Assembly: GCA_938005475.1 (NCBI GenBank) | Contig: CALLNY010000014.1 | Span: forward strand, 62,001-126,000 | Direction of reading: 5' to 3' | Length of the DNA: 64,000 nucleotides | DNA from: an uncultured Bacteroidia bacterium | GTDB lineage: Bacteria; Bacteroidota; Bacteroidia; J057; CALLMJ01 | In this document: positions 1 to 64,000 of the stretch, piece after piece | How the letters are laid out: each line of letters starts with the position of its first letter | Numbering within the stretch: the first letter of the stretch is position 1 | Made by a program: the position numbers and the translations under genes | Notes under the pieces: generated by a model | The model's input: the letters and a program-made list of their open reading frames with translations, nothing else | Database searches by the model: none | Told to the model about the DNA's origin: nothing

Positions 1-2016
1 AGAACAAACCTCTTGAATTGCTTCCTCAAAAACACCATGAGTGGAAGGATAGGTAACCATAAGCCCTGCAAGATGCTCTTTATGTTGGTCTGCTAACTGG
101 CGAAGATGCTCAAAATCAATGTTTCCATTTTCATCACATTTCACGACCACGACTTGAAAACCAGCCATCACCGCAGAAGCAGGGTTCGTTCCATGCGCAG
201 AAGCTGGAATTAGCATGATGTTTCGGTGACCCTCACCTTTATCTTTTAAATAAGCTTTTATGACTAATAAACCCGTATATTCTCCTTGTGCTCCTGAGTT
301 CGGTTGAAAAGAAACACCCGCAAATCCAGTTATCTGACATAATGCCTTCTCTAATTCTAAAAATAAAGTGTGATAACCATTCGCTTGATTCTTAGGAATA
401 AAAGGGTGCATATCCGCAAATTCAGGCCAAGTAATTGCCAACATTTCCGTAGTAGCATTTAGTTTCATAGTACAAGAGCCTAAAGAAATCATAGAGGTAG
501 TTAAACTTAGATCTTTCTTTTCTAAACTCTTAATATATCTTAAAAGTTGGTGTTCAGAATGATAAGTATTAAAAATAGGATTTTCTAAGTAGGGCGTATT
601 TCTTTTAGCGAAATCAGGAATATTGGGTTTTACCTCATTCGCAATTGCATATACATTCGGGATATCCTGAACTCCGTCTAAACATCTAACAAAAACTTTA
701 ACAATAAGATCTAGATCCTCTAACGTAGTAGTTTCATCGATTGCAATACCGACGGAAAGGTCATCAAAGTAACGGAAATTGATTTTTTCTTTATGGGATT
801 CTAACTTGAGGATATCACACTTGATACCTGCATTATCATTGAATTCAATTTTGAGGGTATCAAAAAAATAGTTATGTTCTTGGTAGAGACCGATTTGCTG
901 TAAGGCTTGCAATAGTATTTGAGCTTTATGATGGATAGTAGTAGCAATATATTTTATACCATCTTTGCCATGATAAACGGCGTACATAGAAGCCATGATA
1001 GCAAGTAAAACTTGGGAGGTACAGATATTAGAAGTAGCTTTTTCACGTCGGATATGTTGTTCACGGGTTTGGAGAGCCATTCTTAAAGCGTATTTTCCGT
1101 TTGCATCAATAGAAACGCCTATAATTCTTCCGGGGATCACTCTTTTAAAATCTTCGGTAGTAGCAAAAAATGCGGCATGGGGTCCACCATATCCCATAGG
1201 CACTCCGAAACGTTGAGTAGAGCCAACTGCCACATCAGCCCCTAACTCACCAGGAGATTTGATTAAAGCCAAAGCAAGCAAATCCGTAGCCATAACTACG
1301 TAAATATTTTGGCTTCTCAAATTTTTTATGATAGCAGAATAATTCTCTATTGCGCCATTGGTATCAGGGTACTGAATAAGACAACCGAAATAATCATCAT
1401 TTTTGTAATCGATTTCGTGTACATTTCCAATTTTTAGTTTGATGTCAAGAGCTTCTGCACGCGTTTTTAGTACATCAATAGTTTGAGGATGCACGTTTTC
1501 TGAAACATAAAAAGTATTACCTTTATTTTTTGCACGAGATTGCCCGTAGACCATAATCATAGCTTCCGCGGCAGCAGTGGCTTCATCTAACAACGATGCA
1601 TTCGCAATAGGTAAACCTGTTAAATCCGATACCATCGTTTGAAAATTTAATAAAGCCTCTAATCTACCTTGTGAAATTTCTGCTTGATAGGGGGTATATT
1701 GCGTATACCAGCCCGGATTTTCTAATATATTTCGCTGAATGACTGTCGGCGTGATGGTGCCGTAGTATCCCATGCCAATATAAGACTTAAAAACTTTGTT
1801 CATTGATGCCAAAGATTTTAGTTTTTTAAGCATCTCATACTCTGTCAATGGGGAGGGTAGTATTAGTTGTTTATTTAAACGAATTTTTTCAGGTACCGTT
1901 TTCTCAATGAGTTCCTCAACCGAATTTACTCCTATAGTTTTCAACATCTCTTCTGTATCCTTTTCACTCGGTGATATATGACGACGTGAAAAGTCATAAA
2001 ATGAATGATTTTGCAT
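1..2016 (-). CDS. gcvP: Glycine dehydrogenase (decarboxylating), P protein, C-terminus outside the window
   Basis: This is the PLP-dependent P protein of the glycine cleavage system, which decarboxylates glycine and passes the aminomethyl group to the lipoyl arm of the H protein. The reverse strand reads open from an ATG at 2016 to the window edge, giving 672 residues of a protein usually near 950. The N-terminal half starts MQNHSFYDFSRRHISPSE. Family-typical segments follow: YTPYQAEISQGRLEALLNFQ, GRIIGVSIDANG near residue 290, SLGSCTMKLN near 510 and SAHGTNPASAVMAGF near 605. The PLP-binding lysine lies further on and is not in the window. A TAnnTTTG promoter box stands 23 bases before the start. 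No gcvT or gcvH is visible. Confidence 0.95.
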   Translation of the reverse strand, partial: MQNHSFYDFSRRHISPSEKDTEEMLKTIGVNSVEELIEKTVPEKIRLNKQLILPSPLTEYEMLKKLKSLASMNKVFKSYIGMGYYGTITPTVIQRNILENPGWYTQYTPYQAEISQGRLEALLNFQTMVSDLTGLPIANASLLDEATAAAEAMIMVYGQSRAKNKGNTFYVSENVHPQTIDVLKTRAEALDIKLKIGNVHEIDYKNDDYFGCLIQYPDTNGAIENYSAIIKNLRSQNIYVVMATDLLALALIKSPGELGADVAVGSTQRFGVPMGYGGPHAAFFATTEDFKRVIPGRIIGVSIDANGKYALRMALQTREQHIRREKATSNICTSQVLLAIMASMYAVYHGKDGIKYIATTIHHKAQILLQALQQIGLYQEHNYFFDTLKIEFNDNAGIKCDILKLESHKEKINFRYFDDLSVGIAIDETTTLEDLDLIVKVFVRCLDGVQDIPNVYAIANEVKPNIPDFAKRNTPYLENPIFNTYHSEHQLLRYIKSLEKKDLSLTTSMISLGSCTMKLNATTEMLAITWPEFADMHPFIPKNQANGYHTLFLELEKALCQITGFAGVSFQPNSGAQGEYTGLLVIKAYLKDKGEGHRNIMLIPASAHGTNPASAVMAGFQVVVVKCDENGNIDFEHLRQLADQHKEHLAGLMVTYPSTHGVFEEAIQEVCS

Positions 2017-2039
2017 TATTGTATGAACTTAATTTATCG

Positions 2040-2047
2040 CAAAATTA
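2040..2047 (-). promoter_or_regulatory. -7 promoter box (TAATTTTG) of gcvP
   Basis: On the reverse strand the octamer TAATTTTG matches the Bacteroidota -7 consensus TAnnTTTG and lies 23 bases before the gcvP ATG. A TTG at the usual -33 spacing is not clear, so this rests on the -7 match and position only. Confidence 0.5.
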
Positions 2048-2211
2048 CAAACAAAAATTCAATTAAAATAATTCTTCCGATAAGCTCGTAACAGAATTAA
2101 AATGGGCTTAAGAAAATTAATGAAAACCATTTCATAAATGACCACTACGCTCTCTATAGTAAAAAACTCACCCTAGAATAGGATAAAAATTGAACGGTTG
2201 TAATTATTATT

Positions 2212-2243
2212 TTGGTTAAACCCAATAGAATTACTTAATTTTG
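2212..2243 (+). promoter_or_regulatory. Promoter of the TonB-dependent receptor gene
   Basis: TTG at 2212-2214, a 21-base spacer, and TAATTTTG at 2236-2243 fit the Bacteroidota -33/-7 promoter well. The box ends 9 bases before the chosen ATG at 2253, so the expected transcript has only a few leader bases. The region 2017-2252 otherwise holds only the divergent gcvP promoter. Confidence 0.7.
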
Positions 2244-2252
2244 TGGCATCTT

Positions 2253-4598
2253 ATGAACGTCTTTGTATTATTAGCTATATTAAGTCTTACACAGATTATT
2301 CATGCACAAAACGCATCGATTAAAGGTACAGTAAAGGATGCTAACGGTGAGCCTATTGTCGGGGCAACGGTTTATCTACCAGAACAAAAAACTGGTACTT
2401 ATACAAACGACCAAGGTATTTATTCCTTTTCTAAATTACCCGAAGGTGCTATAGTTTTACGTTTTACTTATCTGGGGTATGATACCGTTTATCAAACTAT
2501 TGAACTAAAAAATGGCAAAACTTCTGTTTTGAATGTAACCCTAAAAGAAACAGCTATGGATTTAGCGACAATAGAAATTGTAGATGAAAAAATCAATCAA
2601 CTTGAACCGAATAAAGTGACGTCAGGGCTTGTCAAAATCTCTTCTAAAGAAATCAACCTCATACCTACATTAGGTACTCCAGATTTAGCGCAGTACTTAC
2701 AGGTGGTTCCGGGAGTAGTTTTTACTGGTGACCAAGGCGGACAACTCTACATTCGTGGTGGTACTCCCATCCAAAATATGACCTACCTCGATGGTGCCAT
2801 TGTTTATCAACCCTTTCATTCTATTGGTTTATTTTCTGTTTTTGATACTGATATTTTAAGGAACGTGAACGTCTACTCTGCTGGTTTCAGTGCTGAATAC
2901 GGAGGAAGAGTTTCCTCGGTTATGGACATTGAAACACGTAATGGCAATTTCCATAAGATTTCAGGTAAACTCCATACTAATCCCTTTACCTCAGGCGGTA
3001 TTCTTGAAGGTCCTCTCTTCAAAATGAACGGGCAACCTGCCGCTTCTTTCCTTTTATCCTCCCGCGCTTTACATATCGATAAAACCTCCACTAAATTGTA
3101 TAGTTACATTAACGATACTATTGGTTTACCTTTCAATTTCTTGGATTTATACGGCAAAACTACCTTCGGATCGGGGGCAAATTCTATCAACTTATTCGGT
3201 TTTTATCAAATGGATAACGTAAACTATGGGTTCCCTTCTAATTATAAATGGAAATCCTTTGGTGGTGGTACGCAATTCCGTTTCCTCCCTGCTAACTCTT
3301 TGATGAACATCTCCGGTAATATAGCTTTTTCTAATTATAAAACTACCCTGCAAACCGTAACCGAAAACTTTGATAGATTTTCTCAAATTGGCGGTTTTAA
3401 TGGTAGTCTCAACTTTGGTTACATCTTTAATTCAGTTGATGAATTTAATTATGGGCTTCAATTTTTAGGATTCCGAACCGATTTTGTATTTACTAACTCT
3501 TTAGGTTTAATTACCAGCCAACAAAATAATAATACCGAAGCCGCCGGCTATTTTAAATATAAAAAAGTATTTCGCAAAAAAATTGAGCTTCCTAATGGGG
3601 AAGTCTCGTATATCTCAAGATTTGTGTTTGAACCTAGTATTAGGCTTCATTATTATAACGACCATAGCTATATATCTCCTGAACCTCGTTTAAAAGTTAA
3701 AATTAATCTTGGAAAACTGGGAGTGAACCTTGCAACGGGATTATATTCCCAAAATTTAGTTGCCGCTACCTCAGATAAAGATATTGTTGTTTTATTTCAA
3801 GGCTTTTTGAGTGCTCCCGAAGCCGCCGCTAATCAACGTTATAAACATAATCTACAAACAGGCTTTCACTACCTTTTAGGATTGGAATACCCAATCGCTG
3901 ACCATTTTACTGCCATCATAGAAACTTGGTATAAAGGCTTTCAACAAGTTACCAATATTAATCGTGATAAGATGTTTCCCGCTGACCCTAACTTCATCAC
4001 TGAAAAAGGTTGGGCTTACGGTGCCGATATAGTGCTCAAATATCAAACCCCAAAAATCTTTGCTTACGCTACTTATGGATGGGCAAAAGTCCAACGTGAT
4101 GACTTTAAAAGAATTTATTACACCGTCTTTGATAGAAGACATACTGCTAACCTTGTCCTTGACTACAAAATAGGTGATTTTATCCAACAATCGCTTGACG
4201 ATAAGCAAATTAAATCTGTAAAATTCAAAGATTCTAAATGGGAATGCTCTACACGCTGGACGTTAGGCTCGGGATTTCCTTTCACACAAACCCAATCTAT
4301 GTTTGAAAAACTTCAATTTTTTAGTAATGGCTCTCAAACTAACTACACCCAACAAAATGGTACACTTGGCTTCGTTTTAAGTGATGACTACAACGGTGCT
4401 AGGTTACCTTTTTATCATCGTTTAGATATTTCCTTAAAAAGACGCTTCCTGATTAAAGAAAAAATGCTTTTAGAAATCAATGTAAATGCCATTAACACCT
4501 ACAATCGCCAAAACATTTTTTATTTTGATAGAATACGTTACTCGCGCGTAGACCAACTGCCCTTCGTACCAACAGCTGGCATTGTATTGAGTTGGTAA
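2253..4598 (+). CDS. TonB-dependent outer-membrane receptor with carboxypeptidase-regulatory-like domain
   Basis: This is an outer-membrane active transporter driven by TonB; the substrate is unknown. The 781-residue product has a signal peptide (MNVFVLLAILSLTQIIHA, cleavage before QNAS), then a CarboxypepD_reg-like domain at about residues 20-105 (IKGTVKDANGEPIVGATVYL). A plug domain follows at about 120-225, with LQVVPGVVFTGDQGGQLYIR and YSAGFSAEYGGRVSSVMDI, and then a beta-barrel to the end. The last strand ends in an aromatic (IVLSW), as usual for barrels. ATG 2253 was chosen over an upstream in-frame TTG at 2241 because the TTG lies inside the promoter -7 box. There is no SusD partner next to it, so it is not a classical SusCD glycan system. 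Confidence 0.9.
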   Translation: MNVFVLLAILSLTQIIHAQNASIKGTVKDANGEPIVGATVYLPEQKTGTYTNDQGIYSFSKLPEGAIVLRFTYLGYDTVYQTIELKNGKTSVLNVTLKETAMDLATIEIVDEKINQLEPNKVTSGLVKISSKEINLIPTLGTPDLAQYLQVVPGVVFTGDQGGQLYIRGGTPIQNMTYLDGAIVYQPFHSIGLFSVFDTDILRNVNVYSAGFSAEYGGRVSSVMDIETRNGNFHKISGKLHTNPFTSGGILEGPLFKMNGQPAASFLLSSRALHIDKTSTKLYSYINDTIGLPFNFLDLYGKTTFGSGANSINLFGFYQMDNVNYGFPSNYKWKSFGGGTQFRFLPANSLMNISGNIAFSNYKTTLQTVTENFDRFSQIGGFNGSLNFGYIFNSVDEFNYGLQFLGFRTDFVFTNSLGLITSQQNNNTEAAGYFKYKKVFRKKIELPNGEVSYISRFVFEPSIRLHYYNDHSYISPEPRLKVKINLGKLGVNLATGLYSQNLVAATSDKDIVVLFQGFLSAPEAAANQRYKHNLQTGFHYLLGLEYPIADHFTAIIETWYKGFQQVTNINRDKMFPADPNFITEKGWAYGADIVLKYQTPKIFAYATYGWAKVQRDDFKRIYYTVFDRRHTANLVLDYKIGDFIQQSLDDKQIKSVKFKDSKWECSTRWTLGSGFPFTQTQSMFEKLQFFSNGSQTNYTQQNGTLGFVLSDDYNGARLPFYHRLDISLKRRFLIKEKMLLEINVNAINTYNRQNIFYFDRIRYSRVDQLPFVPTAGIVLSW

Positions 4599-4603
4599 TC
4601 TAT

Positions 4604-5692
4604 ATGTATGACCTTATCATAGTTGGAGGGGGGATAGTAGGTTTAACAATATTGAAAGAAGCTTTACAAGCAGAAATGCGAGTTTTGTTAGTGGATGCCC
4701 AGGAAATTGGAAAAAATACATCTTATGCGGCAGCAGGAATGTTAGCGCCTATCAATGAATTAGAACATGGGGAAGAAAAACTGCTCTTCGTCGGGCAAAA
4801 AAGCGTCCCAATTTACTTAGAATATGAACATCTGCTCGGAGACATTGGACTTAATCCTAATGGAACAATAGAAATTGCAATCACTCCACAAGATGCCCAA
4901 TATCTAAATCGTGAATTTGCTTACCGTAAATCATTAGGATTGAACGTAGTATGGTTAAACAAAAATCAACTATTAGAAAAGGAACCTTGTTTAAGTCCAC
5001 AAGTTTGTGGGGGAGTATTCTCCGATTCAGAGTGGCAAGTGGATAATCGTTTATTATTACAAAAATTAAAAGCATGGGCTATTCAGCAAGGTGCTACCCT
5101 CGTAGAACATCAAAAAGTCATAGGATGGCAATACCACCAGTCGTATGTTAATGTTCAATCTGAAAAAAATGCTTGGTCGGCACGCATTGTTGTTTTTACT
5201 ATGGGCTTTACAAATGATGAAAATTTCCCTTTACCTTATGTTGTCTACCCTATTAAAGGACAAATGCTAAGCGTTAAACCTAATCCTAATTTACTTCAAT
5301 TGGAGCATGTGATACGTTTTAAGACCCGAACCCTCGGAAATGGATACATCGTACCCAAAAAGGATAGAATCGTATTAGGTGCTACAAACGAAGAAATGGG
5401 AAATGACCTTTTCATTACTGCGGGAGGAATATTGGATATACTACGTAAAGCTTACGCAGTTGTTCCTGCTATTTACGATTTGCAAATTGACGAAATCTGG
5501 GCAGGTTTAAGACCTTCTACCCACGATAGGCATCCTTTTATCATAAAAGCCCATCAAAAAAATGTATTCTATATCAACGGTTTTTATCGCAATGGTTTTT
5601 GTTTGGCTCCCTTTTTCGCTCAAAACTTTATCAAAATAATTAAGGGCCAGAACCCTGACCCCTCCATCCTTTCTTTTATCCGCTATTTGTAA
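4604..5692 (+). CDS. FAD-dependent glycine/D-amino-acid oxidase (ThiO-like)
   Basis: This is a flavoprotein oxidase of the DAO family, most like glycine oxidase ThiO, which oxidises glycine to iminoacetate in thiazole synthesis or D-amino acids to keto acids. The 362-residue product starts with the dinucleotide-binding motif VGGGIVG (residues 7-13), followed by NTSYAAAGMLAP, which is typical of ThiO. Near the C-terminus lies IWAGLRPSTHDRHPFI, the substrate and flavin region of the family. ATG 4604 is preferred to an upstream TTG at 4592 because the GxGxxG strand should sit at the N-terminus. It starts 5 bases after the TonB receptor stop, so the two are probably co-transcribed. No other thiamine gene is nearby, so its role in thiamine synthesis is inferred only. 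Confidence 0.82.
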   Translation: MYDLIIVGGGIVGLTILKEALQAEMRVLLVDAQEIGKNTSYAAAGMLAPINELEHGEEKLLFVGQKSVPIYLEYEHLLGDIGLNPNGTIEIAITPQDAQYLNREFAYRKSLGLNVVWLNKNQLLEKEPCLSPQVCGGVFSDSEWQVDNRLLLQKLKAWAIQQGATLVEHQKVIGWQYHQSYVNVQSEKNAWSARIVVFTMGFTNDENFPLPYVVYPIKGQMLSVKPNPNLLQLEHVIRFKTRTLGNGYIVPKKDRIVLGATNEEMGNDLFITAGGILDILRKAYAVVPAIYDLQIDEIWAGLRPSTHDRHPFIIKAHQKNVFYINGFYRNGFCLAPFFAQNFIKIIKGQNPDPSILSFIRYL

Positions 5693-7561
5693 TTACTCTC
5701 TCCTGAGCATTTTTTGTACTTTAATCGACCCAGATGGAGAAACTATCTTGACAATATATAATCCATCCCTCCAATCATATGCAGGAATAACCCATTTCGG
5801 AGTAATTGCTTTACTTTCATAAACTACTTGACCTAATTCATTGAAAACTATAACTTCTGAATTTAATTCTATACCTTCAACCGTAAATTCATTGTGGAAA
5901 GGATTGGGATAGACTTTTTGTGTCTCCGTAATCCATACAGATTGAGTTTCAGTATGTAAGGTTTTACCGTTCCAATCTTCCATGACCAGTTGATAGTAAA
6001 TGAGTTCACCACCCAGTTCGGTATCTATTCTCTCATAAGTAGCGATTTGATTATCATTATCAGTGAGAATATTTTCTGCGAAAGTAAACCAAGTTTCATC
6101 GTTGTAAGATTTAAGGATTTTAAATTTACCTTTATGGTTTAAATTATCATTTTGCCAAGCGAGATTCACAAAAGGCTGGGATTCATTTAAGTAATAAGCT
6201 TTGAAGTGCAAATTGAGAACAGGTAATGGAGTTCCATATCCGAGAAAGAAGATGCCCATATTATTTGTTCCAGATGCACTTCCTGCAAAGTTATTGCAAG
6301 GATTTGAGTTGTTATTACAACCGGCTTGACCATTAAGCGTTTGGAAAATTGAATTCGCAGGTTGAGCGGGAACTGATGCAAAAATAGCCCCTTGCCCTCC
6401 TGCACCACCGCCACCGTGTGTAGAGGAGTTTACAGTTCCACCATTCCCGCCATTGGCTCTTATTATTAATGGACATGAAGATGACAAAGTATAATTTTCA
6501 ACTTGAAGAATAATGGTTCCACCAGCACCTGCACCACCAGCACCATCAATTCCACTGCCCACCGTATTAGATGCGTTTAAACCGTTTGCGGATATTACCC
6601 TACTAGGGCAGCCCGTAGTTACGATTTGATTAGCTTTTATAAAAATAATTCCACCACCATTTCCACCGGCTGTTGCAGCAGTATTGTTTTGTTGCCCACC
6701 GCCACCACCGCCTCCCATAAAAATGCGTTTTTCGGTAATAACAGAACTTAAACTAATACCACCATATCCATAACCGCCTGTCGAAACAGGACAACCGTCA
6801 AATGTTGCATTCCAACCGGGTCCTCCTCTTCCTCCAGCAGTGAAATTTCCTCCTCCGCCACCACCCGCATTAATGTGATTACCTCCACCACCTCCATTTA
6901 AAATTTTTGCCCTTGCATTATTGTAAGTAGTAAGTGTGTTTCTATAAATTCCTTCACCTTTAAATCCATGTCGATTATCATTTGCTCTATAAGGGGTTGC
7001 ATAACAACTAGTTGACCCGTCATAATAATCAATAGATGTTGCGCCTCCTCTAAATCCAATTCCATCTGCAGTAATATTATGATTTAATGTTAAAGTACCT
7101 GGCACTTCTAATGCTACTATCCCTCCAATATCCCCATTCCATGCTAAACCTGTAATATTGCCCGTAGTTGTATAATGAGGAGCACCTAATCTTCTGAAAC
7201 TCACTAATTGAACACGACAATTTACACAAGTATTGTATGTATTACTTATGGCATTCACTTGAATAGTAGGTAAGCTTTTATTCGTGATGGTTACTACCTC
7301 GTAATTTCCCGCTGAACCGATAGAAGCCAAATCACCAAAAGATGCATCATCAGCCGTATTAGACCCAATCACATCATCTTGCATCTGTATTAAAATTGCT
7401 TTTTCCCCAACATTAAAAGTATGAGCACTTTCATTTACACTCGCTAATGTCAAGGTCGTACCTGATATAGCTGTTACGCGTGCATACGCATTAATCACTT
7501 GTGCACTTAATGAATTAGATAAAAACAACAATAAAGCAACTAAATAATTGATTTTCTTCAT
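5693..7561 (-). CDS. Secreted glycine-rich T9SS cargo protein
   Basis: This is a 622-residue exported protein of unknown function. It has a signal peptide (MKKINYLVALLLFLSNSLSA) and an N-terminal part of about 130 residues. A very glycine-rich region follows at about 150-420, with runs such as GGGGGNFTAGGRGGPG and GGGGGGGQQN, resembling glycine-rich domains of other bacterial surface proteins. The C-terminus is a T9SS type A sorting domain (VYPNPFHNEFTVEG ... GLYIVKIVSPSG), which directs export across the outer membrane and usually surface anchoring. ATG 7561 is preferred over the ATG at 7597 because the signal peptide starts there. Its stop codon directly abuts the stop of the convergent oxidase gene with no base between. 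The next gene upstream on the same strand is another T9SS cargo. Confidence 0.85.
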   Translation of the reverse strand: MKKINYLVALLLFLSNSLSAQVINAYARVTAISGTTLTLASVNESAHTFNVGEKAILIQMQDDVIGSNTADDASFGDLASIGSAGNYEVVTITNKSLPTIQVNAISNTYNTCVNCRVQLVSFRRLGAPHYTTTGNITGLAWNGDIGGIVALEVPGTLTLNHNITADGIGFRGGATSIDYYDGSTSCYATPYRANDNRHGFKGEGIYRNTLTTYNNARAKILNGGGGGNHINAGGGGGGNFTAGGRGGPGWNATFDGCPVSTGGYGYGGISLSSVITEKRIFMGGGGGGGQQNNTAATAGGNGGGIIFIKANQIVTTGCPSRVISANGLNASNTVGSGIDGAGGAGAGGTIILQVENYTLSSSCPLIIRANGGNGGTVNSSTHGGGGAGGQGAIFASVPAQPANSIFQTLNGQAGCNNNSNPCNNFAGSASGTNNMGIFFLGYGTPLPVLNLHFKAYYLNESQPFVNLAWQNDNLNHKGKFKILKSYNDETWFTFAENILTDNDNQIATYERIDTELGGELIYYQLVMEDWNGKTLHTETQSVWITETQKVYPNPFHNEFTVEGIELNSEVIVFNELGQVVYESKAITPKWVIPAYDWRDGLYIVKIVSPSGSIKVQKMLRRE

Positions 7562-7621
7562 ATATGTACGTTTGGTTATTTGAATAGTTATACGCACAAA
7601 TCACGAAAAGGTTACAAAAAA

Positions 7622-10066
7622 TTACTCTACCCAAATTTTTTCAACAGTTTGACTTCCATCAGGTAAGAAAATTTTCAGTAAATATAGTCCTTGTGAAATA
7701 TTAGCAGTTTTTAGTGAAATTATTTCTTCATTTCTTTTTTCAGAAAGGATAATTTTGCCCGTTATATCGGTCCATTGAAACTCTAAAGAAAGGTTTAAAG
7801 GATTAAGGATTGTGATTTGATTTTTTTGCTGAGAGATAGAATAAAGTTTAGGAGGAGAAATAGCTTCTTGGATTTCAGAGAATATGGAGCTACCATCGTT
7901 TAATACTGCTTGTATTCGGAAGAATTTATAGGAATGTTTAGCGAAATGGAAACTGTACTCATTTTGTGATTTTTGAGACGGAATTTTTGTAATATTGTGA
8001 AAATCATTTAAGAAGTTAGCAGCTTGAACTTGAAAGAAAACAATAATTTCAGAGGGGATTTTCCATAATAGTTCTAAGTGATTTGATTTTTCAAAGATAC
8101 GGAAATCCTCAAAAGCAATAGATAAAGGATTACAATTGAGTGCATCTATATCGGAGGTAGTTAAGTTAATACAAATTTTTTGGCGGCAATCTAAACATTG
8201 TGTAGGACTATTGGGTAAATTTGCGATGATTATATACTCTCCTGGAGTAGTGATAGGCACACTACCGAGCGTATTGGAAGGAATAGTTTCAAATAATAAA
8301 CTAGGATTATCAGGACCGAACACGGAGATAGTAGAACTACCCGAAAAAGCAGAACTGATTTGGCAAAAATTAGATATCCCTATAAAAACTGTTTGGGTAC
8401 CATTACAAGCAATGTAATTGGGAGCAGGGGCTGTTACATTTAATTGCGTTCGAGGTGAAATAAAAGGACCATTAAAATAATTTGTACAGCTATTTGGTCC
8501 ATAGTAAGCGTAGCATCTTCCAAGATGATCGATTGTTAGCCCATAAAAAGTTCTAATAAATTGAAGCGGCAGAGAGGTAGTAGTAAAGGAATAACCACTA
8601 CAACCTGGTAACAAATCAGCGGAGTTTGAGCAGTTTATAAATCTACTCCCTGACCATCGCCATCCAATGGCGGGAGTTCGCCCTGCACTCGTAACCTTAC
8701 TTAATAGAAATGATTGTGCAGTAGTACCTTTATTGTAATTAACTTGTACACTACCGAAACTGGGCTCAAAATCAGTTAAACATTCATAAACAACAAAGTA
8801 GCTAATATTATTGGATAACCAATCTGCACAAAGTGCATCACCGCCTTCAGAATCACAGAGATTATAACTAGTAGGTAAACTAGCCCCACTCGTATTGACA
8901 CTCTGAAAAGAAGCATTCTGAGAAGTAAATATCTCTACCCCTCTCTCTGCTTGATTAACGCCCCTTCTACTACTCCCTACTCCAGATGCAACGTGCATAG
9001 TAGAGGTACTAGAACCTACGTTTTCATCGTTATTATCTTCCCCAAACCCGCACATCTTGATAAACGAAATTCCACATGGAATAACTTGATTCCCTGATGT
9101 TACCACAGGATAATCTACCGCTAAATATCTTCCTGGGTTAGTACTGCTGGCATTATTACAACTTACACTCTGCAAATATACTATCCTAAACCGAAAGTTA
9201 TTCGTAAAATAAGCACTATTGACCACAAAACCAGATGGAGCAGTATTCGTAGAAGCAAAAGTATAAAAATTTCCCGGAGAGGTTGCACTTCTAAAAACGG
9301 TAATACATACTCTACTCCAAGTCCCTTCCTGTATCCAAAAGGTATTAGAAGTAGCGTTAAAGCACATGTCTGAGTTCAATGATGAAGTATTTAAACGCAT
9401 TCCGAGTGACCATGTTGTTCCTCCATCTGCTGAAAAATCTATACGTGCTTCATTCCCTGTACAACTACCCCAACTATTCATTTGCCCGCAGGAAGTTTCG
9501 GACGCATTTAACCAGATTTGTATCTTGAAAGATTCTACCGTAGAAAAATTAAACGATGGGGAAACTAAAGCAGGATTATTCATTCCTCTTAAAACTACAT
9601 ACGATAAATTCTGCGTTACATTCGGCCTACCATCAAAATTACCCCCCAATTTTTGGCTTCCTGAAGTTACTAAATTAGCGATATTACCAATACAAAAATA
9701 GTTCGTTCCTGCACATCCTCCCGAGCAATTGGGTTGTACCAAACCATGTCGAGGACCAAAAATATCGTTGGCTAAGGGAGACCCCGCTGTCGTAGGGCTC
9801 GGTGCACTAGCAAAAGCCCAACCAAAAGGTAAGCCAGACGTAGAAAAGGTAGTTGTTCCCACAAAATCCCAAGTCTGCCTTATCCCAGGATTGGGGTCAA
9901 AAATACCTATGCTCGCACAACTCGTACACGTAGCCGGTTGGGGTACATCCTGCGGACAGTTAATATTCGTCTCTCCAATATTATTGACCCAATTCCCACA
10001 ATCCGGGCACTGCGAATATAATTCATAACCTACTAAAAAATATACAAAAAGTAAAACTTTTTTCAT
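7622..10066 (-). CDS. Secreted T9SS cargo protein of unknown function
   Basis: The 814-residue product has a signal peptide (MKKVLLFVYFLVGYELYS) followed by a cysteine-rich segment beginning QCPDCGNWVNNIGE. The middle contains a beta-rich module with NEARIDFSADGGTTWSLG, reminiscent of jelly-roll (MAM/LamG-like) surface domains. The last 80 residues look like a T9SS type A sorting domain (LEFQWTDITGKIILSE ... QGLYLLKIFLPDGS). Many cysteines suggest disulfides in the exported form. It lies 60 bases upstream of the glycine-rich cargo gene, so the two may form one unit. No enzymatic motif was recognised; adhesion or a structural role is only a guess. Confidence 0.8.
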   Translation of the reverse strand: MKKVLLFVYFLVGYELYSQCPDCGNWVNNIGETNINCPQDVPQPATCTSCASIGIFDPNPGIRQTWDFVGTTTFSTSGLPFGWAFASAPSPTTAGSPLANDIFGPRHGLVQPNCSGGCAGTNYFCIGNIANLVTSGSQKLGGNFDGRPNVTQNLSYVVLRGMNNPALVSPSFNFSTVESFKIQIWLNASETSCGQMNSWGSCTGNEARIDFSADGGTTWSLGMRLNTSSLNSDMCFNATSNTFWIQEGTWSRVCITVFRSATSPGNFYTFASTNTAPSGFVVNSAYFTNNFRFRIVYLQSVSCNNASSTNPGRYLAVDYPVVTSGNQVIPCGISFIKMCGFGEDNNDENVGSSTSTMHVASGVGSSRRGVNQAERGVEIFTSQNASFQSVNTSGASLPTSYNLCDSEGGDALCADWLSNNISYFVVYECLTDFEPSFGSVQVNYNKGTTAQSFLLSKVTSAGRTPAIGWRWSGSRFINCSNSADLLPGCSGYSFTTTSLPLQFIRTFYGLTIDHLGRCYAYYGPNSCTNYFNGPFISPRTQLNVTAPAPNYIACNGTQTVFIGISNFCQISSAFSGSSTISVFGPDNPSLLFETIPSNTLGSVPITTPGEYIIIANLPNSPTQCLDCRQKICINLTTSDIDALNCNPLSIAFEDFRIFEKSNHLELLWKIPSEIIVFFQVQAANFLNDFHNITKIPSQKSQNEYSFHFAKHSYKFFRIQAVLNDGSSIFSEIQEAISPPKLYSISQQKNQITILNPLNLSLEFQWTDITGKIILSEKRNEEIISLKTANISQGLYLLKIFLPDGSQTVEKIWVE

Positions 10067-10165
10067 ATAAACTCAACCACGAAAATAAATTTTTTTTCTC
10101 ATCTAACAAAATTTATAACATTTTTTTAATCTGAAAAGAAAAATGGAATTAAAAAATAAAATTGG

Positions 10166-10173
10166 TATCTTTG
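10166..10173 (+). promoter_or_regulatory. -7 promoter box (TATCTTTG) for the 10189 lipoprotein gene
   Basis: TATCTTTG fits TAnnTTTG and ends 15 bases before the ATG at 10189. The TTG element at -33 is not evident. Confidence 0.5.
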
Positions 10174-10188
10174 CTTCAAAATAATAAA

Positions 10189-10383
10189 ATGAAAATTATA
10201 CTATTCCTCATTTTAAGTTCGTCCATTTTCAGTTGTAAAAAAGAAAAGAACACTCAAACGGTTAATCATAACCTAAACACTAATAACAACTCGCCCTACG
10301 GCACAGTTGAAAATACCTATGGTTTCAATTTGTTAAAAAAAATATCAGGCAGGACCTCTAACCTCAACTACTATGATTGGTAA
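10189..10383 (+). CDS. Lipoprotein N-terminal fragment, probably frameshifted from the next frame
   Basis: From ATG 10189 the frame encodes a lipoprotein signal peptide (MKIILFLILSSSIFSC, lipobox cysteine at residue 16), then a short Asn/Thr-rich linker, and stops at 10383 after only 64 residues. A second frame (+1) opens at 10337 and runs to 11188 with the body of a beta-rich protein but no signal of its own. The reading frames meet at an A8 run (10335-10342); one A fewer would join them. Either the gene is broken here, the run is a slippage or phase-variation site, or the assembly has one extra base. The leader and promoter look intact. Confidence 0.6.
   Translation: MKIILFLILSSSIFSCKKEKNTQTVNHNLNTNNNSPYGTVENTYGFNLLKKISGRTSNLNYYDW
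10335..10342 (+). repeat. A8 homopolymer at the frame junction of a lipoprotein gene
   Basis: Eight adenines lie where the leader frame and the downstream +1 frame are both open (the downstream frame has a stop at 10334-10336). Loss of one A would give a continuous lipoprotein. This is a plausible site of polymerase slippage or of an indel error. Confidence 0.6.
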
Positions 10384-11188
10384 TTTCCCCGAGTGGAGGA
10401 GTGTAAGACCTATTTCTGCCGCACAAGTTTCGGGAAAGAACGAATTGGATAAACATAACGGTATTTTTTTAGGTTTCTTCACCGCTAAATATAAAAACGA
10501 GTATCGTTTATGTTTTCGTAATGGAGGGCTTTTCAGAGGACGGTCTTATTTTTGCTTTGTTGAAATAAAAAAAGGAATAAGTCGTGCTCATTCTGAAGTG
10601 ATTTTTGTGAAGAATAGTATATATTTACGTTCTTACACTAATAAAAATAATACACTGCAAACAGTCCTGCATATGAGTTGGGAAGCAAAATTACAACATA
10701 CTTCTGCCCAAAATGCTATCCATTTATTTCAATTCCCTAAAAAAGAATTAGTAAAAGATTTTTCTACGACTTTCGATGGTGCCGCCGAATCCATTTATTT
10801 TGCATCAGGACTTGATCCCTACAAAGAAGCTAATCACCCCTATTTAAGTAAAACAAATGTTTCTTTTACTTTGGCTTCTAATTTAACTCCCAACCCAAAT
10901 AAAAACGTGTTTTTAGTGATTACTTCTCAACCGCTTATGAATGGTATTACATATATCCCACAAAACTTAAAATATCAAAACAGGTATGTTCAGGTCAAAG
11001 CAAGTGAAAACTCCTTTACTTTCAATTATATGCACCCAGGCACTTACTACTTGTATGCTTTATACGATAATGATGGAAATGGAAGCATCGGAAATGGTGA
11101 CTGGATGAACGCAACCACAACCCCATTTACTCTAAATCCCCACACAGAATTCAATATTACTACTAACATCAATTTTATTATTTTTTAA
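10373..11188 (+). CDS. Body of the frameshifted lipoprotein, unknown function
   Basis: The first ATG of this frame is at 10373, overlapping the leader fragment by 11 bases, and it gives 271 residues with no signal peptide. The sequence is beta-rich, with PGTYYLYALYDNDGNGSIGNGDW near the C-terminus. This resembles the Ig-like or carboxypeptidase-regulatory fold seen in Bacteroidota lipoproteins, including a possible DNDGNGSIGNGD calcium-type loop. It is most likely the mature part of the lipoprotein that begins at 10189, with the true junction at the A8 run. Translation coupling through the overlap is an alternative, but it would leave the product in the cytoplasm. It ends 1 base before the CoA-transferase start, so both are likely on one mRNA. 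Confidence 0.6.
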   Translation: MIGNFPEWRSVRPISAAQVSGKNELDKHNGIFLGFFTAKYKNEYRLCFRNGGLFRGRSYFCFVEIKKGISRAHSEVIFVKNSIYLRSYTNKNNTLQTVLHMSWEAKLQHTSAQNAIHLFQFPKKELVKDFSTTFDGAAESIYFASGLDPYKEANHPYLSKTNVSFTLASNLTPNPNKNVFLVITSQPLMNGITYIPQNLKYQNRYVQVKASENSFTFNYMHPGTYYLYALYDNDGNGSIGNGDWMNATTTPFTLNPHTEFNITTNINFIIF

Positions 11189-11189
11189 A

Positions 11190-12317
11190 ATGCCACAGGG
11201 AGTATTTCAAGATTTAAAAGTCATTGAAATTGCGACGGTATTAGCGGCACCCCAGGTAGGACAGTTCTTTGCGGAATTAGGAGCTCAAGTCATCAAAATA
11301 GAAAATCCTAAAACACAAGGCGATGTCACTCGTAAATGGCTTAATAAAAAAGAAACCGCTAATCCTTCCGCTTATTTTACTTGTGCTAATCTTGGTAAGT
11401 ATTCTATTGCCTTAGACTTACAAAATCCTGAGGACCGTAAAGTAGTATATCAACTTCTTCAAGATGCTGATATTCTCATATTAAACCTTAAACCGGGAGA
11501 TGCTCCTAAATTAGGAGTTGATGAAAAAACTTTGTTGGACTTAAATCCTCGTTTAATTATTGGGGAAATCACAGGTTATGGTGAACATTCTTCTCGAACA
11601 GGTTATGATGCCGTGATACAAGCAGAAGCAGGTTTTATGTACCTTAATCGTGAACCCGGTCATTTACCTCAAAAAATGCCTGTCGCTTTTATGGATATGA
11701 TGGCATCCCATCAACTCAAACAAGCTATCTTAATTGCTCTTTACGAAAGAACTTTTACTCATCAAGGCAAAAAAGTTTCGGTTTCTTTGATAGAAGCAGG
11801 CATAACCTCGTTAGCCAATCAAGGTACCGCCTATTTAATAGCCCATCAAAATCCTCAACCGTTGGGCTCTGAACATCCTTCTATCTTTCCTTATGGTACT
11901 ATATTTGCTACCGCAGATAATCAGTTTGTTATGTTGGCAGTTGGCAATGATAAAGAATTTCTGAATTTATGTAAAACCCTCAACGCTGAAGAACTCGCTT
12001 CCGATGGACGCTTCCAAACAAATCCGCAACGCGTTGTGAATAGAAATGAACTTAAACCTTTGCTCGCACAAAAGATTATAACCCAAAACCAAAATTACTG
12101 GATTAAACTATGGAATGAATACAAAATTCCTTGTGCTCCTGTCAATGATGTACAAACTATTCTAAATTCCGAATACGCAAAAGATTTAATAGCTTATCAT
12201 CATGGTAGACCCATAGGATTAAAAACTATTGCATTCAAAGGAATTTCACAACAATCTGAATTGCTCCCTGCTCCGTTCTACAACCAACATCATGATTTTT
12301 TTATTCCTAAAAAATAA
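11190..12317 (+). CDS. CaiB/BaiF-family CoA-transferase
   Basis: This class III CoA-transferase or 2-methylacyl-CoA racemase family member moves CoA between carboxylic acids or epimerises acyl-CoA. The 375-residue length is usual. The N-terminus VIEIATVLAAPQVGQFFAEL and AQVIKIENP at residues 32-40 are family signatures. The catalytic aspartate of the transferases is seen as D169 in VAFMDMMASH, the same number as in formyl-CoA transferase. The acyl substrate cannot be told from sequence. The gene follows the broken lipoprotein frame by 1 base and precedes an independent promoter-like sequence at about 12358. Confidence 0.88.
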   Translation: MPQGVFQDLKVIEIATVLAAPQVGQFFAELGAQVIKIENPKTQGDVTRKWLNKKETANPSAYFTCANLGKYSIALDLQNPEDRKVVYQLLQDADILILNLKPGDAPKLGVDEKTLLDLNPRLIIGEITGYGEHSSRTGYDAVIQAEAGFMYLNREPGHLPQKMPVAFMDMMASHQLKQAILIALYERTFTHQGKKVSVSLIEAGITSLANQGTAYLIAHQNPQPLGSEHPSIFPYGTIFATADNQFVMLAVGNDKEFLNLCKTLNAEELASDGRFQTNPQRVVNRNELKPLLAQKIITQNQNYWIKLWNEYKIPCAPVNDVQTILNSEYAKDLIAYHHGRPIGLKTIAFKGISQQSELLPAPFYNQHHDFFIPKK

Positions 12318-12374
12318 CTATAATTTAAAAAATATTCCTCTTGAAATTCAAAAATTCTATAATTTCGCAACGTT

Positions 12375-12944
12375 ATGTCTAATTACTTATTTGAAATTGG
12401 AGAAAGAAATTATCCTATTGAGGACTGTTACATCTTCGGTTCTTTTGAAGATGGATATGATAAACAAGTTCAGTGGAATATTGTAGTAGAGTTTCCAGGA
12501 GAGGATGTTCATGCCTCCTTTGAAAATATAACTCTGAAAAATGTAAATAAATTTGAAGATTTAGAAAATAAAGCTTTTATTTTAGAAGAACATGACTTAG
12601 AAGAAGAGTTTCTTTATGAAGGAATAGACGAAGATTTTATTTATGTAGATGAAATTCATTTTGGAAAAATCAATAAAGAAAACCAAACTATTGATATTGA
12701 AGTATTAGGAATTGCCGCAGATGAATTCATTGAAAGTGATATTAATGACGAAGAAGAAATAGAAGGAGAAGAACTTAATATCCATTTAAATGCTCAATTT
12801 GAAGGAATTTATTTCTTTACTGAAAACAAAAAAAATGTAGAAAAATTTGTAAAAAACTACTTAAAAAAAGAATTAAGTGAAGTAAAAATTGAATTCGAAA
12901 AAGAAGAAGATGACGATTGGTGGAACTGTATTATAACCTATTGA
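12375..12944 (+). CDS. Acidic cytoplasmic protein of unknown function
   Basis: The 189-residue product has no signal peptide or membrane span. It is unusually rich in Glu and Asp (for example EEHDLEEEFLYEGIDEDF and ESDINDEEEIEGEEL), so its pI should be very low. It ends in a short acidic and aromatic tail (EKEEDDDWWNCIITY). A promoter-like TATAATTTCG lies just before the ATG. The stop is 1 base from the next gene, a UMF1 transporter. No family was recognised. The alternating beta-strand and acidic-loop pattern could suit a small protein-binding domain, but this is speculation. Confidence 0.7.
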   Translation: MSNYLFEIGERNYPIEDCYIFGSFEDGYDKQVQWNIVVEFPGEDVHASFENITLKNVNKFEDLENKAFILEEHDLEEEFLYEGIDEDFIYVDEIHFGKINKENQTIDIEVLGIAADEFIESDINDEEEIEGEELNIHLNAQFEGIYFFTENKKNVEKFVKNYLKKELSEVKIEFEKEEDDDWWNCIITY

Positions 12945-12945
12945 T

Positions 12946-14247
12946 ATGAGTTCTAAGCCCCCAAAGAATGACACTAAAATTATTCGTGCATGGTGTTTAT
13001 ATGATTGGGCAAATTCTGTTTATAATTTAATTATCAATACGGCTATATTTCCTATCTACTATGCTTCTGTAACAAGACTAAAATTTGGTAGTGATACTAT
13101 TCAAATATTTGGATTACCGGTTTCTAATTCTGTGGCTTACACTTATGCTTTATCTTTGTCCTACTTTGCGATTGTATTTTTATCGTTAATTTTTTCTGGA
13201 TTAGCAGATTACTCGGGAAGAAAAAGGCTGTTTATGCAAATTTTTACTTATTTAGGTGCAACGGCTTGTATATTATTATATTTTTTTGAAGGGCATAATG
13301 TAGAATGGGGATTACTCTGCGTGATTTTTGCTAGCATAGGTTATGCTGGTTCTTTAGTGTTTTATAATGCTTTTTTACCTGAAATTGTAACAGAAGACTA
13401 TTTAGATGCGGTATCTGCAAAAGGATTTAGTTACGGCTATTTTGGAAGTTTAATTTTACTAGCAGTCAATCTTTTTATGATATTGAACCCCAATATGTTA
13501 GGTTTATATGATGCATCGCAAGCATCAAAAATTAGTTTTGTTTTGGTGGGGATTTGGTGGATATTATTTGCCCAATTTGCTTTTAAGGCTTTAAAACCTT
13601 TTGAAAAATCTACTCGTATAAAATTATTCATGTTTCAAGAAGGAATTAAGGAATGGTTTGCTACCTTCAAAAAAGTGTTAATTCAAAAAAACTTAAAATT
13701 ATTTTTAACGGGCTTCTTTTTTTTATCTATGGGCGTACAGACCATTATTTTGTTAGCTTCCTTATTTGGTGAAAAAGAAGTAAAAATGGAAAGCACTGAG
13801 TTGATTGTAGTAATCATCATAGTTCAAATCGTAGCAATGTTAGGGGCTTGGCTATTTTCTAAAATATCCAAATGGAAAAGTACACAAGTAAGTTTGTTAA
13901 TTGCATTATTTTTATGGTTTTTTTTATGCTTCAGAGCTTATTTCGTGCAAGAGAAAATGAGTTTTTTTGCCTTAGCTGGTCTATTAGGATTAGTAATGGG
14001 AGGCATACAATCCCAAAGTCGTTCTTTTTATTCCAAATTACTCCCTGAAAATACCCCTGATAAAGCCTCTTTCTTCAGTTTTTATGACATACTAGAAAAA
14101 ATGGCTATTGTAATAGGTACTTTCAGCTATGCCACAATAGAGAATTTAACAGGAAGTTTACGAAATGCAATCGTAAGCATGAGTATTTTTTTTATATTGA
14201 GTTTTATATTTATTTTTTTGATAAATTTTGCTCCTGAATCTAGTTAA
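12946..14247 (+). CDS. UMF1-family MFS transporter (Atg22-like)
   Basis: This is an inner-membrane transporter of 433 residues with about 12 predicted membrane spans. The N-terminus WCLYDWANSVYNLIIN is the hallmark of the UMF1/Atg22 group, whose bacterial members are putative effluxers of unknown substrate. The loop GLADYSGRKRLFM corresponds to the MFS motif between the second and third helices. The fourth- and fifth-helix region has YNAFLPEIV, also usual for the group. It starts 1 base after the acidic protein, so it is translationally close to it. The substrate cannot be inferred. Confidence 0.87.
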   Translation: MSSKPPKNDTKIIRAWCLYDWANSVYNLIINTAIFPIYYASVTRLKFGSDTIQIFGLPVSNSVAYTYALSLSYFAIVFLSLIFSGLADYSGRKRLFMQIFTYLGATACILLYFFEGHNVEWGLLCVIFASIGYAGSLVFYNAFLPEIVTEDYLDAVSAKGFSYGYFGSLILLAVNLFMILNPNMLGLYDASQASKISFVLVGIWWILFAQFAFKALKPFEKSTRIKLFMFQEGIKEWFATFKKVLIQKNLKLFLTGFFFLSMGVQTIILLASLFGEKEVKMESTELIVVIIIVQIVAMLGAWLFSKISKWKSTQVSLLIALFLWFFLCFRAYFVQEKMSFFALAGLLGLVMGGIQSQSRSFYSKLLPENTPDKASFFSFYDILEKMAIVIGTFSYATIENLTGSLRNAIVSMSIFFILSFIFIFLINFAPESS

Positions 14248-14263
14248 GCGTTAGAAAAAAAAG

Positions 14264-14271
14264 TAAATTTG
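14264..14271 (+). promoter_or_regulatory. -7 promoter box (TAAATTTG) before the purE-like gene
   Basis: TAAATTTG matches TAnnTTTG and lies 34 bases before the ATG at 14306. No convincing TTG is seen at -33. Confidence 0.5.
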
Positions 14272-14305
14272 CAACATTTCATTTAACTTAAACGTAAAAG
14301 TGAGT

Positions 14306-14815
14306 ATGACAAAAGATATTTTAATCGTAGTAGGTTCAACAGAGGATATCAGTTTAATGAAGGATGCGATTTTATTTTTAGAAAAAATAGGAGTTGCTTA
14401 TGACATTACTGTTTGTCATCCTCAATTGAGCCCAGTTGAATTTTTCAATTTGGGTAGTAATGCACATAAACAGAACTACAAAGTAGTAATAGGAGCTTCT
14501 TCAGACTGCCCCGCTATTGCAGGTAATTTTGCAGCTTTAACTCCGTTGCCTGTAATATCTGTACCTATTGTAAGAAATCATCCCGTAGGTGGATTAGATG
14601 CAATCCTAACTACTTTACAAATGCCTGGTGGTGTGCCCGTTGCAACGGTCAGCACGAATACACCCCAAAACGCCGCTCTACTAGCTTTGCAAATGCTTGC
14701 TATTGCCCATCCCGCCTACCAAGAAATTATTATAGCCTACAAAAAAAAATTAAACGATGATATTGTAGAACAAAATAAAAATCTTCAAGCGAATCTATCT
14801 AATTATGTCTTCTGA
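14306..14815 (+). CDS. purE: PurE-superfamily protein, divergent (N5-CAIR mutase-like)
   Basis: Canonical PurE converts N5-carboxyaminoimidazole ribonucleotide to CAIR in purine synthesis. The 169-residue product follows the PurE fold: VVGSTEDISLMKDA at the N-terminus, ASSDCPAIAGNFAALTPLPV in the middle, QMPGGVPVATV later, and a C-terminal NAALLALQML helix. Several usual active-site residues differ. The GSxSD motif is GSTED, the SAHR motif becomes VCHP (histidine kept, arginine lost), and the GGAAHLPG loop is SSDCPAIAG without its histidine. It may be a fast-evolving true PurE or a paralogue with another substrate. ATG 14306 is chosen over GTG 14300 because the first beta-strand starts directly after it. 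It overlaps the next gene by 11 bases. Confidence 0.75.
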   Translation: MTKDILIVVGSTEDISLMKDAILFLEKIGVAYDITVCHPQLSPVEFFNLGSNAHKQNYKVVIGASSDCPAIAGNFAALTPLPVISVPIVRNHPVGGLDAILTTLQMPGGVPVATVSTNTPQNAALLALQMLAIAHPAYQEIIIAYKKKLNDDIVEQNKNLQANLSNYVF

Positions 14816-15671
14816 ACGACCTATTAAATTCATCGTTGCTTTATTTATAGTAGGGGTTCTTTCGATTGAATGCGATAGAGTAAAAGAACCTTTTGTAGAG
14901 GTTCAAGAAGCAGTAGATACTACTTGGAACCCCATTTTCCCTGAACGTACGAACCCAATAAAAAAAGTCCTTTTAGAAGACTTTACAGGGCATCAGTGCG
15001 GAAATTGCCCGCGCGCCCATGAAGAAGCCCAAAATATCCTGAATTTGTACCCCAACAAAATAGTACTTCTCAGTGAACATGTAGGCTATTTTGCAGAAGT
15101 AAGAATTTCAGGTAAGTATACTTACGATTTCAGAACCCAAGTAGGTAATGAAATTGATAATGAATTCGGAGCATCAGCCGCAGGTCTACCAAAAGGCATG
15201 ATTAATCGTTTAACTTATAATAATTCTAAAATCCACGATAAAAATACTTGGAATACCTTAGTAAATCAAGCTTTACAATCTACTCTCCAAGCAGATATTC
15301 AAATACTGTATAAATGGACTAATAATCAAGAAAAACTTAATGTAGCCGTACAAGCCCGAAAATTAGAGAACCTCAGTAACAACTTAAAATTATTTGTTTA
15401 TCTAGTTGAAGACTCCATCATCAATTGGCAAAAAGATTATAGCAAAAACCCCCAAGATATTCCAGATTATGTACACCGTCATGTTTTGAGAGGCTCTTTT
15501 AACGGTACCTGGGGAGATAATGTATTATGGGATAATAACCTTCTCTTCGAAAAAAAATATGCACTTAACATCAATCCAAGTTATAACAAACAAAAACTTT
15601 ACGTTATCGCAGGGCTTTATGACTTTAACACCAAAGAAATTATCCAAGTGGAAGAAATTAAAGTTCAATAG
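14805..15671 (+). CDS. Omp28-type lipoprotein with thioredoxin-like domain
   Basis: The 288-residue product begins with a short hydrophobic leader ending in a lipobox (VGVLSIEC, Cys23), so it is an exported lipoprotein. The segment KKVLLEDFTGHQCGNCP carries a CxxC (CGNC) motif at the start of a thioredoxin-like fold, followed by the conserved LLSEHVGYFAE. This matches the Omp28/PG28-related outer-membrane protein family of Bacteroidota. The C-terminal half is a beta-rich domain. Whether the CxxC pair is redox-active is not known for this family. The gene overlaps the purE-like gene by 11 bases, which suggests translational coupling. Confidence 0.82.
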   Translation: MSSERPIKFIVALFIVGVLSIECDRVKEPFVEVQEAVDTTWNPIFPERTNPIKKVLLEDFTGHQCGNCPRAHEEAQNILNLYPNKIVLLSEHVGYFAEVRISGKYTYDFRTQVGNEIDNEFGASAAGLPKGMINRLTYNNSKIHDKNTWNTLVNQALQSTLQADIQILYKWTNNQEKLNVAVQARKLENLSNNLKLFVYLVEDSIINWQKDYSKNPQDIPDYVHRHVLRGSFNGTWGDNVLWDNNLLFEKKYALNINPSYNKQKLYVIAGLYDFNTKEIIQVEEIKVQ

Positions 15672-15674
15672 ATT

Positions 15675-16223
15675 ATGTTTGATTTTGATAATCATGAATT
15701 GGTTTCAGGAAAATTTATTCTCAATATCATTCATGGTCTTGGTGATAACGCTTCATGGGTATTTAATCTAATAAAGAACAATAATCTCCCTGATTTACAG
15801 CCCAATAAAGACTATCCCGTTCTCGTATGTCTTCAAATCCTTGAAACACTAAAACACCAATCTGGTCCCAATACCCTCTTCAGGCTTGGAATAGAAACCT
15901 CTAAACGCTATAAAATACGAGAACTCTACAGCAACCTACAAACTCCGCATGACTTATTTCCACTTTTTAATCTTGCCTATTCTTTAAATATTAAAACTTA
16001 TGAAGATATTAATTACTACTATTATGAAAAAAAATCTGAAAATCAAGTTATTTTCAGGTCGCAAACGCCCTTTCATTGTGAATTTGAAAGAGGTTTTTTT
16101 ACAGGAATTCTTAACCATCAATTCAGTATTCCCTTTCAAAATATTGAAATAACCCATCTCCCTGAATTAGCTTGTAGAAACTATGGCAATAGTTATTGTA
16201 ATTATTTAATTACTTGGTCATAA
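15675..16223 (+). CDS. Hypothetical protein, possible V4R/heme-NO-type C-terminal fold
   Basis: The 182-residue product has no signal peptide and was not assigned to a family with confidence. The N-terminal part (SGKFILNIIHGLGDNASWVF) and the ending HLPELACRNYGNSYCNYLIT have the look of V4R/DUF2378-like small ligand-binding domains. These often finish with an E-x2-C-(x)n-G-x2-C-hydrophobic strand. The paired cysteines near the end may bind metal or act structurally. It lies 3 bases after the Omp28-type gene and 6 bases before nadB, so it is probably part of the same operon. Confidence 0.6.
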   Translation: MFDFDNHELVSGKFILNIIHGLGDNASWVFNLIKNNNLPDLQPNKDYPVLVCLQILETLKHQSGPNTLFRLGIETSKRYKIRELYSNLQTPHDLFPLFNLAYSLNIKTYEDINYYYYEKKSENQVIFRSQTPFHCEFERGFFTGILNHQFSIPFQNIEITHLPELACRNYGNSYCNYLITWS

Positions 16224-16229
16224 AAAATC

Positions 16230-17825
16230 ATGCAAAAGAAAATAGATTTTTTGGTTATTGGAAGTGGCGTTGCAGGATTAAGTTTTGCATTAAAAGCCGC
16301 TACCGTTGGCAAAGTTTTGGTATTAACAAAATCTAAGATCAACGATACCAATACTCGCTGGGCTCAGGGAGGAATTGCAGGCGTAACTTCCCCTTCTGAT
16401 AATTACGAGAAACATATTCAAGATACGCTTATAGCAGGAGATGGTCTCTGCAAAGAAAATATTGTAAGAATAGTAGTTACTGAAGGACCTCAACGAATTC
16501 AAGAACTTATAGAATGGGGGGTAAATTTTGATAAAAATCCTGACGGCACTCTTATGCTGGGTAAAGAAGGAGGACACTCTGAATTCAGAATATTACATGC
16601 GCAAGATGCCACAGGAGCAGAAATTCAACGCGCTTTATCCTATCAAACACTTAACCACCCGAACATTGAAGTATCCGAAGATTTCTTTGCGTTAGATTTG
16701 CTTACTCAGCATCACCTCGGCAGATACGTCAATAAAGGGCATCATGATATTGAATGCTACGGCGTTTATGCTCTCAATCTGAAAACTCGTGAAATCGTTA
16801 CCATACTTTCTCGTGTCACTATCTTAGCCACCGGAGGTGCAGGAAATGTTTATTATAATACTACTAATCCCCCTGTTGCAACAGGAGATGGAGTGGCTAT
16901 GGCTTATCGTGCCAAAGCACAAGTAGCCAATATGGAGTTCTATCAATTCCATCCTACTGCCCTCTATGACCCTTCTGGTGCAAGACCCGCTTTCCTCATC
17001 ACTGAAGCCCTACGCGGTAAAGGTGCCGTCCTCAAAACCGCTTATGATAAAAAAGAATTTATGCACAACTACCACCCCAAAGCCAGCCTCGCCCCAAGAG
17101 ATATTGTTGCAAGAGCTATCGATAACCAAATGAAAATCTCTGGTAATGATTTTGTTTACCTCGACGCCACCCACATCCCCAAGAAACAACTCATTCATGA
17201 ATTCCCTAACATTTATAAACATTGTCTCTCCAAAGGTATTGATATCACCAAAGATTATATTCCAGTTGTGCCTGCCGCCCATTACATGTGTGGTGGTATA
17301 CTAACTGATGAGTATGCTCGCACTTCTATCAAAAGATTGTATGCAATCGGTGAATGTGCCTGCTCAGGATTACATGGGGCTAACCGCCTAGCCTCTAACT
17401 CATTACTTGAAGCTATCGTCTTCGCTGAAAGAGCCTTCCAAGATGTTAAAAATACCTTCCTTAACTTTGGTTTTCAAACACATATCCCCGACTGGAACGA
17501 CGATAACACCGAAAAAACCGATGAGTGGATACTTATATCCCACAACTTCAAAGAACTTCAAAATGTCATGAGTAATTATGTAGGCATTGTAAGAACAAAT
17601 TTGCGTTTAGAACGCGCTGAAAGAAGAGTTTCCCTTATCTTCCAAGAAACTGAAAATTTCTACAAAAAAACTAAATTAAGCCCTGAATTATGCGAACTTC
17701 GTAATCTCATCACCATCGCTTACCTAATCATTAAATCTGCTAAACATAGAATGGAAAGCCGTGGACTGCATTACAGCTTAGACTATCCCTATAAACTTCC
17801 CGAAGTATTCGATACTATTTTATGA
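16230..17825 (+). CDS. nadB: L-aspartate oxidase
   Basis: This FAD enzyme oxidises L-aspartate to iminoaspartate, the first step of de novo NAD synthesis, with NadA as partner. The 531-residue product starts with the FAD motif LVIGSGVAGLSFALKAA. It then shows NDTNTRWAQGGIAGV near residue 40, EGGHSEFRILHA near 115, and ATGGAGNVYYNTTNPP near 200. The loop QFHPTALYDP and the conserved GECACSGLHGANRLASNSL near 375 follow, and then the helical succinate-dehydrogenase-like C-terminal domain. All are typical of NadB and distinguish it from fumarate reductase subunits. No nadA or nadC is visible in the window. Confidence 0.95.
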   Translation: MQKKIDFLVIGSGVAGLSFALKAATVGKVLVLTKSKINDTNTRWAQGGIAGVTSPSDNYEKHIQDTLIAGDGLCKENIVRIVVTEGPQRIQELIEWGVNFDKNPDGTLMLGKEGGHSEFRILHAQDATGAEIQRALSYQTLNHPNIEVSEDFFALDLLTQHHLGRYVNKGHHDIECYGVYALNLKTREIVTILSRVTILATGGAGNVYYNTTNPPVATGDGVAMAYRAKAQVANMEFYQFHPTALYDPSGARPAFLITEALRGKGAVLKTAYDKKEFMHNYHPKASLAPRDIVARAIDNQMKISGNDFVYLDATHIPKKQLIHEFPNIYKHCLSKGIDITKDYIPVVPAAHYMCGGILTDEYARTSIKRLYAIGECACSGLHGANRLASNSLLEAIVFAERAFQDVKNTFLNFGFQTHIPDWNDDNTEKTDEWILISHNFKELQNVMSNYVGIVRTNLRLERAERRVSLIFQETENFYKKTKLSPELCELRNLITIAYLIIKSAKHRMESRGLHYSLDYPYKLPEVFDTIL

Positions 17826-17935
17826 ATAATCCAAGTAGCCAATTTTTGCCTTCAGTATTTGTTCCCAATCCAACTTATCCCCTTCATTGTGAACAGTTTT
17901 TACCATTAAATTGAAAAAAAAATCTAAAAGCTTAA

Positions 17936-18559
17936 TCATTTTTCGTTCTGTTTAGGAATAAAACGCTTCTTATTAGCAGGCAACGATAAATAAGGCGGAG
18001 GATCGTAGTATTTACTGACTACAAAAATATCCCCATCAAATTGTATTTCCAACAAAGGTAATAATTTAAATTCCTCTTCTATATTCACACGATAGCCAAT
18101 CGTAAAGCCTCTTTTATCAGGTATAAATTCGTACCAGAATTCGTAGTAATCAAATTGTTTTACAATATAAGGCAAATAATAATTTACAGCACTCTCTATT
18201 TCTTCAATGGGGATTACATACTTTTTGGCTTCTGAGAAATTTTTCCCATCATAAACCATCACATTAACCCGTTGCGCGCACACATAACTACATTTATCTA
18301 TGATTTCAATGATTACTACATTTTGAGAATTTTTGCATTGCCAAGACATAAATTGTAAGGTTCCTAGTTTAGATTTTACTTTTAAATACTGATTACGCAA
18401 ATCCTGCACGATAAATTCAGGTTCTTGACTACCAAAGTAAGTACGTTTAGCGTTTTTATATACCATATCAAAGTAAAACCTTACATCTGGATTTTGACAA
18501 CGCAAAAACAACGGACAAAAAAAAAGTAATAAGCCAATAGTTAAATTAGTTAGTGACAT
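17936..18559 (-). CDS. Exported hypothetical protein
   Basis: This is a 207-residue protein with a signal peptide (MSLTNLTIGLLLFFCPLFLR). The ATG at 18559 is preferred to the one at 18595, since only the former gives a clean leader. The mature part contains KNAKRTYFGSQEPEFIVQDL, a segment around YVCAQRVNVMVYDGKNF and aromatic strands (FDYYEFWYEFIPDKRG). No family was recognised. It is the last gene of a minus-strand run after penicillin acylase and a four-helix membrane protein, with an 8-base gap to the latter. The envelope location of all three suggests a shared periplasmic or membrane setting. Confidence 0.65.
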   Translation of the reverse strand: MSLTNLTIGLLLFFCPLFLRCQNPDVRFYFDMVYKNAKRTYFGSQEPEFIVQDLRNQYLKVKSKLGTLQFMSWQCKNSQNVVIIEIIDKCSYVCAQRVNVMVYDGKNFSEAKKYVIPIEEIESAVNYYLPYIVKQFDYYEFWYEFIPDKRGFTIGYRVNIEEEFKLLPLLEIQFDGDIFVVSKYYDPPPYLSLPANKKRFIPKQNEK

Positions 18560-18567
18560 GTAAAATT

Positions 18568-18933
18568 TTATGGATACAGGATTTTGCGAAGCCAAGCCCC
18601 TGTTAATGAAGCTAAGCCCAATAAAAGCCCCTGAAGAATTGCTATGATTAGAATTAAGCCCGTAGGTTGTATTCCTAATAATTTAGCGAACTTTTGGGTC
18701 ATAAGAGGAGATTGTACATAAATCATCAAAGTATAAATTAAGGCGATAATAAAAGAGGTAATAAATCCATAGAAAAATGCTTTAACCCTAGTGGTCCTGA
18801 AAACCAATCCTAAAATAACTCCTAAAAATAATAGTAACCAATGCGTTATTGGATATGGAGTATTTAATAATTTTCCTAATGTGAGTGTAAGAATTGTGCT
18901 ACCTAAATAATAAAGAAAAATAACGCTGTTCAT
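18568..18933 (-). CDS. Small integral membrane protein, unknown function
   Basis: The 121-residue product is almost entirely hydrophobic, with about four membrane spans separated by short loops (spans near residues 5-20, 28-45, 52-72 and 92-112). A short basic stretch (FRTTRVKAF) lies between the second and third spans. No family is recognised. It starts 4 bases after the penicillin acylase stop codon and is most likely co-transcribed with it. Confidence 0.65.
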   Translation of the reverse strand: MNSVIFLYYLGSTILTLTLGKLLNTPYPITHWLLLFLGVILGLVFRTTRVKAFFYGFITSFIIALIYTLMIYVQSPLMTQKFAKLLGIQPTGLILIIAILQGLLLGLASLTGAWLRKILYP

Positions 18934-18937
18934 GACC

Positions 18938-21376
18938 TTAAAATGAATATTTAGCGATAATATTTTGAGATGGTTCTTGTGAATTCTCTAAAAAGAGAAT
19001 AGGTTTGAGATTTCCATTTAACCATACTGGTAACAAATTATCGTAATAACGACTTCCTGGATTGCCGGACTGCCCTGCTGGGTAGATGCCGAAGCCTTTG
19101 GGCTTTTTTTCTTCTAGTTGTACTACCATTCTCCAAGAAGGACCCGCAGTTTTTCCGAGTGCATTCACAATGTCAGAGCCTCCCCCATGCTTGAGAACCT
19201 CTGAAGAAAAAGCAGGTATCAATGCTAAATGAACTATGCGGGTACCACGATATTGATACCAAACAGCTCTTTCTAGGCTTCCAAAAGACTTTTGTAATTC
19301 TTGAATTGCCTGATTCCATGCTAAAACTAATAAATGTCCTGCCGTTTCTCTTAAAGCAGTATTTTTTATATCAAACCATTGATTTTCTGCATCTTTTTTG
19401 AGTAAACTAACCGTAACCACAGGCTCAGGATACCTTAATTGCAAGGTATCTTTTCCTTGAAGGATAATAAACTCATCCCAAACTAATTGTTCAAATCGCT
19501 TAAACCATTCCGTAAAGAGGCTAGGTTCAACGGCAAGCGGCTCATGCAAATAGTCCCAACGCTCTAAATTATATTTCCATTTTTTTTCTTGGATTAGTTG
19601 TTCATCTAAATAGTTCAACATAGAAGGCAAAGCAAATTCTGCAAAGAGATTTTTGTTATCCAATTGAAGGAGACGTAGACTATCTACATTAGCGTTGTAT
19701 AGATTTTTGAGTCTGTCATGGATACGTTTACCACGCTCAAAAGAAGCAAATTCCCAGTGTAAGTAATACGGGTAAGAAGTGTCTACGGGGAATTGATTAG
19801 CGGAGGCAAGGTAATCTTGCGGGGGATTCAGTGTAAAAGGATTATGATCGAAAGGGATGAAGCCTTGCCATTCGTGTTGGGGGTTGGCACCGTCCAAGGT
19901 AAATTTACCTTGCTCTTTCCATTTTAAGGGATACTTACCATTGCTTGTAAGCGCGATATCCTTATTTTTAGACGCAAAAATAAAATTTTGGGCAGGGCAA
20001 CTGTAATATTTTAAAGCATTACGGTAGTCTTGAAGATTTTGGGCACGGTTCAGGTAATAAAAAGTCAAAAGTTCTTGGGAGGGGTCATGGGCTAACCATC
20101 GGATAGCGTGGTCTTTAGGGCATTCAGGATGGAAATTTTCTCCTTTTGAATCTACAATTGGTCCATGATGGGTAATTTCAAGTGTATCTAAAACTATTCC
20201 TTTGCTACGAACATAAAAAGTATCAATACGATAGGTGATTGGTCTATATTCACCGTTATATAAATATTCTTTACGGGAAGCATCTTTGAAAGTGATTTTG
20301 TAGTAATCTAGGACATCAGGTGCTACATTGGTTACGCCCCAAGCGACATGTTCATTAAAACCAATAATGACATTTGGTGCGCCAGGGAGAGATACTCCCA
20401 CTACATTCATATTCGGTGCATGCAATTGTATTTGAAACCAAATGGAAGGGAAACTCAAACGCAAGTGGGGGTCATTCGCTAATATAGGATAACCATTCTG
20501 CGTACGTGTCCCCCCGACAACAAAATTGTTAGAACCAAGCCCTTTTTCTGTTTTTGTAAATTCAAAATTTTGAGTAATACCCTGATTTGAAGTTAGTGAA
20601 GTATTATCGGGGATTTTAGGGATTTCAGGTTTCCAGGTTTTCCAATTCGGATTTTGGGGGTGTATAGGCTCCATGATAGGGGGGTAATTGGGAAATAATT
20701 CTTTAACAACATTTTCACCAAGATAATATCTTATATCGGATAGTTCTTTATCAGAGCTTTTACCAGATAAATCCCAAGCCATGTATTTGAGAAGTAAAGC
20801 GGTTTTAAGGGGTGTCCAAGGCTCAGGGGAATACCCTAAAAGTTTAAATTCAATAGGAAAATTTTGGTAACCTAGCGTTTGAATATATGCGTTGATACCT
20901 TTGGTGTAAGCTGTCATAACTTTTTGGGCTATAGTATCTTGGCTTAAAGCCTTTATTGTATTTTCTGCACCAATGACCATCCCTATTCTACGCATGAAAC
21001 GGTCTCTTTTAAGGGCAATCTCTCCTATCACCTCTGATAATCTTCCCGAAGCGGCACGTGTTATCATATCCATTTGCCATAAACGAAAGTATGCCGTTAC
21101 ATAGCCCTGCAAAAAATATAAATCTTCATCGCTTTGTGCAAAAATATGAGGTACCATGAGATCATCAAACAAAATTTCTGCTTTACCTTTTAATTGAGAA
21201 GAAAAATTTTTAGGCATACTCACATCGGGTCTATCTAACTCCGATTGCTGTAAGAAACCTTCGTAAGGATTTAAAATATAACCTAATGCAGGAGTTTTGC
21301 CTATCTTTTGGGATAAAAAATAAAAAATTCCAACCGTAAAAAAGAATAATAGTATGAATTTCAAGACTTTCATCAT
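18938..21376 (-). CDS. Penicillin acylase-family N-terminal nucleophile hydrolase
   Basis: These secreted or periplasmic amidases cleave N-acyl bonds, including beta-lactam side chains and acyl-homoserine lactones; the native substrate here is unknown. The 812-residue product has an N-terminal hydrophobic segment (VLKFILLFFFTVGIFYFL). The alpha-subunit region contains VPHIFAQSDEDLYFLQGY. The autocatalytic cleavage site is seen as GLGSNNFVVGG near residue 280, where the serine becomes the new N-terminal nucleophile. The conserved LANDPHLRLSFPSIW and AWGVTNVAPD follow it. Two adjacent ATGs (21376, 21373) are possible starts; the upstream ATG at 21406 overlaps the promoter box. Confidence 0.9.
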   Translation of the reverse strand: MMKVLKFILLFFFTVGIFYFLSQKIGKTPALGYILNPYEGFLQQSELDRPDVSMPKNFSSQLKGKAEILFDDLMVPHIFAQSDEDLYFLQGYVTAYFRLWQMDMITRAASGRLSEVIGEIALKRDRFMRRIGMVIGAENTIKALSQDTIAQKVMTAYTKGINAYIQTLGYQNFPIEFKLLGYSPEPWTPLKTALLLKYMAWDLSGKSSDKELSDIRYYLGENVVKELFPNYPPIMEPIHPQNPNWKTWKPEIPKIPDNTSLTSNQGITQNFEFTKTEKGLGSNNFVVGGTRTQNGYPILANDPHLRLSFPSIWFQIQLHAPNMNVVGVSLPGAPNVIIGFNEHVAWGVTNVAPDVLDYYKITFKDASRKEYLYNGEYRPITYRIDTFYVRSKGIVLDTLEITHHGPIVDSKGENFHPECPKDHAIRWLAHDPSQELLTFYYLNRAQNLQDYRNALKYYSCPAQNFIFASKNKDIALTSNGKYPLKWKEQGKFTLDGANPQHEWQGFIPFDHNPFTLNPPQDYLASANQFPVDTSYPYYLHWEFASFERGKRIHDRLKNLYNANVDSLRLLQLDNKNLFAEFALPSMLNYLDEQLIQEKKWKYNLERWDYLHEPLAVEPSLFTEWFKRFEQLVWDEFIILQGKDTLQLRYPEPVVTVSLLKKDAENQWFDIKNTALRETAGHLLVLAWNQAIQELQKSFGSLERAVWYQYRGTRIVHLALIPAFSSEVLKHGGGSDIVNALGKTAGPSWRMVVQLEEKKPKGFGIYPAGQSGNPGSRYYDNLLPVWLNGNLKPILFLENSQEPSQNIIAKYSF

Positions 21377-21403
21377 TGCGAAATAAAAAAATTTATAGAC
21401 AGA

Positions 21404-21436
21404 CAAAAATACTAATTTTCAACAAACTACACTCAA
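21404..21436 (-). promoter_or_regulatory. Promoter of the penicillin acylase operon
   Basis: On the reverse strand TTG (21434-21436), a 22-base spacer and TATTTTTG (21404-21411) fit the Bacteroidota promoter. The box ends 27 bases before the ATG at 21376. Confidence 0.55.
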
Positions 21437-21527
21437 AGAAATTACAGATGGGTATAAGTGAAAAAAAAGAGATTGATTCTTGGAGGCTTTTTGGGTAAGA
21501 TTTTGATAAAATGTTTATTTTTACCGC

Positions 21528-22325
21528 ATGAATTTACAAAATAAAGTTGTCTGGGTGACGGGAGCATCATCAGGAATTGGAGAAGCTTTAGTATACGAAC
21601 TAGCCCCAAAACACTGTAAAATTATTTTATCTGCTCGTAGACAAACCGAATTAGAACGAGTACAAAAACAAGCTCAACTTTCTCATGAAAATAGTTTGAT
21701 TTTACCGTTAGACATGGAAAAACCTGAAACCTTTTCAGAGGCTTTTAATAAAGTACTAGAAAAATTTCAGCGTTTAGACGTACTGATTTTAAATGCGGGT
21801 ATCTCACAACGTTCTTTAGCAAAGGATACTCTTTTAGAAGTAGATAAAAGGTTGATGAATGTTAATTTCTTTGGGACTATAGCATTGACAAAAACCGTTC
21901 TGCCACATTTTCTAACAAGAAAAGAAGGGCATTTTGCTGTTGTAACTAGTGTTACGGGGCTTTATGGAACACCATGGCGTACTGCCTATGCCGCCTCTAA
22001 ACATGCTTTACATGGTTTTTTTGATGCGCTTCGTGCCGAACTTCACGACTACAATATTTATGTTACGATTATTGCACCAGGCTTCGTCAAAACTGCTATT
22101 TCCCTAAATGCCTTGACTGCAGATGGTACGCCTCTAAATCAAATGGATGAAGGGCAAGCCAAAGGTATATCCCCACAAAAATGTGCCCATGACATTATAC
22201 GAGGCATAGAAAAAAATAAAAATTTAGTCTTAACAGGTGGTTTTAAAGAAATTTTTGGTGTGTATTTGAAACGATTTTTCCCAAACCTATTTGCTAAAAT
22301 GATACGTAAACTCAAAGTAAGATAG
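21528..22325 (+). CDS. Short-chain dehydrogenase/reductase (SDR) family oxidoreductase
   Basis: This is a 265-residue NAD(P)H-dependent classical SDR. The cofactor motif TGASSGIG is at residues 11-18, the structural NAG motif appears in LILNAGISQRS, and the catalytic YxxxK is YAASK near residue 153 with a preceding serine in VTSVTGLYGTPW. IAPGFVKT follows. The arginine pair after the second strand (SARRQTELERV) suggests NADP preference. The overall pattern resembles DHRS7-like reductases; the substrate is unknown. A TATTTTTA sequence four bases before the ATG may be a weak promoter box. The glycosyltransferase gene begins 5 bases after its stop. Confidence 0.87.
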   Translation: MNLQNKVVWVTGASSGIGEALVYELAPKHCKIILSARRQTELERVQKQAQLSHENSLILPLDMEKPETFSEAFNKVLEKFQRLDVLILNAGISQRSLAKDTLLEVDKRLMNVNFFGTIALTKTVLPHFLTRKEGHFAVVTSVTGLYGTPWRTAYAASKHALHGFFDALRAELHDYNIYVTIIAPGFVKTAISLNALTADGTPLNQMDEGQAKGISPQKCAHDIIRGIEKNKNLVLTGGFKEIFGVYLKRFFPNLFAKMIRKLKVR

Positions 22326-22330
22326 TTTTT

Positions 22331-23524
22331 ATGCCCAAAGTTTTAAGGATTATAAATCGGCTAAATATTGGAGGTCCTACTTTCAATGCCGCCTACCTAA
22401 CTAAATATTTAAGCCCTGAATTTGAGACGCTATTAGTTTCAGGAACAATTGATGATGGAGAAACTAGCTCAGAGTATATTTTAGAGGAGTTAGGAATAAA
22501 ACCGATTTATATTCCTGAAATGCAACGCCCCATTCGTCCCCACAAAGACCGCAAAGCTTATCTCAAAATCAAGCAGATTATCCACGATTTTAAGCCCGAT
22601 ATTGTACACACGCATGCCGCTAAAGCAGGTGCATTAGGAAGGTTAGCCGCCGCAAATCTCAAGGTTCCAGTCATCTTACATACTTTTCATGGACATGTCT
22701 TCCATTCTTATTTTCACCCCCTTATTACCAAAGCCTTTATACAGATTGAGCGTTACCTCGCAAAAAAATCTTCTAAAATAATAGCTATCAGTGAACTACA
22801 AAAAAAAGAACTATCTCAAGATTTTAAAATTTGTTCAGAGCATAAAATTGCGGTCATACCGAATGGGTTTGATTTAGACCGTTTCCAGCAAAATTATGAA
22901 TTCAAAAGAACCCATTTTCGTAATCAATATCATATTCCTCAAAATATGCTAACGATTGGAATTATTGGTAGATTAGCTCCTATCAAGAATCATGAAATGT
23001 TTTTAAAATCTATTGCTATACTTAAAAATCTTACTGAAATCCCTTTTATGGCACTAATTATTGGTGACGGTGAATTAAGGCAAAATTTAGAAAATTTATG
23101 TAATACTTTACATTTACCTTTTGCTAGATTAGATAAGAATGACAAACCTCAACTCGTGAATTTTACTTCTTGGATTAAAGCAATTGACTACGCAAACGCA
23201 GGTTTGGATATCATTGCTCTAACCTCCTTGAATGAAGGTACCCCAGTAAGTTTAGTGGAAGCACAAGCGGCTGGTAATCCTATTGTTACGACAAATGTGG
23301 GAGGCGTTGCCGATATAGTCATTCATGAGAAAGCAGGCTTTCTTACTCCCCCCAATCAACCAGAACCATTTGCAAACGCATTAAAAATCCTTCTAGAAAA
23401 TGAAAACTTACGAAGCTCCATGGGAGAATTCGGTAAACAATTCGCCTTCCAACATTTTGGTTATCAGCGTTTAATCAAAGATATAGCAAACCTTTATTAT
23501 GATTTACTGGCTAAAAAACGTTAA
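22331..23524 (+). CDS. GT4-family glycosyltransferase
   Basis: This 397-residue GT-B fold glycosyltransferase would transfer a sugar from a nucleotide sugar to a glycan or lipid acceptor. N-terminal RIINRLNIGGPTFNAAYL and VHTHAAKAGALGRLAA are typical of the acceptor-side domain. The donor-side domain shows GIIGRLAPIKNHEMFL near residue 213 and the EX7E signature in NEGTPVSLVEAQAAGNPIV near 300. It resembles WbpH/EpsF-like enzymes of surface polysaccharide synthesis. No other polysaccharide cluster genes are adjacent, so the acceptor is unknown. It follows the SDR by 5 bases. Confidence 0.88.
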   Translation: MPKVLRIINRLNIGGPTFNAAYLTKYLSPEFETLLVSGTIDDGETSSEYILEELGIKPIYIPEMQRPIRPHKDRKAYLKIKQIIHDFKPDIVHTHAAKAGALGRLAAANLKVPVILHTFHGHVFHSYFHPLITKAFIQIERYLAKKSSKIIAISELQKKELSQDFKICSEHKIAVIPNGFDLDRFQQNYEFKRTHFRNQYHIPQNMLTIGIIGRLAPIKNHEMFLKSIAILKNLTEIPFMALIIGDGELRQNLENLCNTLHLPFARLDKNDKPQLVNFTSWIKAIDYANAGLDIIALTSLNEGTPVSLVEAQAAGNPIVTTNVGGVADIVIHEKAGFLTPPNQPEPFANALKILLENENLRSSMGEFGKQFAFQHFGYQRLIKDIANLYYDLLAKKR

Positions 23525-23540
23525 TTATGCTTTAAACTTT

Positions 23541-24104
23541 ATGATTTGCTTTCAACTTTCCATCCTTTACGCCCAATTCCGACCTACCTTTTTCTTTAAT
23601 AATATTGTGTCATTACAAAATTATAAAACGGATAATCCTAAATACGATTTACGTAGTTTTCTTTCCTATTCTCCTGAACTCATGTTCGGACTACAAGGTG
23701 CTAATATAGCTATTTTTTCGTTAGGCTTGAAATATCAAATGATGGGAGGACAAACTCCTAATAACCAACGTGTTGGTAGTAATTATGCAATCCTTTCTTT
23801 ACATATTACATTTTTATGGAAAATACAAAACTCCCATTTTCAATGGTTTATAAATTCAGGTCTCGAATACGGCTATGCAACAAACAAAAAACTCATTTCC
23901 CTAAATGGTATAGATTATGATTTTCACAATCACTACTGGGGGTTACATCTCTCTCCTGGAATAGAATACTCTTTTCATACAAATTATGCTATAAATTTTC
24001 AATTTCATTATGCTTTGCAAATAAACGACGCAAGTAAAAATTTTTTTATCGGAAAGTTTCATAGCTATGGTATGAATATTGGAATAAGATACCTCAAGAA
24101 TTAA
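23541..24104 (+). CDS. Small exported outer-membrane-type beta-barrel protein
   Basis: From ATG 23541 the product has 187 residues with a short leader (MICFQLSILYAQ). It then has alternating hydrophobic and aromatic strands, such as GANIAIFSLGLKYQMMGG, HFQWFINSGLEYGYATNK and HSYGMNIGIRYLKN at the end. The pattern fits an eight-stranded barrel of the outer-membrane OmpW/PorT-like type, but no specific family is recognised. An earlier ATG (23499) overlaps the glycosyltransferase frame and would spoil the signal peptide. The role is unknown. Confidence 0.6.
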   Translation: MICFQLSILYAQFRPTFFFNNIVSLQNYKTDNPKYDLRSFLSYSPELMFGLQGANIAIFSLGLKYQMMGGQTPNNQRVGSNYAILSLHITFLWKIQNSHFQWFINSGLEYGYATNKKLISLNGIDYDFHNHYWGLHLSPGIEYSFHTNYAINFQFHYALQINDASKNFFIGKFHSYGMNIGIRYLKN

Positions 24105-24178
24105 GCGGCATTCGTGAAACATTTTAACCTAAAATATGGAACCTTTCACCATACTTTTACATACCAATTGGAAAAAAC

Positions 24179-24209
24179 TTGCTTTATGAAAAAGATTGTA
24201 GTATATTTG
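24179..24209 (+). promoter_or_regulatory. Promoter with near-leaderless spacing
   Basis: TTG (24179-24181), a 20-base spacer and TATATTTG (24202-24209) fit the Bacteroidota promoter. The box ends only 5 bases before ATG 24215, so the transcript should begin at or near the start codon. Confidence 0.65.
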
Positions 24210-24214
24210 CATGA

Positions 24215-24898
24215 ATGAAATTCAAGTTAATGATTACGGGGCTTTTGTTGGGGATAGTTTTCATGCTTCATTCACAAAGCCCTGTAAAAAATAAAGAAAT
24301 TTATCAACTTTCAGGGTTAGTTATCAATAAAAAAACTAACGAGCCCATACCATTTGTTCAAGTAGTAATCCATAATAGCCGCAGAGGTACTATTGCCAAT
24401 GAAACAGGTTTTTTTAGCCTTCCCGTTTCAAAAAATGATACCGTTCTTTTTCATTCTATCGGCTTTAAGGACGCTAAACTGATTCTAAGTAACTACCTAA
24501 AATCTTACGAATTAGATCCCCAGAATCCTTATATCTATGTAATTGAGTACCTCATCGAAGACACCATTCAATTACCAAGTATAACCATCACTCCTTTTCA
24601 GAACGCAGAAGAACTTAAAACTGCTATCCTGAACGTACCTCTACCCTCTGAAAGATTAGACCAAATCTCCCAAAATAATTTAGACCCTGCTCTACTAAAA
24701 TATTTCATGAAAACTTTAGAAGTGGACGATAAAGAACGAAACCGTGCGGTTACACAATGGTATCAATACCAGTATCAACGTCAACGTTTAGCACCCATGG
24801 TTCCATTAGACCCCCTCACCCTGGCAAGACTTATTAATCATTTAGTACAACAATCCAAAGCAAAGAAACCGAAAAATTATGATTATTGGCCTGATTAA
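24215..24898 (+). CDS. Exported protein with carboxypeptidase-regulatory-like domain
   Basis: The 227-residue product has a signal peptide (FKLMITGLLLGIVFMLHS, cleavage near QSPV). A CarboxypepD_reg-like domain of about 85 residues follows (LSGLVINKKTNEPIPFVQVV ... ETGFFSLPVSKNDTVLFHSI). The rest is a polar helical tail with repeated QYQYQRQR and Pro-Leu segments. Such stand-alone domains are common in Bacteroidota envelopes and may interact with outer-membrane partners. The gene overlaps the M28 peptidase start by 20 bases, so the two are coupled and may act together. Confidence 0.78.
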   Translation: MKFKLMITGLLLGIVFMLHSQSPVKNKEIYQLSGLVINKKTNEPIPFVQVVIHNSRRGTIANETGFFSLPVSKNDTVLFHSIGFKDAKLILSNYLKSYELDPQNPYIYVIEYLIEDTIQLPSITITPFQNAEELKTAILNVPLPSERLDQISQNNLDPALLKYFMKTLEVDDKERNRAVTQWYQYQYQRQRLAPMVPLDPLTLARLINHLVQQSKAKKPKNYDYWPD

Positions 24899-26210
24899 GT
24901 ATTTTGGTTCTAAAATACAAAAAAGCCTCTGTCTTGTTTATTTTGTTTTGCTTGCTAACTTTATTTTGGGGACCTTATTCCTTCATGCTCAAGCCCTTGA
25001 CAGCCTTACTATACTTCTTAAAGCGCGTGCTCACATAGATACCCTTTGTAGTTTTACCTTTAAAGGTCGTGGCTATACTGATAATGGGCATGTACGGGCG
25101 GCTGACTACATCAAAAACCAGTTCTCTCTTTTCGGACTAAATCCTGTTTGCCCCTCCGGATTGACCCAAACCTTCAATTTCCCCCTTAACCTCATTGAAA
25201 ATGCTCAACTTATCTCAAACAACCAAAATTTATTGCCTAGCAAAGATTTCTTGCCCGCCCCCAATTCTCCCACCATTGACGTTCATAATCTAACCACGCA
25301 ATTCATAGGCTATGGCTCTCCTGAAAACTGGAAAAAAGCTAGTAAAAAAATAAAAAAACAATGGGTTATCCTTCAAGAAGGTATTCCTCCTAATACTCCC
25401 GAAAGTCTCAAAGATAGCCTAAAAAAATGGTATTCTATTGAAAATCAGATACAACAAGCTATAAAATATGACGCTAGCGGCCTCATCATCAAACAAAAAA
25501 AATTAACCCACAGCTTTGCGTCCGATACTATAAACTTCCCTGTATTATATGTCCATGAAAGTATACCATTAAAAAAAATACAACATTATGCTGTCAAAAC
25601 ACGACTTGGTAATCAATTCTCACAAAATGTAGTTGCTTTTCAACGTGGTATTATAGATAGTACTATTGTAGTCTGTGCCCATTACGACCATTTAGGAAGC
25701 ATTGGTACAACTATCTTTAGGGGGGCTAATGATAATGCTTCTGGTACTGCTTTCCTTTTAGTTCTTGCGGAACAACTCGCTAAAATACAGACTACTTACA
25801 ATATCCTTTGGATAGCCTTCGGCGCCGAAGAAACAGGACTCAAGGGTTCGCTTTTCTATGTTCTAAAAAACCCTTGTACCCCACTAGAAAAAATTAAATA
25901 TGTATTCAATTTTGATTTACTAGGACACGGTCAGGAAGGAGTCATGATAGTAGGAGCTAAAACCTTCCCCGAACTTTATCATCTTGTCAATTCCGTTAAT
26001 GAAATACTTGGTAAACCCATCTCCTTCAGCGAAAGACCTAATGCTCCCAATAGCGACCATTACCCCTTCACTTTAAAAAATATTCCTGCTTTATTTTTTT
26101 ATACTATGGGGGGACCTAAACATTATCACGATTTTTTAGACGTACCTGAAAGTTTAGAACTCATTTCTTTTGTATCTTTGCAGAAAGTTTTCTTGGAGAT
26201 ATTAAAATAA
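24879..26210 (+). CDS. M28-family zinc metallopeptidase
   Basis: This is a 443-residue exported aminopeptidase-type hydrolase. A hydrophobic leader lies near residues 17-38 (ending FLHAQA). The N-terminal half carries a PA-like inserted region. The metal-binding residues of the M28 clan are all visible: H and D in CAHYDHLGS and GANDNASGT, the catalytic and metal-binding glutamates in GAEETGLKG, D in FNFDLLGHG, and a final histidine in PKHYHDFLD. Substrates are probably peptides in the periplasm. It overlaps the carboxypeptidase-regulatory-like gene by 20 bases and is followed after 1 base by an acyltransferase gene. Confidence 0.88.
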   Translation: MIIGLIKYFGSKIQKSLCLVYFVLLANFILGTLFLHAQALDSLTILLKARAHIDTLCSFTFKGRGYTDNGHVRAADYIKNQFSLFGLNPVCPSGLTQTFNFPLNLIENAQLISNNQNLLPSKDFLPAPNSPTIDVHNLTTQFIGYGSPENWKKASKKIKKQWVILQEGIPPNTPESLKDSLKKWYSIENQIQQAIKYDASGLIIKQKKLTHSFASDTINFPVLYVHESIPLKKIQHYAVKTRLGNQFSQNVVAFQRGIIDSTIVVCAHYDHLGSIGTTIFRGANDNASGTAFLLVLAEQLAKIQTTYNILWIAFGAEETGLKGSLFYVLKNPCTPLEKIKYVFNFDLLGHGQEGVMIVGAKTFPELYHLVNSVNEILGKPISFSERPNAPNSDHYPFTLKNIPALFFYTMGGPKHYHDFLDVPESLELISFVSLQKVFLEILK

Positions 26211-26211
26211 A

Positions 26212-26796
26212 ATGATAAATGCCATTTTTCGTTGGTTATTTAAAATGCATGGTTTTAAATTAGATACAAACATACCCCCAGAGGCACAAAGATGTGTATT
26301 AGTTGCGGCTCCCCATACCAGTAACTGGGATTTAGTTTATGCACGTGCCGCTTTTGATTGGTTAAATATTCCTTTGAAATTTACTATCAAAAAGGAATGG
26401 ACTCGCTTCCCTTTTAATTTATTCTTAAATCCTATGGGGGCTCTACCCATTGATAGAACCCCTAAAAAGCCCGGTGAAGCCCGCCCTAGTATGGTTGATT
26501 CTATGGCAGATTTATTTAATCACCATGAACGCCTTGCGATGTTAGTTACCCCCGAAGCCACTCGCAAAAAAAATCCTCATTGGAAAACAGGTTTCTATTA
26601 CGTTGCCCTCAAAGCCAATGTCCCTATCGTTTGTGGATACCTCGATTACAAAACCAAAACCGCTGGAATGGGACTCGTTCTTTATCCCTCCGGCGACCTT
26701 AAAGCTGATATGAAAAAAATTATGCTATTCTACTGGGATAAAACTGCTAAATTCCCCGAAAATTTCAGTATCGATTATAGTTACCTCGATGAATAA
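26212..26796 (+). CDS. PlsC-type 1-acylglycerol-3-phosphate acyltransferase
   Basis: This 194-residue membrane-associated acyltransferase would acylate lysophospholipids or related acceptors. The catalytic HX4D motif is seen in APHTSNWDLVYARA near residue 31. The second block carries KKEWTRFPFN, and NPMGALPIDR corresponds to the acceptor-binding motif. PEATRKKNPHWKTGFY corresponds to the PEGTR-like block. It is a short form compared with PlsC (about 240 residues), similar to the acyltransferases found near lipid A or glycolipid genes. It overlaps kdsD by 8 bases, so a link to LPS-type lipid synthesis is possible. Confidence 0.82.
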   Translation: MINAIFRWLFKMHGFKLDTNIPPEAQRCVLVAAPHTSNWDLVYARAAFDWLNIPLKFTIKKEWTRFPFNLFLNPMGALPIDRTPKKPGEARPSMVDSMADLFNHHERLAMLVTPEATRKKNPHWKTGFYYVALKANVPIVCGYLDYKTKTAGMGLVLYPSGDLKADMKKIMLFYWDKTAKFPENFSIDYSYLDE

Positions 26797-27754
26797 GTCA
26801 TCAGAAAACCCTTTATCAATTGCCCAGGCTATTTTAGAACTGGAAGCAAATGCTATTTTAAAGGTCAAAGATTTATTAGACAAAAATTTCAATAAGGTAG
26901 TAGAGCTAATTTTAAATTGTAAAGGAAGGATTGTATTTTGTGGAATTGGTAAATCAGCGCATATTGCACAGAAAATTGTAGCAACATTGAACTCTACGGG
27001 CACGCCTGCTTTGTTTCTTCATGCGGCTGAAGCTGTCCATGGAGATTTAGGTATGATTTTACCTCAAGATATTGTTGTCCTTATTTCAAAAAGTGGTAAT
27101 ACCCCTGAAATGAAAAACGTTTTTTCTTTCATCAAAGTTACTGGTTGTCCTACTATTGCAATCGTGGGTAACCTTAACAGCTATTTAGCTCAAAATTGTG
27201 ATTACGTGATTAATGCAACCGTGGAGCGAGAAGCTTGCCCCCATAATTTAGCCCCAACCACCTCTACGACTGTTACACTTGCCCTTGGTGATGCTCTAGC
27301 CGTAACCCTAATGAAATTACGTAACTTCTCCGCCGATGATTTCGCTAAATTCCACCCCGGCGGGATCTTAGGAAAACGTCTCGCCATCAAAGTCGCCGAT
27401 GTAACCTCTCAAAATTATACTTTTGTCCAAGAAAATGATAATATCAAGCAAGTCATTATTGCTATCACTAAAGGGAAAAAAGGCTGTACGCTCGTCAAAA
27501 AAGACAATGAAATTTTAGGTATCATTACTGACGGTGATATACGTAGGGCATTAGAAAAATATGAACACCTTAACAACTTAACAGCCAAAGATATTATGAC
27601 GTATAACCCAAAATTCACTGACGCACAAGAGTTTGCTTATGACGCCCTCGTACGTATGGAAAATTTAAAAATCTCTCAATTACTAGTTTATGAGAGAAAT
27701 GAATTCTATGGAATAGTTCACTTACACGACCTACTCAATGAAGGCTTAAAGTAG
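26789..27754 (+). CDS. kdsD: Arabinose-5-phosphate isomerase (KDO pathway)
   Basis: KdsD interconverts ribulose 5-phosphate and arabinose 5-phosphate for KDO synthesis in LPS. The 321-residue product has an N-terminal SIS domain with CGIGKSAHIAQKIVATLNST, HAAEAVHGDLGMI and SKSGNTPEMKNV. The sugar-isomerase-specific CPHNLAPTTSTTVTLALGDA and FHPGGILGKRL follow, and then two C-terminal CBS domains (ITDGDIRRALEKY, with YGIVHLHDLL at the end). Order and length match KdsD/GutQ closely. It overlaps the acyltransferase gene by 8 bases. A 382-base gene-free stretch follows. Confidence 0.93.
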   Translation: MNKSSENPLSIAQAILELEANAILKVKDLLDKNFNKVVELILNCKGRIVFCGIGKSAHIAQKIVATLNSTGTPALFLHAAEAVHGDLGMILPQDIVVLISKSGNTPEMKNVFSFIKVTGCPTIAIVGNLNSYLAQNCDYVINATVEREACPHNLAPTTSTTVTLALGDALAVTLMKLRNFSADDFAKFHPGGILGKRLAIKVADVTSQNYTFVQENDNIKQVIIAITKGKKGCTLVKKDNEILGIITDGDIRRALEKYEHLNNLTAKDIMTYNPKFTDAQEFAYDALVRMENLKISQLLVYERNEFYGIVHLHDLLNEGLK

Positions 27755-28113
27755 TTTATCTTTCTATAACCTGCAATAAACTTACTGACCTTATAAATTC
27801 CTTCAAGAAACTTGTGCTGTGTGAAGTAAAAACCAACCTTATTGTAACCTTCAACTATGCTAAGGCTTCGGTCCTAAAACAATCCCAGCTACTCCCTGTG
27901 TTCTCAAGTGGTAAAAAATTCATCAAGGAAAACACAAAACAAAAAGAGTCATAAAGAAAAGATAATTTGAACAAAATTTTGATGTACATTATAATAAATA
28001 ATGAAAACAATCTCTCGTATATATGCGTAGATAGTACAATCCGTGAATTTATCACCCAGAAGCTTTAATTAAAAACCCAAAATAAAAATTAGTTCTCGTA
28101 AAATAAAAAAGCT
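27755..28113. other. Gene-free stretch with a GC-richer, unassigned patch
   Basis: No credible reading frame covers this stretch. The part 27775-27915 is more GC-rich and less repetitive than typical intergenic DNA here. It contains a TTCG turn flanked by short complementary bases (AGGCTTCGGTCCT, 27862-27874). It could be an uncharacterised structured RNA, a decayed gene, or nothing. The second half, from 27916, is plain AT-rich sequence. No tRNA, RNase P, tmRNA or SRP signature was found by eye. Confidence 0.3.
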
Positions 28114-28121
28114 TAATTTTG
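28114..28121 (+). promoter_or_regulatory. -7 promoter box (TAATTTTG) of the enoyl-CoA hydratase-like gene
   Basis: TAATTTTG ends 15 bases before ATG 28137. No clear TTG at -33. Confidence 0.5.
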
Positions 28122-28136
28122 CTTTTAAATTGTAAC

Positions 28137-28961
28137 ATGAATTATACCGCAGAACAAGTACAAGATTTTGATAAACAAACTTTTGAGTTTTTACAGATAG
28201 AAAATAAAGCTCATGTTTTAACCATAACCTTAAATCGCCCTGAAAAAAAGAATGCTATGCACCCTATCATGATGGCAGAGTTAGCGTATTGTGCCGCTTA
28301 TGCTCGTTATCATAACGATATTTGGTGTGTAGTATTACAAGCTAATGGAGATATTTTTTGTGCAGGTGCAGATTTAAAAGCTTTTGCTGGACAAGCCGAT
28401 GCCGCCTCTAAAAGTACTATTCCTATGCCACAAGGGGAAATACTCGTTGGAGAGTTGTTCCCACAAACCTTTAAACCCTGCATCGCCAAAGTACACGGTG
28501 ACGTATATGCAGGTGGATTTTTGCTTATTTGTGGTTGCACTTATGTAATTGCTAGTGAAGGTGTGAAGTTGGGCTTACCCGAAGTGAAAAGGGGAATATG
28601 GCCGATGCAAGTCATGGCAAGTTTGACCCCTATCCTTCCTGCAAGAACATTATTAGATTTTTGTATTCGTGGTCTTACCATCACTGCACAAGAAGCCTAT
28701 GAAATGGGATTAGTTACCCACCTTGTTAAAAATCAAGAACTTCACTCCACCGTAGAAAATTTAGTAAACGAGATTTGCGAAAATGCTCCCGCCGCTATTC
28801 GTATGGGACTACAAGCTTTCTATGAAATGAAGAGTATCCCCCCTAATCAACAACATGCTTATTTAAAATCTATGCTCGCAAATGTACTTGCTTCCCATGA
28901 TGCCCAAGAAGGTATTAAAGCTTTCATGGAAAAAAGAAAACCTAATTGGACAGGACTGTAA
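28137..28961 (+). CDS. Enoyl-CoA hydratase/isomerase family protein
   Basis: This 274-residue crotonase-fold enzyme acts on acyl-CoA thioesters; the reaction is probably hydration or isomerisation. The N-terminal strand LTITLNRPEKKNAMHPIM is typical. The two oxyanion-hole segments are CAGADLKAFAGQ and DVYAGGFLLICGCTYVIAS. A glutamate in LGLPEVKRGIWPMQ matches the usual second acid position. The position of the first catalytic glutamate is occupied by Asp/Tyr in KVHGDVYAGG, so it may not be a standard hydratase. ATG 28137 is preferred to the TTG at 28119, which overlaps the promoter box. Confidence 0.85.
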   Translation: MNYTAEQVQDFDKQTFEFLQIENKAHVLTITLNRPEKKNAMHPIMMAELAYCAAYARYHNDIWCVVLQANGDIFCAGADLKAFAGQADAASKSTIPMPQGEILVGELFPQTFKPCIAKVHGDVYAGGFLLICGCTYVIASEGVKLGLPEVKRGIWPMQVMASLTPILPARTLLDFCIRGLTITAQEAYEMGLVTHLVKNQELHSTVENLVNEICENAPAAIRMGLQAFYEMKSIPPNQQHAYLKSMLANVLASHDAQEGIKAFMEKRKPNWTGL

Positions 28962-28979
28962 GATTTTTTTTTATTTTTG
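28946..28979 (+). promoter_or_regulatory. Promoter of the Rieske oxygenase gene
   Basis: TTG (28946-28948), a 23-base spacer and TATTTTTG (28972-28979) match the Bacteroidota promoter. The box is 21 bases before ATG 29001. This separate promoter argues that the Rieske gene is not only read through from the hydratase gene. Confidence 0.6.
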
Positions 28980-29000
28980 CTTTCATATTACTGAACTTTT

Positions 29001-30086
29001 ATGGATTTTTTTCACATAGATAACGATATTACTGGTGCATACACCCTGCCAACTTCATTTTATAATGATAAGAATATCTTTGAAAAACTAAAAGTAAAAG
29101 TCTTTGCAAAAACATGGCATTTTGTTGGAGATACTGATATCGTTAAATTAGAAAATACTGTACATCCTTTCGTGTTAGTAGACCATTTTCTAGAAGAACC
29201 CTTAATTTTAACGAAAACTGAAAACCGTGAAATTCACTGCCTTTCCAATGTTTGTACTCACAGAGGTAATCTACTGGTTTCTAATTCACAAAAATGTAAA
29301 ACCATTATTTGTTCATATCACGGTAAACGTTTTCAGTTAGATGGTAAATTTCTGTCTATGCCTAAATGTGAAGGAATGAAGAATTTCCCTTCCGATACAG
29401 ATAACCTCCCTAAACTACCTGTAAAACAATGGAAAAACTTTTTATTTACTGCTTTAAATCCTGTTATTCCCTTTGAAGAACTCATTCAACCATTAGAAGA
29501 ACGTTTGAATTGGATGCCATTTGAAAATTTGGTAATAGAAAAATCTCGTTGTCGTGATTATCTCATCAAAGCTAATTGGGCTCTATATTGCGATAATTAT
29601 TTAGAAGGATTTCATATCCCATTCGTCCACCCTGAACTCAATAAATTATTAGACGGTAGATCCTATGAAACTTTAATTTTTAAATGGTGTAATTTACAGA
29701 TTGGGCACAGCAGTGGTAGTGATTATACATTTGATTTACCTGCAAGCTCTCCCGATTATGGAAAAGCCGTTGCCGCTTACTATTTCTGGATTTTCCCGAA
29801 CCTTATGCTCAACTTTTATCCTTGGGGCATTTCTATGAACATCGTAAAACCTATTGACTTAAACTTAACAAAAGTTACTTATGTAACCTATGTTTGGGAC
29901 CGCTCTAAATTAGGAATAGGGGCAGGTGGCGATGTAGACAAAGTAGAGAGAGAAGACCAACAAATCGTAGAAAATGTACAAAAAGGAATTCAATCCTCCC
30001 TTTACAAGCGGGGCAGATTTTCTCCTAAAATGGAAAAAGGTGTCCATCATTTTCATTCCCTTGTTGCTCAATTTATGAACGATTAA
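29001..30086 (+). CDS. Rieske [2Fe-2S] aromatic-ring-hydroxylating-type oxygenase alpha subunit
   Basis: The 361-residue product has the N-terminal Rieske domain with CxH and CxxH ligands: NVCTHRGNLLV near residue 84 and CSYHGKRFQL near 104. The C-terminal catalytic domain shows the mononuclear-iron ligand region WALYCDNYLEGFHIPFVHPE, with an aspartate bridge and two histidines. Such enzymes hydroxylate, demethylate or otherwise oxidise small substrates and need a reductase partner, which is not visible nearby. It is a short stand-alone alpha subunit like those used for choline/carnitine or sterol-type substrates; the substrate is unknown. Confidence 0.87.
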   Translation: MDFFHIDNDITGAYTLPTSFYNDKNIFEKLKVKVFAKTWHFVGDTDIVKLENTVHPFVLVDHFLEEPLILTKTENREIHCLSNVCTHRGNLLVSNSQKCKTIICSYHGKRFQLDGKFLSMPKCEGMKNFPSDTDNLPKLPVKQWKNFLFTALNPVIPFEELIQPLEERLNWMPFENLVIEKSRCRDYLIKANWALYCDNYLEGFHIPFVHPELNKLLDGRSYETLIFKWCNLQIGHSSGSDYTFDLPASSPDYGKAVAAYYFWIFPNLMLNFYPWGISMNIVKPIDLNLTKVTYVTYVWDRSKLGIGAGGDVDKVEREDQQIVENVQKGIQSSLYKRGRFSPKMEKGVHHFHSLVAQFMND

Positions 30087-30098
30087 CTGATCAAAAAA

Positions 30099-30132
30099 TT
30101 AGGGATTGCTAATTTTTATTAACAATCCCTAA
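30099..30132. terminator. Bidirectional intrinsic terminator
   Basis: A perfect 10-bp stem (TTAGGGATTG at 30099-30108, CAATCCCTAA at 30123-30132) with a 14-base loop lies between the convergent Rieske gene and the small membrane protein gene. It is followed by T6 on the plus strand, and by a T run on the minus strand, so it can end both transcripts. Confidence 0.85.
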
Positions 30133-30152
30133 CTTTTTTATATTGTATCTGA

Positions 30153-30578
30153 TTATAAAAGTACTGCTATTACGATAAGAATAACGATGAAAGATATAAT
30201 TAATCCTATTCCACCAAGAACAAACCCTGCTATACCCATACCTTTACCTTCCTTATCACCTGTTAGCCCAATAATTCCAAAAACTACTGCGTTTACGCAC
30301 AAAATCAAACCTAATCTGAAAAACAAAAACAATAAGATAAAACCTAATATACCCGTACAAAGACTAACAATATTACTCCAGTGAGCACCACCTCCAACCA
30401 TCTTCTTCCCAAATACTTTCATTAGCAACTTCTGGTGCCATTTAATTTTGAATTTCTTTTGTTTTTTTACTTCTTCGGACTTTATGCTTCCTGCACTCTT
30501 CGTAACTTCTGCCAAATTTGAATTAGAGGGTACTACTCCTGCATAAACAAAATGATTTAAATAAACCATCATAAACAT
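30153..30578 (-). CDS. Exported or membrane protein of unknown function
   Basis: From ATG 30578 the product has 141 residues, with a leader-like hydrophobic start (MFMMVYLNHFVYAG). A basic polar linker (KSEEVKKQKKFKIKWHQKLL) follows, then two or three C-terminal hydrophobic segments with several glycines (GIAGFVLGGIGLIISFI). The end resembles the paired spans of DUF4190-like membrane proteins. The frame is open further upstream to 30671, but the upstream ATGs lie before the promoter box at 30639-30646. A 55-base leader is therefore the best reading. Function unknown. Confidence 0.6.
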   Translation of the reverse strand: MFMMVYLNHFVYAGVVPSNSNLAEVTKSAGSIKSEEVKKQKKFKIKWHQKLLMKVFGKKMVGGGAHWSNIVSLCTGILGFILLFLFFRLGLILCVNAVVFGIIGLTGDKEGKGMGIAGFVLGGIGLIISFIVILIVIAVLL

Positions 30579-30638
30579 TACTAAAAATTTGCTAATTAAC
30601 TTTTCATTTTTGTTACAATTAAGTTTTGAATTATGTTG

Positions 30639-30671
30639 CAAAGATATATTGGGATGCACAAACATTCTCAA
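30639..30671 (-). promoter_or_regulatory. Promoter of the 30153 gene
   Basis: On the reverse strand TTG (30669-30671), a 22-base spacer and TATCTTTG (30639-30646) match the Bacteroidota promoter. This argues against the ATG at 30671 as a start. Confidence 0.55.
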
Positions 30672-30737
30672 TCCTAGAATTTTTAAATATCAACTTAAAA
30701 TTCTTTTTTAAAACTTTATCTTTTTTGAGCTATAAAC

Positions 30738-33047
30738 TCACCACTGCACTCTAAAACCTACGTAGTTCATTATACCATAAATAGGACCCCATACCATGCT
30801 TGCATCAAAATAATCCCTAAAAGGTTCTTTTGAATTTACAATAGGCTTGAGTTGTCTGAAATTATTCATATTTTCTAATCCCCAATAAAATTCCCAATTC
30901 TTTATCTTATAATTTACCTGAGTCATCAATAACCAAAAGGCACGAGAATAACTCCTTAACTGAAATTCTAGTGGGCTTGTGGACGTATCAGGAATACGTT
31001 TTCTTCCGTGATATTGTGCCGTAAAATCCCAAGAAATGCCTCTCGGTAACTCATAATTAAAATTCAAAAAACCCCTATGTTTACTAATCAATGGCATCTC
31101 CTTTAATTTGCCATCAATAGTCTGACGTACATCATAATACTTATATGCTAACCGCAACTCAAAGTGATCAATGATTTCTCCCTCAAAACTAATTTGTAGG
31201 GCATTAGAAAATGACTTTCCTTGTAAATTATAAAACTTTAATAATAGGCTATTTGCATCTCTATCCACAATCAATTGATTTACAAAATCCGTCCTAAAAA
31301 AATCGACAGTTATACTGTTGCTTTCTCCGAATAAATTTATTTTTTGTTGAATACTTACTCCATAATTCCATGCTACCTCAGGATTCAGCCCCAGCCAACT
31401 ATTGGTAGTATCTGGTAAAAGAACCTTGCGATTATTAATAAAACTACTCCAATGGTCAGAAAAAAATAAGGGAGTACGAGTACCTTTCCCTGCACTCATT
31501 CTGAAAATTGTATTATTTGTAAATTCATAACGCAAATGCGTACGTGGAGTAACCCAAGAGCCCCATTTAGAATGATAATCCCCTCTTAAACCTAAAATAG
31601 CGGTAAATCGTGGATTTGGTTTCCATGTATTTTCTACGAAAGTTCCTGGTACCCATTCCTGCCTATCCAAACGAAGTGAATTCCATTCTCCTTGATAAAT
31701 ATCCCCTAAAAAGCTGACTCCTAACTTTACCAGATGTCTTGAATCAACGATTTGCGTTTGATAAATACCATTGTAATAAAACGAGTTTTGTTGACCATCA
31801 AAATGATTTTTGCCATAATCAAAGTGCATGCCTTGCCGTGAAAAAGCAAATTGATTACCTAAACTTTGATAAGGTTTTTCGGGGAATAAATAACTTATTT
31901 TGGTTGTTAGTTCTATACGCTGATTACGATTATACGTACCAAAATAAAAATCTTTCACATGATTTGCTGGATTAAATTGCATTTGCCCTGCTTGTTTAAT
32001 ATCCAAAACACCTCGTAATGAAAGCATGCCTTCCCAACGGGGTAAATGAAAATTTGCCCTTTGCATGTATCCTATTTGATAACCCACAGGATTATCTAAA
32101 AAATGGTCATGGTTCATATCAATTTTTAGCGGCATCAACGAAGCATGAGCTAAACTCATACCGTCCCAACGATTGCCCATTTTATACTTTCGTGTATAAT
32201 TCCATTCCGTCCTTAACATTTGATTGACATAAACATTCATAAAATTTTGTGTAATATTTTGATCGAGTTCAGGAGCACTACTGCATGACGAAGGTTTTTT
32301 GAGTTCAATATTAATTTGACCTGTCATACTTTCAAAACCATTCACAACCGAACCTGCTCCTTTCGTAATTTGAATAGATTCTACCCAGGCACTGGGATAA
32401 AAACTTAAACCATGTGTAGCAGATAGCCCCCTCACCCCTGGCATATTCTCTACGCTTATCATACTATACAAACTAGATAAGCCTAACATTTGAATTTGTT
32501 TTGTCCCTGTAATAGCATCTGTATAATTCGCATCTACGGAAGAGTTCGTCTCAAAACTCTCAGAAAGATTACAACAAGCCGCTTTCGTAAACTCTTTTTC
32601 TGTCATCGTTTCCGTTAAAAAGGGATTTTGAGTACTGATATACGTTGCTTTTTTCTTTTCAATGATGAGAATAGTATTTCCTTCTAACGGCATCATAATG
32701 ATTTCAATAGGTTTGAATTGATGGATAATCAAAGTATCCGTATAGTAACCGACCATAGAAACACGCAAACTGTCTCCTATCTTATCAATAAAAAATCTGC
32801 CTAAACTATCTGTATAAACGATTTTATTGGGTTGTTCTAACCAGTACAATTTTACGCCTTCTAGCGGTTCTTTTTTCCCATGATTATCAAGGACTACCCT
32901 TCCCGTTAAGATTTTTTGAGCATGTCCATGGAAGCTAAACAGAACCCAAAAAACATGGAAAAGCAGGTTTAGTAAATTGAAAGGGGACTGTAGGCGTGCC
33001 CTTTTGTGTTTTACACGCTTAATTATCCCCTGAAAAACTTTATTCAT
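30738..33047 (-). CDS. TonB-dependent receptor, probably for a metal (copper-type)
   Basis: The 769-residue product has a leader ending near FSFHGHA. A carboxypeptidase-regulatory-like domain follows (LTGRVVLDNHGKKEPLEGVK). The plug domain contains LSESFETNSSVDANYTDA and IQITKGAGSVVNGFESMTGQ, typical of TonB receptors, and then comes a beta-barrel ending in GFRVQW. ATG 33047 lies 1 base after the HMA-like gene stop and is preceded by an AGGGAGGA stretch, unusually Shine-Dalgarno-like for this phylum. The pairing with an HMA-like protein and a HYC_CC_PP-like protein suggests metal, probably copper, as the ligand. The plug segment CCNLSES carries a Cys pair that could matter for this. Confidence 0.88.
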   Translation of the reverse strand: MNKVFQGIIKRVKHKRARLQSPFNLLNLLFHVFWVLFSFHGHAQKILTGRVVLDNHGKKEPLEGVKLYWLEQPNKIVYTDSLGRFFIDKIGDSLRVSMVGYYTDTLIIHQFKPIEIIMMPLEGNTILIIEKKKATYISTQNPFLTETMTEKEFTKAACCNLSESFETNSSVDANYTDAITGTKQIQMLGLSSLYSMISVENMPGVRGLSATHGLSFYPSAWVESIQITKGAGSVVNGFESMTGQINIELKKPSSCSSAPELDQNITQNFMNVYVNQMLRTEWNYTRKYKMGNRWDGMSLAHASLMPLKIDMNHDHFLDNPVGYQIGYMQRANFHLPRWEGMLSLRGVLDIKQAGQMQFNPANHVKDFYFGTYNRNQRIELTTKISYLFPEKPYQSLGNQFAFSRQGMHFDYGKNHFDGQQNSFYYNGIYQTQIVDSRHLVKLGVSFLGDIYQGEWNSLRLDRQEWVPGTFVENTWKPNPRFTAILGLRGDYHSKWGSWVTPRTHLRYEFTNNTIFRMSAGKGTRTPLFFSDHWSSFINNRKVLLPDTTNSWLGLNPEVAWNYGVSIQQKINLFGESNSITVDFFRTDFVNQLIVDRDANSLLLKFYNLQGKSFSNALQISFEGEIIDHFELRLAYKYYDVRQTIDGKLKEMPLISKHRGFLNFNYELPRGISWDFTAQYHGRKRIPDTSTSPLEFQLRSYSRAFWLLMTQVNYKIKNWEFYWGLENMNNFRQLKPIVNSKEPFRDYFDASMVWGPIYGIMNYVGFRVQW

Positions 33048-33048
33048 G

Positions 33049-33381
33049 CTAATCCTCCCTGTATCGACAACAGCTTGGTAAGCGTTCATAAGCACTATCC
33101 TCCGCTTTATGACCCTCTACATCATGCCCTACCCCGAGAATCGCTTCTAGAATTTGCGATTGCGTTACTTTGTGTGGCTTGTATTGAATAATCAGTAACT
33201 CGCTTTCTAAGCGCCAATCCGCTTTTACTACTCCCTTTATAAATGTGGCACGTTCTATACGTGTTTTACACATACCACAGTTCCCTGATACCTTCAAGGT
33301 ATCTGTCTTGATTTTTTGCGAAAATAAATAAAGACTTGTAATACAATTAATTATAATGAATAACAACCAACTCTTTGTCAT
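33049..33381 (-). CDS. Exported heavy-metal-associated (HMA-like) domain protein
   Basis: The 110-residue product has a signal peptide (MTKSWLLFIIINCITSLYLF). An HMA-like ferredoxin fold of about 70 residues follows, with the metal site in VSGNCGMCKTRIERATFIKG. Classical HMA sites are GMxCxxC; here the cysteines are spaced CGMC. The C-terminus has further potential ligands (EGHKAEDSAYERLPSCCRY). It probably binds copper or a similar ion in the periplasm or at the outer membrane and passes it on or senses it. ATG 33381 is chosen because the signal peptide starts there. The TonB receptor starts 1 base after its stop. Confidence 0.8.
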   Translation of the reverse strand: MTKSWLLFIIINCITSLYLFSQKIKTDTLKVSGNCGMCKTRIERATFIKGVVKADWRLESELLIIQYKPHKVTQSQILEAILGVGHDVEGHKAEDSAYERLPSCCRYRED

Positions 33382-33535
33382 AATAATAAAATTTTTGAAA
33401 TAAAAAATTACAATTAAAAATTCACGAAACAAAATCTTTTGCTATTTAACAGAAAACATAACTTAATTTAAAAATTATGATATACCATATTAGATAATGA
33501 ATAAACGGCAGGTATATCCCAAAAATCAATTCCTA

Positions 33536-33931
33536 TCAAGAACAGAAAGTCTCTCCGAGTTTAAGCGAACAAAACTTTAAGTAAAGCCGTGATACTGACG
33601 GAGGCTTTATTCCTACTACAATAGGAGGGTTACTATGAGTAATATAAGTAACGGGTATGTAATCCCAATGCAAGGATACTACACCCTCAATATTTTTCTG
33701 AACACTAAAATCAAAACTACAAAAATCTATTGGTTTGATATTCTCTTGTAAGTCAAAAGAAAGATTTACTTTGTTGCAACATTTCTTGGGAGTACTACCA
33801 CAACAGTATTCTGCTTCGGAAAAAAATTGAATTTGGACAATTCGCTTACCACAATAGCTTATAGATAGAGAAAAACGTATAGCTACTATTGCGTAGAAGA
33901 TTATCAAAAAAGTACTTATTACTCGAAGCAT
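33536..33931 (-). CDS. HYC_CC_PP-type small exported protein
   Basis: The 131-residue product has an N-terminal hydrophobic segment (VISTFLIIFYAIVAIRFSL). The Cys motifs SYCGKR, YCCGSTPKKCC and GIKPPSV later resemble the family named HYC_CC_PP after its conserved Cys and Pro residues, although the first histidine is replaced by Ser. Family members commonly stand beside TonB receptors and HMA proteins of metal loci, as here. The gene lies 155 bases upstream of the HMA-like gene with its own promoter box 4 bases before the ATG. The function is unknown; metal binding by the cysteines is likely. Confidence 0.7.
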   Translation of the reverse strand: MLRVISTFLIIFYAIVAIRFSLSISYCGKRIVQIQFFSEAEYCCGSTPKKCCNKVNLSFDLQENIKPIDFCSFDFSVQKNIEGVVSLHWDYIPVTYITHSNPPIVVGIKPPSVSRLYLKFCSLKLGETFCS

Positions 33932-33935
33932 GATG

Positions 33936-33943
33936 CAAAGATA
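33936..33943 (-). promoter_or_regulatory. -7 promoter box with leaderless spacing (HYC_CC_PP gene)
   Basis: Reverse-strand TATCTTTG ends 4 bases before the ATG at 33931, so transcription should start at or beside the start codon. No clear TTG at -33. Confidence 0.55.
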
Positions 33944-34019
33944 ATCAAAAATTTTTAATCGGAATGTAACATTTGGAATTAAAAAATGTTAAAATATAAA
34001 TTTTTCTTTCAAAAAGTAT

Positions 34020-34027
34020 TATTTTTG
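34020..34027 (+). promoter_or_regulatory. -7 promoter box with leaderless spacing (cytochrome c peroxidase)
   Basis: TATTTTTG ends 4 bases before ATG 34032. It is divergent from the box at 33936-33943, and the 76 bases between the two boxes would hold shared regulatory sites. No clear TTG at -33. Confidence 0.55.
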
Positions 34028-34031
34028 TAAA

Positions 34032-35138
34032 ATGAAAAAATCCTTGAAGCCTTTATTACTACTATTTTCTTTATTATGGATTGCATGTAAGAAAAACGAT
34101 AAACCTGATATACCTGTAATAGATTGTAATACAACCCCTTATTCTTTAGAAATACCTTTTTACTTTGGAATGAATGATACGGTTCAACAACGATTAAATG
34201 CTAATCCTTTGACGGTTGAGGGCGTAGAACTTGGAAGACATTTATTTTATGATACAATTTTATCGGAAAATTATACTATTTCTTGTGCTACTTGTCATCA
34301 ACAAAAATATGGTTTTGCAGACCCGCGAAGATTGTCACTTGGGACACAAGGACTCCCAGGAAAACGAAATGCTATGGCACTAGTGAACTTATTATGGACA
34401 AAAGATTTCTTTTGGGATGGGCGCGTCAGAACACTTGAAGAACAAGTCTTACATCCTATCCAAGACCCACTCGAAATGAACATGAATTTAGAAGCTTTAG
34501 TCCAAAGACTTAAAAATTCTCCCAAATATAAATCTATGTTTAAAAAAGCTTTTTGTACGGAAAATATCACAAAAGAACTTGTATCTAAAGCATTAGCTCA
34601 GTTTGTTAATTCTTTAATCAGTAAAGATTCAAAATTCGATAAATATTTACGCGGTGAATATTTTCTAACTCTTGACGAAAGAATAGGATTACAATTATTT
34701 CAGACTCATCCAATTCCAGGGCGTATAAGAGGTGGAAACTGCGGCGACTGTCATTTTCAACCCCATTTTGATGGTAAAGGCTTTAAAAATAACGGCATAG
34801 ACTCTATTTACTCAGATATTGGTTACCAAAGCGTAACAGGAAATCCATTTGATTTAGGAAAATTTAAAATAGTAACGCTTCGTAATATCGCTCAAACAGC
34901 TCCTTATATGCATGACGGTAGATTTAGTACCCTTGAACAGGTTTTAGAACACTACGATAAACACGTTAAATTAGGTGAATTTACAGACCCGCTCATTATG
35001 GAAGCTTCTAATATTAACGGTGGTGCCCCCCGACTTTTTTTAACCCCAACAGAAAAACAACAAATTTTAAGTTTCCTACATACTTTAACCGATTCCACCT
35101 TCCTGACTAATCCTAAATATTCAAGCCCTTTTGAATAA
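34032..35138 (+). CDS. Di-heme cytochrome c peroxidase (MauG/CcpA-like) lipoprotein
   Basis: The 368-residue product is a lipoprotein (lipobox in SLLWIACKK, Cys19). It has two c-type heme motifs, CATCH at residues 85-89 and CGDCH at 237-241. VELGRHLFYDTILSEN precedes the first heme, and NAPYMHDGRF-like AQTAPYMHDGRFSTLEQVL follows the second, as in bacterial CCPs. Such enzymes reduce hydrogen peroxide in the periplasm using cytochrome c or other donors; MauG-type members instead oxidise protein substrates. The gene diverges from the metal-uptake group by 100 bases, so the two may share regulation. Confidence 0.93.
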   Translation: MKKSLKPLLLLFSLLWIACKKNDKPDIPVIDCNTTPYSLEIPFYFGMNDTVQQRLNANPLTVEGVELGRHLFYDTILSENYTISCATCHQQKYGFADPRRLSLGTQGLPGKRNAMALVNLLWTKDFFWDGRVRTLEEQVLHPIQDPLEMNMNLEALVQRLKNSPKYKSMFKKAFCTENITKELVSKALAQFVNSLISKDSKFDKYLRGEYFLTLDERIGLQLFQTHPIPGRIRGGNCGDCHFQPHFDGKGFKNNGIDSIYSDIGYQSVTGNPFDLGKFKIVTLRNIAQTAPYMHDGRFSTLEQVLEHYDKHVKLGEFTDPLIMEASNINGGAPRLFLTPTEKQQILSFLHTLTDSTFLTNPKYSSPFE

Positions 35139-35241
35139 TTTATGTAGTTTTTATTACCAAATTGCGATATCAAACAAGCATTTAATTCAAAATCTTTTTC
35201 TCTAATGATATCAACCCATTGGGAAAATAATGAAATAAAAC

Positions 35242-35273
35242 TTGATTGATAAATAAAAAAATTGATATTTTTG
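35242..35273 (+). promoter_or_regulatory. Promoter giving a probably leaderless GTG-started mRNA
   Basis: TTG (35242-35244), a 21-base spacer and TATTTTTG (35266-35273) match the Bacteroidota promoter. The box ends 4 bases before the GTG at 35278. Confidence 0.65.
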
Positions 35274-35277
35274 CAAT

Positions 35278-35610
35278 GTGAAGACTGTAAACCTTTTTGA
35301 AATAGCGGCAGCACGTTCGGGAGACAAAGGAAACATTTGTAATATTGGGGTTCTTGCTAAAAAACCTGAATACTACCCTATCCTTAAAGAAAAACTTACA
35401 TCAGAAATAGTAAAAAATCATTTCGGTGAACTAATTAAAGGAAAGGTAGAACGTTATGAATGGGATAGTATTGAAGCTTTAAACTTTGTTTGTTATGAAG
35501 CACTAGACGGTGGTGCCTCTCGCTCTTTAAGAATGGATACCTTAGGAAAAAATTTTTCTTCTCATTTGTTGCGTTTGAATATTGAAGTACCTGAAAATTT
35601 TACTTTATAA
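35278..35610 (+). CDS. Stand-alone AtuA C-terminal-like (ferredoxin-fold) protein
   Basis: The 110-residue product starts MKTVNLFEIAAARSGDKGN and contains the signatures VERYEWDSIEALNF and DGGASRSLRMDTLGK. These match the C-terminal domain of acyclic-terpene-utilisation AtuA-family proteins. In many bacteria this domain is a separate small gene beside an AtuA/DUF1446 gene or acyl-CoA genes. No AtuA partner is present here. GTG 35278 is the only reasonable start, since the ATG two bases earlier in another frame reads straight into a stop. A full promoter ends 4 bases upstream. The biochemical role is unknown. Confidence 0.83.
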   Translation: MKTVNLFEIAAARSGDKGNICNIGVLAKKPEYYPILKEKLTSEIVKNHFGELIKGKVERYEWDSIEALNFVCYEALDGGASRSLRMDTLGKNFSSHLLRLNIEVPENFTL

Positions 35611-35614
35611 TTTT

Positions 35615-35995
35615 ATGATAAATCGCATATTTATTCTGTTTTTTATGATTATTGGTATCTCTCAAATAGCAGGTTGTGGAGAAAAGTACTCCGAAGAGCT
35701 CGTCTCCACTTCACCTGATAACACGACCATCATCAAAGTAAAAGGATATAAAAACAGCCCATTATCTGCATGGATAACCACGCTATCCGTCCAATATATG
35801 GCTTTTAAAGACTCTATAAAATTTGAAGTATTTTCTAATGAAATCAGCAAAGAAACCGTTAATTTTTTATGGAATGATGGAGAATGCGTTGTATCTTTTC
35901 AACAGAATGACGGAAAATTAAATGTAAATGTTACTGCAAAAGGTGGTAAACTCATTATCTACAAACCCGACCAGAACAAACTCAAAACTCTATAA
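35615..35995 (+). CDS. Small lipoprotein of unknown function
   Basis: From ATG 35615 the product has 126 residues with a lipoprotein signal (MINRIFILFFMIIGISQIAGC, lipobox cysteine near residue 21). The mature part is about 105 residues of mostly beta character with a central AWITTLSVQYMAFKDS and no recognised motif. It starts 4 bases after the AtuA-C-like gene, so both may lie on one mRNA. An ATG at 35582 in this frame overlaps the previous gene and is less likely. Confidence 0.65.
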   Translation: MINRIFILFFMIIGISQIAGCGEKYSEELVSTSPDNTTIIKVKGYKNSPLSAWITTLSVQYMAFKDSIKFEVFSNEISKETVNFLWNDGECVVSFQQNDGKLNVNVTAKGGKLIIYKPDQNKLKTL

Positions 35996-36047
35996 ATTTT
36001 TACATTCAGCCCTGGAAGATAATTTCAAAGACTGAATACTTATTTGA

Positions 36048-37961
36048 ATGGCTTCGTCAAAAGATTTAAAAAACCGTCAGAACATAGTTTTAGGTATATT
36101 TACAATAACCTTATTGGTATATAGCGCTAGATTGTACTACTTACAAGTTTTATCAGAAAATTTTGCCTCATCAGCACAAAAAAATGTAGTAAAACCTATA
36201 CAATTAGAACCTGCGAGGGGTATTTTATATGACCGCCACAAAGAAATTATTGTTACTAATACTCCAATATTCGATTTATTAGTACTCCCCAAAGAAATGG
36301 AAGTAAAAGATACATTAGAATTTGCAAAAGCAATTCATATCAGTCATGAAGAAGCTACCAAAAAGCTAGTATGGGTATCCGAATATTCGAAATATAAGCC
36401 ATCTTTTTTCAAAAAACAAGTTGAATATCAAGATTATGCAAATGTTTTAGAATATTACTGGAAATACAGAGGCTTCAAAGAAGTAGTTAGAAATACAAGA
36501 GATTATCGTAAGAAGCACGGTGCTAATTATTTAGGATACATTCGAGAAGTAAATAAAAGAGGAATTGAAGAGTCTGGGGGATACTATCAAGCGGGAGACC
36601 TTGTAGGCACTTCTGGATTGGAAAAATATTATGAAAAATTACTAAGGGGAAAGAAAGGTTCTAAAATGGTATTGGTGGATGTACATGGAAGAGAAGTAGG
36701 TAGTTTTGCAGATGGGCAATATGACATAAAACCCGAAAAAGGTTTAGATTTACAACTCACAATAGACTCTGATTTACAACAACTTGCTGAGGAACTCATG
36801 CAAAACAAAGTGGGTAGCATCGTTGCAATTGAGCCCAAAACAGGAGAAATTTTAGCTTTCGTTTCTTCTCCTACCTATGACCCTAACTTACTAGCAGGAA
36901 GTTTTGCCGCTCAAAAATGGGACTCATTAAGGAAAAATCCCTATTTACCTTTATATAATCGAGCATTGTTAGCTACGTACCCGCCAGGTTCAATTTTTAA
37001 AATTTTAAATGGTATCATTGCTTTAGCAGAAGGTACTATTGACATGGATTGGTCTTATGGATGTGGGGGAGGTTTCTGGAGAAACAAAGGAAGACCCAAA
37101 TGCCATGTGCATCCCGCTCCTACTACTATCAAAACAGCCATTATGCATTCTTGTAATGCTTTTTTCGCCGCTGTTTATGTAGACTTCCTTCAAAATAAAA
37201 AATTTAAAAATATTTATGAATCTTATGACAGATGGCATCATTGGATGAAACAATTTGGCATAGGAGAAAAAACAGGTGTAGATTTACCCAATGAAAAAAA
37301 AGGGCTTTTGCCTACTCATAATTTTTACGATAAATGGTATAAAAAGAACGGCTGGCGTGCTATGACCATCGTATCTAATAGTATTGGGCAAGGAGAGGTG
37401 CTCATGACGCCTCTACAAATGGCCAATGTAACCGCTTGCATCGCAAATAAAGGATGGTATATTCAACCTCATTTTCTTAAAAATGTAATTAAACCTAGAA
37501 ATTTTGTAGATACCTTAGAATATCCCACGTTTCAGAAAATAGAAATCGATTTCTCAAAATCTGTTATTCCTAAAGATTCCATTTTTGAGGTTATTTTTGA
37601 TGGTATGGAGCTTGTAGTAGAACAGGGAACAGGCTATTTAGCGAGAATTCCTGGAATACGAATATGTGGGAAAACAGGTACCGCTCAAAATAAACATGGT
37701 GATGACCATTCTGTTTTTGTTTGTTTTGCTCCCCGTGAAAACCCTCAAATTGCCGTAGCAGTCATCGTTGAAAATGCAGGATTTGGAGGAGTAGTAGCCG
37801 CTCCCATTGCTTCCTTCATCGTTGAAAAATACCTTAATAAAGAAATAAAAAATATGGAAAAATTGCAGGAAATGAAAAACAAATCTTTCTTGCCTACTTT
37901 TTATCCTACCAAAGATACTTTGTTAAAAACTGCTCCTGATAATACCACTAAAATACAATAA
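36048..37961 (+). CDS. mrdA: Penicillin-binding protein 2 (peptidoglycan transpeptidase)
   Basis: PBP2 is the class B transpeptidase of the cell-elongation machinery. The 637-residue product has one N-terminal membrane span (NIVLGIFTITLLVYSARLYY). The dimerisation region follows (LEPARGILYDRHKEIIVTN), and then the transpeptidase domain with SxxK in PPGSIFKILNG near residue 313, SxN in HSCNAFFAA near 368, and KTG in CGKTGTAQNK near 541. RodA and MreBCD genes, often neighbours, are not in this window. It ends 9 bases before the convergent kinase gene. Confidence 0.94.
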   Translation: MASSKDLKNRQNIVLGIFTITLLVYSARLYYLQVLSENFASSAQKNVVKPIQLEPARGILYDRHKEIIVTNTPIFDLLVLPKEMEVKDTLEFAKAIHISHEEATKKLVWVSEYSKYKPSFFKKQVEYQDYANVLEYYWKYRGFKEVVRNTRDYRKKHGANYLGYIREVNKRGIEESGGYYQAGDLVGTSGLEKYYEKLLRGKKGSKMVLVDVHGREVGSFADGQYDIKPEKGLDLQLTIDSDLQQLAEELMQNKVGSIVAIEPKTGEILAFVSSPTYDPNLLAGSFAAQKWDSLRKNPYLPLYNRALLATYPPGSIFKILNGIIALAEGTIDMDWSYGCGGGFWRNKGRPKCHVHPAPTTIKTAIMHSCNAFFAAVYVDFLQNKKFKNIYESYDRWHHWMKQFGIGEKTGVDLPNEKKGLLPTHNFYDKWYKKNGWRAMTIVSNSIGQGEVLMTPLQMANVTACIANKGWYIQPHFLKNVIKPRNFVDTLEYPTFQKIEIDFSKSVIPKDSIFEVIFDGMELVVEQGTGYLARIPGIRICGKTGTAQNKHGDDHSVFVCFAPRENPQIAVAVIVENAGFGGVVAAPIASFIVEKYLNKEIKNMEKLQEMKNKSFLPTFYPTKDTLLKTAPDNTTKIQ

Positions 37962-37970
37962 ATCAACTAT

Positions 37971-39395
37971 TTAATAATTTAATCCTACTATCTTTTGAAT
38001 ATTTTTTTCTATTACTAATTGAAGTGGAAGTTCACCTTCCTGATAACTCTCTCCGTTTTGTATTGCTTTGAACTTTAATTTTAAACCACGTGTTTCAAAT
38101 ATATTATATTCATTTTGTTCCGAACTTTGAGACCACACAGCATAATCCTCAGATAGTGAATATCTTATATCAATAGTCTCATTCCATTTTAAATAGTCTA
38201 TTAATCTTTGAAAAGCTTCGGGCTTAGTTAATTCTTGCCCATTTACGGTAACCTTATAATTAAAAAAATCCATAAAGTCCTGCTTAAGATTTATTGCAGC
38301 AATCCATTGATTGATAAATTCTTTTATTTTTTTTCCTTCTACTAAGTCCGAAAAATCAATAGAAGGTAAAGGTTCCTGGGGTTCAGATTGAGTTTGAGAG
38401 GGTTCTACATGAGAATTTTCTTCTTGAATTATAGGATTATGATTTTCTTTTTCGGTTAGAGTGATAGTTTGATTATTTTTTTGGATTAGATTACGCTCGT
38501 AGATTTGATAGGCAAAAAAAGCGGCACCAACCAAAATTAAAATAAAGAATATCCATAGATTTAGATTACTAAATAAAGATTTTTGAGGGACAGGGGTTAA
38601 TGCTTTTAAAAATTCATTACAAGACTGAAAACGAGCATCAGGATTTTTTTCAGTGGCTTTCTGAATTATTTGCTCTAAAAAGCTACTAATCTTGGGATTG
38701 ATAGCGCGAGGTTTAGGTAGAGGTTGATGTACTATGGCATTAGAGACTTCGTAAATTGAGGAGTTAGGATTATAAGGCATTTTCCCGGTAGCTAATTCAA
38801 AAAGGGTTACACCCAACGAATAAATATCTGAGCGAATATCCACCTTTTGTCCTTTAATTTGTTCGGGGCTCATGTATAAAACCGTTCCCATTTGGGTTCC
38901 TGTTTGGGTTTGCGTTAAATTTCCTTTAATTTTTGCAATACCAAAATCTAAAATTTTTACTTTACCATCGTGTGTCAAAATAATATTAGCAGGTTTAATA
39001 TCTCTATGAATAATACCGTTATCATGGGCATATTGGAATGCTTCTAGAACCTGCGAAAATAAAGGAATAAGTTCGGACTCAGGTATATAGGATTTATTTT
39101 TTAGGTAGTCTTCCAGAGAAGTTCCTTCAACAAATTCCATTACTAAAGCTAAAAGGTCGTTATTTTCTACATAATCGTGAAGCGTAACGATATTGGGGTG
39201 TTGTAATTGCGCTAATAAATTGGCTTCAGATTTGAAACGATTACGAAATTCATTGGAATAGGTCAAATGAGGATGTAACACTTTTATAGCAACTTTACGA
39301 TTAAGTTGGATGTGTTGAGCCAGAAATACCTTGCCCATACCGCCCTCCCCAATGAGCTTCTCTATTTGATAATTTAAGATACGCTGTCCAACCAT
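37971..39395 (-). CDS. Hanks-type Ser/Thr protein kinase with extracytoplasmic domain
   Basis: The 474-residue product has a complete N-terminal kinase domain (about residues 8-270). The glycine loop GEGGMGKV is at 16-23 and Lys38 is in VAIKVLHPH. The catalytic HRDIKPAN is at 130-137, DFG at 150-152, and the activation segment contains YMSPEQIKG. A single membrane span near 278-298 (LWIFFILILVGAAFFAYQIY) follows. The final 160 residues, outside the membrane, resemble an NTF2-like sensor fold (FINQWIAAINLKQDFMDFFN). It is therefore likely a sensor kinase for an envelope signal. It starts 6 bases after era; the targets are unknown. Confidence 0.9.
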   Translation of the reverse strand: MVGQRILNYQIEKLIGEGGMGKVFLAQHIQLNRKVAIKVLHPHLTYSNEFRNRFKSEANLLAQLQHPNIVTLHDYVENNDLLALVMEFVEGTSLEDYLKNKSYIPESELIPLFSQVLEAFQYAHDNGIIHRDIKPANIILTHDGKVKILDFGIAKIKGNLTQTQTGTQMGTVLYMSPEQIKGQKVDIRSDIYSLGVTLFELATGKMPYNPNSSIYEVSNAIVHQPLPKPRAINPKISSFLEQIIQKATEKNPDARFQSCNEFLKALTPVPQKSLFSNLNLWIFFILILVGAAFFAYQIYERNLIQKNNQTITLTEKENHNPIIQEENSHVEPSQTQSEPQEPLPSIDFSDLVEGKKIKEFINQWIAAINLKQDFMDFFNYKVTVNGQELTKPEAFQRLIDYLKWNETIDIRYSLSEDYAVWSQSSEQNEYNIFETRGLKLKFKAIQNGESYQEGELPLQLVIEKNIQKIVGLNY

Positions 39396-39401
39396 TTTGT
39401 T

Positions 39402-40280
39402 TTATTTTTCGTTATAACCAAAAAATTTAAGTTTAAGTGGGTCATTCTTCCAATCTTCCGATACTTTGACATACAAATTTAAAAAAACTTCTTTTCCTAA
39501 CAATTCTTGAATTTCAGGTCTGGCTTGCACGCCGATAGTTTTAATCATCTGCCCATTTTTACCAATAATCATAGCTTTATGATTTTTACGACTTACATAA
39601 ATTTCAGCTTCAATCCAAAAAATATTATCACGTTCTTCACATATCAAAACTGACACATCACAAGAGTAAGGAATTTCCTGTTCAGTATTCAAAAAAATTT
39701 TTTCTCGTATAATTTCAGCAATAAAAAAGCGTTCAGGTCTATCGCTAAGCATATCTTTATCATAATATGCAGGACCTTCAGGTAAGTACTTCAAAATCAT
39801 TGGAATAAGTTCACTTAAATTTTGTTTTTTTAGTGCAGAAATTGCAATGGCTTCCTTGTAAGGAATATAATCTTTTAGACTTTGAATTCTTTCTTGGGCT
39901 TGTTCAACTGTGGTAGTATCTAGTTTATTGATAACCAATAAAATAGGGGATTTAATTTTTTGAATTTGAAAAAAAACTTCACTTTCAAGCGATTGGGCAA
40001 TAGGTTCCATAACTACTAAAACCACCTCTGCGTCCATTAGTGCATTACGTACGGATTTCATCATGAGTTTTTGTAAATGATATTTAGGCTTAATAATACC
40101 TGGCGAGTCAACAAAAATAATTTGGGCGTCTTCTTGATTGTAAATTCCAAGAATACGATGCCTTGTGGTTTGCGCTTTTGGTGAAACAATACATAATTTC
40201 TGCCCTAATATTGCATTGATTAAGGTAGATTTACCTACGTTAGGCCTACCTATAATTGGCACGAAACCAGATTTATGCAT
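39402..40280 (-). CDS. era: GTPase Era
   Basis: Era binds the 3' end of 16S rRNA and helps assemble the small ribosomal subunit. The 292-residue product shows G1 (GRPNVGKSTLIN) at residues 11-22, G2 region QTTRHRILGI, G3 DSPGI, and G4 NKLD. The C-terminal KH domain carries AMIIGKNGQMIKTIGVQAR. The length and order match Era. It is 61 bases downstream of the Sel1 gene and 6 bases upstream of the Ser/Thr kinase, so kinase and era are probably co-transcribed. Confidence 0.95.
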   Translation of the reverse strand: MHKSGFVPIIGRPNVGKSTLINAILGQKLCIVSPKAQTTRHRILGIYNQEDAQIIFVDSPGIIKPKYHLQKLMMKSVRNALMDAEVVLVVMEPIAQSLESEVFFQIQKIKSPILLVINKLDTTTVEQAQERIQSLKDYIPYKEAIAISALKKQNLSELIPMILKYLPEGPAYYDKDMLSDRPERFFIAEIIREKIFLNTEQEIPYSCDVSVLICEERDNIFWIEAEIYVSRKNHKAMIIGKNGQMIKTIGVQARPEIQELLGKEVFLNLYVKVSEDWKNDPLKLKFFGYNEK

Positions 40281-40340
40281 GTGAATATTCTAACTACTAA
40301 ATTACGAATAATTCTTCAAATAGAGAAGTTCTTTACAAAT

Positions 40341-41315
40341 TTATTTCTGCTTTCTTGCTTCACGAATTTGATTAGCATAATCTTGTAATTCTCTTGCTAA
40401 TTTTTCTTTTTCTTTTAATTTCTTTTCGTATTCTTCAATTTTTTTCTTTTGGGATGCTTCCAATTCTCGGATATACCGTTCTCTGTCAAGCATAAATTTC
40501 TGCGAATTGCCATCCCATGGTATGCGAATGTCTTCTAAGGTAAAAGCGTACCAAACAAAAGCATAGAAATTAAAAAACTCTCTAAAAACTTGATAAGTAT
40601 TATGCACGCCGACTAACCCCCAAGTAGCTTCTTCAATATCAGCAAAAGGATTGTTTTCTGCTTGTGAATAATATTTACGAGCTAAAAGCAAGTCGGGTCC
40701 GTATTTAGTTACTCCTTTAAAGTACCAATCACCGAGAGCTAATTGCGCTTTGGGTAACATTTTTTGGGTGGCTTGGTCCATCCAATAAATGGCAAGACTA
40801 TCATTTTGGGGAACACCACTTCCCTGAAAATAAGCATAGCCCAATTCATACATAGCCCACGATTGTCCTAATAAAGCCGCACGTTTGGCGTATTGTACTG
40901 CTTTAGAGGAGTCTTGCGGAATAAAATTTTTCTTATCTACAAATATACTGGTATCAGGATTAGCATAAATATCAAATAATACTTGCAATGCTTGAATATT
41001 TCCTTTATCGGCGGCATCATTTAATAATTTTAATCCTTTATTAACATCTTTTGAGAACATTAAACCACGATAATAAGCTACTCCTGCCAAATACAGCGCA
41101 TCGGAGTGTTGTTTTTCCAAAGCTAAAAACAAAAAAATCTTGGCTGAATCCAAGTTTTCGGGATAACCATTTAACCCTAGTAAATAATTTTCACATAATG
41201 CCATTGCGGCAATAGTATCACCTTTCCATGCGCTTTCTTTTAGTAGGTCTTGCCCCCAAAGACCTGAAAATACCCCCGTACCATATAACAAAAAAGAAAC
41301 TATGATATTTCTCAT
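40341..41315 (-). CDS. Exported Sel1-repeat (TPR-like) protein
   Basis: The 324-residue product has a signal peptide (IVSFLLYGTGVFSG, cleavage near LWGQ). Several Sel1-like repeats follow, for example DALYLAGVAYYRGLMFSKDV, MYELGYAYFQGSGVPQNDS and LALGDWYFKGVTKYGPDL. A charged coiled-coil of about 40 residues (KKKIEEYEKKLKEKEKLARE) closes the protein. Sel1 proteins act as interaction scaffolds; its partner here is unknown. It starts 3 bases after the hydrolase stop, inside a minus-strand run of envelope genes. Confidence 0.8.
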   Translation of the reverse strand: MRNIIVSFLLYGTGVFSGLWGQDLLKESAWKGDTIAAMALCENYLLGLNGYPENLDSAKIFLFLALEKQHSDALYLAGVAYYRGLMFSKDVNKGLKLLNDAADKGNIQALQVLFDIYANPDTSIFVDKKNFIPQDSSKAVQYAKRAALLGQSWAMYELGYAYFQGSGVPQNDSLAIYWMDQATQKMLPKAQLALGDWYFKGVTKYGPDLLLARKYYSQAENNPFADIEEATWGLVGVHNTYQVFREFFNFYAFVWYAFTLEDIRIPWDGNSQKFMLDRERYIRELEASQKKKIEEYEKKLKEKEKLARELQDYANQIREARKQK

Positions 41316-41318
41316 GGA

Positions 41319-42068
41319 TTATTCATTTTTAGATTGACTGAAAAGCCATTGCCATGTTTCAGGGGAATGCAAGGCTTTTTCCCAAGCGGCATGCCCTATC
41401 TCAGGGTAGAGCGTCATTTGAGCTTTACCATTTAGTTTCTCAATGGCTTTAACCATATTTTGGGTTCTTGAAGGTAGTACAACTTTATCTTGTAAACCAT
41501 GAAAAGCCCAAATAGGAATATCTTTGATTAGGTATGCTTGGGATTCATCACCGCCCCCGCATATAGGGATTGCCGCCGCAAAAAGTTTAGGCTCTCTGCA
41601 TAAAATATCCCAAACCCCAAATCCCCCCATTGATAATCCTACTACATAAATTCGTTTCTCATCAATTTTATTATTTTGTAACACTTTTTTTAGTAAATCT
41701 AACGTAGCTTGAAGCGTTGGAGAGATAGCAGGCATGACATGCGATTTTAACGTCCATTCAACGTTTACCCATTTGGTTCCAGCGGGGCATTGTGGTGCTA
41801 AAATATAGCAAGGATAATCCTTCTGAGATTCTTCAGAGGCTAAATGGGCTATGTGCTTCAAATGTTTTTCATTGTCAATACCACGTTCTCCTGCTCCATG
41901 TAAAAATAAAATGATTGGATATTTTTCAGTATTATTTTTAGGTTTGTATAAACGATAATTAATCTCTAAATTTCCATTAACATAAGTTAAATTATCAAAA
42001 AGATAATTCTGCCCTGAGCATTGTATTATCATTATTGAGATTAAAAACAACAAAAAAATTTTTTTCAT
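41319..42068 (-). CDS. Exported alpha/beta hydrolase, esterase/peptidase type
   Basis: The 249-residue product has a short leader that may be a lipoprotein signal (LLFLISIMIIQCSGQN, possible lipobox cysteine). The alpha/beta hydrolase domain has the oxyanion strand PIILFLHGAGERGIDN and the nucleophile elbow VGLSMGGFG near residue 140. An acid in GLQDKVVLP and a histidine in EIGHAAWEKAL complete the triad. It resembles polyhydroxybutyrate-depolymerase/feruloyl-esterase-like predicted peptidases. ATG 42068 is used because it gives the leader and follows the upstream stop by 1 base. The substrate is unknown. Confidence 0.82.
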   Translation of the reverse strand: MKKIFLLFLISIMIIQCSGQNYLFDNLTYVNGNLEINYRLYKPKNNTEKYPIILFLHGAGERGIDNEKHLKHIAHLASEESQKDYPCYILAPQCPAGTKWVNVEWTLKSHVMPAISPTLQATLDLLKKVLQNNKIDEKRIYVVGLSMGGFGVWDILCREPKLFAAAIPICGGGDESQAYLIKDIPIWAFHGLQDKVVLPSRTQNMVKAIEKLNGKAQMTLYPEIGHAAWEKALHSPETWQWLFSQSKNE

Positions 42069-42069
42069 A

Positions 42070-42801
42070 TTACTTCCATTTTTTAAACCAAGAAGCAATT
42101 TTCATGCGAATGACTCCCAATATAGCTTCTTTGATAATTCCTTTACTCATTTTAGAGGATCCTGCGGTTCGGTCTGTAAAAATAATAGGAATTTCTTTAA
42201 TTTTAAAGCCGTATTTCCATGCTTTGAATTTCATTTCAATTTGGAAAGCGTAACCAATAAATTTAATAGGTTCTTGTAAAATCTTTTTTAGAACCGTATC
42301 TCTATAACAAACAAACCCAGCAGTGGCATCTCGCAATTGCATACCTGTGATGAAACGAACATAAACACTAGCAAAATAACTTAACAAAACCCTACTCATA
42401 GGCCAGTTTACTACATTTACACCTGTAATGTATCTTGAACCAACCGAAACATCATATCCTTCATCTCGGCATGTCCTTAGCAAGCGTACTAAATCCTGAG
42501 GATTATGACTAAAATCCGCATCAATTTCAAGGAAATATTCATAATTTTTTTCTAAACCCCACTGAAACCCTGCTACATAAGCGGTGCCTAAACCAAGTTT
42601 TCCTTCTCGTTCAAGAAGAAATAATCGTTCTAAATATTGATTTTGTAATTCTTTCACTATATGAGCTGTTCCATCAGGAGACCCATCATCTACAACTAGT
42701 AAATCAAAAGGTTCTTCTAAACCCATAATGGCATGAATCATATTGGCAATATTTTCTTTTTCGTTATAAGTAGGTGTAATTACCAATGCTTTCGAAGACA
42801 T
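42070..42801 (-). CDS. Polyprenol-phosphate mannosyltransferase (DPM1-like), GT2
   Basis: This 243-residue GT-A enzyme probably makes polyprenol-phosphate mannose or a related lipid-linked sugar. The N-terminal motif ITPTYNEKENIANMI is followed by LVVDDGSPDGTA, the sugar-nucleotide site, and FLEIDADFSHNPQDL with the metal-binding DxD near residue 95. It lacks the C-terminal membrane spans of larger family members. A lipid-linked product would be a substrate for the multispanning GT39-like protein encoded just upstream (42875-44488), so the two may work in one protein or glycolipid mannosylation pathway. ATG 42801 is preferred to 42822, where the frame is less conserved. Confidence 0.88.
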   Translation of the reverse strand: MSSKALVITPTYNEKENIANMIHAIMGLEEPFDLLVVDDGSPDGTAHIVKELQNQYLERLFLLEREGKLGLGTAYVAGFQWGLEKNYEYFLEIDADFSHNPQDLVRLLRTCRDEGYDVSVGSRYITGVNVVNWPMSRVLLSYFASVYVRFITGMQLRDATAGFVCYRDTVLKKILQEPIKFIGYAFQIEMKFKAWKYGFKIKEIPIIFTDRTAGSSKMSKGIIKEAILGVIRMKIASWFKKWK

Positions 42802-42874
42802 AAACAATTCGCAAAAATGCAAAAAAATCGTTATGAATAAAAAGATTTATTAAAAATTACAACTTATGTTTCCT

Positions 42875-44488
42875 TTAATTTTGTATAATTTTCACGTTCT
42901 GGTCTTGATAAATAATAGTTCCATTTTGAAAATCTTTACTAAGAATGAGTTGAAGATTACTCAAACTATCTATTGAACAGTCGTAGCCCCGTTCATGATA
43001 AACATGCTTTAGATTTAAATAGTAAAGGTCTGTGTAATCGAGCGCAGAAAGATTTAAGCGAAGTTTTAAATGATGAGGATATTGTTTGTAAATGGCATGA
43101 GCAAAACGATATGCTTGAAAATGCACCTGAAATTGTGTAGTAAATTCCTTGTAATTAGAAAAAAGCAAAAATGGAACTGCAAATATGCTTACTAAACCAG
43201 CAAACCATTTGATTTTAAGTGTAAATTGAGAAAGTAAGTAAGGAATAATAAACGATAGAGGCATAAATGCTTTTGCTGGAAATGAAGTATTTAGACCAAT
43301 CAGCACTGCAATGATTGAATAGATACCCCAAAAACGAGCACCAAAATCTTTTTTTAGTATTAAACCAAGTAAAGAACATATGAAAATTCCCCCAATCCAA
43401 AAAGGCATGTTCCAGAAGTCTGGTATTTGCCAAATTTGATTAAAAAAAATCATTTTTTCATTATAGCTAACATGCTGGTAGTAAGCTCCTTGAAATATAT
43501 TAGTAGGATTTAGAAAAATCAATATTGGAAGATATACAATAAATGCTCCAAAAACAGTAAGAAATAAGTTAGCACGTAATAGCTTGAAATCGTATTGAAA
43601 GGTTAATATCCACAAAGGGATTAAGAAAAATAGAGTTGAAGGCAGAGTATATAAAGCAAGAATTTGTAAAACGATGAGTTCATAAAAAAATTTTTGTATC
43701 CAATTCTTTTCATAAAAAACCCAAATAGCAAAGCATAACGTCATTGCTAAAGCATATCCTCTTCCAAGAAAACTATGTATCCAATTGACATACATCAAGT
43801 TTAGAATGAGAATAGCGAAAATACTTAAATACAGTTTTTGGGTTTTATGAAAAACCCATGTTAATATGAGTAAGTCAAGAAAGAGGGAGGCTATAGTACT
43901 CGGTAATCTTAATGCTGGTATTGGACCCAAAAAAGAAAAAAAATTAACGATAAGGGTATGTAAAACATGGTTTCCATGAATAGGATAGTAAGCAATAATT
44001 ACCCAAAAGCCTCTTCTCACAAATTCTTCCCAAATATAGATTTCATCGTAAGTAAGAGGAAAGTAAACAAGATTGAACAATCGTGTACAAGTTAGAAATA
44101 GTAAAAAGCAAAGCAAAATATACTGCTGGTTTAATGTTAGGTTCTGAAAAAAAACTTTCAGATAAGAAAAAAGTTCTGTATAAAGATTAAATTTATATTG
44201 AATTTTTTGTTTAAAAGAGGATTGATTTTTATAAATCACTAAACCTACAATTGCTAAAATCCCCCAGAACAAATATCCTAAAACTCGCAAGATTTGAAAT
44301 TTCTGGGGTGTAAGATAAATATTTTTAAGTTTAAAAAGTTGTTGTTCAGTTTGGGTTAAGGGAGTTAGATAATCAATGAAAGTAGAATAGTCATAGAAAA
44401 AATATATAAAAAGAGTTAAACTGAGTATGTAGACTGAAATAAATAAATAAAGAAGACTAATTTTAATAAATCGCGAATTATTGTTCAT
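42875..44488 (-). CDS. Multispanning glycosyltransferase, GT39/ArnT-like
   Basis: The 537-residue product has about 12 predicted spans. The first extracytoplasmic loop includes LVYFPLTYDEIYIWEEFVRR near residue 150. Its Asp-Glu pair matches the catalytic acid motif of the PMT/ArnT-type (GT39/GT83) enzymes, which use polyprenol-phosphate sugars. The acceptor is unknown. The neighbouring mannosyl-phosphate synthase-like gene would supply a suitable donor. A hairpin with a U-run lies in its leader only 2 bases before the ATG, which could regulate it or mark the end of the upstream transcript. Confidence 0.78.
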   Translation of the reverse strand: MNNNSRFIKISLLYLFISVYILSLTLFIYFFYDYSTFIDYLTPLTQTEQQLFKLKNIYLTPQKFQILRVLGYLFWGILAIVGLVIYKNQSSFKQKIQYKFNLYTELFSYLKVFFQNLTLNQQYILLCFLLFLTCTRLFNLVYFPLTYDEIYIWEEFVRRGFWVIIAYYPIHGNHVLHTLIVNFFSFLGPIPALRLPSTIASLFLDLLILTWVFHKTQKLYLSIFAILILNLMYVNWIHSFLGRGYALAMTLCFAIWVFYEKNWIQKFFYELIVLQILALYTLPSTLFFLIPLWILTFQYDFKLLRANLFLTVFGAFIVYLPILIFLNPTNIFQGAYYQHVSYNEKMIFFNQIWQIPDFWNMPFWIGGIFICSLLGLILKKDFGARFWGIYSIIAVLIGLNTSFPAKAFMPLSFIIPYLLSQFTLKIKWFAGLVSIFAVPFLLFSNYKEFTTQFQVHFQAYRFAHAIYKQYPHHLKLRLNLSALDYTDLYYLNLKHVYHERGYDCSIDSLSNLQLILSKDFQNGTIIYQDQNVKIIQN

Positions 44489-44495
44489 TGATAAA

Positions 44496-44520
44496 AAAGC
44501 CGCTGATTTACAACGGCTTT
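44496..44520 (-). terminator. Terminator-like hairpin before the GT39-like gene
   Basis: A 7-bp stem (AAAGCCG at 44496-44502, CGGCTTT at 44514-44520) with an 11-base loop is followed on the minus strand by a T run. It lies 7 bases upstream of the GT39-like ATG and just after the DUF3137 stop. A TAATTTTG box on the same strand directly precedes the stem (44521-44528). It may terminate the DUF3137 transcript or sit in the leader of a new transcript. Confidence 0.6.
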
Positions 44521-44527
44521 AACAAAA

Positions 44528-45457
44528 TTATACTTTTTGTGTCTGAAAGTTTCTTATTCGTAATTGTTCAATAATATTGATAGCAAAGTATAAATCCTCA
44601 AAGTATTCTCGGATAATATTAAAATCATTTAAAGTTTGGAAGATTTTGGGTTCAAATAATTTACGTTTAAGTTCTACGGCAAAGTAAGCACGGTTTCCAT
44701 GGAAAGAAAAATACAAATTATGATGCGAACGTTTTGCGAACTCCGCCATTTGACTAAGAAAAGCATCCGTAAAAATTTTCTTAACGGCTTTTTCATCATT
44801 AGAACGTATTTGGAATAAGTTTTCAAATTCAGTATGATTGACATGCACAATAGGAAAAGATTTATTGACGGTTTTTAAATTTAAGTTGGCTTTGGGTAAG
44901 ACAATGATCTCATTAGGCAGGTCTATATCAATTTCAGTTACAAGAAATAAACCGTGAAAAACATAATCGAGTTTAGCATTGTAACCTTTTCCGGAGGCAA
45001 CATCTAATTCACAGAATTGCATGGGTATTCCATCTATTTTCCCCCAAACCAAATCATCACCATGATACCGCTTAAAAGTTCCTGTAAATAAAGCACTATA
45101 CTTAAAATCGTTCAATGTAATTTTTTTATAGGCATTATAATGAACGGACGGGTCCACTTGGTTTATCATTCGTTCTATGACGAGGTTTTTAAAATCCTTG
45201 TAGAACTGCTCATTACCTCGGTAAGATTTCACGATAATCCATGCAAACGCCGCATAACTGATAGTGAATAAGATATGGAAACCATAACTCAACTCAAAGT
45301 GTATACACATGTACAAAGAAGCCGCATAAACCATAAACAGCAGTACTTCTAACACAATAATTTGATTTACAATGACTTTTCTTTTTTTGTCAAGGAGTTG
45401 TAAATCGCTTTGTAATTCTGTTTCAAAAAACTTTTTTAATTCATCGATACTTTTCAT
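44528..45457 (-). CDS. DUF3137 membrane protein
   Basis: The 309-residue product has two N-terminal membrane spans (IIVLEVLLFMVYAASLYMCI and HILFTISYAAFAWIIV). A cytosolic domain of about 220 residues follows, containing HRNYHGDDLVWG-like KRYHGDDLVWGKIDGI. It then has FCELDVASG and FHGNRAYFAVELKRKLFEP, which recall the DUF3137 family. The function is not known for the family. It lies 38 bases after the aldehyde dehydrogenase gene on the same strand; no obvious functional link is visible. Confidence 0.75.
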   Translation of the reverse strand: MKSIDELKKFFETELQSDLQLLDKKRKVIVNQIIVLEVLLFMVYAASLYMCIHFELSYGFHILFTISYAAFAWIIVKSYRGNEQFYKDFKNLVIERMINQVDPSVHYNAYKKITLNDFKYSALFTGTFKRYHGDDLVWGKIDGIPMQFCELDVASGKGYNAKLDYVFHGLFLVTEIDIDLPNEIIVLPKANLNLKTVNKSFPIVHVNHTEFENLFQIRSNDEKAVKKIFTDAFLSQMAEFAKRSHHNLYFSFHGNRAYFAVELKRKLFEPKIFQTLNDFNIIREYFEDLYFAINIIEQLRIRNFQTQKV

Positions 45458-45495
45458 AATAGTTAATTTAATTAAAGACTAATATTTAAATTTTT

Positions 45496-47040
45496 TTAAA
45501 TTTCAAATTTTATGCCTTGTGCTAAAGGAAGTTGAAAGGAATAATTAATAGTGTTAGTTTGCCGTCTCATATAAGCTTTCCAAGCATCAGAGCCAGATTC
45601 TCTACCGCCGCCTGTTTCTTTTTCTCCACCAAATGCTCCCCCAATCTCTGCCCCTGATGTCCCAATATTGACGTTCGCAATACCACAATCAGAACCATTT
45701 ACAGATAAAAATCTTTCAGCTTCAATTAAATTTTGCGTAAAAATAGCAGAAGATAATCCTTGTGGAACACTGTTCTGCATCGTAATCGCTTCATCCAATG
45801 TTTTATACTTCATTAAATACAAAATAGGAGCAAAAGTCTCCTCCTGTACAGAAGGATAGTGATTTTCTGCTTCCACCAATGCAGGTACCACATAATTTCC
45901 TTGTAAGTGGTCACCACCAAAAATTATTTTTCCACCCTCCTCTTGGACTAATTTTAATCGCCTCATCATATTATCAACAGCCTGATTATCTATGAGAGGT
46001 CCTATTAATGTGTTGGCATCTAATGGATTACCAATTCTATTTCTTAATGATTCGTAAGCTTTTAATAAAGAAGTTTTGACTTTATCGTAGATATTCTCTT
46101 GTACAATTAAGCGGCGAGTGGAGGTACATCGTTGCCCGCAAGTTCCTACTGCCCCAAAAATCACCGCTGGTATTGCTAATTCCAAATTTGCGTTTTCTGT
46201 GATAATAATAGCATTGTTTCCTCCTAACTCTAAAAGGCATCTTCCTAATCTTTTCGCAACTTCTGCCCCCACTATCTTTCCCATTCTTACAGAACCCGTA
46301 GCAGAAACTAATGGTATTCGTTTATCCTTGGATAGCATCTCTCCGACTCGGTAATCCCCTATGACCAAAGTAAAAATAGCCTCCGGTAAGTTGTTTTTTT
46401 TGAGAACTTTGGAGACTATATGCATGCATGCAATAGCAGTTAAAGGTGTTTTTTCACTGGGCTTCCATAGCGTAACATTTCCACAAACTGCCGCAATCAT
46501 CGCATTCCATGACCATACTGCAACCGGAAAATTAAATGCCGATATTACTCCAACAATACCCAAAGGATGCCATTGTTCATACATTCTATGACTTGGACGC
46601 TCGGAGTGCATCGTTAATCCATATAACTGACGAGATAAACCCACCGCAAAATCGCAAATATCAATCATCTCCTGCACCTCACCAAGCCCCTCCTGGTATA
46701 TCTTCCCCATTTCATAAGAAACCAACCATCCTAAACTCTCTTTATTTTTTCTTAATTCTTCTCCTATCTGCCTTACTATCTCTCCCCGTTTGGGTGCTGG
46801 TACATTTTTCCATACTTCAAATGCTTCCTGTGAAGCCTCAATACAACGCTCATATTCCTCAAAATTGGCATACTTCACCTTTGCTATAAACTGACCATCC
46901 ACAGGAGAATGTATCTCGTGATATTTATTACGATTGCTTAACTTTTGACTACCTATAAATGCACATTCATTCTCCTTTTTTATTCCCAAGGTCCGAAGCC
47001 TTTGCTGAATTTCATTCGTTTGCGTTTGAGAAGTATTCAT
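45496..47040 (-). CDS. ALDH7-type aldehyde dehydrogenase (aminoadipate-semialdehyde-like)
   Basis: The 514-residue product shows the antiquitin/ALDH7 pattern. The N-terminus has [17 protein letters not shown], then [20 protein letters not shown] and the very conserved [30 protein letters not shown] and the catalytic glutamate in [11 protein letters not shown] follow. The catalytic cysteine appears in [12 protein letters not shown], and [13 protein letters not shown] near the end is typical. ALDH7 oxidises alpha-aminoadipate semialdehyde in lysine breakdown, but can also act on other aldehydes. It has its own promoter and precedes DUF3137 in the same direction. ATG 47040 is used because the upstream ATG (47055) precedes only four residues. 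Confidence 0.92.
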
Positions 47041-47065
47041 TTTATTATCTAACAAGTTTAATACG

Positions 47066-47096
47066 CAAATTTAATACCTTTTTTAAATAATTCCAA
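47066..47096 (-). promoter_or_regulatory. Promoter of the ALDH7-type gene
   Basis: On the reverse strand TTG (47094-47096), a 20-base spacer and TAAATTTG (47066-47073) match the Bacteroidota promoter, 25 bases before the ATG at 47040. Confidence 0.65.
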
Positions 47097-47221
47097 AAAA
47101 AATAAAAATGTGAATAAAGTTATCCGACTTTTTGTATCATGACACACACAATATAACTACGATAACTAAATGAAGTCCCCAATAAAAAAACAATCATTTT
47201 TCATTTATATCTGAAAAACTG

Positions 47222-47229
47222 TAATTTTG
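47222..47229 (+). promoter_or_regulatory. -7 promoter box (TAATTTTG) of the yidC operon
   Basis: TAATTTTG lies 14 bases before ATG 47244. No clear TTG at -33. This likely drives yidC-ribF-folA-tatC, which are all closely spaced. Confidence 0.5.
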
Positions 47230-47243
47230 CGAAAATTTTTAGA

Positions 47244-49073
47244 ATGGATAGAAACAGTATCATCGGATTGATTTTAATCGGTGCTTTATTGATGACCTGG
47301 AGCTATTTTTTTGCTCCTAATCCCCAAAATAACCCCCCTTCCGTTACAACCGACTCCTTAAAAATCCAAAATCAAAAATTACTTATAGATACCCTTAAAA
47401 AAGATAGTTCAATTACTACTAGCAAAGTATCTACCCTGGACTCCTCCTATGCCGCTCAATTTGGTGTCTTCCAAAAATTCTTAAACGGTGAAAATAAAAC
47501 CATTACCGTAGAAACAGACCTCTACACTATTCAACTTTCTACTCGTGGCGGTGTCCCTGTTCAGATTGTATCCAAAAAATACAAAACTTTTGATGGTAAA
47601 CCGCTTCCTCTGCTGTCTAATCACCCTAAAAATCAATTTAATTATCAATTCTTACATAATCAAACCGTAATAAAAACCCAACATCTATTCTTCGAAACCT
47701 CCACTGATAGCCTCAAACTTAGTGGTAAAGAAAAAAAAGAATTACAATTTACAGCTAAAATAGATGACACCAAATCTCTTATCCTCAAATATATTTTCTA
47801 CGGTGATAGTTATCATTTTGACCACGAGTTGATTACGAATAATCTAGGCAATGATATAAAAAACAATTATTTTGAATTAGTATGGACAAACCATCTAGCT
47901 AAAACTGAGAAATCCAAAGAAAAAATGTTACCTGAAACCAGTATTTACTACCTCTACAACGATGAAATTGATTATTTAGATGCTGTTTCCACAGAGCCTC
48001 AGTCCTTTAAAGAGCAAGGTAAATTCAAATGGGTTTCCTACAAATCCCAATTTTTTTCAGCAACCATAATCGCCCAAAAAGAAGAATTCGAATTTATCAA
48101 AGTAGAATCCTCCATCCTCCCCGACTCCAGTCATACCAAATTACTATCTTCTTCCTTGCAAATCCCTTACAGGCATGCCCCTAAAGAATCTTTCTCTTTG
48201 CGAATTTTTGCTGGTCCTAATGATATACCTTTACTTAAAAGCTATGATTTACGCTTAGAACAACAAATTAGTTTAGGTTGGGCTTTATTTAGAGGAGTTA
48301 CGAACTGGCTAATCATTCCAGCTTTCAATTTCTTTGAAAATTTTACTTCTAATTATGGTATCGTTATACTTCTACTGGCATTGTTCATAAAATTATTACT
48401 ATCCCCCCTGACCTACAAATCCCACCTGTCTATGGCTAAAATGAAGATTGTCAATAATTTACCTGAAATGAAAGCTATTGAAGAAAAATATAAAGATGAT
48501 GCCACGAAATTACAGCAAGCTAAAATGGAGTTTTACAACAAAGTAGGTGTTAGCCCTTTTAGTGGTTGTTTACCCATGTTGTTACAAATTCCCATTTTAC
48601 TTTCTATGTTTTATTTTTTCCCAAGTGCTATCCAATTACGACAACAAGCTTTTTTATGGGCAGATGACCTCTCCACTTACGACTCCATTCTAGACTTAGG
48701 TTTCAATATCCCTTTTTATGGTGACCACGTCAGTTTATTTACTTTGTTAATGACCCTTTCTACGATTGCCTACACCTACATGCAACAACAAGCACAAGGA
48801 GATTCAGGACCCAAAGAACTTAAATACATGGGATACATCTTTCCAATTATTTTCTTGGGAATTCTTAATAATTACTCCGCAGGTTTAAGCTGGTATTACT
48901 TCGTCATGAATATGCTTACTATGGGGCAAACTTACGCCATGAAATTTTTTGTAAGCGAAGAAAAAATTAAAGCTACTATCGAAGAAGCTAAGAAAAAACC
49001 TGTAAAAAAATCACGCTTCCAAAGAATGTTAGAAGAAGCTCAAAAAAAACAAAAAGCCCAGTCCAGAAAGTAA
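47244..49073 (+). CDS. yidC: Membrane protein insertase YidC
   Basis: YidC inserts and folds inner-membrane proteins with or without SecYEG. The 609-residue product has an N-terminal span (SIIGLILIGALLMTWSYFF) and a large periplasmic domain to about residue 350. The conserved five-helix core then appears with NYGIVILLLALFIKLLLSPL and the hydrophilic hairpin MKIVNNLPEMKAIEEKYKDD. CLPMLLQIPILLSMFYFFP follows. The C-terminal basic tail (KKPVKKSRFQRMLEEAQKKQ) fits ribosome contact. The form is that of long Bacteroidota YidC. It begins a tight operon with ribF, folA and tatC. Confidence 0.95.
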   Translation: MDRNSIIGLILIGALLMTWSYFFAPNPQNNPPSVTTDSLKIQNQKLLIDTLKKDSSITTSKVSTLDSSYAAQFGVFQKFLNGENKTITVETDLYTIQLSTRGGVPVQIVSKKYKTFDGKPLPLLSNHPKNQFNYQFLHNQTVIKTQHLFFETSTDSLKLSGKEKKELQFTAKIDDTKSLILKYIFYGDSYHFDHELITNNLGNDIKNNYFELVWTNHLAKTEKSKEKMLPETSIYYLYNDEIDYLDAVSTEPQSFKEQGKFKWVSYKSQFFSATIIAQKEEFEFIKVESSILPDSSHTKLLSSSLQIPYRHAPKESFSLRIFAGPNDIPLLKSYDLRLEQQISLGWALFRGVTNWLIIPAFNFFENFTSNYGIVILLLALFIKLLLSPLTYKSHLSMAKMKIVNNLPEMKAIEEKYKDDATKLQQAKMEFYNKVGVSPFSGCLPMLLQIPILLSMFYFFPSAIQLRQQAFLWADDLSTYDSILDLGFNIPFYGDHVSLFTLLMTLSTIAYTYMQQQAQGDSGPKELKYMGYIFPIIFLGILNNYSAGLSWYYFVMNMLTMGQTYAMKFFVSEEKIKATIEEAKKKPVKKSRFQRMLEEAQKKQKAQSRK

Positions 49074-49083
49074 TAATTTTATA

Positions 49084-50019
49084 ATGAAAATTTTTAATTC
49101 TTTTCAGGATTGGACGATTCAAGATAAGTTGGTTGCCACTTTAGGCACGTTTGATGGAGTTCATTTAGGACACCAATTCATTTTAAACGACCTTAAAAAA
49201 CACGCTAAAAATCAGAACGCAAAATCCCTTGTTATCAGCCTAAATCCACACCCAAGAATTGTTTTAGGACAAGCAAAAAACCTTAAACTTATCCAAACAC
49301 TTCAAGAAAAAATACAAAGTATTCAAAATCAAGAAATCGATTATCTTTTCCTTCTGCCTTTTGACTTACAAATTGCCAACCTCTCCGCTGAAACATTTTT
49401 GAAAGAAATAATCTTTGGTCGATTACAGATTGATGTATTACTAATTGGTTACGACCATCGCCTTGGCAAAAATCGTGAAGGTAATTTTGAGTTTATTCAA
49501 GCCATCGGTAAACAACTTCATAAACAAGTCATTAAACTCTCAGAATTTAAATATGGAGAACAAAAAATTTCTAGTACTATTATAAGAAATTATATTTTAG
49601 AGGGTTACATTAAAAAAGCCAATGAGTTACTAGGACACACTTTTACACTTACAGGAAAAGTAATTGAAGGTGATAAAAGAGGTAGACTACTCGGCTTCCC
49701 TACTGCCAATATTTTCGTAGATGACCCTTACAAAATTATTCCTAAAAATGGAGTTTACATCTGTAAAGTCATTAGTAATCAACAATCTTATTTCGGAGTA
49801 ACTAATATTGGTAATAGACCCACTTTTAATACCATGAAACATCAAGTAGAAGTTCATATTTTAGATTTCTCACAAGATATTTATAATCAATATCTTACTT
49901 TGGAATTTTTAGAATATGTTAGACCCGAGCAAAAATTTGAATCAATAGACCAACTAAAACAACAAATCCATCGCGATGTGGTTTCAACCCGGGAATTTTT
50001 TAAACTGAAAACCTTATGA
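49084..50019 (+). CDS. ribF: Bifunctional riboflavin kinase/FMN adenylyltransferase
   Basis: RibF converts riboflavin to FMN and FAD. The 311-residue product has the adenylyltransferase domain with TLGTFDGVHLGHQFIL near residue 18 and the FMN-binding YDHRLGKNREGNF near 122. ISSTIIRNYILEGYIKKANE also fits. The C-terminal riboflavin-kinase barrel contains KRGRLLGFPTANI near 200 and GVTNIGNRPTF near 241, with PTANI as a flavin-site signature. Its stop overlaps the folA start by 4 bases (ATGA type). It starts 10 bases after yidC. Confidence 0.94.
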   Translation: MKIFNSFQDWTIQDKLVATLGTFDGVHLGHQFILNDLKKHAKNQNAKSLVISLNPHPRIVLGQAKNLKLIQTLQEKIQSIQNQEIDYLFLLPFDLQIANLSAETFLKEIIFGRLQIDVLLIGYDHRLGKNREGNFEFIQAIGKQLHKQVIKLSEFKYGEQKISSTIIRNYILEGYIKKANELLGHTFTLTGKVIEGDKRGRLLGFPTANIFVDDPYKIIPKNGVYICKVISNQQSYFGVTNIGNRPTFNTMKHQVEVHILDFSQDIYNQYLTLEFLEYVRPEQKFESIDQLKQQIHRDVVSTREFFKLKTL

Positions 50020-50516
50020 TAAATATTATTGTTGCAGTTTCAACGAATGGAGTAATAGGATTGAATGGGAATATGCCATGGCACATTCCTAAAGATTTGC
50101 ATTACTTCAAACAAATTACTACTCCCCATACAATAATTATGGGCCGCTACACCTACCACGCTATTGGAAAACCCCTGCCTAATCGAAAAAATATTGTGCT
50201 TACAAAAACCCTTACTCCACAACAAGGAATCCTTATCGCTGGCAACTGGGAACAAGCTCTCAATATGATAACAAACGAAGAACAAGTTTTTATTATAGGT
50301 GGTCAACAAGTTTTTGAACAAGCCCTTGAAAAACAATTGGTTAAACGTATTTATAGAACCTTAATTCATTACCACTTTGATGGAGATACCTTCTTCCCTG
50401 AAATAAATCTCAAAGAATGGAAACTTATTAGCAGTACATTCTCGATGAAAGACGAAAAAAATCCTTATGACTTAACCTTTGAAATTTGGAGTAAGCATGA
50501 AAACGAAAGCCGATAA
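50016..50516 (+). CDS. folA: Dihydrofolate reductase
   Basis: FolA reduces dihydrofolate to tetrahydrofolate with NADPH. The 166-residue product carries IVAVSTNGVIGLNGNMPWHI at the N-terminus, with the substrate acid in PKDLHYFKQIT near residue 27. IIMGRYTYHAIGKPLPNRKN follows near 40, and the nucleotide-binding stretch is VFIIGGQQVFEQAL near 90. The length is usual for bacterial DHFR. It overlaps ribF by 4 bases and tatC by 20 bases, so translation of the three is coupled. Confidence 0.95.
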   Translation: MINIIVAVSTNGVIGLNGNMPWHIPKDLHYFKQITTPHTIIMGRYTYHAIGKPLPNRKNIVLTKTLTPQQGILIAGNWEQALNMITNEEQVFIIGGQQVFEQALEKQLVKRIYRTLIHYHFDGDTFFPEINLKEWKLISSTFSMKDEKNPYDLTFEIWSKHENESR

Positions 50517-51309
50517 AAAAGAAATGTCCTTTGTGGAGCATCTAGAGGAGCTACGCTGGCATATCATTCGTAGTCTTATTGCTATTGGTATTTGTATGAT
50601 TTTTTTCTTTGCTTTTATCCAAGATTTTATCAATCAAGTAGTATTAGCTCCTTTCTCAGCGAAATTTTTTATCAATGATTTTTTATGCCGAATGAATGAG
50701 ACCCTATGTTTTGGTAAAATTGAAGTAAATTTACAGGCAACAGAACCTTATGAGCAATTTACAAGGGCTATCTACATAGCATTCATTGGTGGGTTCATAG
50801 TAGCATTTCCTTATGTGGCGTGGGAATTTTGGAGGTTTCTAAAACCTGGATTGTTAGAAGAAGAAATAAAAAAAACCCAAAATTTTGTATTGGTAGTTTC
50901 TATTTTATTTTTATTAGGCGTGTGTTTTGGTTACTTTATAATATCACCTTTCTCTGTGATATTTCTATCAAAATTTCAGATTGCAGATGGAATTCAAAAT
51001 AATTGGCGTATTGGTTCTGTGATAGAATTGATTGCTCAAATTACCCTTGCAGGAGGGCTACTATTTCAATTGCCGGTGTTATCTTACTTTTTAGGACGTA
51101 TGGGCATACTATCAAGTAAGTTCATGAAAAAATATCGCAGACATTCCATAGTTTTGATTTTAGTGATTGCAGGTATCCTAACCCCACCAGACCCTCTCAG
51201 CCAAATATTTTTAGGTATACCCATGTACTTATTATATGAATTGAGTATCGGGCTTGTTAAAAGTATTGAAAACAAAGAAAAAACAACAATCTTAGACCTC
51301 AATTCATAA
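50497..51309 (+). CDS. tatC: Sec-independent protein translocase TatC
   Basis: TatC is the core receptor of the twin-arginine export machinery, recognising RR signal peptides. The 270-residue product begins KKEMSFVEHLEELRWHIIRS, the conserved cytosolic N-terminus with the key glutamates. It then has about six spans, with the loop AFPYVAWEFWRFLKPGLLEE and a late stretch AGILTPPDPLSQIFLGIPMY, both highly conserved in TatC. ATG 50497 is chosen since it starts shortly before the conserved region. TatA/B are not in the window. It is the last gene of the yidC operon and is followed by a terminator. Confidence 0.95.
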   Translation: MKTKADKKEMSFVEHLEELRWHIIRSLIAIGICMIFFFAFIQDFINQVVLAPFSAKFFINDFLCRMNETLCFGKIEVNLQATEPYEQFTRAIYIAFIGGFIVAFPYVAWEFWRFLKPGLLEEEIKKTQNFVLVVSILFLLGVCFGYFIISPFSVIFLSKFQIADGIQNNWRIGSVIELIAQITLAGGLLFQLPVLSYFLGRMGILSSKFMKKYRRHSIVLILVIAGILTPPDPLSQIFLGIPMYLLYELSIGLVKSIENKEKTTILDLNS

Positions 51310-51315
51310 AATAAA

Positions 51316-51340
51316 ACCACAGAGTGGTCTACTCTGTGGT
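51316..51340. terminator. Intrinsic terminator between tatC and nrdJ
   Basis: A perfect 10-bp stem (ACCACAGAGT at 51316-51325, ACTCTGTGGT at 51331-51340) with a 5-base loop lies between the convergent ends. On the minus strand it is followed by TTTTATTTTA, so it best fits termination of nrdJ. On the plus strand the T tract is weak. Confidence 0.8.
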
Positions 51341-51366
51341 AAAGAACAATGATAAAAAAATTATAG

Positions 51367-54300
51367 TTAACTACATCCCATACTATTACCACAATTCAAG
51401 CATTTATAACATGTTCCATTTCTTATGGTGATATGTCCACAAACATTACAAGCAGGGGCATCCCCCATCATATTACTCAAAAATTTTTGTGTTGCTTCTA
51501 ACTGAACCTGACTACTCAACGTTGTTTCTATCATATCAACAGGAGTATATGAAGTTTCGTAGTCATCTTCAAAAGTAAAGTAGATTTCTTCTTCTGGTTC
51601 GCTAGGGTGAGGTTCTGTGATATTTTGAGAAGGTTTTATTTGAACCAAATCATCTCTTTTAAGGTACTCAAAAGCCAACAATCTAAAAATATAATCCACG
51701 ATAGAAGTGGCAGACTTAATATTGGGATGGTCAACAGGACCGGAGGGTTCAAAGCGAGTGAAAGTAAATTTGTCGACAAATTCTTCAAGTGGGACACCAT
51801 ACTGTAAACCGATAGAAACCGCAATAGCGAAACAATTTAACATAGAACGTAGCGTAGCCCCTTCTTTGTGCATATCAATAAAGATTTCGCCCAGGGTTCC
51901 ATCTTCGTATTCTCCTGTATGTAAGAATACTGTTTGCCCACCGATTTTAGCTTTTTGTGTGAATCCTTTACGTTTGTTAGGTAAAGTTTTACGGTATACT
52001 ACCCTACTCAATTTTCGTTTGAAAACAGTATCAGAGGACTCCGCCAATAATTTTTTTGCCGCTTCTAAAACTTGCTCCTGTGTAAGTTCGGATAAGTTAA
52101 CAGATTGAGAGACTTTGTTTTCTTTGGAGGTTTCAGATTTATTAGACAACGGTTGAGATAATTTTGAGCCATCACGATAAATAGAAATTGCTTTTAAACC
52201 CAATTTCCAGGACAATGTATAACAATCTAAAATATCTTGAACAGTTGCTTCGTTAGGTAGGTTTATAGTTTTTGAGATGGCACCAGAAATAAACGGTTGC
52301 GTAGCCGCCATCATACGGATATGCCCATGAGCATGAATGAAACGTTTACCTTTTGTTCCACACTTATTAGCACAATCAAAAACAGGGTAATGCTCTTCTT
52401 TAAGGTAGGGAGCCCCCTCGATGGTCATGGTACCACAGACATGTTCATTAGCAATTTCTATTTGTTTGGTAGTAAAACCCAGAGCCTCTAACAGATTAAA
52501 AGCAGGTTGATTATACTGTTCAGGCTTCAAGCCGAGACGTTTTAAAGTTTCTTCGCCGAGCGTGTAAACATTAAAAGCAAAAGAAATATCAAAAGCTGTA
52601 GGCAATTGTTTTTCAATGTTTTCGATATCTTTTTCAGAGAATCCTTTTGCTCGCAGCGCATCGTGGTTTATAGTTGGTGAGTTTTTAAGCGTTTGGTGCC
52701 CTAAAACATACTTGATAATAGCGTCAATTTGTTCAGAAGTATAACCTAAATTTTTAAGTGCTAACGGAATAGATTGATTGATGATTTTAAAGTAACCGCC
52801 GCCCGCTAGTTTTTTGTATTTTACTAACGCAAAATCAGGTTCAACGCCTGTTGTATCACAATCCATTAAAAGACCTATGGTTCCTGTTGGAGCGATAACA
52901 GTAGTTTGAGCATTGCGGTATCCATATTGTGTACCAAGTTTGAGGGCTTCGTCCCATGAATCACAAGCCGCTTTTAATAAATACTGGGGGCATGCGGTTT
53001 GGTCTATTCCTACCGGTTTTATAGATAAACCTTCATAATCATTAGCATTATAAGCGGCATAACGATGATTTCGGATTACCCGAAGCATGTCTTCTTTATT
53101 TTCTTCGTATTTTTTGAAGGGACCGAAGTTTTTGGCCATTTCTGCGGAAGTAGTATAAGCTGTACCTGTTATAATAGCAGTTACTGCACCAGCAATGGCA
53201 TTTGCTTTCCGGCTATCATAAGGGATACCTGAAATCATTAAAACCGAACCTAAATTCGCAAATCCTAATCCAAGTGTTCTGTACTCATAAGAAAGTTGAG
53301 CGATTTCTTTGGAGGGGAATTGAGCCATCAAAACAGAAATTTCTAATACGATAGTCCATAAACGAGTAGCGTGTTTAAGTCCTTGAATATCAAAGGTTAG
53401 GGTATCTGTATTAAAGAATTTTAACAGATTAAGGGAGGCAAGGTTACAAGCGGTATTGTCTAAGAATAAATATTCGGAGCAAGGATTTGAAGCACGGATT
53501 TCACCTCCTTTGGGGCATGTATGCCATTCATTAATGGTAGTATGGTACTGTATACCAGGGTCAGCACAAGCCCAAGCAGCTTCAGCGATGGCGTCCCACA
53601 GCTCTTGGGCTTTATAAGTTTTTAGAACTCTACCATCGGTTCTCGCTGTACAATGCCAATCCCCATTTTTTTCTAGAACTTCAAAAAATTTATTAGGAAT
53701 ACGAACAGAATTATTAGAGTTTTGCCCTGAAACGGTTCGGTAAGCTTCACCTTCGTAGTCTGAAGAGTATCCAGCCGCAATCAAAGCGGCAACTTTTTTT
53801 TCTTCTTCTTGTTTCCAGCGAATAAACTCCATGATTTCGGGGTGGTCAATATCTAAAATGACCATTTTTGCGGCTCTACGCGTAGTTCCACCTGATTTAA
53901 TTGCTCCAGCCGCACGGTCTCCTATCTTTAAAAAACTCATTAAACCCGAAGAGTATCCACCACCACTCAAAGGTTCATTCTCTGCTCTGATGTTTGAAAA
54001 ATTAGTTCCTACCCCTGAACCATACTTGAATATCCTTGCTTCACGTACCCATAAATCCATAATCCCACCCTCATTGACCAAATCATCTTTCACTCCCAAA
54101 ATAAAACAAGCATGGGGTTGGGGGCGCTCATAGGCATTTTGCGATGGTAATACCTCTTCTGTTTCAGGGTCAACGTAATAGTGACCTTGTGGCGGACCTG
54201 CTATCCCATACTCAGAATACAAACCTGTATTAAACCACTGGGGAGAATTTGGCGCAGCCATTTGCGATAATAACATGTAAACCAACTCATCATAAAATGC

Positions 54301-54651
54301 ATCAGCATCTTCCTCGCTCAGAAAATAATTATACTTCAGCCCCCATTTTTTCCAGCAATTCGCTAATCTGTGAACCACCTGCTTAACAGAAGTTTCTGAG
54401 CCCAATGTACCATCAGGCTGCGGAACCCCAGCTTTTCTAAAATATTTCTGTGCCAAAATATCCGTGGCTACCTGACTCCATTGCTTGGGCACTTCTACGT
54501 TCGTCATCTCAAATACCTTATCTCCCGTAGGATTTTTTATCACTGATGAACGATAGTCATACTCAAACATTTCATATACATTTTTGCCTTTCTGGGTATA
54601 ATAGCGTGGTATTACTAAACCCTTAGGCATTTTTTGATTCTTTGATGCCAT
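51367..54651 (-). CDS. nrdJ: Adenosylcobalamin-dependent (class II) ribonucleotide reductase
   Basis: NrdJ makes deoxyribonucleotides for DNA synthesis using adenosylcobalamin, without oxygen. The 1094-residue product (from ATG 54651) has a class II layout. [32 protein letters not shown] and the specificity and thiyl-site region [19 protein letters not shown] are visible. [20 protein letters not shown]-like ITPTGT motif [11 protein letters not shown] is also present. The C-terminus ends in [20 protein letters not shown] plus GNSMGCS, the zinc-ribbon-like redox-cysteine tail usual for NrdJ. ATG 54651 is chosen because the upstream ATG would start inside the promoter. No class I nrdAB is visible, so this may be the main or only RNR. 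Confidence 0.95.
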
Positions 54652-54671
54652 ATTTTTTTTAAAGTAGATTA

Positions 54672-54679
54672 CAAAGATA
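54672..54679 (-). promoter_or_regulatory. -7 promoter box (TATCTTTG) of nrdJ
   Basis: Reverse-strand TATCTTTG lies 20 bases before the nrdJ ATG (54651). No clear TTG at -33. A DnaA-box pair lies further upstream, at 54720-54742. Confidence 0.55.
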
Positions 54680-54719
54680 ACAGTTAAGCGCATCCACTAG
54701 TTTAGATAGTCTTGTATTC

Positions 54720-54742
54720 TTTTACACATCAATTGTGGATAA
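54720..54742. promoter_or_regulatory. Inverted pair of DnaA boxes upstream of nrdJ
   Basis: TGTGGATAA at 54734-54742 is the exact complement of the DnaA box TTATCCACA. TTTTACACA at 54720-54728 is a two-mismatch box in the other orientation, 5 bases away. They lie about 50-65 bases upstream of the expected nrdJ transcription start. The rest of 54743-54861 shows no feature. Confidence 0.45.
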
Positions 54743-54861
54743 CTCCTAATTACTTGCTTTTTCATAGAGTTACAATCGTCCTATAAAATACTCCTCGGTT
54801 ATATCTGACTTTCACTAATATATTCGTTTTAGTTTGATTATCAAATAGTTTAAAAAAGAAA

Positions 54862-54880
54862 GTCGCTTTATGAAAGCGAC
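54862..54880 (-). terminator. Terminator of the giant T9SS gene
   Basis: An 8-bp stem (GTCGCTTT at 54862-54869, AAAGCGAC at 54873-54880) with a 3-base loop is followed on the minus strand by a T-rich stretch (TTTCTTTTTTA). It lies 27 bases after the stop of the 54907 gene. Confidence 0.8.
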
Positions 54881-54906
54881 CTTCTCTACCTATGAAAATC
54901 TTGTTT

Positions 54907-57900
54907 TTATTTATAGACCACAATCTTATGATTAAAGTTTTTCTGTGGTGTTTGTAATAACAAGTGATATATCCCAAAAGATAGTTTATCGGCTCGTATT
55001 ACCCATTCATTAAGCCCCTTCTGCGCTTCTTTCGTGAGTAAAAGCACTTGCTGACCTAACTCATTATAGAGGTGAATATCTGCCAACGTCTCCGATGAAC
55101 TCATAAATCGTACTATAAACTCATCATTCTGAACTGGGTTAGGATAAATCACCACATAATCATCAGGTGCTTGTTCTAAATAAACTTCCGCTACATTAGA
55201 ATATCCAACATTTCCGTTTTCATCTAAATAACGAACTCGGAAGACATTGTTATAATTATAGAACGGTTGTTTATCTTCTGTAAAGTACACCAGATTGTTA
55301 TTGAACTCAAAGGTATCAATGCTCACCCAAGAACTACCTACCAATTTTTCCATGTAAGCGGTTCGGAAACTTCCATCGATGACCCAATTCAAATCAATGA
55401 AGGTTGATTGTGGATTATAGTTAGCGGTGAGGTAATTTTGAGTAATTGGCAAGATACAATCAGATACGTTAATTTGCTTAATCACTTGGCTTACGCAACC
55501 ATTATGATTGACTGAAAGGGTTACGAAATAAGTTCCCGAGGTTGTATAGGTGTGCGTTGGATTTTGTGCGTTAGAGGTAGGAGAAGCATCTCCAAAATCC
55601 CATGTAACATTACCCCCTAAACCAGGACTTCCTGCAAATACCTGAAATTCACCCCAGTTAGGTCCATCAGCTTCTACATCTAACTCTAATTTCCAGCGGT
55701 TAGCAAAGATACCATTAGTTTCAGGGAAGAAGCCCGTATCAAAGTTACCCGTTGAAGGATAGGATGGGAACCATACTTTTGCTAATACCCATGGACCTCC
55801 CGTAGAGTAGTACAATCTTAACATTTTAGGTGATTGTGCAGCATAAGATGTGTTGTTATAGTTCCAGTAATAGAAACGGTTCACGGATTTAGGAGTTACA
55901 TAATGCCATTGCACCCATTGAGTAGAAGGACCCGAAGCATTACCGGACCAAGCCGTATATCCCTGATGTACATTATCATACAAATGAGAGAAATTGAGGT
56001 AATCCGCAGAAGAGAAACTAATTCTTCCAGGAGATGGTGGTAAACCCGTAGTGCCTAATTGGAAGATATCATGACCACTAGGACCTATGCTCGGTACAGA
56101 ATTCGTAGTTACTATGGTTTGGTTGTAGAATTGAATAGATTGGTTCACACAAGTAACAACGGTGTTATTGAAATCAGGCGTTAAAGTAGGCATTACTTGA
56201 GCGATAATAGGATTACGACCACCTGCACACATATTTTGAACATAATAAATTTTGGTTTCAGTGAGAGCAGGAGTAGTATAGGTACTAGTAGCGGTAGCTA
56301 CCGGAGTACCTCCCGTAGGAACTGTGTACCAATTTGTAGGTTGAGCGGTAGTAAGCGTTGCGGAAGAACCTTTACAAACCGTAAACAACGATTGATTAGG
56401 AATATAAGGGCTCCAGTATCCCATATCATGCCCATCATAAGGTCCACCCGCAAAAATATTACTTACACAATTTGCAAAACTTGCAACAGAACCATGCCCA
56501 TCATGAGGTCCACCCGCAAATATCTGTATAGTACAACCCACGTAGGTTACAGAACTATGACCATCATAAGGTCCACCCGCATAAATATTCGTTATACAAT
56601 TCGAATACTGCGAAACTGAACCATGACCATCATAAGGACCGCCCGCATAAATATTCGTTACACAATTTGATGTATACAATAAAGAACCATGACCATCATA
56701 GGGACCACCCGCAAAGATGTTTGTGTCAGGTGGTGTACAACCTTGAACATAAGCAGAACCATGACCATCATAGGGTCCCCCTGACCACATGGTCGTTGTT
56801 ATACAAAAAGCATATTCAGCAACAGAACCATGACCATCATAAGGACCACCCACAAAGATGGCGGGTTCACAATTCGCACTTAATAATACCGAACCATGAC
56901 CATCATAAGGACCACCAGCAAAAATAAAACCTGCGCAATTGAGTAGTTGTGCAACCATTCCGTGCCCGTCATAATATCCTCCTGCATAGATGTTCTGCTC
57001 ACAATTCGCAAATACTGTTGCGGAGCTATGCCCATCATAAGGACCGCCACCATAAATTTGTTCCAACTGAACATTAATCTCAAAACAATAAGTAGAATCA
57101 CAACCCCAGTTGTTTATAGTTAAGCAGATTTTTTTGATACCCGGCGTTAACCAAGTAACAGTTGGAGGATTAGGACCCGAAAATTGAGAAGGAGTAGCAG
57201 AACAATAACCACCATCTGCACAAAAATCCCAAAAATAAATAGCACCCGGAATTACATCCGTAGAAGTATTAGTAAAAGTTATGGGTGCTCCTGCATAATA
57301 AGGACCAGGGCTTATCGTAAAGGAAGGTTTAGGATAAGGTTTAATATATATTAATTGTTGAATGGTATCACAAAGCGTACCATTACAAACTATTTGAGTA
57401 ACAATATATTGCCCTGTATCGGGATAAACATGAATAGGTGCAAAAGCAGTAGACTGCGATGCGTCACCAAAATCCCACAAATACGTAATGCTTGAGCCCG
57501 TGGTAGCTAAATTCGTGAAATAAGTAGGTTCACCGAAACAATCCCCATTAAAAGAAAAATTCGCACGAGGCCTGTTTGGGTCTATGGGGTTACAAGAAGT
57601 ATCAGTAACAGGAGTAGCCGTAACGTTTAACCTCACATAACCCGTAGCCACTTCCGGCATCACAACTTGTATCCAAAAATCTCCTGGTAATCGACATTTT
57701 AAGTTCAAAATAATAAACACTCCTTCTGCAACGCAGTTATCAAAGGTCATTGCATTACAATCCCCATAAGCTATACGGTATTGGATTTGGTCTGCGGTTA
57801 CAGAAGTACTATCCTTCACCTCAATATCCAGGTTATATTTAACGGTATCGGTTAAACTAATTTTGAACCATTGAGATTTTCTACCAATTGGACCTTGCAA

Positions 57901-60900
57901 ACAACCCATATTGGTGCCATCTTCGCCCGGTGCCTCTCCAATCGTATGGCAATTTATCCAAGATAGAGCAGTATAATTGCCCGCGGCATTAATATTAAAT
58001 TCTTGTGGGTCACTACACAAATCTCCCTTAATAGGAATAAACCAAATTCTAGGAATTACCGTTTCGGTGGGAAAATCACAGCCCGTAAACATTAAATAAT
58101 AAGTACCTGGATAAACGCATGCCGCTCCCCAGTGATAATAATTAGAAGGATTGAAATTAGGGTTTCCATTCACATAAATGGTCTGTGTAGGAACAATTCC
58201 TAATCCTGAGTTCGTAGAATCACCGGGAATATATTCACGCAATAATTTTACTGCATTGCTATTGTATGTAGTGATATTAGGTCCGGGGCGCGTATAGTTA
58301 ATAAGGATTCGTCCTGTTTTGCCTACAGTAAATTTATACCATATCGTTTTCCCACAATGGGCTTGATCAGTTGGGTCAGCGGTAGCACAGTTTAAATTTC
58401 CAAGATAACCTGTTAAAGTGGTATCATTGTTAATAGTTAAGGGCGTGTAAGGCGGTTGATATTCAGAAGTGGGATTGCCGTTAATCACATTGGCTTCGGA
58501 GTAGTGGTCAAACAAAACATAAGCAGGAGGCGCAGGCTCAAACCGTATTCCTACTCGAATTTGAGTATTAGGTTCATTGTACGAATTATTATTAACCACA
58601 ATATAGTACCTTCGCGTAACTATACCTGCACAAGGCTCTAAATACCAACTCACCGTTTGATAATTGCCACACCCGGATGAGCTGGTCGTAACATATTGCA
58701 AGGGAGGAGATAAGGAGTCATTGGGCGGTATAGTAGTATTCGGAGAATAATACACCGTAAATGGGGATTGACTGCCTTTTCCGTTCGTTAAATTATAAAC
58801 GGATACATAAACAATACCTGGTCCTGTTACAGTGAACGTGTACCATAAATTTCTTCTGGGGTTAGTAGGACTGGGTAAAGCATTGGGAGGGGGATTTTGA
58901 CCGATTGGGCAGTTATTGCTGGGGTCTGAAGCTAAAGCAGTAGTAGTACAAAAAAAGAAGTCTTCACTAGGTTGCCTTCCAAAAGGACCTAATGGGTCAC
59001 TGATTTTGCCAAAATACTGTACGTTATCATTAGGAATATTACCAAAATCATAGGCTTGCGCCGCATGGTCAAATTTGGATACTCCTACCGAATCTACATA
59101 CAAAGTAGGCGTAAAACTTACTCCAATATGCGAGTTATTAGCAAAAGTTACCAAGGTATAAGTTCCTGGAGGAAGGCTACATAACCGCATTTGGTCTGTA
59201 ATACAAGCATGATAAACAGGTGCAGAAGGGTTTATGGATAAATCTCCATCATATAAACGGGTTTGAGTACCACTTGGGAAACCATAAATATAAACGTAAG
59301 AGGTTTTAGTAATGGTAAATTTACGCCAAGAGGCACGATTATAGCTAGGTAAACAAGGCGTAACTTCTACGGGGCCTGCCGCACAATCAAAAAAGTCCGT
59401 ACCTAAACTGTAGGTCATCCAATTTTTAGGGATTGCCGCTGTATGGGGTCCATTTGGATACCAATCCGTAGTTCCTGCATTATAGGCTGTTGCAATCGTT
59501 CTAAACTGCTGTGCATTCGGATTAATTGAAATAGAAATATTGACTTGGTCTCCAATAACATCTCCTCTTCCTGAAGTATATTCAGGACTGGTAAAAGTTT
59601 TGCCATGCCCATAAGTAACCACTGTATACCAACCGGGCGGCACACATTCCGTAAATCCTCCCCCAAAACAATCTTTGTATAATCCTGTAAGTGAATTAGT
59701 AGAAATTCTACCACTAAAAATTCTGTGACTAATCCCTCCTGCACAAGTTACATGGCAGTTATGCGAAGAATTAAAAGTTAGAAGACTGGGTTGAGAAACA
59801 TAAAATTCGCGATAGATTTGTTTGGTGGCTCCATTACAGGGGGCATATCCCAGGATAGTCAAAGGATTATCATCACAAGTAAAACGTGTGGGTGTTCCGG
59901 TTATACTCAAAGGAGAAGGAATGGTTACAGCACCCATATTTTCTGCTGTAGCAGGAGTATTAAATAACGTTGGAGGTATAACATCAAATTTGAACCAGGG
60001 TCTATCGCTTCCCCCAACATCCCCTGAATCTGCAAACGAAACTAAAGTATAAATTCCCGGTGTTACGCATACCTTGAACGGATAGTTTTGGCAACCTACT
60101 TGGTCTACTAAACCTTGTATTTTTCCACCTACAATGGGAAGAGCAGAAGCATCTCCTTTATAAAGCCGATAACTAAAACGCCACCAGTTACCACCGCCTA
60201 CGGATAAAATACCATTTTGGTTGATAACCACTTTTCTATAGATGGCTCTCACATTGTGGGAACCACAAACATCTCCGTCTGGTAATACCGTGTTCTGACA
60301 ATCAATGGTATCGCTTGTAGAATAAATCGTAGGACCATTGGGCAAAGGATTTCCACTATTTACGTTATCAATTTCAGAAGATGTATGTAAACCAAAAGCT
60401 TGTGAAAAAGAAAATAATACATTGATATGCAAGGTATGATAGCGTCCAAGATTAGAGGCCCAGGATTGATGGCTATTCGTAGAATCCATAATTCCGAGAA
60501 CTTGAATAGTATAATCGCCTGGGGGCATACACCGAAAGGTAGCAGAACCCACAAACTGATTGTAAAAAGTTAAGCCGCTGCAACCTACATTGTTAATATT
60601 GCCTTGATAAATTCTTACTGCCAAACTAGGTTGGTACCAAGCAGTAAAACTAAATTGGACATCGGTTTGCGTTCCCAAAGTAAAAGTTTTCCATGAAGCA
60701 AGTTCGTATTTATTTCCGCCAATATTGAAAAAACCAGATGCAGGCAAAGCAGGAGGGCAAGCAGGCGTATTGTATAAAGATAACCTACCTTGACAAGTCA
60801 AATAATCTCCTATGCTTGTAGTACCATAATTCAGAGTTCCTAAGTTATGAGAGGCTATTACCGGATTAGGATTATAGGAAACCTCTGGACCTCCTCCAAC

Positions 60901-61893
60901 TTCATACATTCTTACTTGTATTTGCGCTGCATAATTGTCCGGAATAAATAGTTGAATACTATAAGTGGTATTAGGTTCTAATAAACAAGGTGAAAAATCC
61001 GCTCCATAAGACCATGCGTTCGTTTGTGAAAGCGTTTTACAGGACACTACCTCCGTTAAGTTACTACCGCCTTCAGGGATACCATCGGGAATAGAATCTT
61101 GAATACAGTTACCTTTATAAAGTCTATAGCCCCATTGCCGTGGTATGCTGTGTAAACTACCCAGCCAAGGTGTTTCTTGAATTTCAAAACGATAAAAATC
61201 TACGCTTGCGTCGGTAGTAAAAATGTGCCATGCAGACTTGTTATAATTGGTATTAGGGCAAGGTGTTTCAATTTGTGTGATACTTTGGCAACCTACCTCA
61301 TAAGTATAATTGATGGGTCCCCCAGAGATTACTCCAAAATTGTGAGGCTGTGCAGAATGGTCATGAAGAACTTCATCGGCACTCGGTGGAGCAGTTTCTA
61401 ACTTAATAAAAATAGGAGAATTTGCCGCTAAGGTACCTGTAACCTGAAGTAAGTAATCCCCTTTTCTCAGACATTTATGGGTATAACCTTCTATATTTAG
61501 AATGGGAGGATCAACTACTTGTGCGGATCCGGGGAAACAGGTATTGGTTCGGAACAATGTCCAACCTGCCGCTGTTGCGGGCATAGGAAATGGAGCAACA
61601 CCCGGCTGCATCAATGTAATAATCACGGTTCGCGTGGTAGGTATAGAAAATTTAAACCAAACCGATTTTTGATTCGCTACTTGCAATGGGTGAATATATT
61701 CACCAAACTGCAGTGTAGCTCCATTCAAACTTACTGTATCCGAGTAAAACGTCCCAAAATTCCAACCACCGCCTGATATATTTATCGTAGATGCATTCGC
61801 ACAATGATCATTCGCAGGCTGTGCATTTAATCTATCAGGACGCCACCAAGATAATATAAGCAATAATATAATGTTAAATTTATATTTCAGCAT
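54907..61893 (-). CDS. Giant multi-domain T9SS surface protein
   Basis: The 2328-residue product starts with a signal peptide (LKYKFNIILLLILSWW). From about residue 20 to 1440 it has about nine repeated beta modules of the pre-peptidase (PPC) type, each around 150 residues. Each ends in a C-x3-G-x-Y block such as RCMPPGDYTIQVLG, VCVTPGIYTLVSF or LCSLPPGTYTLVTF. Two PKD-like domains follow (YLWDFGDASQSTAFAPIHVY). Ten tandem YDGHGS repeats then lie at about 1610-1826, followed by a CHU_C/Ig-like module (FTVCKGSSATLTTAQPTNWY), a discoidin-like segment and another PKD (TWDFGDASPTSNAQNPTHTY). A T9SS type A sorting domain ends it (VVIYPNPVQNDEFIVRFM). Export, calcium binding or adhesion fit; there is no enzymatic motif. 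Confidence 0.9.
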   Translation of the reverse strand: MLKYKFNIILLLILSWWRPDRLNAQPANDHCANASTINISGGGWNFGTFYSDTVSLNGATLQFGEYIHPLQVANQKSVWFKFSIPTTRTVIITLMQPGVAPFPMPATAAGWTLFRTNTCFPGSAQVVDPPILNIEGYTHKCLRKGDYLLQVTGTLAANSPIFIKLETAPPSADEVLHDHSAQPHNFGVISGGPINYTYEVGCQSITQIETPCPNTNYNKSAWHIFTTDASVDFYRFEIQETPWLGSLHSIPRQWGYRLYKGNCIQDSIPDGIPEGGSNLTEVVSCKTLSQTNAWSYGADFSPCLLEPNTTYSIQLFIPDNYAAQIQVRMYEVGGGPEVSYNPNPVIASHNLGTLNYGTTSIGDYLTCQGRLSLYNTPACPPALPASGFFNIGGNKYELASWKTFTLGTQTDVQFSFTAWYQPSLAVRIYQGNINNVGCSGLTFYNQFVGSATFRCMPPGDYTIQVLGIMDSTNSHQSWASNLGRYHTLHINVLFSFSQAFGLHTSSEIDNVNSGNPLPNGPTIYSTSDTIDCQNTVLPDGDVCGSHNVRAIYRKVVINQNGILSVGGGNWWRFSYRLYKGDASALPIVGGKIQGLVDQVGCQNYPFKVCVTPGIYTLVSFADSGDVGGSDRPWFKFDVIPPTLFNTPATAENMGAVTIPSPLSITGTPTRFTCDDNPLTILGYAPCNGATKQIYREFYVSQPSLLTFNSSHNCHVTCAGGISHRIFSGRISTNSLTGLYKDCFGGGFTECVPPGWYTVVTYGHGKTFTSPEYTSGRGDVIGDQVNISISINPNAQQFRTIATAYNAGTTDWYPNGPHTAAIPKNWMTYSLGTDFFDCAAGPVEVTPCLPSYNRASWRKFTITKTSYVYIYGFPSGTQTRLYDGDLSINPSAPVYHACITDQMRLCSLPPGTYTLVTFANNSHIGVSFTPTLYVDSVGVSKFDHAAQAYDFGNIPNDNVQYFGKISDPLGPFGRQPSEDFFFCTTTALASDPSNNCPIGQNPPPNALPSPTNPRRNLWYTFTVTGPGIVYVSVYNLTNGKGSQSPFTVYYSPNTTIPPNDSLSPPLQYVTTSSSGCGNYQTVSWYLEPCAGIVTRRYYIVVNNNSYNEPNTQIRVGIRFEPAPPAYVLFDHYSEANVINGNPTSEYQPPYTPLTINNDTTLTGYLGNLNCATADPTDQAHCGKTIWYKFTVGKTGRILINYTRPGPNITTYNSNAVKLLREYIPGDSTNSGLGIVPTQTIYVNGNPNFNPSNYYHWGAACVYPGTYYLMFTGCDFPTETVIPRIWFIPIKGDLCSDPQEFNINAAGNYTALSWINCHTIGEAPGEDGTNMGCLQGPIGRKSQWFKISLTDTVKYNLDIEVKDSTSVTADQIQYRIAYGDCNAMTFDNCVAEGVFIILNLKCRLPGDFWIQVVMPEVATGYVRLNVTATPVTDTSCNPIDPNRPRANFSFNGDCFGEPTYFTNLATTGSSITYLWDFGDASQSTAFAPIHVYPDTGQYIVTQIVCNGTLCDTIQQLIYIKPYPKPSFTISPGPYYAGAPITFTNTSTDVIPGAIYFWDFCADGGYCSATPSQFSGPNPPTVTWLTPGIKKICLTINNWGCDSTYCFEINVQLEQIYGGGPYDGHSSATVFANCEQNIYAGGYYDGHGMVAQLLNCAGFIFAGGPYDGHGSVLLSANCEPAIFVGGPYDGHGSVAEYAFCITTTMWSGGPYDGHGSAYVQGCTPPDTNIFAGGPYDGHGSLLYTSNCVTNIYAGGPYDGHGSVSQYSNCITNIYAGGPYDGHSSVTYVGCTIQIFAGGPHDGHGSVASFANCVSNIFAGGPYDGHDMGYWSPYIPNQSLFTVCKGSSATLTTAQPTNWYTVPTGGTPVATATSTYTTPALTETKIYYVQNMCAGGRNPIIAQVMPTLTPDFNNTVVTCVNQSIQFYNQTIVTTNSVPSIGPSGHDIFQLGTTGLPPSPGRISFSSADYLNFSHLYDNVHQGYTAWSGNASGPSTQWVQWHYVTPKSVNRFYYWNYNNTSYAAQSPKMLRLYYSTGGPWVLAKVWFPSYPSTGNFDTGFFPETNGIFANRWKLELDVEADGPNWGEFQVFAGSPGLGGNVTWDFGDASPTSNAQNPTHTYTTSGTYFVTLSVNHNGCVSQVIKQINVSDCILPITQNYLTANYNPQSTFIDLNWVIDGSFRTAYMEKLVGSSWVSIDTFEFNNNLVYFTEDKQPFYNYNNVFRVRYLDENGNVGYSNVAEVYLEQAPDDYVVIYPNPVQNDEFIVRFMSSSETLADIHLYNELGQQVLLLTKEAQKGLNEWVIRADKLSFGIYHLLLQTPQKNFNHKIVVYK
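56415..57062 (-). repeat. Ten tandem ~66-base repeats encoding GGPYDGHGS units
   Basis: Inside the giant gene about ten copies of a 20-25-residue unit of the form I-(Y/F)-A-G-G-P-Y-D-G-H-G-S with one cysteine per unit follow each other. The spacing is about 66-75 bases. At DNA level a conserved core (ATGACCATCATAAGG on the plus strand) recurs with small changes. Similar GGxxDG motifs occur in other T9SS proteins of the phylum, so this is an array of a known kind but here with His in the motif. Confidence 0.9.
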
Positions 61894-61951
61894 AATAATT
61901 TTTAAAATGAATATTTAATTCATACGACTAAAAATTTTTTATTTTTTAAAA

Positions 61952-61991
61952 AAGCCGTTTGTAATTTTTATATTATAATAACAAACGGCTT
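61952..61991 (-). terminator. Terminator after the FGE-fold gene
   Basis: An 11-bp stem (AAGCCGTTTGT at 61952-61962, ACAAACGGCTT at 61981-61991) with an 18-base loop is followed on the minus strand by a T run (CTTTTTTAAA). It lies 29 bases after the stop of the gene at 62021 and 58 bases before the start of the giant gene. Confidence 0.85.
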
Positions 61992-62020
61992 CTATTTATA
62001 ATATTGACTAAATTAATTTT

Positions 62021-63478
62021 TTATCGAGCTCCTCTTCCGCCATAGTATCGAGTTCTTGCAGTATTATCGCCATAATAACAATTGTAGTGCCCATCATAAC
62101 GGTCATTAAGGCGACATCTATCCGAACCAGAGTACCAACTACCTCCTACTGTCATTATTCTATTATTATTACCTGAAATAGTGGCTGCTGGCCATCCTGT
62201 TACATCATGATCTCCCGCTGCGCTTATGTCTCCATCTCCCCAAACTCTTTGAAATTCTGCTGATCCATTATTACTACACGCTACTACTAACTCATCTAAA
62301 TTTCCCGTCAACTCCATATTTCCATAATAACCAGCACCCGCCGTGATACGATTCGCAGTAGGTAAAGCAAAAATACCTACTCTGTAAGGACCTTGCCCAC
62401 CATCTCCACCTGTTATGGTGGCAGTGGTTCCATAGTAGTTACAATTGGAATCAGTAGTATTACCAATCTCGGTACCATTTTCTGGGGTTGTAATGGAGTT
62501 TTCTTCAATAAGAGTGGTTGTACCCCAAGCATATTCACCAGCAATCACTGGTCCTTCACCTCTACAAGCTTTAACATATTCTAATTCGGACATAGGTCTT
62601 AAAGCCGCCCAGTCTAGATAAGCAGACAAATCTCTCCAACTAAGATAATTTTGTGCTCGGTCGGGTCTATCCGTTTGATAAATGTTTGGAGGCGTTCCTG
62701 AATTATTGGTTCTATTTCTATAATTGTTAAAGTTTCCAAGATAACGATTGGATTGAGCAGTGGAAGGAATAGTATTTAAGAAATCTGCGTATTGTCCTTG
62801 CGTGATTTCATACTTCATTAGATAAAAAGGAGCATAGCCTTTTGGATAGGTAGCGGGCAAGTTTAAGTTCACAAAAGTATGGTTCCATGTACCAGTAGCC
62901 ATATAATTAGTTGTTTGTACTGTAACAGCGGCTTCTGAAGTAATTTGTTGTGTAGCAAATCCCCAGTAAACATTATTGATAAAGAAAGGACCTTGAGGGA
63001 TAAAAACCATTTCAATACCAAATACTTTTACGTCTATATCTCCGGAGGTAGGTAGATTATTGATTTTTAGGGTAATAGTATGAGGACCGGCATTGGGATA
63101 AATTCCTACAGCGGTTCTACGAAGCATAACACCTGTATTGTTAGGTGCGGCATCAATCCCTACGGCAGAGCCATCGGAAAGAGTGGGTTCCAGTGCTGAA
63201 CTGAAATTGTGGTCAGAGAGGGTTACAGAAACTAATCCGTGTGTCCAAGGAGTGGTAGGTGATGCTCCACAGGTTCTAAATTTCACGAACACCCAAGCCG
63301 CATCCCAGTTAAAAGGTACTGTTGTTACTCTCCAACTATTGTTCCATTTCAAATCAAACGTTACCGTTTGTGCTGCCTGATTTACTGATAAATTGCTAAC
63401 TGTTAGATTGTTAGCGTTCACATTGTGGCTCATAAGCCAACAAGCAAGAATGATTACATTAAAACCAAAGTTTTTCAT
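62021..63478 (-). CDS. Exported SUMF1/FGE-fold protein with variable-region-like C-terminus
   Basis: The 485-residue product has a signal peptide (FNVIILACWLMSHNVNA) and an N-terminal beta-rich domain of about 150 residues. A formylglycine-generating-enzyme/SUMF1 fold follows from about residue 165 (EMVFIPQGPFFINNVYWG, YLMKYEITQGQYADFL, MSELEYVKACRGEG, NMELTGNLDELVV). This fold is used for FGE enzymes, but also as a display scaffold with a C-type-lectin core. The last 40 residues run from GGSWYSGSD to YYGGRGAR, and their codons are nearly all NNY (Tyr, Asp, Asn, Ser, Cys, His, Gly). FGE catalytic cysteines are not apparent. There is no T9SS domain. It has a full promoter and a terminator. Confidence 0.85.
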   Translation of the reverse strand: MKNFGFNVIILACWLMSHNVNANNLTVSNLSVNQAAQTVTFDLKWNNSWRVTTVPFNWDAAWVFVKFRTCGASPTTPWTHGLVSVTLSDHNFSSALEPTLSDGSAVGIDAAPNNTGVMLRRTAVGIYPNAGPHTITLKINNLPTSGDIDVKVFGIEMVFIPQGPFFINNVYWGFATQQITSEAAVTVQTTNYMATGTWNHTFVNLNLPATYPKGYAPFYLMKYEITQGQYADFLNTIPSTAQSNRYLGNFNNYRNRTNNSGTPPNIYQTDRPDRAQNYLSWRDLSAYLDWAALRPMSELEYVKACRGEGPVIAGEYAWGTTTLIEENSITTPENGTEIGNTTDSNCNYYGTTATITGGDGGQGPYRVGIFALPTANRITAGAGYYGNMELTGNLDELVVACSNNGSAEFQRVWGDGDISAAGDHDVTGWPAATISGNNNRIMTVGGSWYSGSDRCRLNDRYDGHYNCYYGDNTARTRYYGGRGAR

Positions 63479-63504
63479 ATACTTTAATATTTTAAAGGTC
63501 GTTA

Positions 63505-63534
63505 CAAAAATAATGGGTTGAAAATTACTTACAA
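63505..63534 (-). promoter_or_regulatory. Promoter of the FGE-fold gene
   Basis: On the reverse strand TTG (63532-63534), a 19-base spacer and TATTTTTG (63505-63512) match the Bacteroidota promoter exactly, 26 bases before ATG 63478. The TTG lies inside the dyad at 63529-63559. Confidence 0.75.
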
Positions 63535-63559
63535 AATCTTTATGTAAGATTTTTTGTAA
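63529..63559. repeat. Imperfect inverted repeat over the -33 element of the FGE-fold gene
   Basis: Left arm TTACAAAATCTT (63529-63540) and right arm AAGATTTTTTGTAA (63546-63559) are complementary apart from two extra T bases. The left arm contains the TTG (complement) at -33, so a protein binding here could control the promoter. The rest of 63560-63919 is AT-rich with no reading frame; a single perfect DnaA box (63827-63835) is the only other notable word. Confidence 0.5.
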
Positions 63560-63919
63560 TATTCTTAATCGTATTTTGTAATAAAAAAAAATCGTGAATT
63601 TATTTTTTTATCTAGTGATAAAGCTTTTTTTGAAACTAATTATATTTTTTAGTTTTAAAAGAACTAAAATTTACAATTTAAAAATAATTTTCATAATTTT
63701 ATTACATCAAACAATAAGAAAATAATAGTTTTTGATAGTTTCTTATGATAAAACACATTAACTTTATAAACACTATGTAACAAATTGACTTATAATTTAA
63801 ATTATAGAGCTGTGCACCAAATTTTATGTGGATAAAAAAAAACGCTCTTGCAAGGTAATAAGAAGTATAAGAATTATAAAAAAATTTTAAATAAAAAATT
63901 TTTGAATCAAAAAAATGAT

Positions 63920-63927
63920 TATGTTTG
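63920..63927 (+). promoter_or_regulatory. -7 promoter box (TATGTTTG) of the partial gene at 63947
   Basis: TATGTTTG ends 19 bases before the ATG. A TTG at 63902-63904 gives a spacer of 15, shorter than usual. Confidence 0.45.
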
Positions 63928-63946
63928 CATTCTAATTTTTATCAAA

Positions 63947-64000
63947 ATGAAAAAAAATATGGTTTATTTATTATTACTTGCTACCCTTCCTTTTTCTGAT
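63947..64000 (+). CDS. Start of an exported protein, truncated by the window end
   Basis: ATG 63947 opens an 18-residue fragment (MKKNMVYLLLLATLPFSD) that has the basic start and hydrophobic core of a signal peptide and is preceded by a promoter box. The rest is outside the window, so nothing more can be said. Confidence 0.6.
   Translation, partial: MKKNMVYLLLLATLPFSD

Follow-up and report, generated by a model that had tools for sequence, protein, structure and literature searches.

The window (the whole 64,000-nucleotide stretch of DNA from an uncultured Bacteroidia bacterium that was analysed) carries an altered paralogue of the purine enzyme PurE. By its sequence and its modelled fold, the encoded product is an AIRC/PurE-family protein, a variant within the known PurE superfamily, in which the PurE fold is kept and the N5-CAIR mutase active site lost, the catalytic histidine included. 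The same genome holds an intact purE and a purK, and we tentatively prefer, at somewhat less than even confidence, the reading that the window gene encodes a PurE pseudoenzyme, that is, a non-catalytic subunit or binder beside the intact PurE and PurK.

Gene, fold and active-site residues of the window protein

The gene (Table 1) is preceded by an MFS (Atg22-like) gene, and its 3' end runs over the start of an Omp28-type lipoprotein gene. Purine enzymes are absent among the seven neighbouring proteins scanned with Pfam and NCBIfam, and both the overlap and the non-purine context had been recognized by a sequence-only reading made earlier on the same DNA. Upstream of the ATG, the candidate element TAAATTTGC resembles the -7 promoter element of Bacteroidota. 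In the whole window, TANNTTTGC occurs 37 times versus 18.9 expected, an excess that would fit a promoter element of Bacteroidota. Three further ORFs, at 12375-12944 (189 aa, rich in Asp and Glu), 15675-16223 (182 aa), and 10373-11188 (271 aa), all close to the gene, were matched by neither Pfam nor NCBIfam at E <= 0.001.

Table 1. Features of the PurE-like gene and its flanks in the window (substitutions in E. coli numbering; residue ranges in window numbering)
Feature	Position	Strand	Evidence or remark
TAAATTTGC	14264..14272	+	33 bases before the ATG of the PurE-like gene; consensus match only
PurE-like paralogue, 169 aa	14306..14815 (stop included)	+	ATG at 14306; ORF, PF00731, NCBIfam purE below cut-off, fold
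GSTED (residues 10-14) replacing GSxSD	14333..14347	+	Ser16 and Asp19 kept; Ser18>Glu
HPQL (residues 38-41) replacing SAHR	14417..14428	+	Ser43>His, His45>Gln, Arg46>Leu
SDCPAIAG (residues 66-73) replacing GGAAHLPG	14501..14524	+	His75>Ala, Leu76>Ile
QMPGGVPVATV (residues 105-115), conserved PurE core segment	14618..14650	+	Alignment
HPAY (residues 135-138), the HxxY motif common to altered PurE copies	14708..14719	+	Alignment
Omp28-type lipoprotein gene	14805..15671	+	11-base overlap with the 3' end of the PurE-like gene

The protein reaches 124 bits against PF00731 (AIRC/PurE; Pfam cut-off 30) and 123.7 bits against the NCBIfam purE model TIGR01162, the latter below the curated cut-off of 149.6. 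An AlphaFold model built from 41 sequences has a mean pLDDT of 88.4, with low values (59-60) in blocks of residues 91-110, and its fold is partly assumed because the underlying alignment was canonical PurE. The 50 PDB chains among the matches listed are all PurE, with TM values normalized by the query of 0.83-0.94, and the structure of the H45Q mutant of E. coli PurE is among the fold matches of the model. Membership in the PurE family and the PurE fold, as claimed from the letters of the DNA, agree with these results.

Residues were placed in register with E. coli K-12 PurE. The sequence-only reading had matched SAHR to VCHP, out of register by two residues; in three phmmer alignments to PDB chains, without gaps there, and in MAFFT, the counterpart of SAHR is HPQL. 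With this register, a glutamine (window Gln40) stands at the position of the catalytic His45 of E. coli, a replacement that had been missed. The other changes it had listed were seen correctly, namely GSTED for GSxSD, with Glu in place of Ser18 in the alignment with E. coli PurE, the retention of QMPGGVPVATV, and the loss of a Ser, an Arg, and the loop His, which are Ser43, Arg46, and His75; for the GGAAHLPG loop, the change itself stands, and the aligned residues are SDCPAIAG, one residue shorter than the SSDCPAIAG that had been given.

Histidine occupies both the His45 and the His75 columns in 115 of 115 ORFs (114 distinct), an unfiltered set that equals the 119 aligned ORFs minus the window copy (L002) and three paralogues from other genomes (L112-L114). 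All three of these paralogues keep His45, and one of them (L113) has Gln at His75. According to one study, the catalytic histidine is a universal feature of class I and class II PurE; E. coli PurE is inactive with Asn, Gln, or Trp in its place, and A. aceti PurE with Asp or Gln there retains mere traces of activity (PMC9376930). The window protein resembles class I PurE (N5-CAIR mutase; PF00731, TIGR01162) in fold, length, QMPGGVPVATV, Ser16, and Asp19, whereas it departs from it at the catalytic His (Gln), Ser18 (Glu), the Ser and Arg of SAHR (His and Leu), and the GGAAHLPG loop (Ala at His75), falls below the NCBIfam cut-off, and does not lie beside purine genes. From these residues, we infer that it would be devoid of mutase activity. 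An identity as class II PurE (AIR carboxylase) was rejected as well, given that the same histidine is stated to be universal there (PMC9376930) and that the window protein has Gln40.

Canonical purE, purK and altered copies in related genomes

The genome to which the window belongs (2.63 Mb in 105 contigs, listed as 100% complete) contains two AIRC genes at E <= 0.001, the window copy and, on contig 92, a canonical purE (221.8 bits, with intact GSKSD, SAHR, and GGAAHLPG), in addition to a purK on contig 5 (343.4 bits, above the curated cut-off of 318.4). With an intact purE and purK present, the purine pathway probably has no need of the window copy. The second purE and the purK that the sequence-only reading had advised looking for are thus both found, on other contigs, in line with its suggestion of a paralogue with another role, and the presence of a canonical purE in this very genome is at odds with a state in which all Bacteroidota share the substitutions and no second purE exists. 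That reading was therefore right in part: its paralogue view is supported, its residue alignment was shifted, and it overlooked that the catalytic His is gone.

Counting this genome (G000), a second AIRC gene is present in 4 of the 22 genomes of the order, the others being G002, G006, and G010, while one more member of the order (G016) has a LarB-type AIRC match only. A genus-mate, G001 (96% complete), has canonical PurE only, so that the altered gene may be dispensable, lost there, recently gained, or hidden in a gap. The neighbouring MFS gene has no match in G001, G002, G006, or G010 and the Omp28 gene reaches only 22 bits, and for this reason no empty site is readable in G001. Beyond the order, samples of 395 genomes from the class and 395 from the phylum were searched, and being samples, they leave room for further carriers. 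The number of matches was counted for each genome in both samples. Two matches were found in the class sample in 11 further genomes of family f50, in G259, and in G026; G259 has two canonical PurE copies, and in G026 one gene is split over two contigs. At the G259 loci (L152, L154), both PurE genes look canonical, one of them beside a purK-like ORF. In G335, which belongs to another order (77% complete), the sole AIRC match (221.5 bits) is of the altered kind; the 13 genomes of that order comprise G335 with its altered copy, 11 in which canonical PurE is accompanied by a highly divergent AIRC gene, and one without a match. Outside the class, the phylum sample yielded 15 genomes with two matches, the second being of LarB type in 14 (motifs recognized by pattern in seven and by reading in seven) and a fragment of 48 positions in one.

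LarB is an AIRC-domain protein of nickel-pincer cofactor synthesis and, as a distant relative with the PurE fold and another reaction, bears some likeness to the window protein. LarB-type frames span 224-322 residues and carry DVGxxGIHR-, GMEGAL-, and SCxxG-like motifs, whereas the window protein has 169 residues without them; a LarB identity was rejected by this length and by motifs unseen on reading.

The altered copies vary from one family to another. Those of f6 (L112, L114), f2 (L113), and f77 (L193) keep His45 and have lost Ser18, Ser43, and Arg46. The 11 copies of f50 have lost most PurE motifs, with an alignment that is uncertain in those regions, and the three scanned with Pfam scored 42.9, 34.9, and 27.5 bits, the last of them below the cut-off of 30. 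An HxxY at window residues 135 and 138, noticed after the fact, occurs in 16 of 16 altered copies (5/5 non-f50, 11/11 f50), and in 123 canonical rows, picked by GSxSD-like and mostly also SAHR patterns that are uninformative for those columns, the His is present in one, the Tyr in two, and both in none. At 16 loci of f1, f2, f6, and f50, 15 of them in genomes that also carry an altered copy, the motifs of canonical PurE are intact, the frames having been selected on SAHR and HLPG. The window copy may be one of a small set of altered copies in a few Bacteroidia families, a claim that we hold less firmly than that of the lost activity.

A search around the copies of f6, f2, f77, and f50 revealed no gene that neighbours them in more than one family. 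The neighbours are a putative membrane-barrel ORF that overlaps in f6, a CBS-domain gene in f2, and dnaN- and lpd-like genes in f77. Pfam was run on three neighbours, namely the CBS gene, the barrel ORF of f6, which had no match, and a single neighbour from f50; the remaining names were read from sequence. At the six f50 loci L184 and L187-L191, the remodelled AIRC gene stands in divergent orientation to adjacent ftsX- and uppP-like genes; ribF-like genes, and at some loci truB-like ones, lie farther away, again named from sequence. Separately, three loci of Sulfurovum MAGs (L034, L040, L052) have two AIRC genes each, separated by some 2.5-2.6 kb; the second gene has GMAAHLAG as its loop, together with either SAHK or SAHR.

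Possible roles and origin of the window copy

As a pseudoenzyme, the window protein would mix into the PurE octamer, or form a PurE-like oligomer of its own that binds a ligand or partner, and such a non-catalytic subunit would tune the assembly or activity of PurE, as prozymes do. That it may join PurE is suggested by the octameric fold, PurE being described as a homo-octamer (PMC11451730), by co-occurrence, and by two precedents (PMC3663545, PMC3261824). In trypanosomatids, a catalytically dead paralogue, the prozyme, is kept beside the active enzyme and activates its partner (PMC3663545); in contrast to the present case, other enzymes and organisms are concerned, and complex formation has been shown there. 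In Methanobacteria, a second, less similar PurE domain, PurE', lies beside the normal one and may be structural (PMC3261824), but PurE-PurE' is one fused gene in organisms with no purK, whereas the window genome has separate genes and a purK. Counted against the subunit reading is that no neighbour conserved between families points to a pathway, and against a set of pseudoenzymes that the copies of f2, f6, and f77 keep His45. By analogy with these systems, the window protein may act as a non-catalytic subunit or binder that tunes PurE, which is the most tentative step of the account. The broader proposal, a family of PurE-derived pseudoenzymes, present in a few Bacteroidia lineages, that would unite the f2, f6, and f77 copies (His45 kept), the window copy, and the remodelled f50 copies and supply a bacterial PurE prozyme as a regulatory or assembly subunit, is doubtful.

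The chief rival of the PurE-subunit reading, itself on the unlikely side, is a new ligand or reaction: the pocket of a neofunctionalized enzyme would bind another small molecule and carry out different chemistry, like LarB from the same fold. The pocket is rebuilt, with Glu13 adjoining the retained Asp14 (window residues), a Gln at residue 40, and a Cys within the loop that held the His, and LarB is an earlier change of reaction on the PurE fold. However, no candidate catalytic set is conserved across the altered copies, the loop varies between families, and the neighbourhoods suggest no substrate.

Either function, the PurE subunit or the new enzyme, could also belong to a private, fast-evolving duplicate of the genome's own purE, in which HxxY and the lost Ser and Arg would be convergent. 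This origin is unlikely, and the evidence on it is mixed. In the AU test (without f50), grouping the window copy with its own canonical PurE and that of G001 gives a p of 0.58 and is not rejected; the genus-mate lacks an altered copy; and of 25 sites that mark the other altered copies, the window copy agrees with those copies at only 5 and with the canonical rows at 4, with 5 altered states in the top canonical row and 4 in each of the next two. On the other side, Ser66, Ala99, Leu128, His135, and Tyr138 of the window copy are common to f2, f6, and f77, and in the tree with f50, a branch with support of 90/90 has 31 canonical rows on one side and every altered copy, the window's included, apart from them. 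When the marker sites are chosen from pairs of families, the window copy has 5 of 13-16, the canonical maximum is 3-4, and the left-out f2 and f77 copies have 11 each, so that the marker-site test weakly favours a common origin of the window copy with the other altered copies. With f50 included, only 10% of the trees unite the five non-f50 copies, in a bootstrap that had not settled, and without f50, they are grouped at 76/69, the four others without the window copy at 98/88. The window branch is very long (2.33 with f50, 10 without), and by pairwise identity the window copy stands as near to canonical copies (28-39%) as to most altered ones (33-40%). On the strength of the trees, the AU test, and the marker sites, a common origin is likely for the f2, f6, and f77 copies and no more than plausible for the window copy with them; for f50, a common origin with the other altered copies would rest on HxxY and on a tree with very long branches.

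The reading frame of the window copy is maintained. When the genome's own purE was allowed to drift neutrally to 37% identity, the frame stayed open in 0 of 2000 simulations and gathered 6.8 stops on average (no indels), against none in the 169 codons of the window copy. A gene decaying without function would account for the loss of most active-site residues and for the long branch, but this open frame, together with the conserved core segments, a confidently modelled fold, and an ordinary GC3, makes decay very unlikely. No close orthologue of the window copy was found in the genomes searched. Among the other altered copies, dN/dS is 0.12 (NG86) for the f6 pair and, for those f50 pairs with values, most pairs being saturated, 0.11-0.41 by NG86 and 0.17-0.80 by YN00, highest in pairs with L195 (0.24-0.80).

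Weakest of all is the view that the protein still works as an N5-CAIR mutase or AIR carboxylase despite its unusual active site, as the divergent but functional PurE of the sequence-only reading: Ser16, Asp19, and QMPGG are kept and the His>Gln form of the A. aceti enzyme retains traces of activity, but His45 is given as universal in class I and II PurE and its change to Gln as inactivating in E. coli, all in one source (PMC9376930), and the genome has an intact purE and purK, leaving this hardly credible.

Significance

For the preferred reading, a PurE pseudoenzyme beside the intact enzyme, no case of such control of a bacterial PurE was found in the open-access literature, among the matches listed, the nearest being the methanobacterial PurE-PurE'. 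Altered copies of this kind may carry a PurE annotation. A copy that is kept without the catalytic His beside an intact PurE would offer a natural test of the scaffold without catalysis, and if PurE is regulated by the window protein, bacterial purine synthesis would be subject to control at this step.

Follow-up and report, generated by a model that had tools for sequence, protein, structure and literature searches.

Does the C-terminus of an exported SUMF1-fold protein, encoded in a 64-kb stretch of DNA from an uncultured Bacteroidia bacterium (64,000 nucleotides, here called the window), represent the variable region of a target of a diversity-generating retroelement (DGR)? This was proposed in a preliminary description of the window made from the sequence. 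The tail is, as judged by sequence comparison, homologous to tails rewritten by DGRs in Omnitrophota. The window gene itself is very probably a non-DGR member of an exported FGE-like (CLec-fold) family, in which the tail face varies by ordinary means and the same face is rewritten by DGRs in an Omnitrophota group.

The gene and all its parts lie on the minus strand. The open reading frame (62021..63478, with the stop codon at 62021-62023) encodes 485 residues, and the start of the protein resembles a signal peptide. A beta-rich N-terminal domain follows (residues ~26-160, 62999..63403), which is delimited by the family alignment, the AlphaFold2 model, and a paralogue fragment, and which the alignment shows to be common to the whole protein family. 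The rest of the protein is an FGE/SUMF1-like domain (residues ~196-485, 62024..62893). Pfam FGE-sulfatase (PF03781) matches residues 196-330 with 40.6 bits (E=3e-10), and the family alignment extends the domain to the C-terminus. The AlphaFold2 model has a pLDDT of 84, and its best PDB neighbours in Foldseek are formylglycine-generating enzymes. These features agree with the exported SUMF1-fold protein first described, and the tail running from GGSW to GGRGAR and a stop was also read correctly. The C-terminus is GGSWYSGSDRCRLNDRYDGHYNCYYGDNTARTRYYGGRGAR, and the tail as given in full is VGGSWYSGSDRCRLNDRYDGHYNCYYGDNTARTRYYGGRGAR, with the motif GGSW..CRLNDR..GGRGAR. By sequence comparison, the C-terminal segment (residues 445-485, 62024..62146) is homologous to the Omnitrophota DGR variable region. 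The protein combines the CLec/FGE fold with this homologous segment, and fold and homology together suggest a binding-site role for it.

The last 40 codons had been described as nearly all of NNY type. The actual count is 29 of 40, with only three AAY codons. It is equalled by ~55 windows of 40 codons within the same gene, by 7.6% of such windows across all long ORFs of the 64-kb window, and at 3/37 gene ends. NNY codons account for 13/17 residues aligned with DGR-mutable sites and for 16/25 other residues. Being unremarkable within gene and window, NNY enrichment was rejected as evidence for a DGR. The hairpin reported downstream is present 29 bases past the stop (61948..61991, minus strand). 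It has a perfect stem of 11 bp (AAGCCGTTTGT/ACAAACGGCTT, 61952-61962 and 61981-61991), an A/T-rich loop of 18 bases, and then a T-tract on the strand of the gene, with an RNA fold of -16.7 kcal/mol (z=-4.0). T-tailed hairpins of a similar kind occur at other window positions, e.g., 30100 and 51340. The terminator scanner missed this one because its loop limit is 8. The long A/T loop and the T-tract are terminator-like, in keeping with the earlier remark that the hairpin also looks like a terminator; the structure was rejected as a DGR hairpin and is probably an intrinsic terminator.

The genome containing the window comprises 2.63 Mb in 105 contigs and is estimated to be 100% complete; the window belongs to contig C14 (127,988 bases). 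A profile search of all contigs gave no RVT_1 match to a reverse transcriptase (RT), either in the 64-kb window or in the genome. The same search gave matches in three control genomes and, over the cut-off, in 19/60 relatives. The genuine DGR RT of the related genome G003 found G003 and G013 when used as query, and had no match in the window's genome. A generic RT sequence had no match either, and this result is not relied on. BLAST of the last 160 bases of the gene against the whole genome returned the gene itself only (next E=0.1). Templates were sought with degenerate patterns of 54 and 60 bases that let A replace the bases of the gene, with three mismatches allowed. Over both halves of the segment, these patterns matched only the window gene in the whole genome, and no template was found within the 64-kb window or over the final 13 kb of its contig. 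As a control, templates were recovered with both halves for 6/6 Omnitrophota variable regions (VRs) tried. For both G003 VRs the template was recovered with the last 60 bases, the other piece falling partly outside the VR. The window was thus rightly reported to contain no RT or template repeat, and the two elements suggested for search elsewhere, a near-copy with A at the differing positions and a DGR-type RT, are likewise missing from the 105-contig draft. With no RT, no near-copy, and no adenine-substituted template, the window gene is not a demonstrable DGR target. Because the assembly is a draft and paralogue fragments of the window protein lie at contig ends (C55:1-264, loci L010 and L117; C16:3-164, loci L012 and L118), the absence of a retroelement is strong but not absolute.

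Members of the same family are DGR targets in Omnitrophota. In genome G070, a DGR target ends in the pattern of the window family; only 84 of its residues are seen because the contig ends inside the gene. The RT of G070, used as query, matched 22/285 Omnitrophota genomes, from which 13 neighbourhoods were read. Five full-length family members are DGR targets in four of these genomes, two of them at locus L160, with one template in common, and one each at L163, L166, and L169. All are exported proteins with the N-domain and an FGE-like domain. Three further DGR targets are partial or weaker, among them L158, which is partial, and L164, a weaker, divergent family member; L123 is also a partial target. 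Repeat pairs were present at L159, L162, L165, and L168, and these were set aside, the target frame being not resolved or not convincing. No repeat pairs were found at L161, L167, and L170. The seven VRs measured have 123-129 bases (123-128 in the full-length targets) and 13-19 mismatches, every one at a template adenine. The templates read approximately RGGNWNNxxxNAR(V/T/A)SDRNNAANxNxxRNNNNGxR.

The window protein aligns with the five full-length targets at E values of 1e-56 to 3e-104. Identity is highest with the L169 target (40% over 487 columns, E=3e-104 in blastp), followed by L163 (38%), the two L160 targets (34-35%), and L166 (32%). The homology is full-length, and the architecture, the C-terminal frame, and the variable positions are shared. 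Since full-length family members in Omnitrophota are DGR targets, the resemblance of the window tail to a variable region is homology with real DGR targets. This part of the original proposal stands; the part making the window gene itself a target finds no near-copy, template, or RT behind it. The Omnitrophota targets have template and RT within a few kb, whereas the window's genome has neither. A literature search of partial coverage found no description of the family as a DGR target in Omnitrophota.

In Bacteroidia and Omnitrophota, members of the family normally end in the widespread tail GGxW..LRVSDR..GGRGxR. NCBIfam has no match for the family and PHROGs only weak ones, and two distant relatives were seen on viral contigs. 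The same-genus homologue is only 41% identical to the window protein. No RT was found in the nearest named Bacteroidia relatives, G060 and G062-G067 (KatS3mg025/026, SKYB95, SKYB116, SKW103, SKYG57, and ACE_BAC9). One more relative, G061, carries an RT; the DGR motif was not detected in it. No DGR RT was present in the flanks (up to 8 kb) of 37 named relatives. A codon-wise comparison of five relatives with the window tail showed free variation at silent positions and tails of different lengths. The lack of an RT in close relatives and the free synonymous and length variation of their tails both speak against the window gene being a target. Other Bacteroidia carry up to four tandem copies of the family, with differing tails and tail lengths.

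DGRs do occur in three relatives of the window's order (G003, G013, and G011), where they were recognised by the RT motif GxPIGNLTSQ and adenine-only template/VR pairs. Both of the G003 targets that were read belong to the ordinary FGE type and end in GFRLVLS, and the window-family HMM gave no match to the one compared. The three DGRs were rejected as a source of variation for family members in their own genomes, the G003 and G013 templates not matching the members tested there. In a further genome (G023, contig C90, L062/L114), a frame of 61 residues holds a broken DGR RT fragment with GLPIGNLTSQ and YVDD; no template/variable pair was found, and the locus looks like a decayed DGR.

Variation in the family is concentrated where DGRs act in Omnitrophota. 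Across 60 family members in which no DGR targeting was identified, a status that holds for the searched genomes and flanks only (some flanks being cut by contig ends), mean entropy is 3.03 bits in DGR-rewritable columns vs 1.58 in other columns (Mann-Whitney p=1.4e-4, a guide only because the sequences are related). The window residues at DGR-mutable columns are 447, 449-452, 454, 459, 461, 462, 465-467, 474, and 476-479. Shared surface exposure, and not binding, might account for part of this match. In the tree, one other Omnitrophota sequence clusters with the six DGR targets that were included (support 93), and the window protein falls in a separate Bacteroidia clade of 26 rows (support 96). 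With an arbitrary root and a quick tree method, the direction, gain vs loss of DGR targeting, is not proven.

Solved DGR proteins of the FGE-type fold have solvent-exposed variable residues that form a ligand-binding site (PMC6328139). The window protein resembles the DGR variable proteins TvpA, TaqVP, and Mtd (FGE-type CLec fold; PMC6328139) in fold and in its C-terminal variable segment after GGxW, its variable residues occupying the same region of the fold. Unlike them, it has no RT or template repeat, the tails of its relatives vary silently and in length, and it carries an extra N-terminal domain and a signal peptide.

Proteins of the family most likely bind ligands at or beyond the cell surface. 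The variable binding face of the window protein would be formed by its C-terminal ~40 residues, where constant elements (GGxW, the Arg in R(V/L)(S/N)DR, and GGRGxR) frame variable, mostly Tyr/Asp/Ser/Asn/Arg positions. DGRs rewrite the same face in one Omnitrophota group, and the most economical reading is that a retroelement recruited it there. As neither retroelement nor template was found in the window's genome, the tail there appears to vary by ordinary evolution; in the Bacteroidia lineage of the window, the face probably changes through ordinary point mutations, indels, and duplication of the gene. For the window protein, we infer ligand binding, surface location, and that its variability reflects binding diversity. 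The wider proposition is that one exported family diversifies a single hypervariable C-terminal face by two routes, by DGRs in the Omnitrophota group and by duplication and ordinary substitution without a retroelement in Bacteroidia; we consider the chances for and against it to be evenly balanced.

Other origins of the tail have to be weighed against this. The gene might be a fossil target, whose ancestor had a retroelement that the window's lineage lost, and its frame and variable positions are the same as those of the DGR-targeted relatives. We regard this as unlikely: no remnant RT or template was found, the DGR targets sampled cluster with a single Omnitrophota sequence and away from the Bacteroidia clade of the window, and a single gain in Omnitrophota is simpler, with the reservation on root and tree method given above. 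That the gene is an active target, with RT and template acting in trans from an assembly gap, is very unlikely. For it speak the DGR targeting of full-length relatives, the division of the assembly into 105 contigs, and the position of two paralogue fragments (C16 and C55) at contig ends; against it, neither RT nor near-copy nor template turned up in a genome estimated as 100% complete, RTs are likewise missing from close relatives, and the DGR loci read keep the template within a few kb of the VR, where the window contig has none on either side of the gene.

A catalytic role for the C-terminus, in a true formylglycine-generating or related copper/iron enzyme, is hardly credible. The PF03781 match and the structural neighbours speak for it, since the domain fold is shared. 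Formylglycine-generating enzymes have two active-site cysteines after GGSY. This pair is in line with PMC6328139, and the window protein does not keep it: a single Cys (C456) closely follows GGSW, in a column that is mostly Leu in the family, which makes such catalysis unlikely. The segment is also highly variable and not a fixed active site, and two ordinary FGE-domain proteins in the same genome (C12 and C20) have far better Pfam scores (164-174 bits).

If one family is diversified by both routes, the effect of DGRs on a homologous binding site could be compared directly with that of ordinary diversification. The case shows that a C-terminus resembling a VR cannot be taken as a sign of DGR activity, since homologues vary at the same positions with no retroelement detectable. 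Having DGR-targeted clades as well as clades apparently free of targeting, the family may be useful for understanding how DGRs gain targets and what a retroelement adds to ordinary diversification.

Some further observations concern the paralogues and the neighbourhood. The C55 fragment ends early, at WAALRPFV, and adjoins an opposite-strand gene that by eye resembles the small subunit of carbamoyl-phosphate synthase. Contig C65 (L011, 973-1632 and 1445-3013) contains a copy of the N-domain, an apparent frame change, and then a different adhesin-like protein, which suggests either that the N-domain is a module used in several contexts or that the gene is broken. Within the window, a protein of 2328 residues (54907-61893, minus strand) has PKD and Ig-like domains, a type IX secretion tail, and a run of tandem GGPYDGHGS motifs, then Cys.
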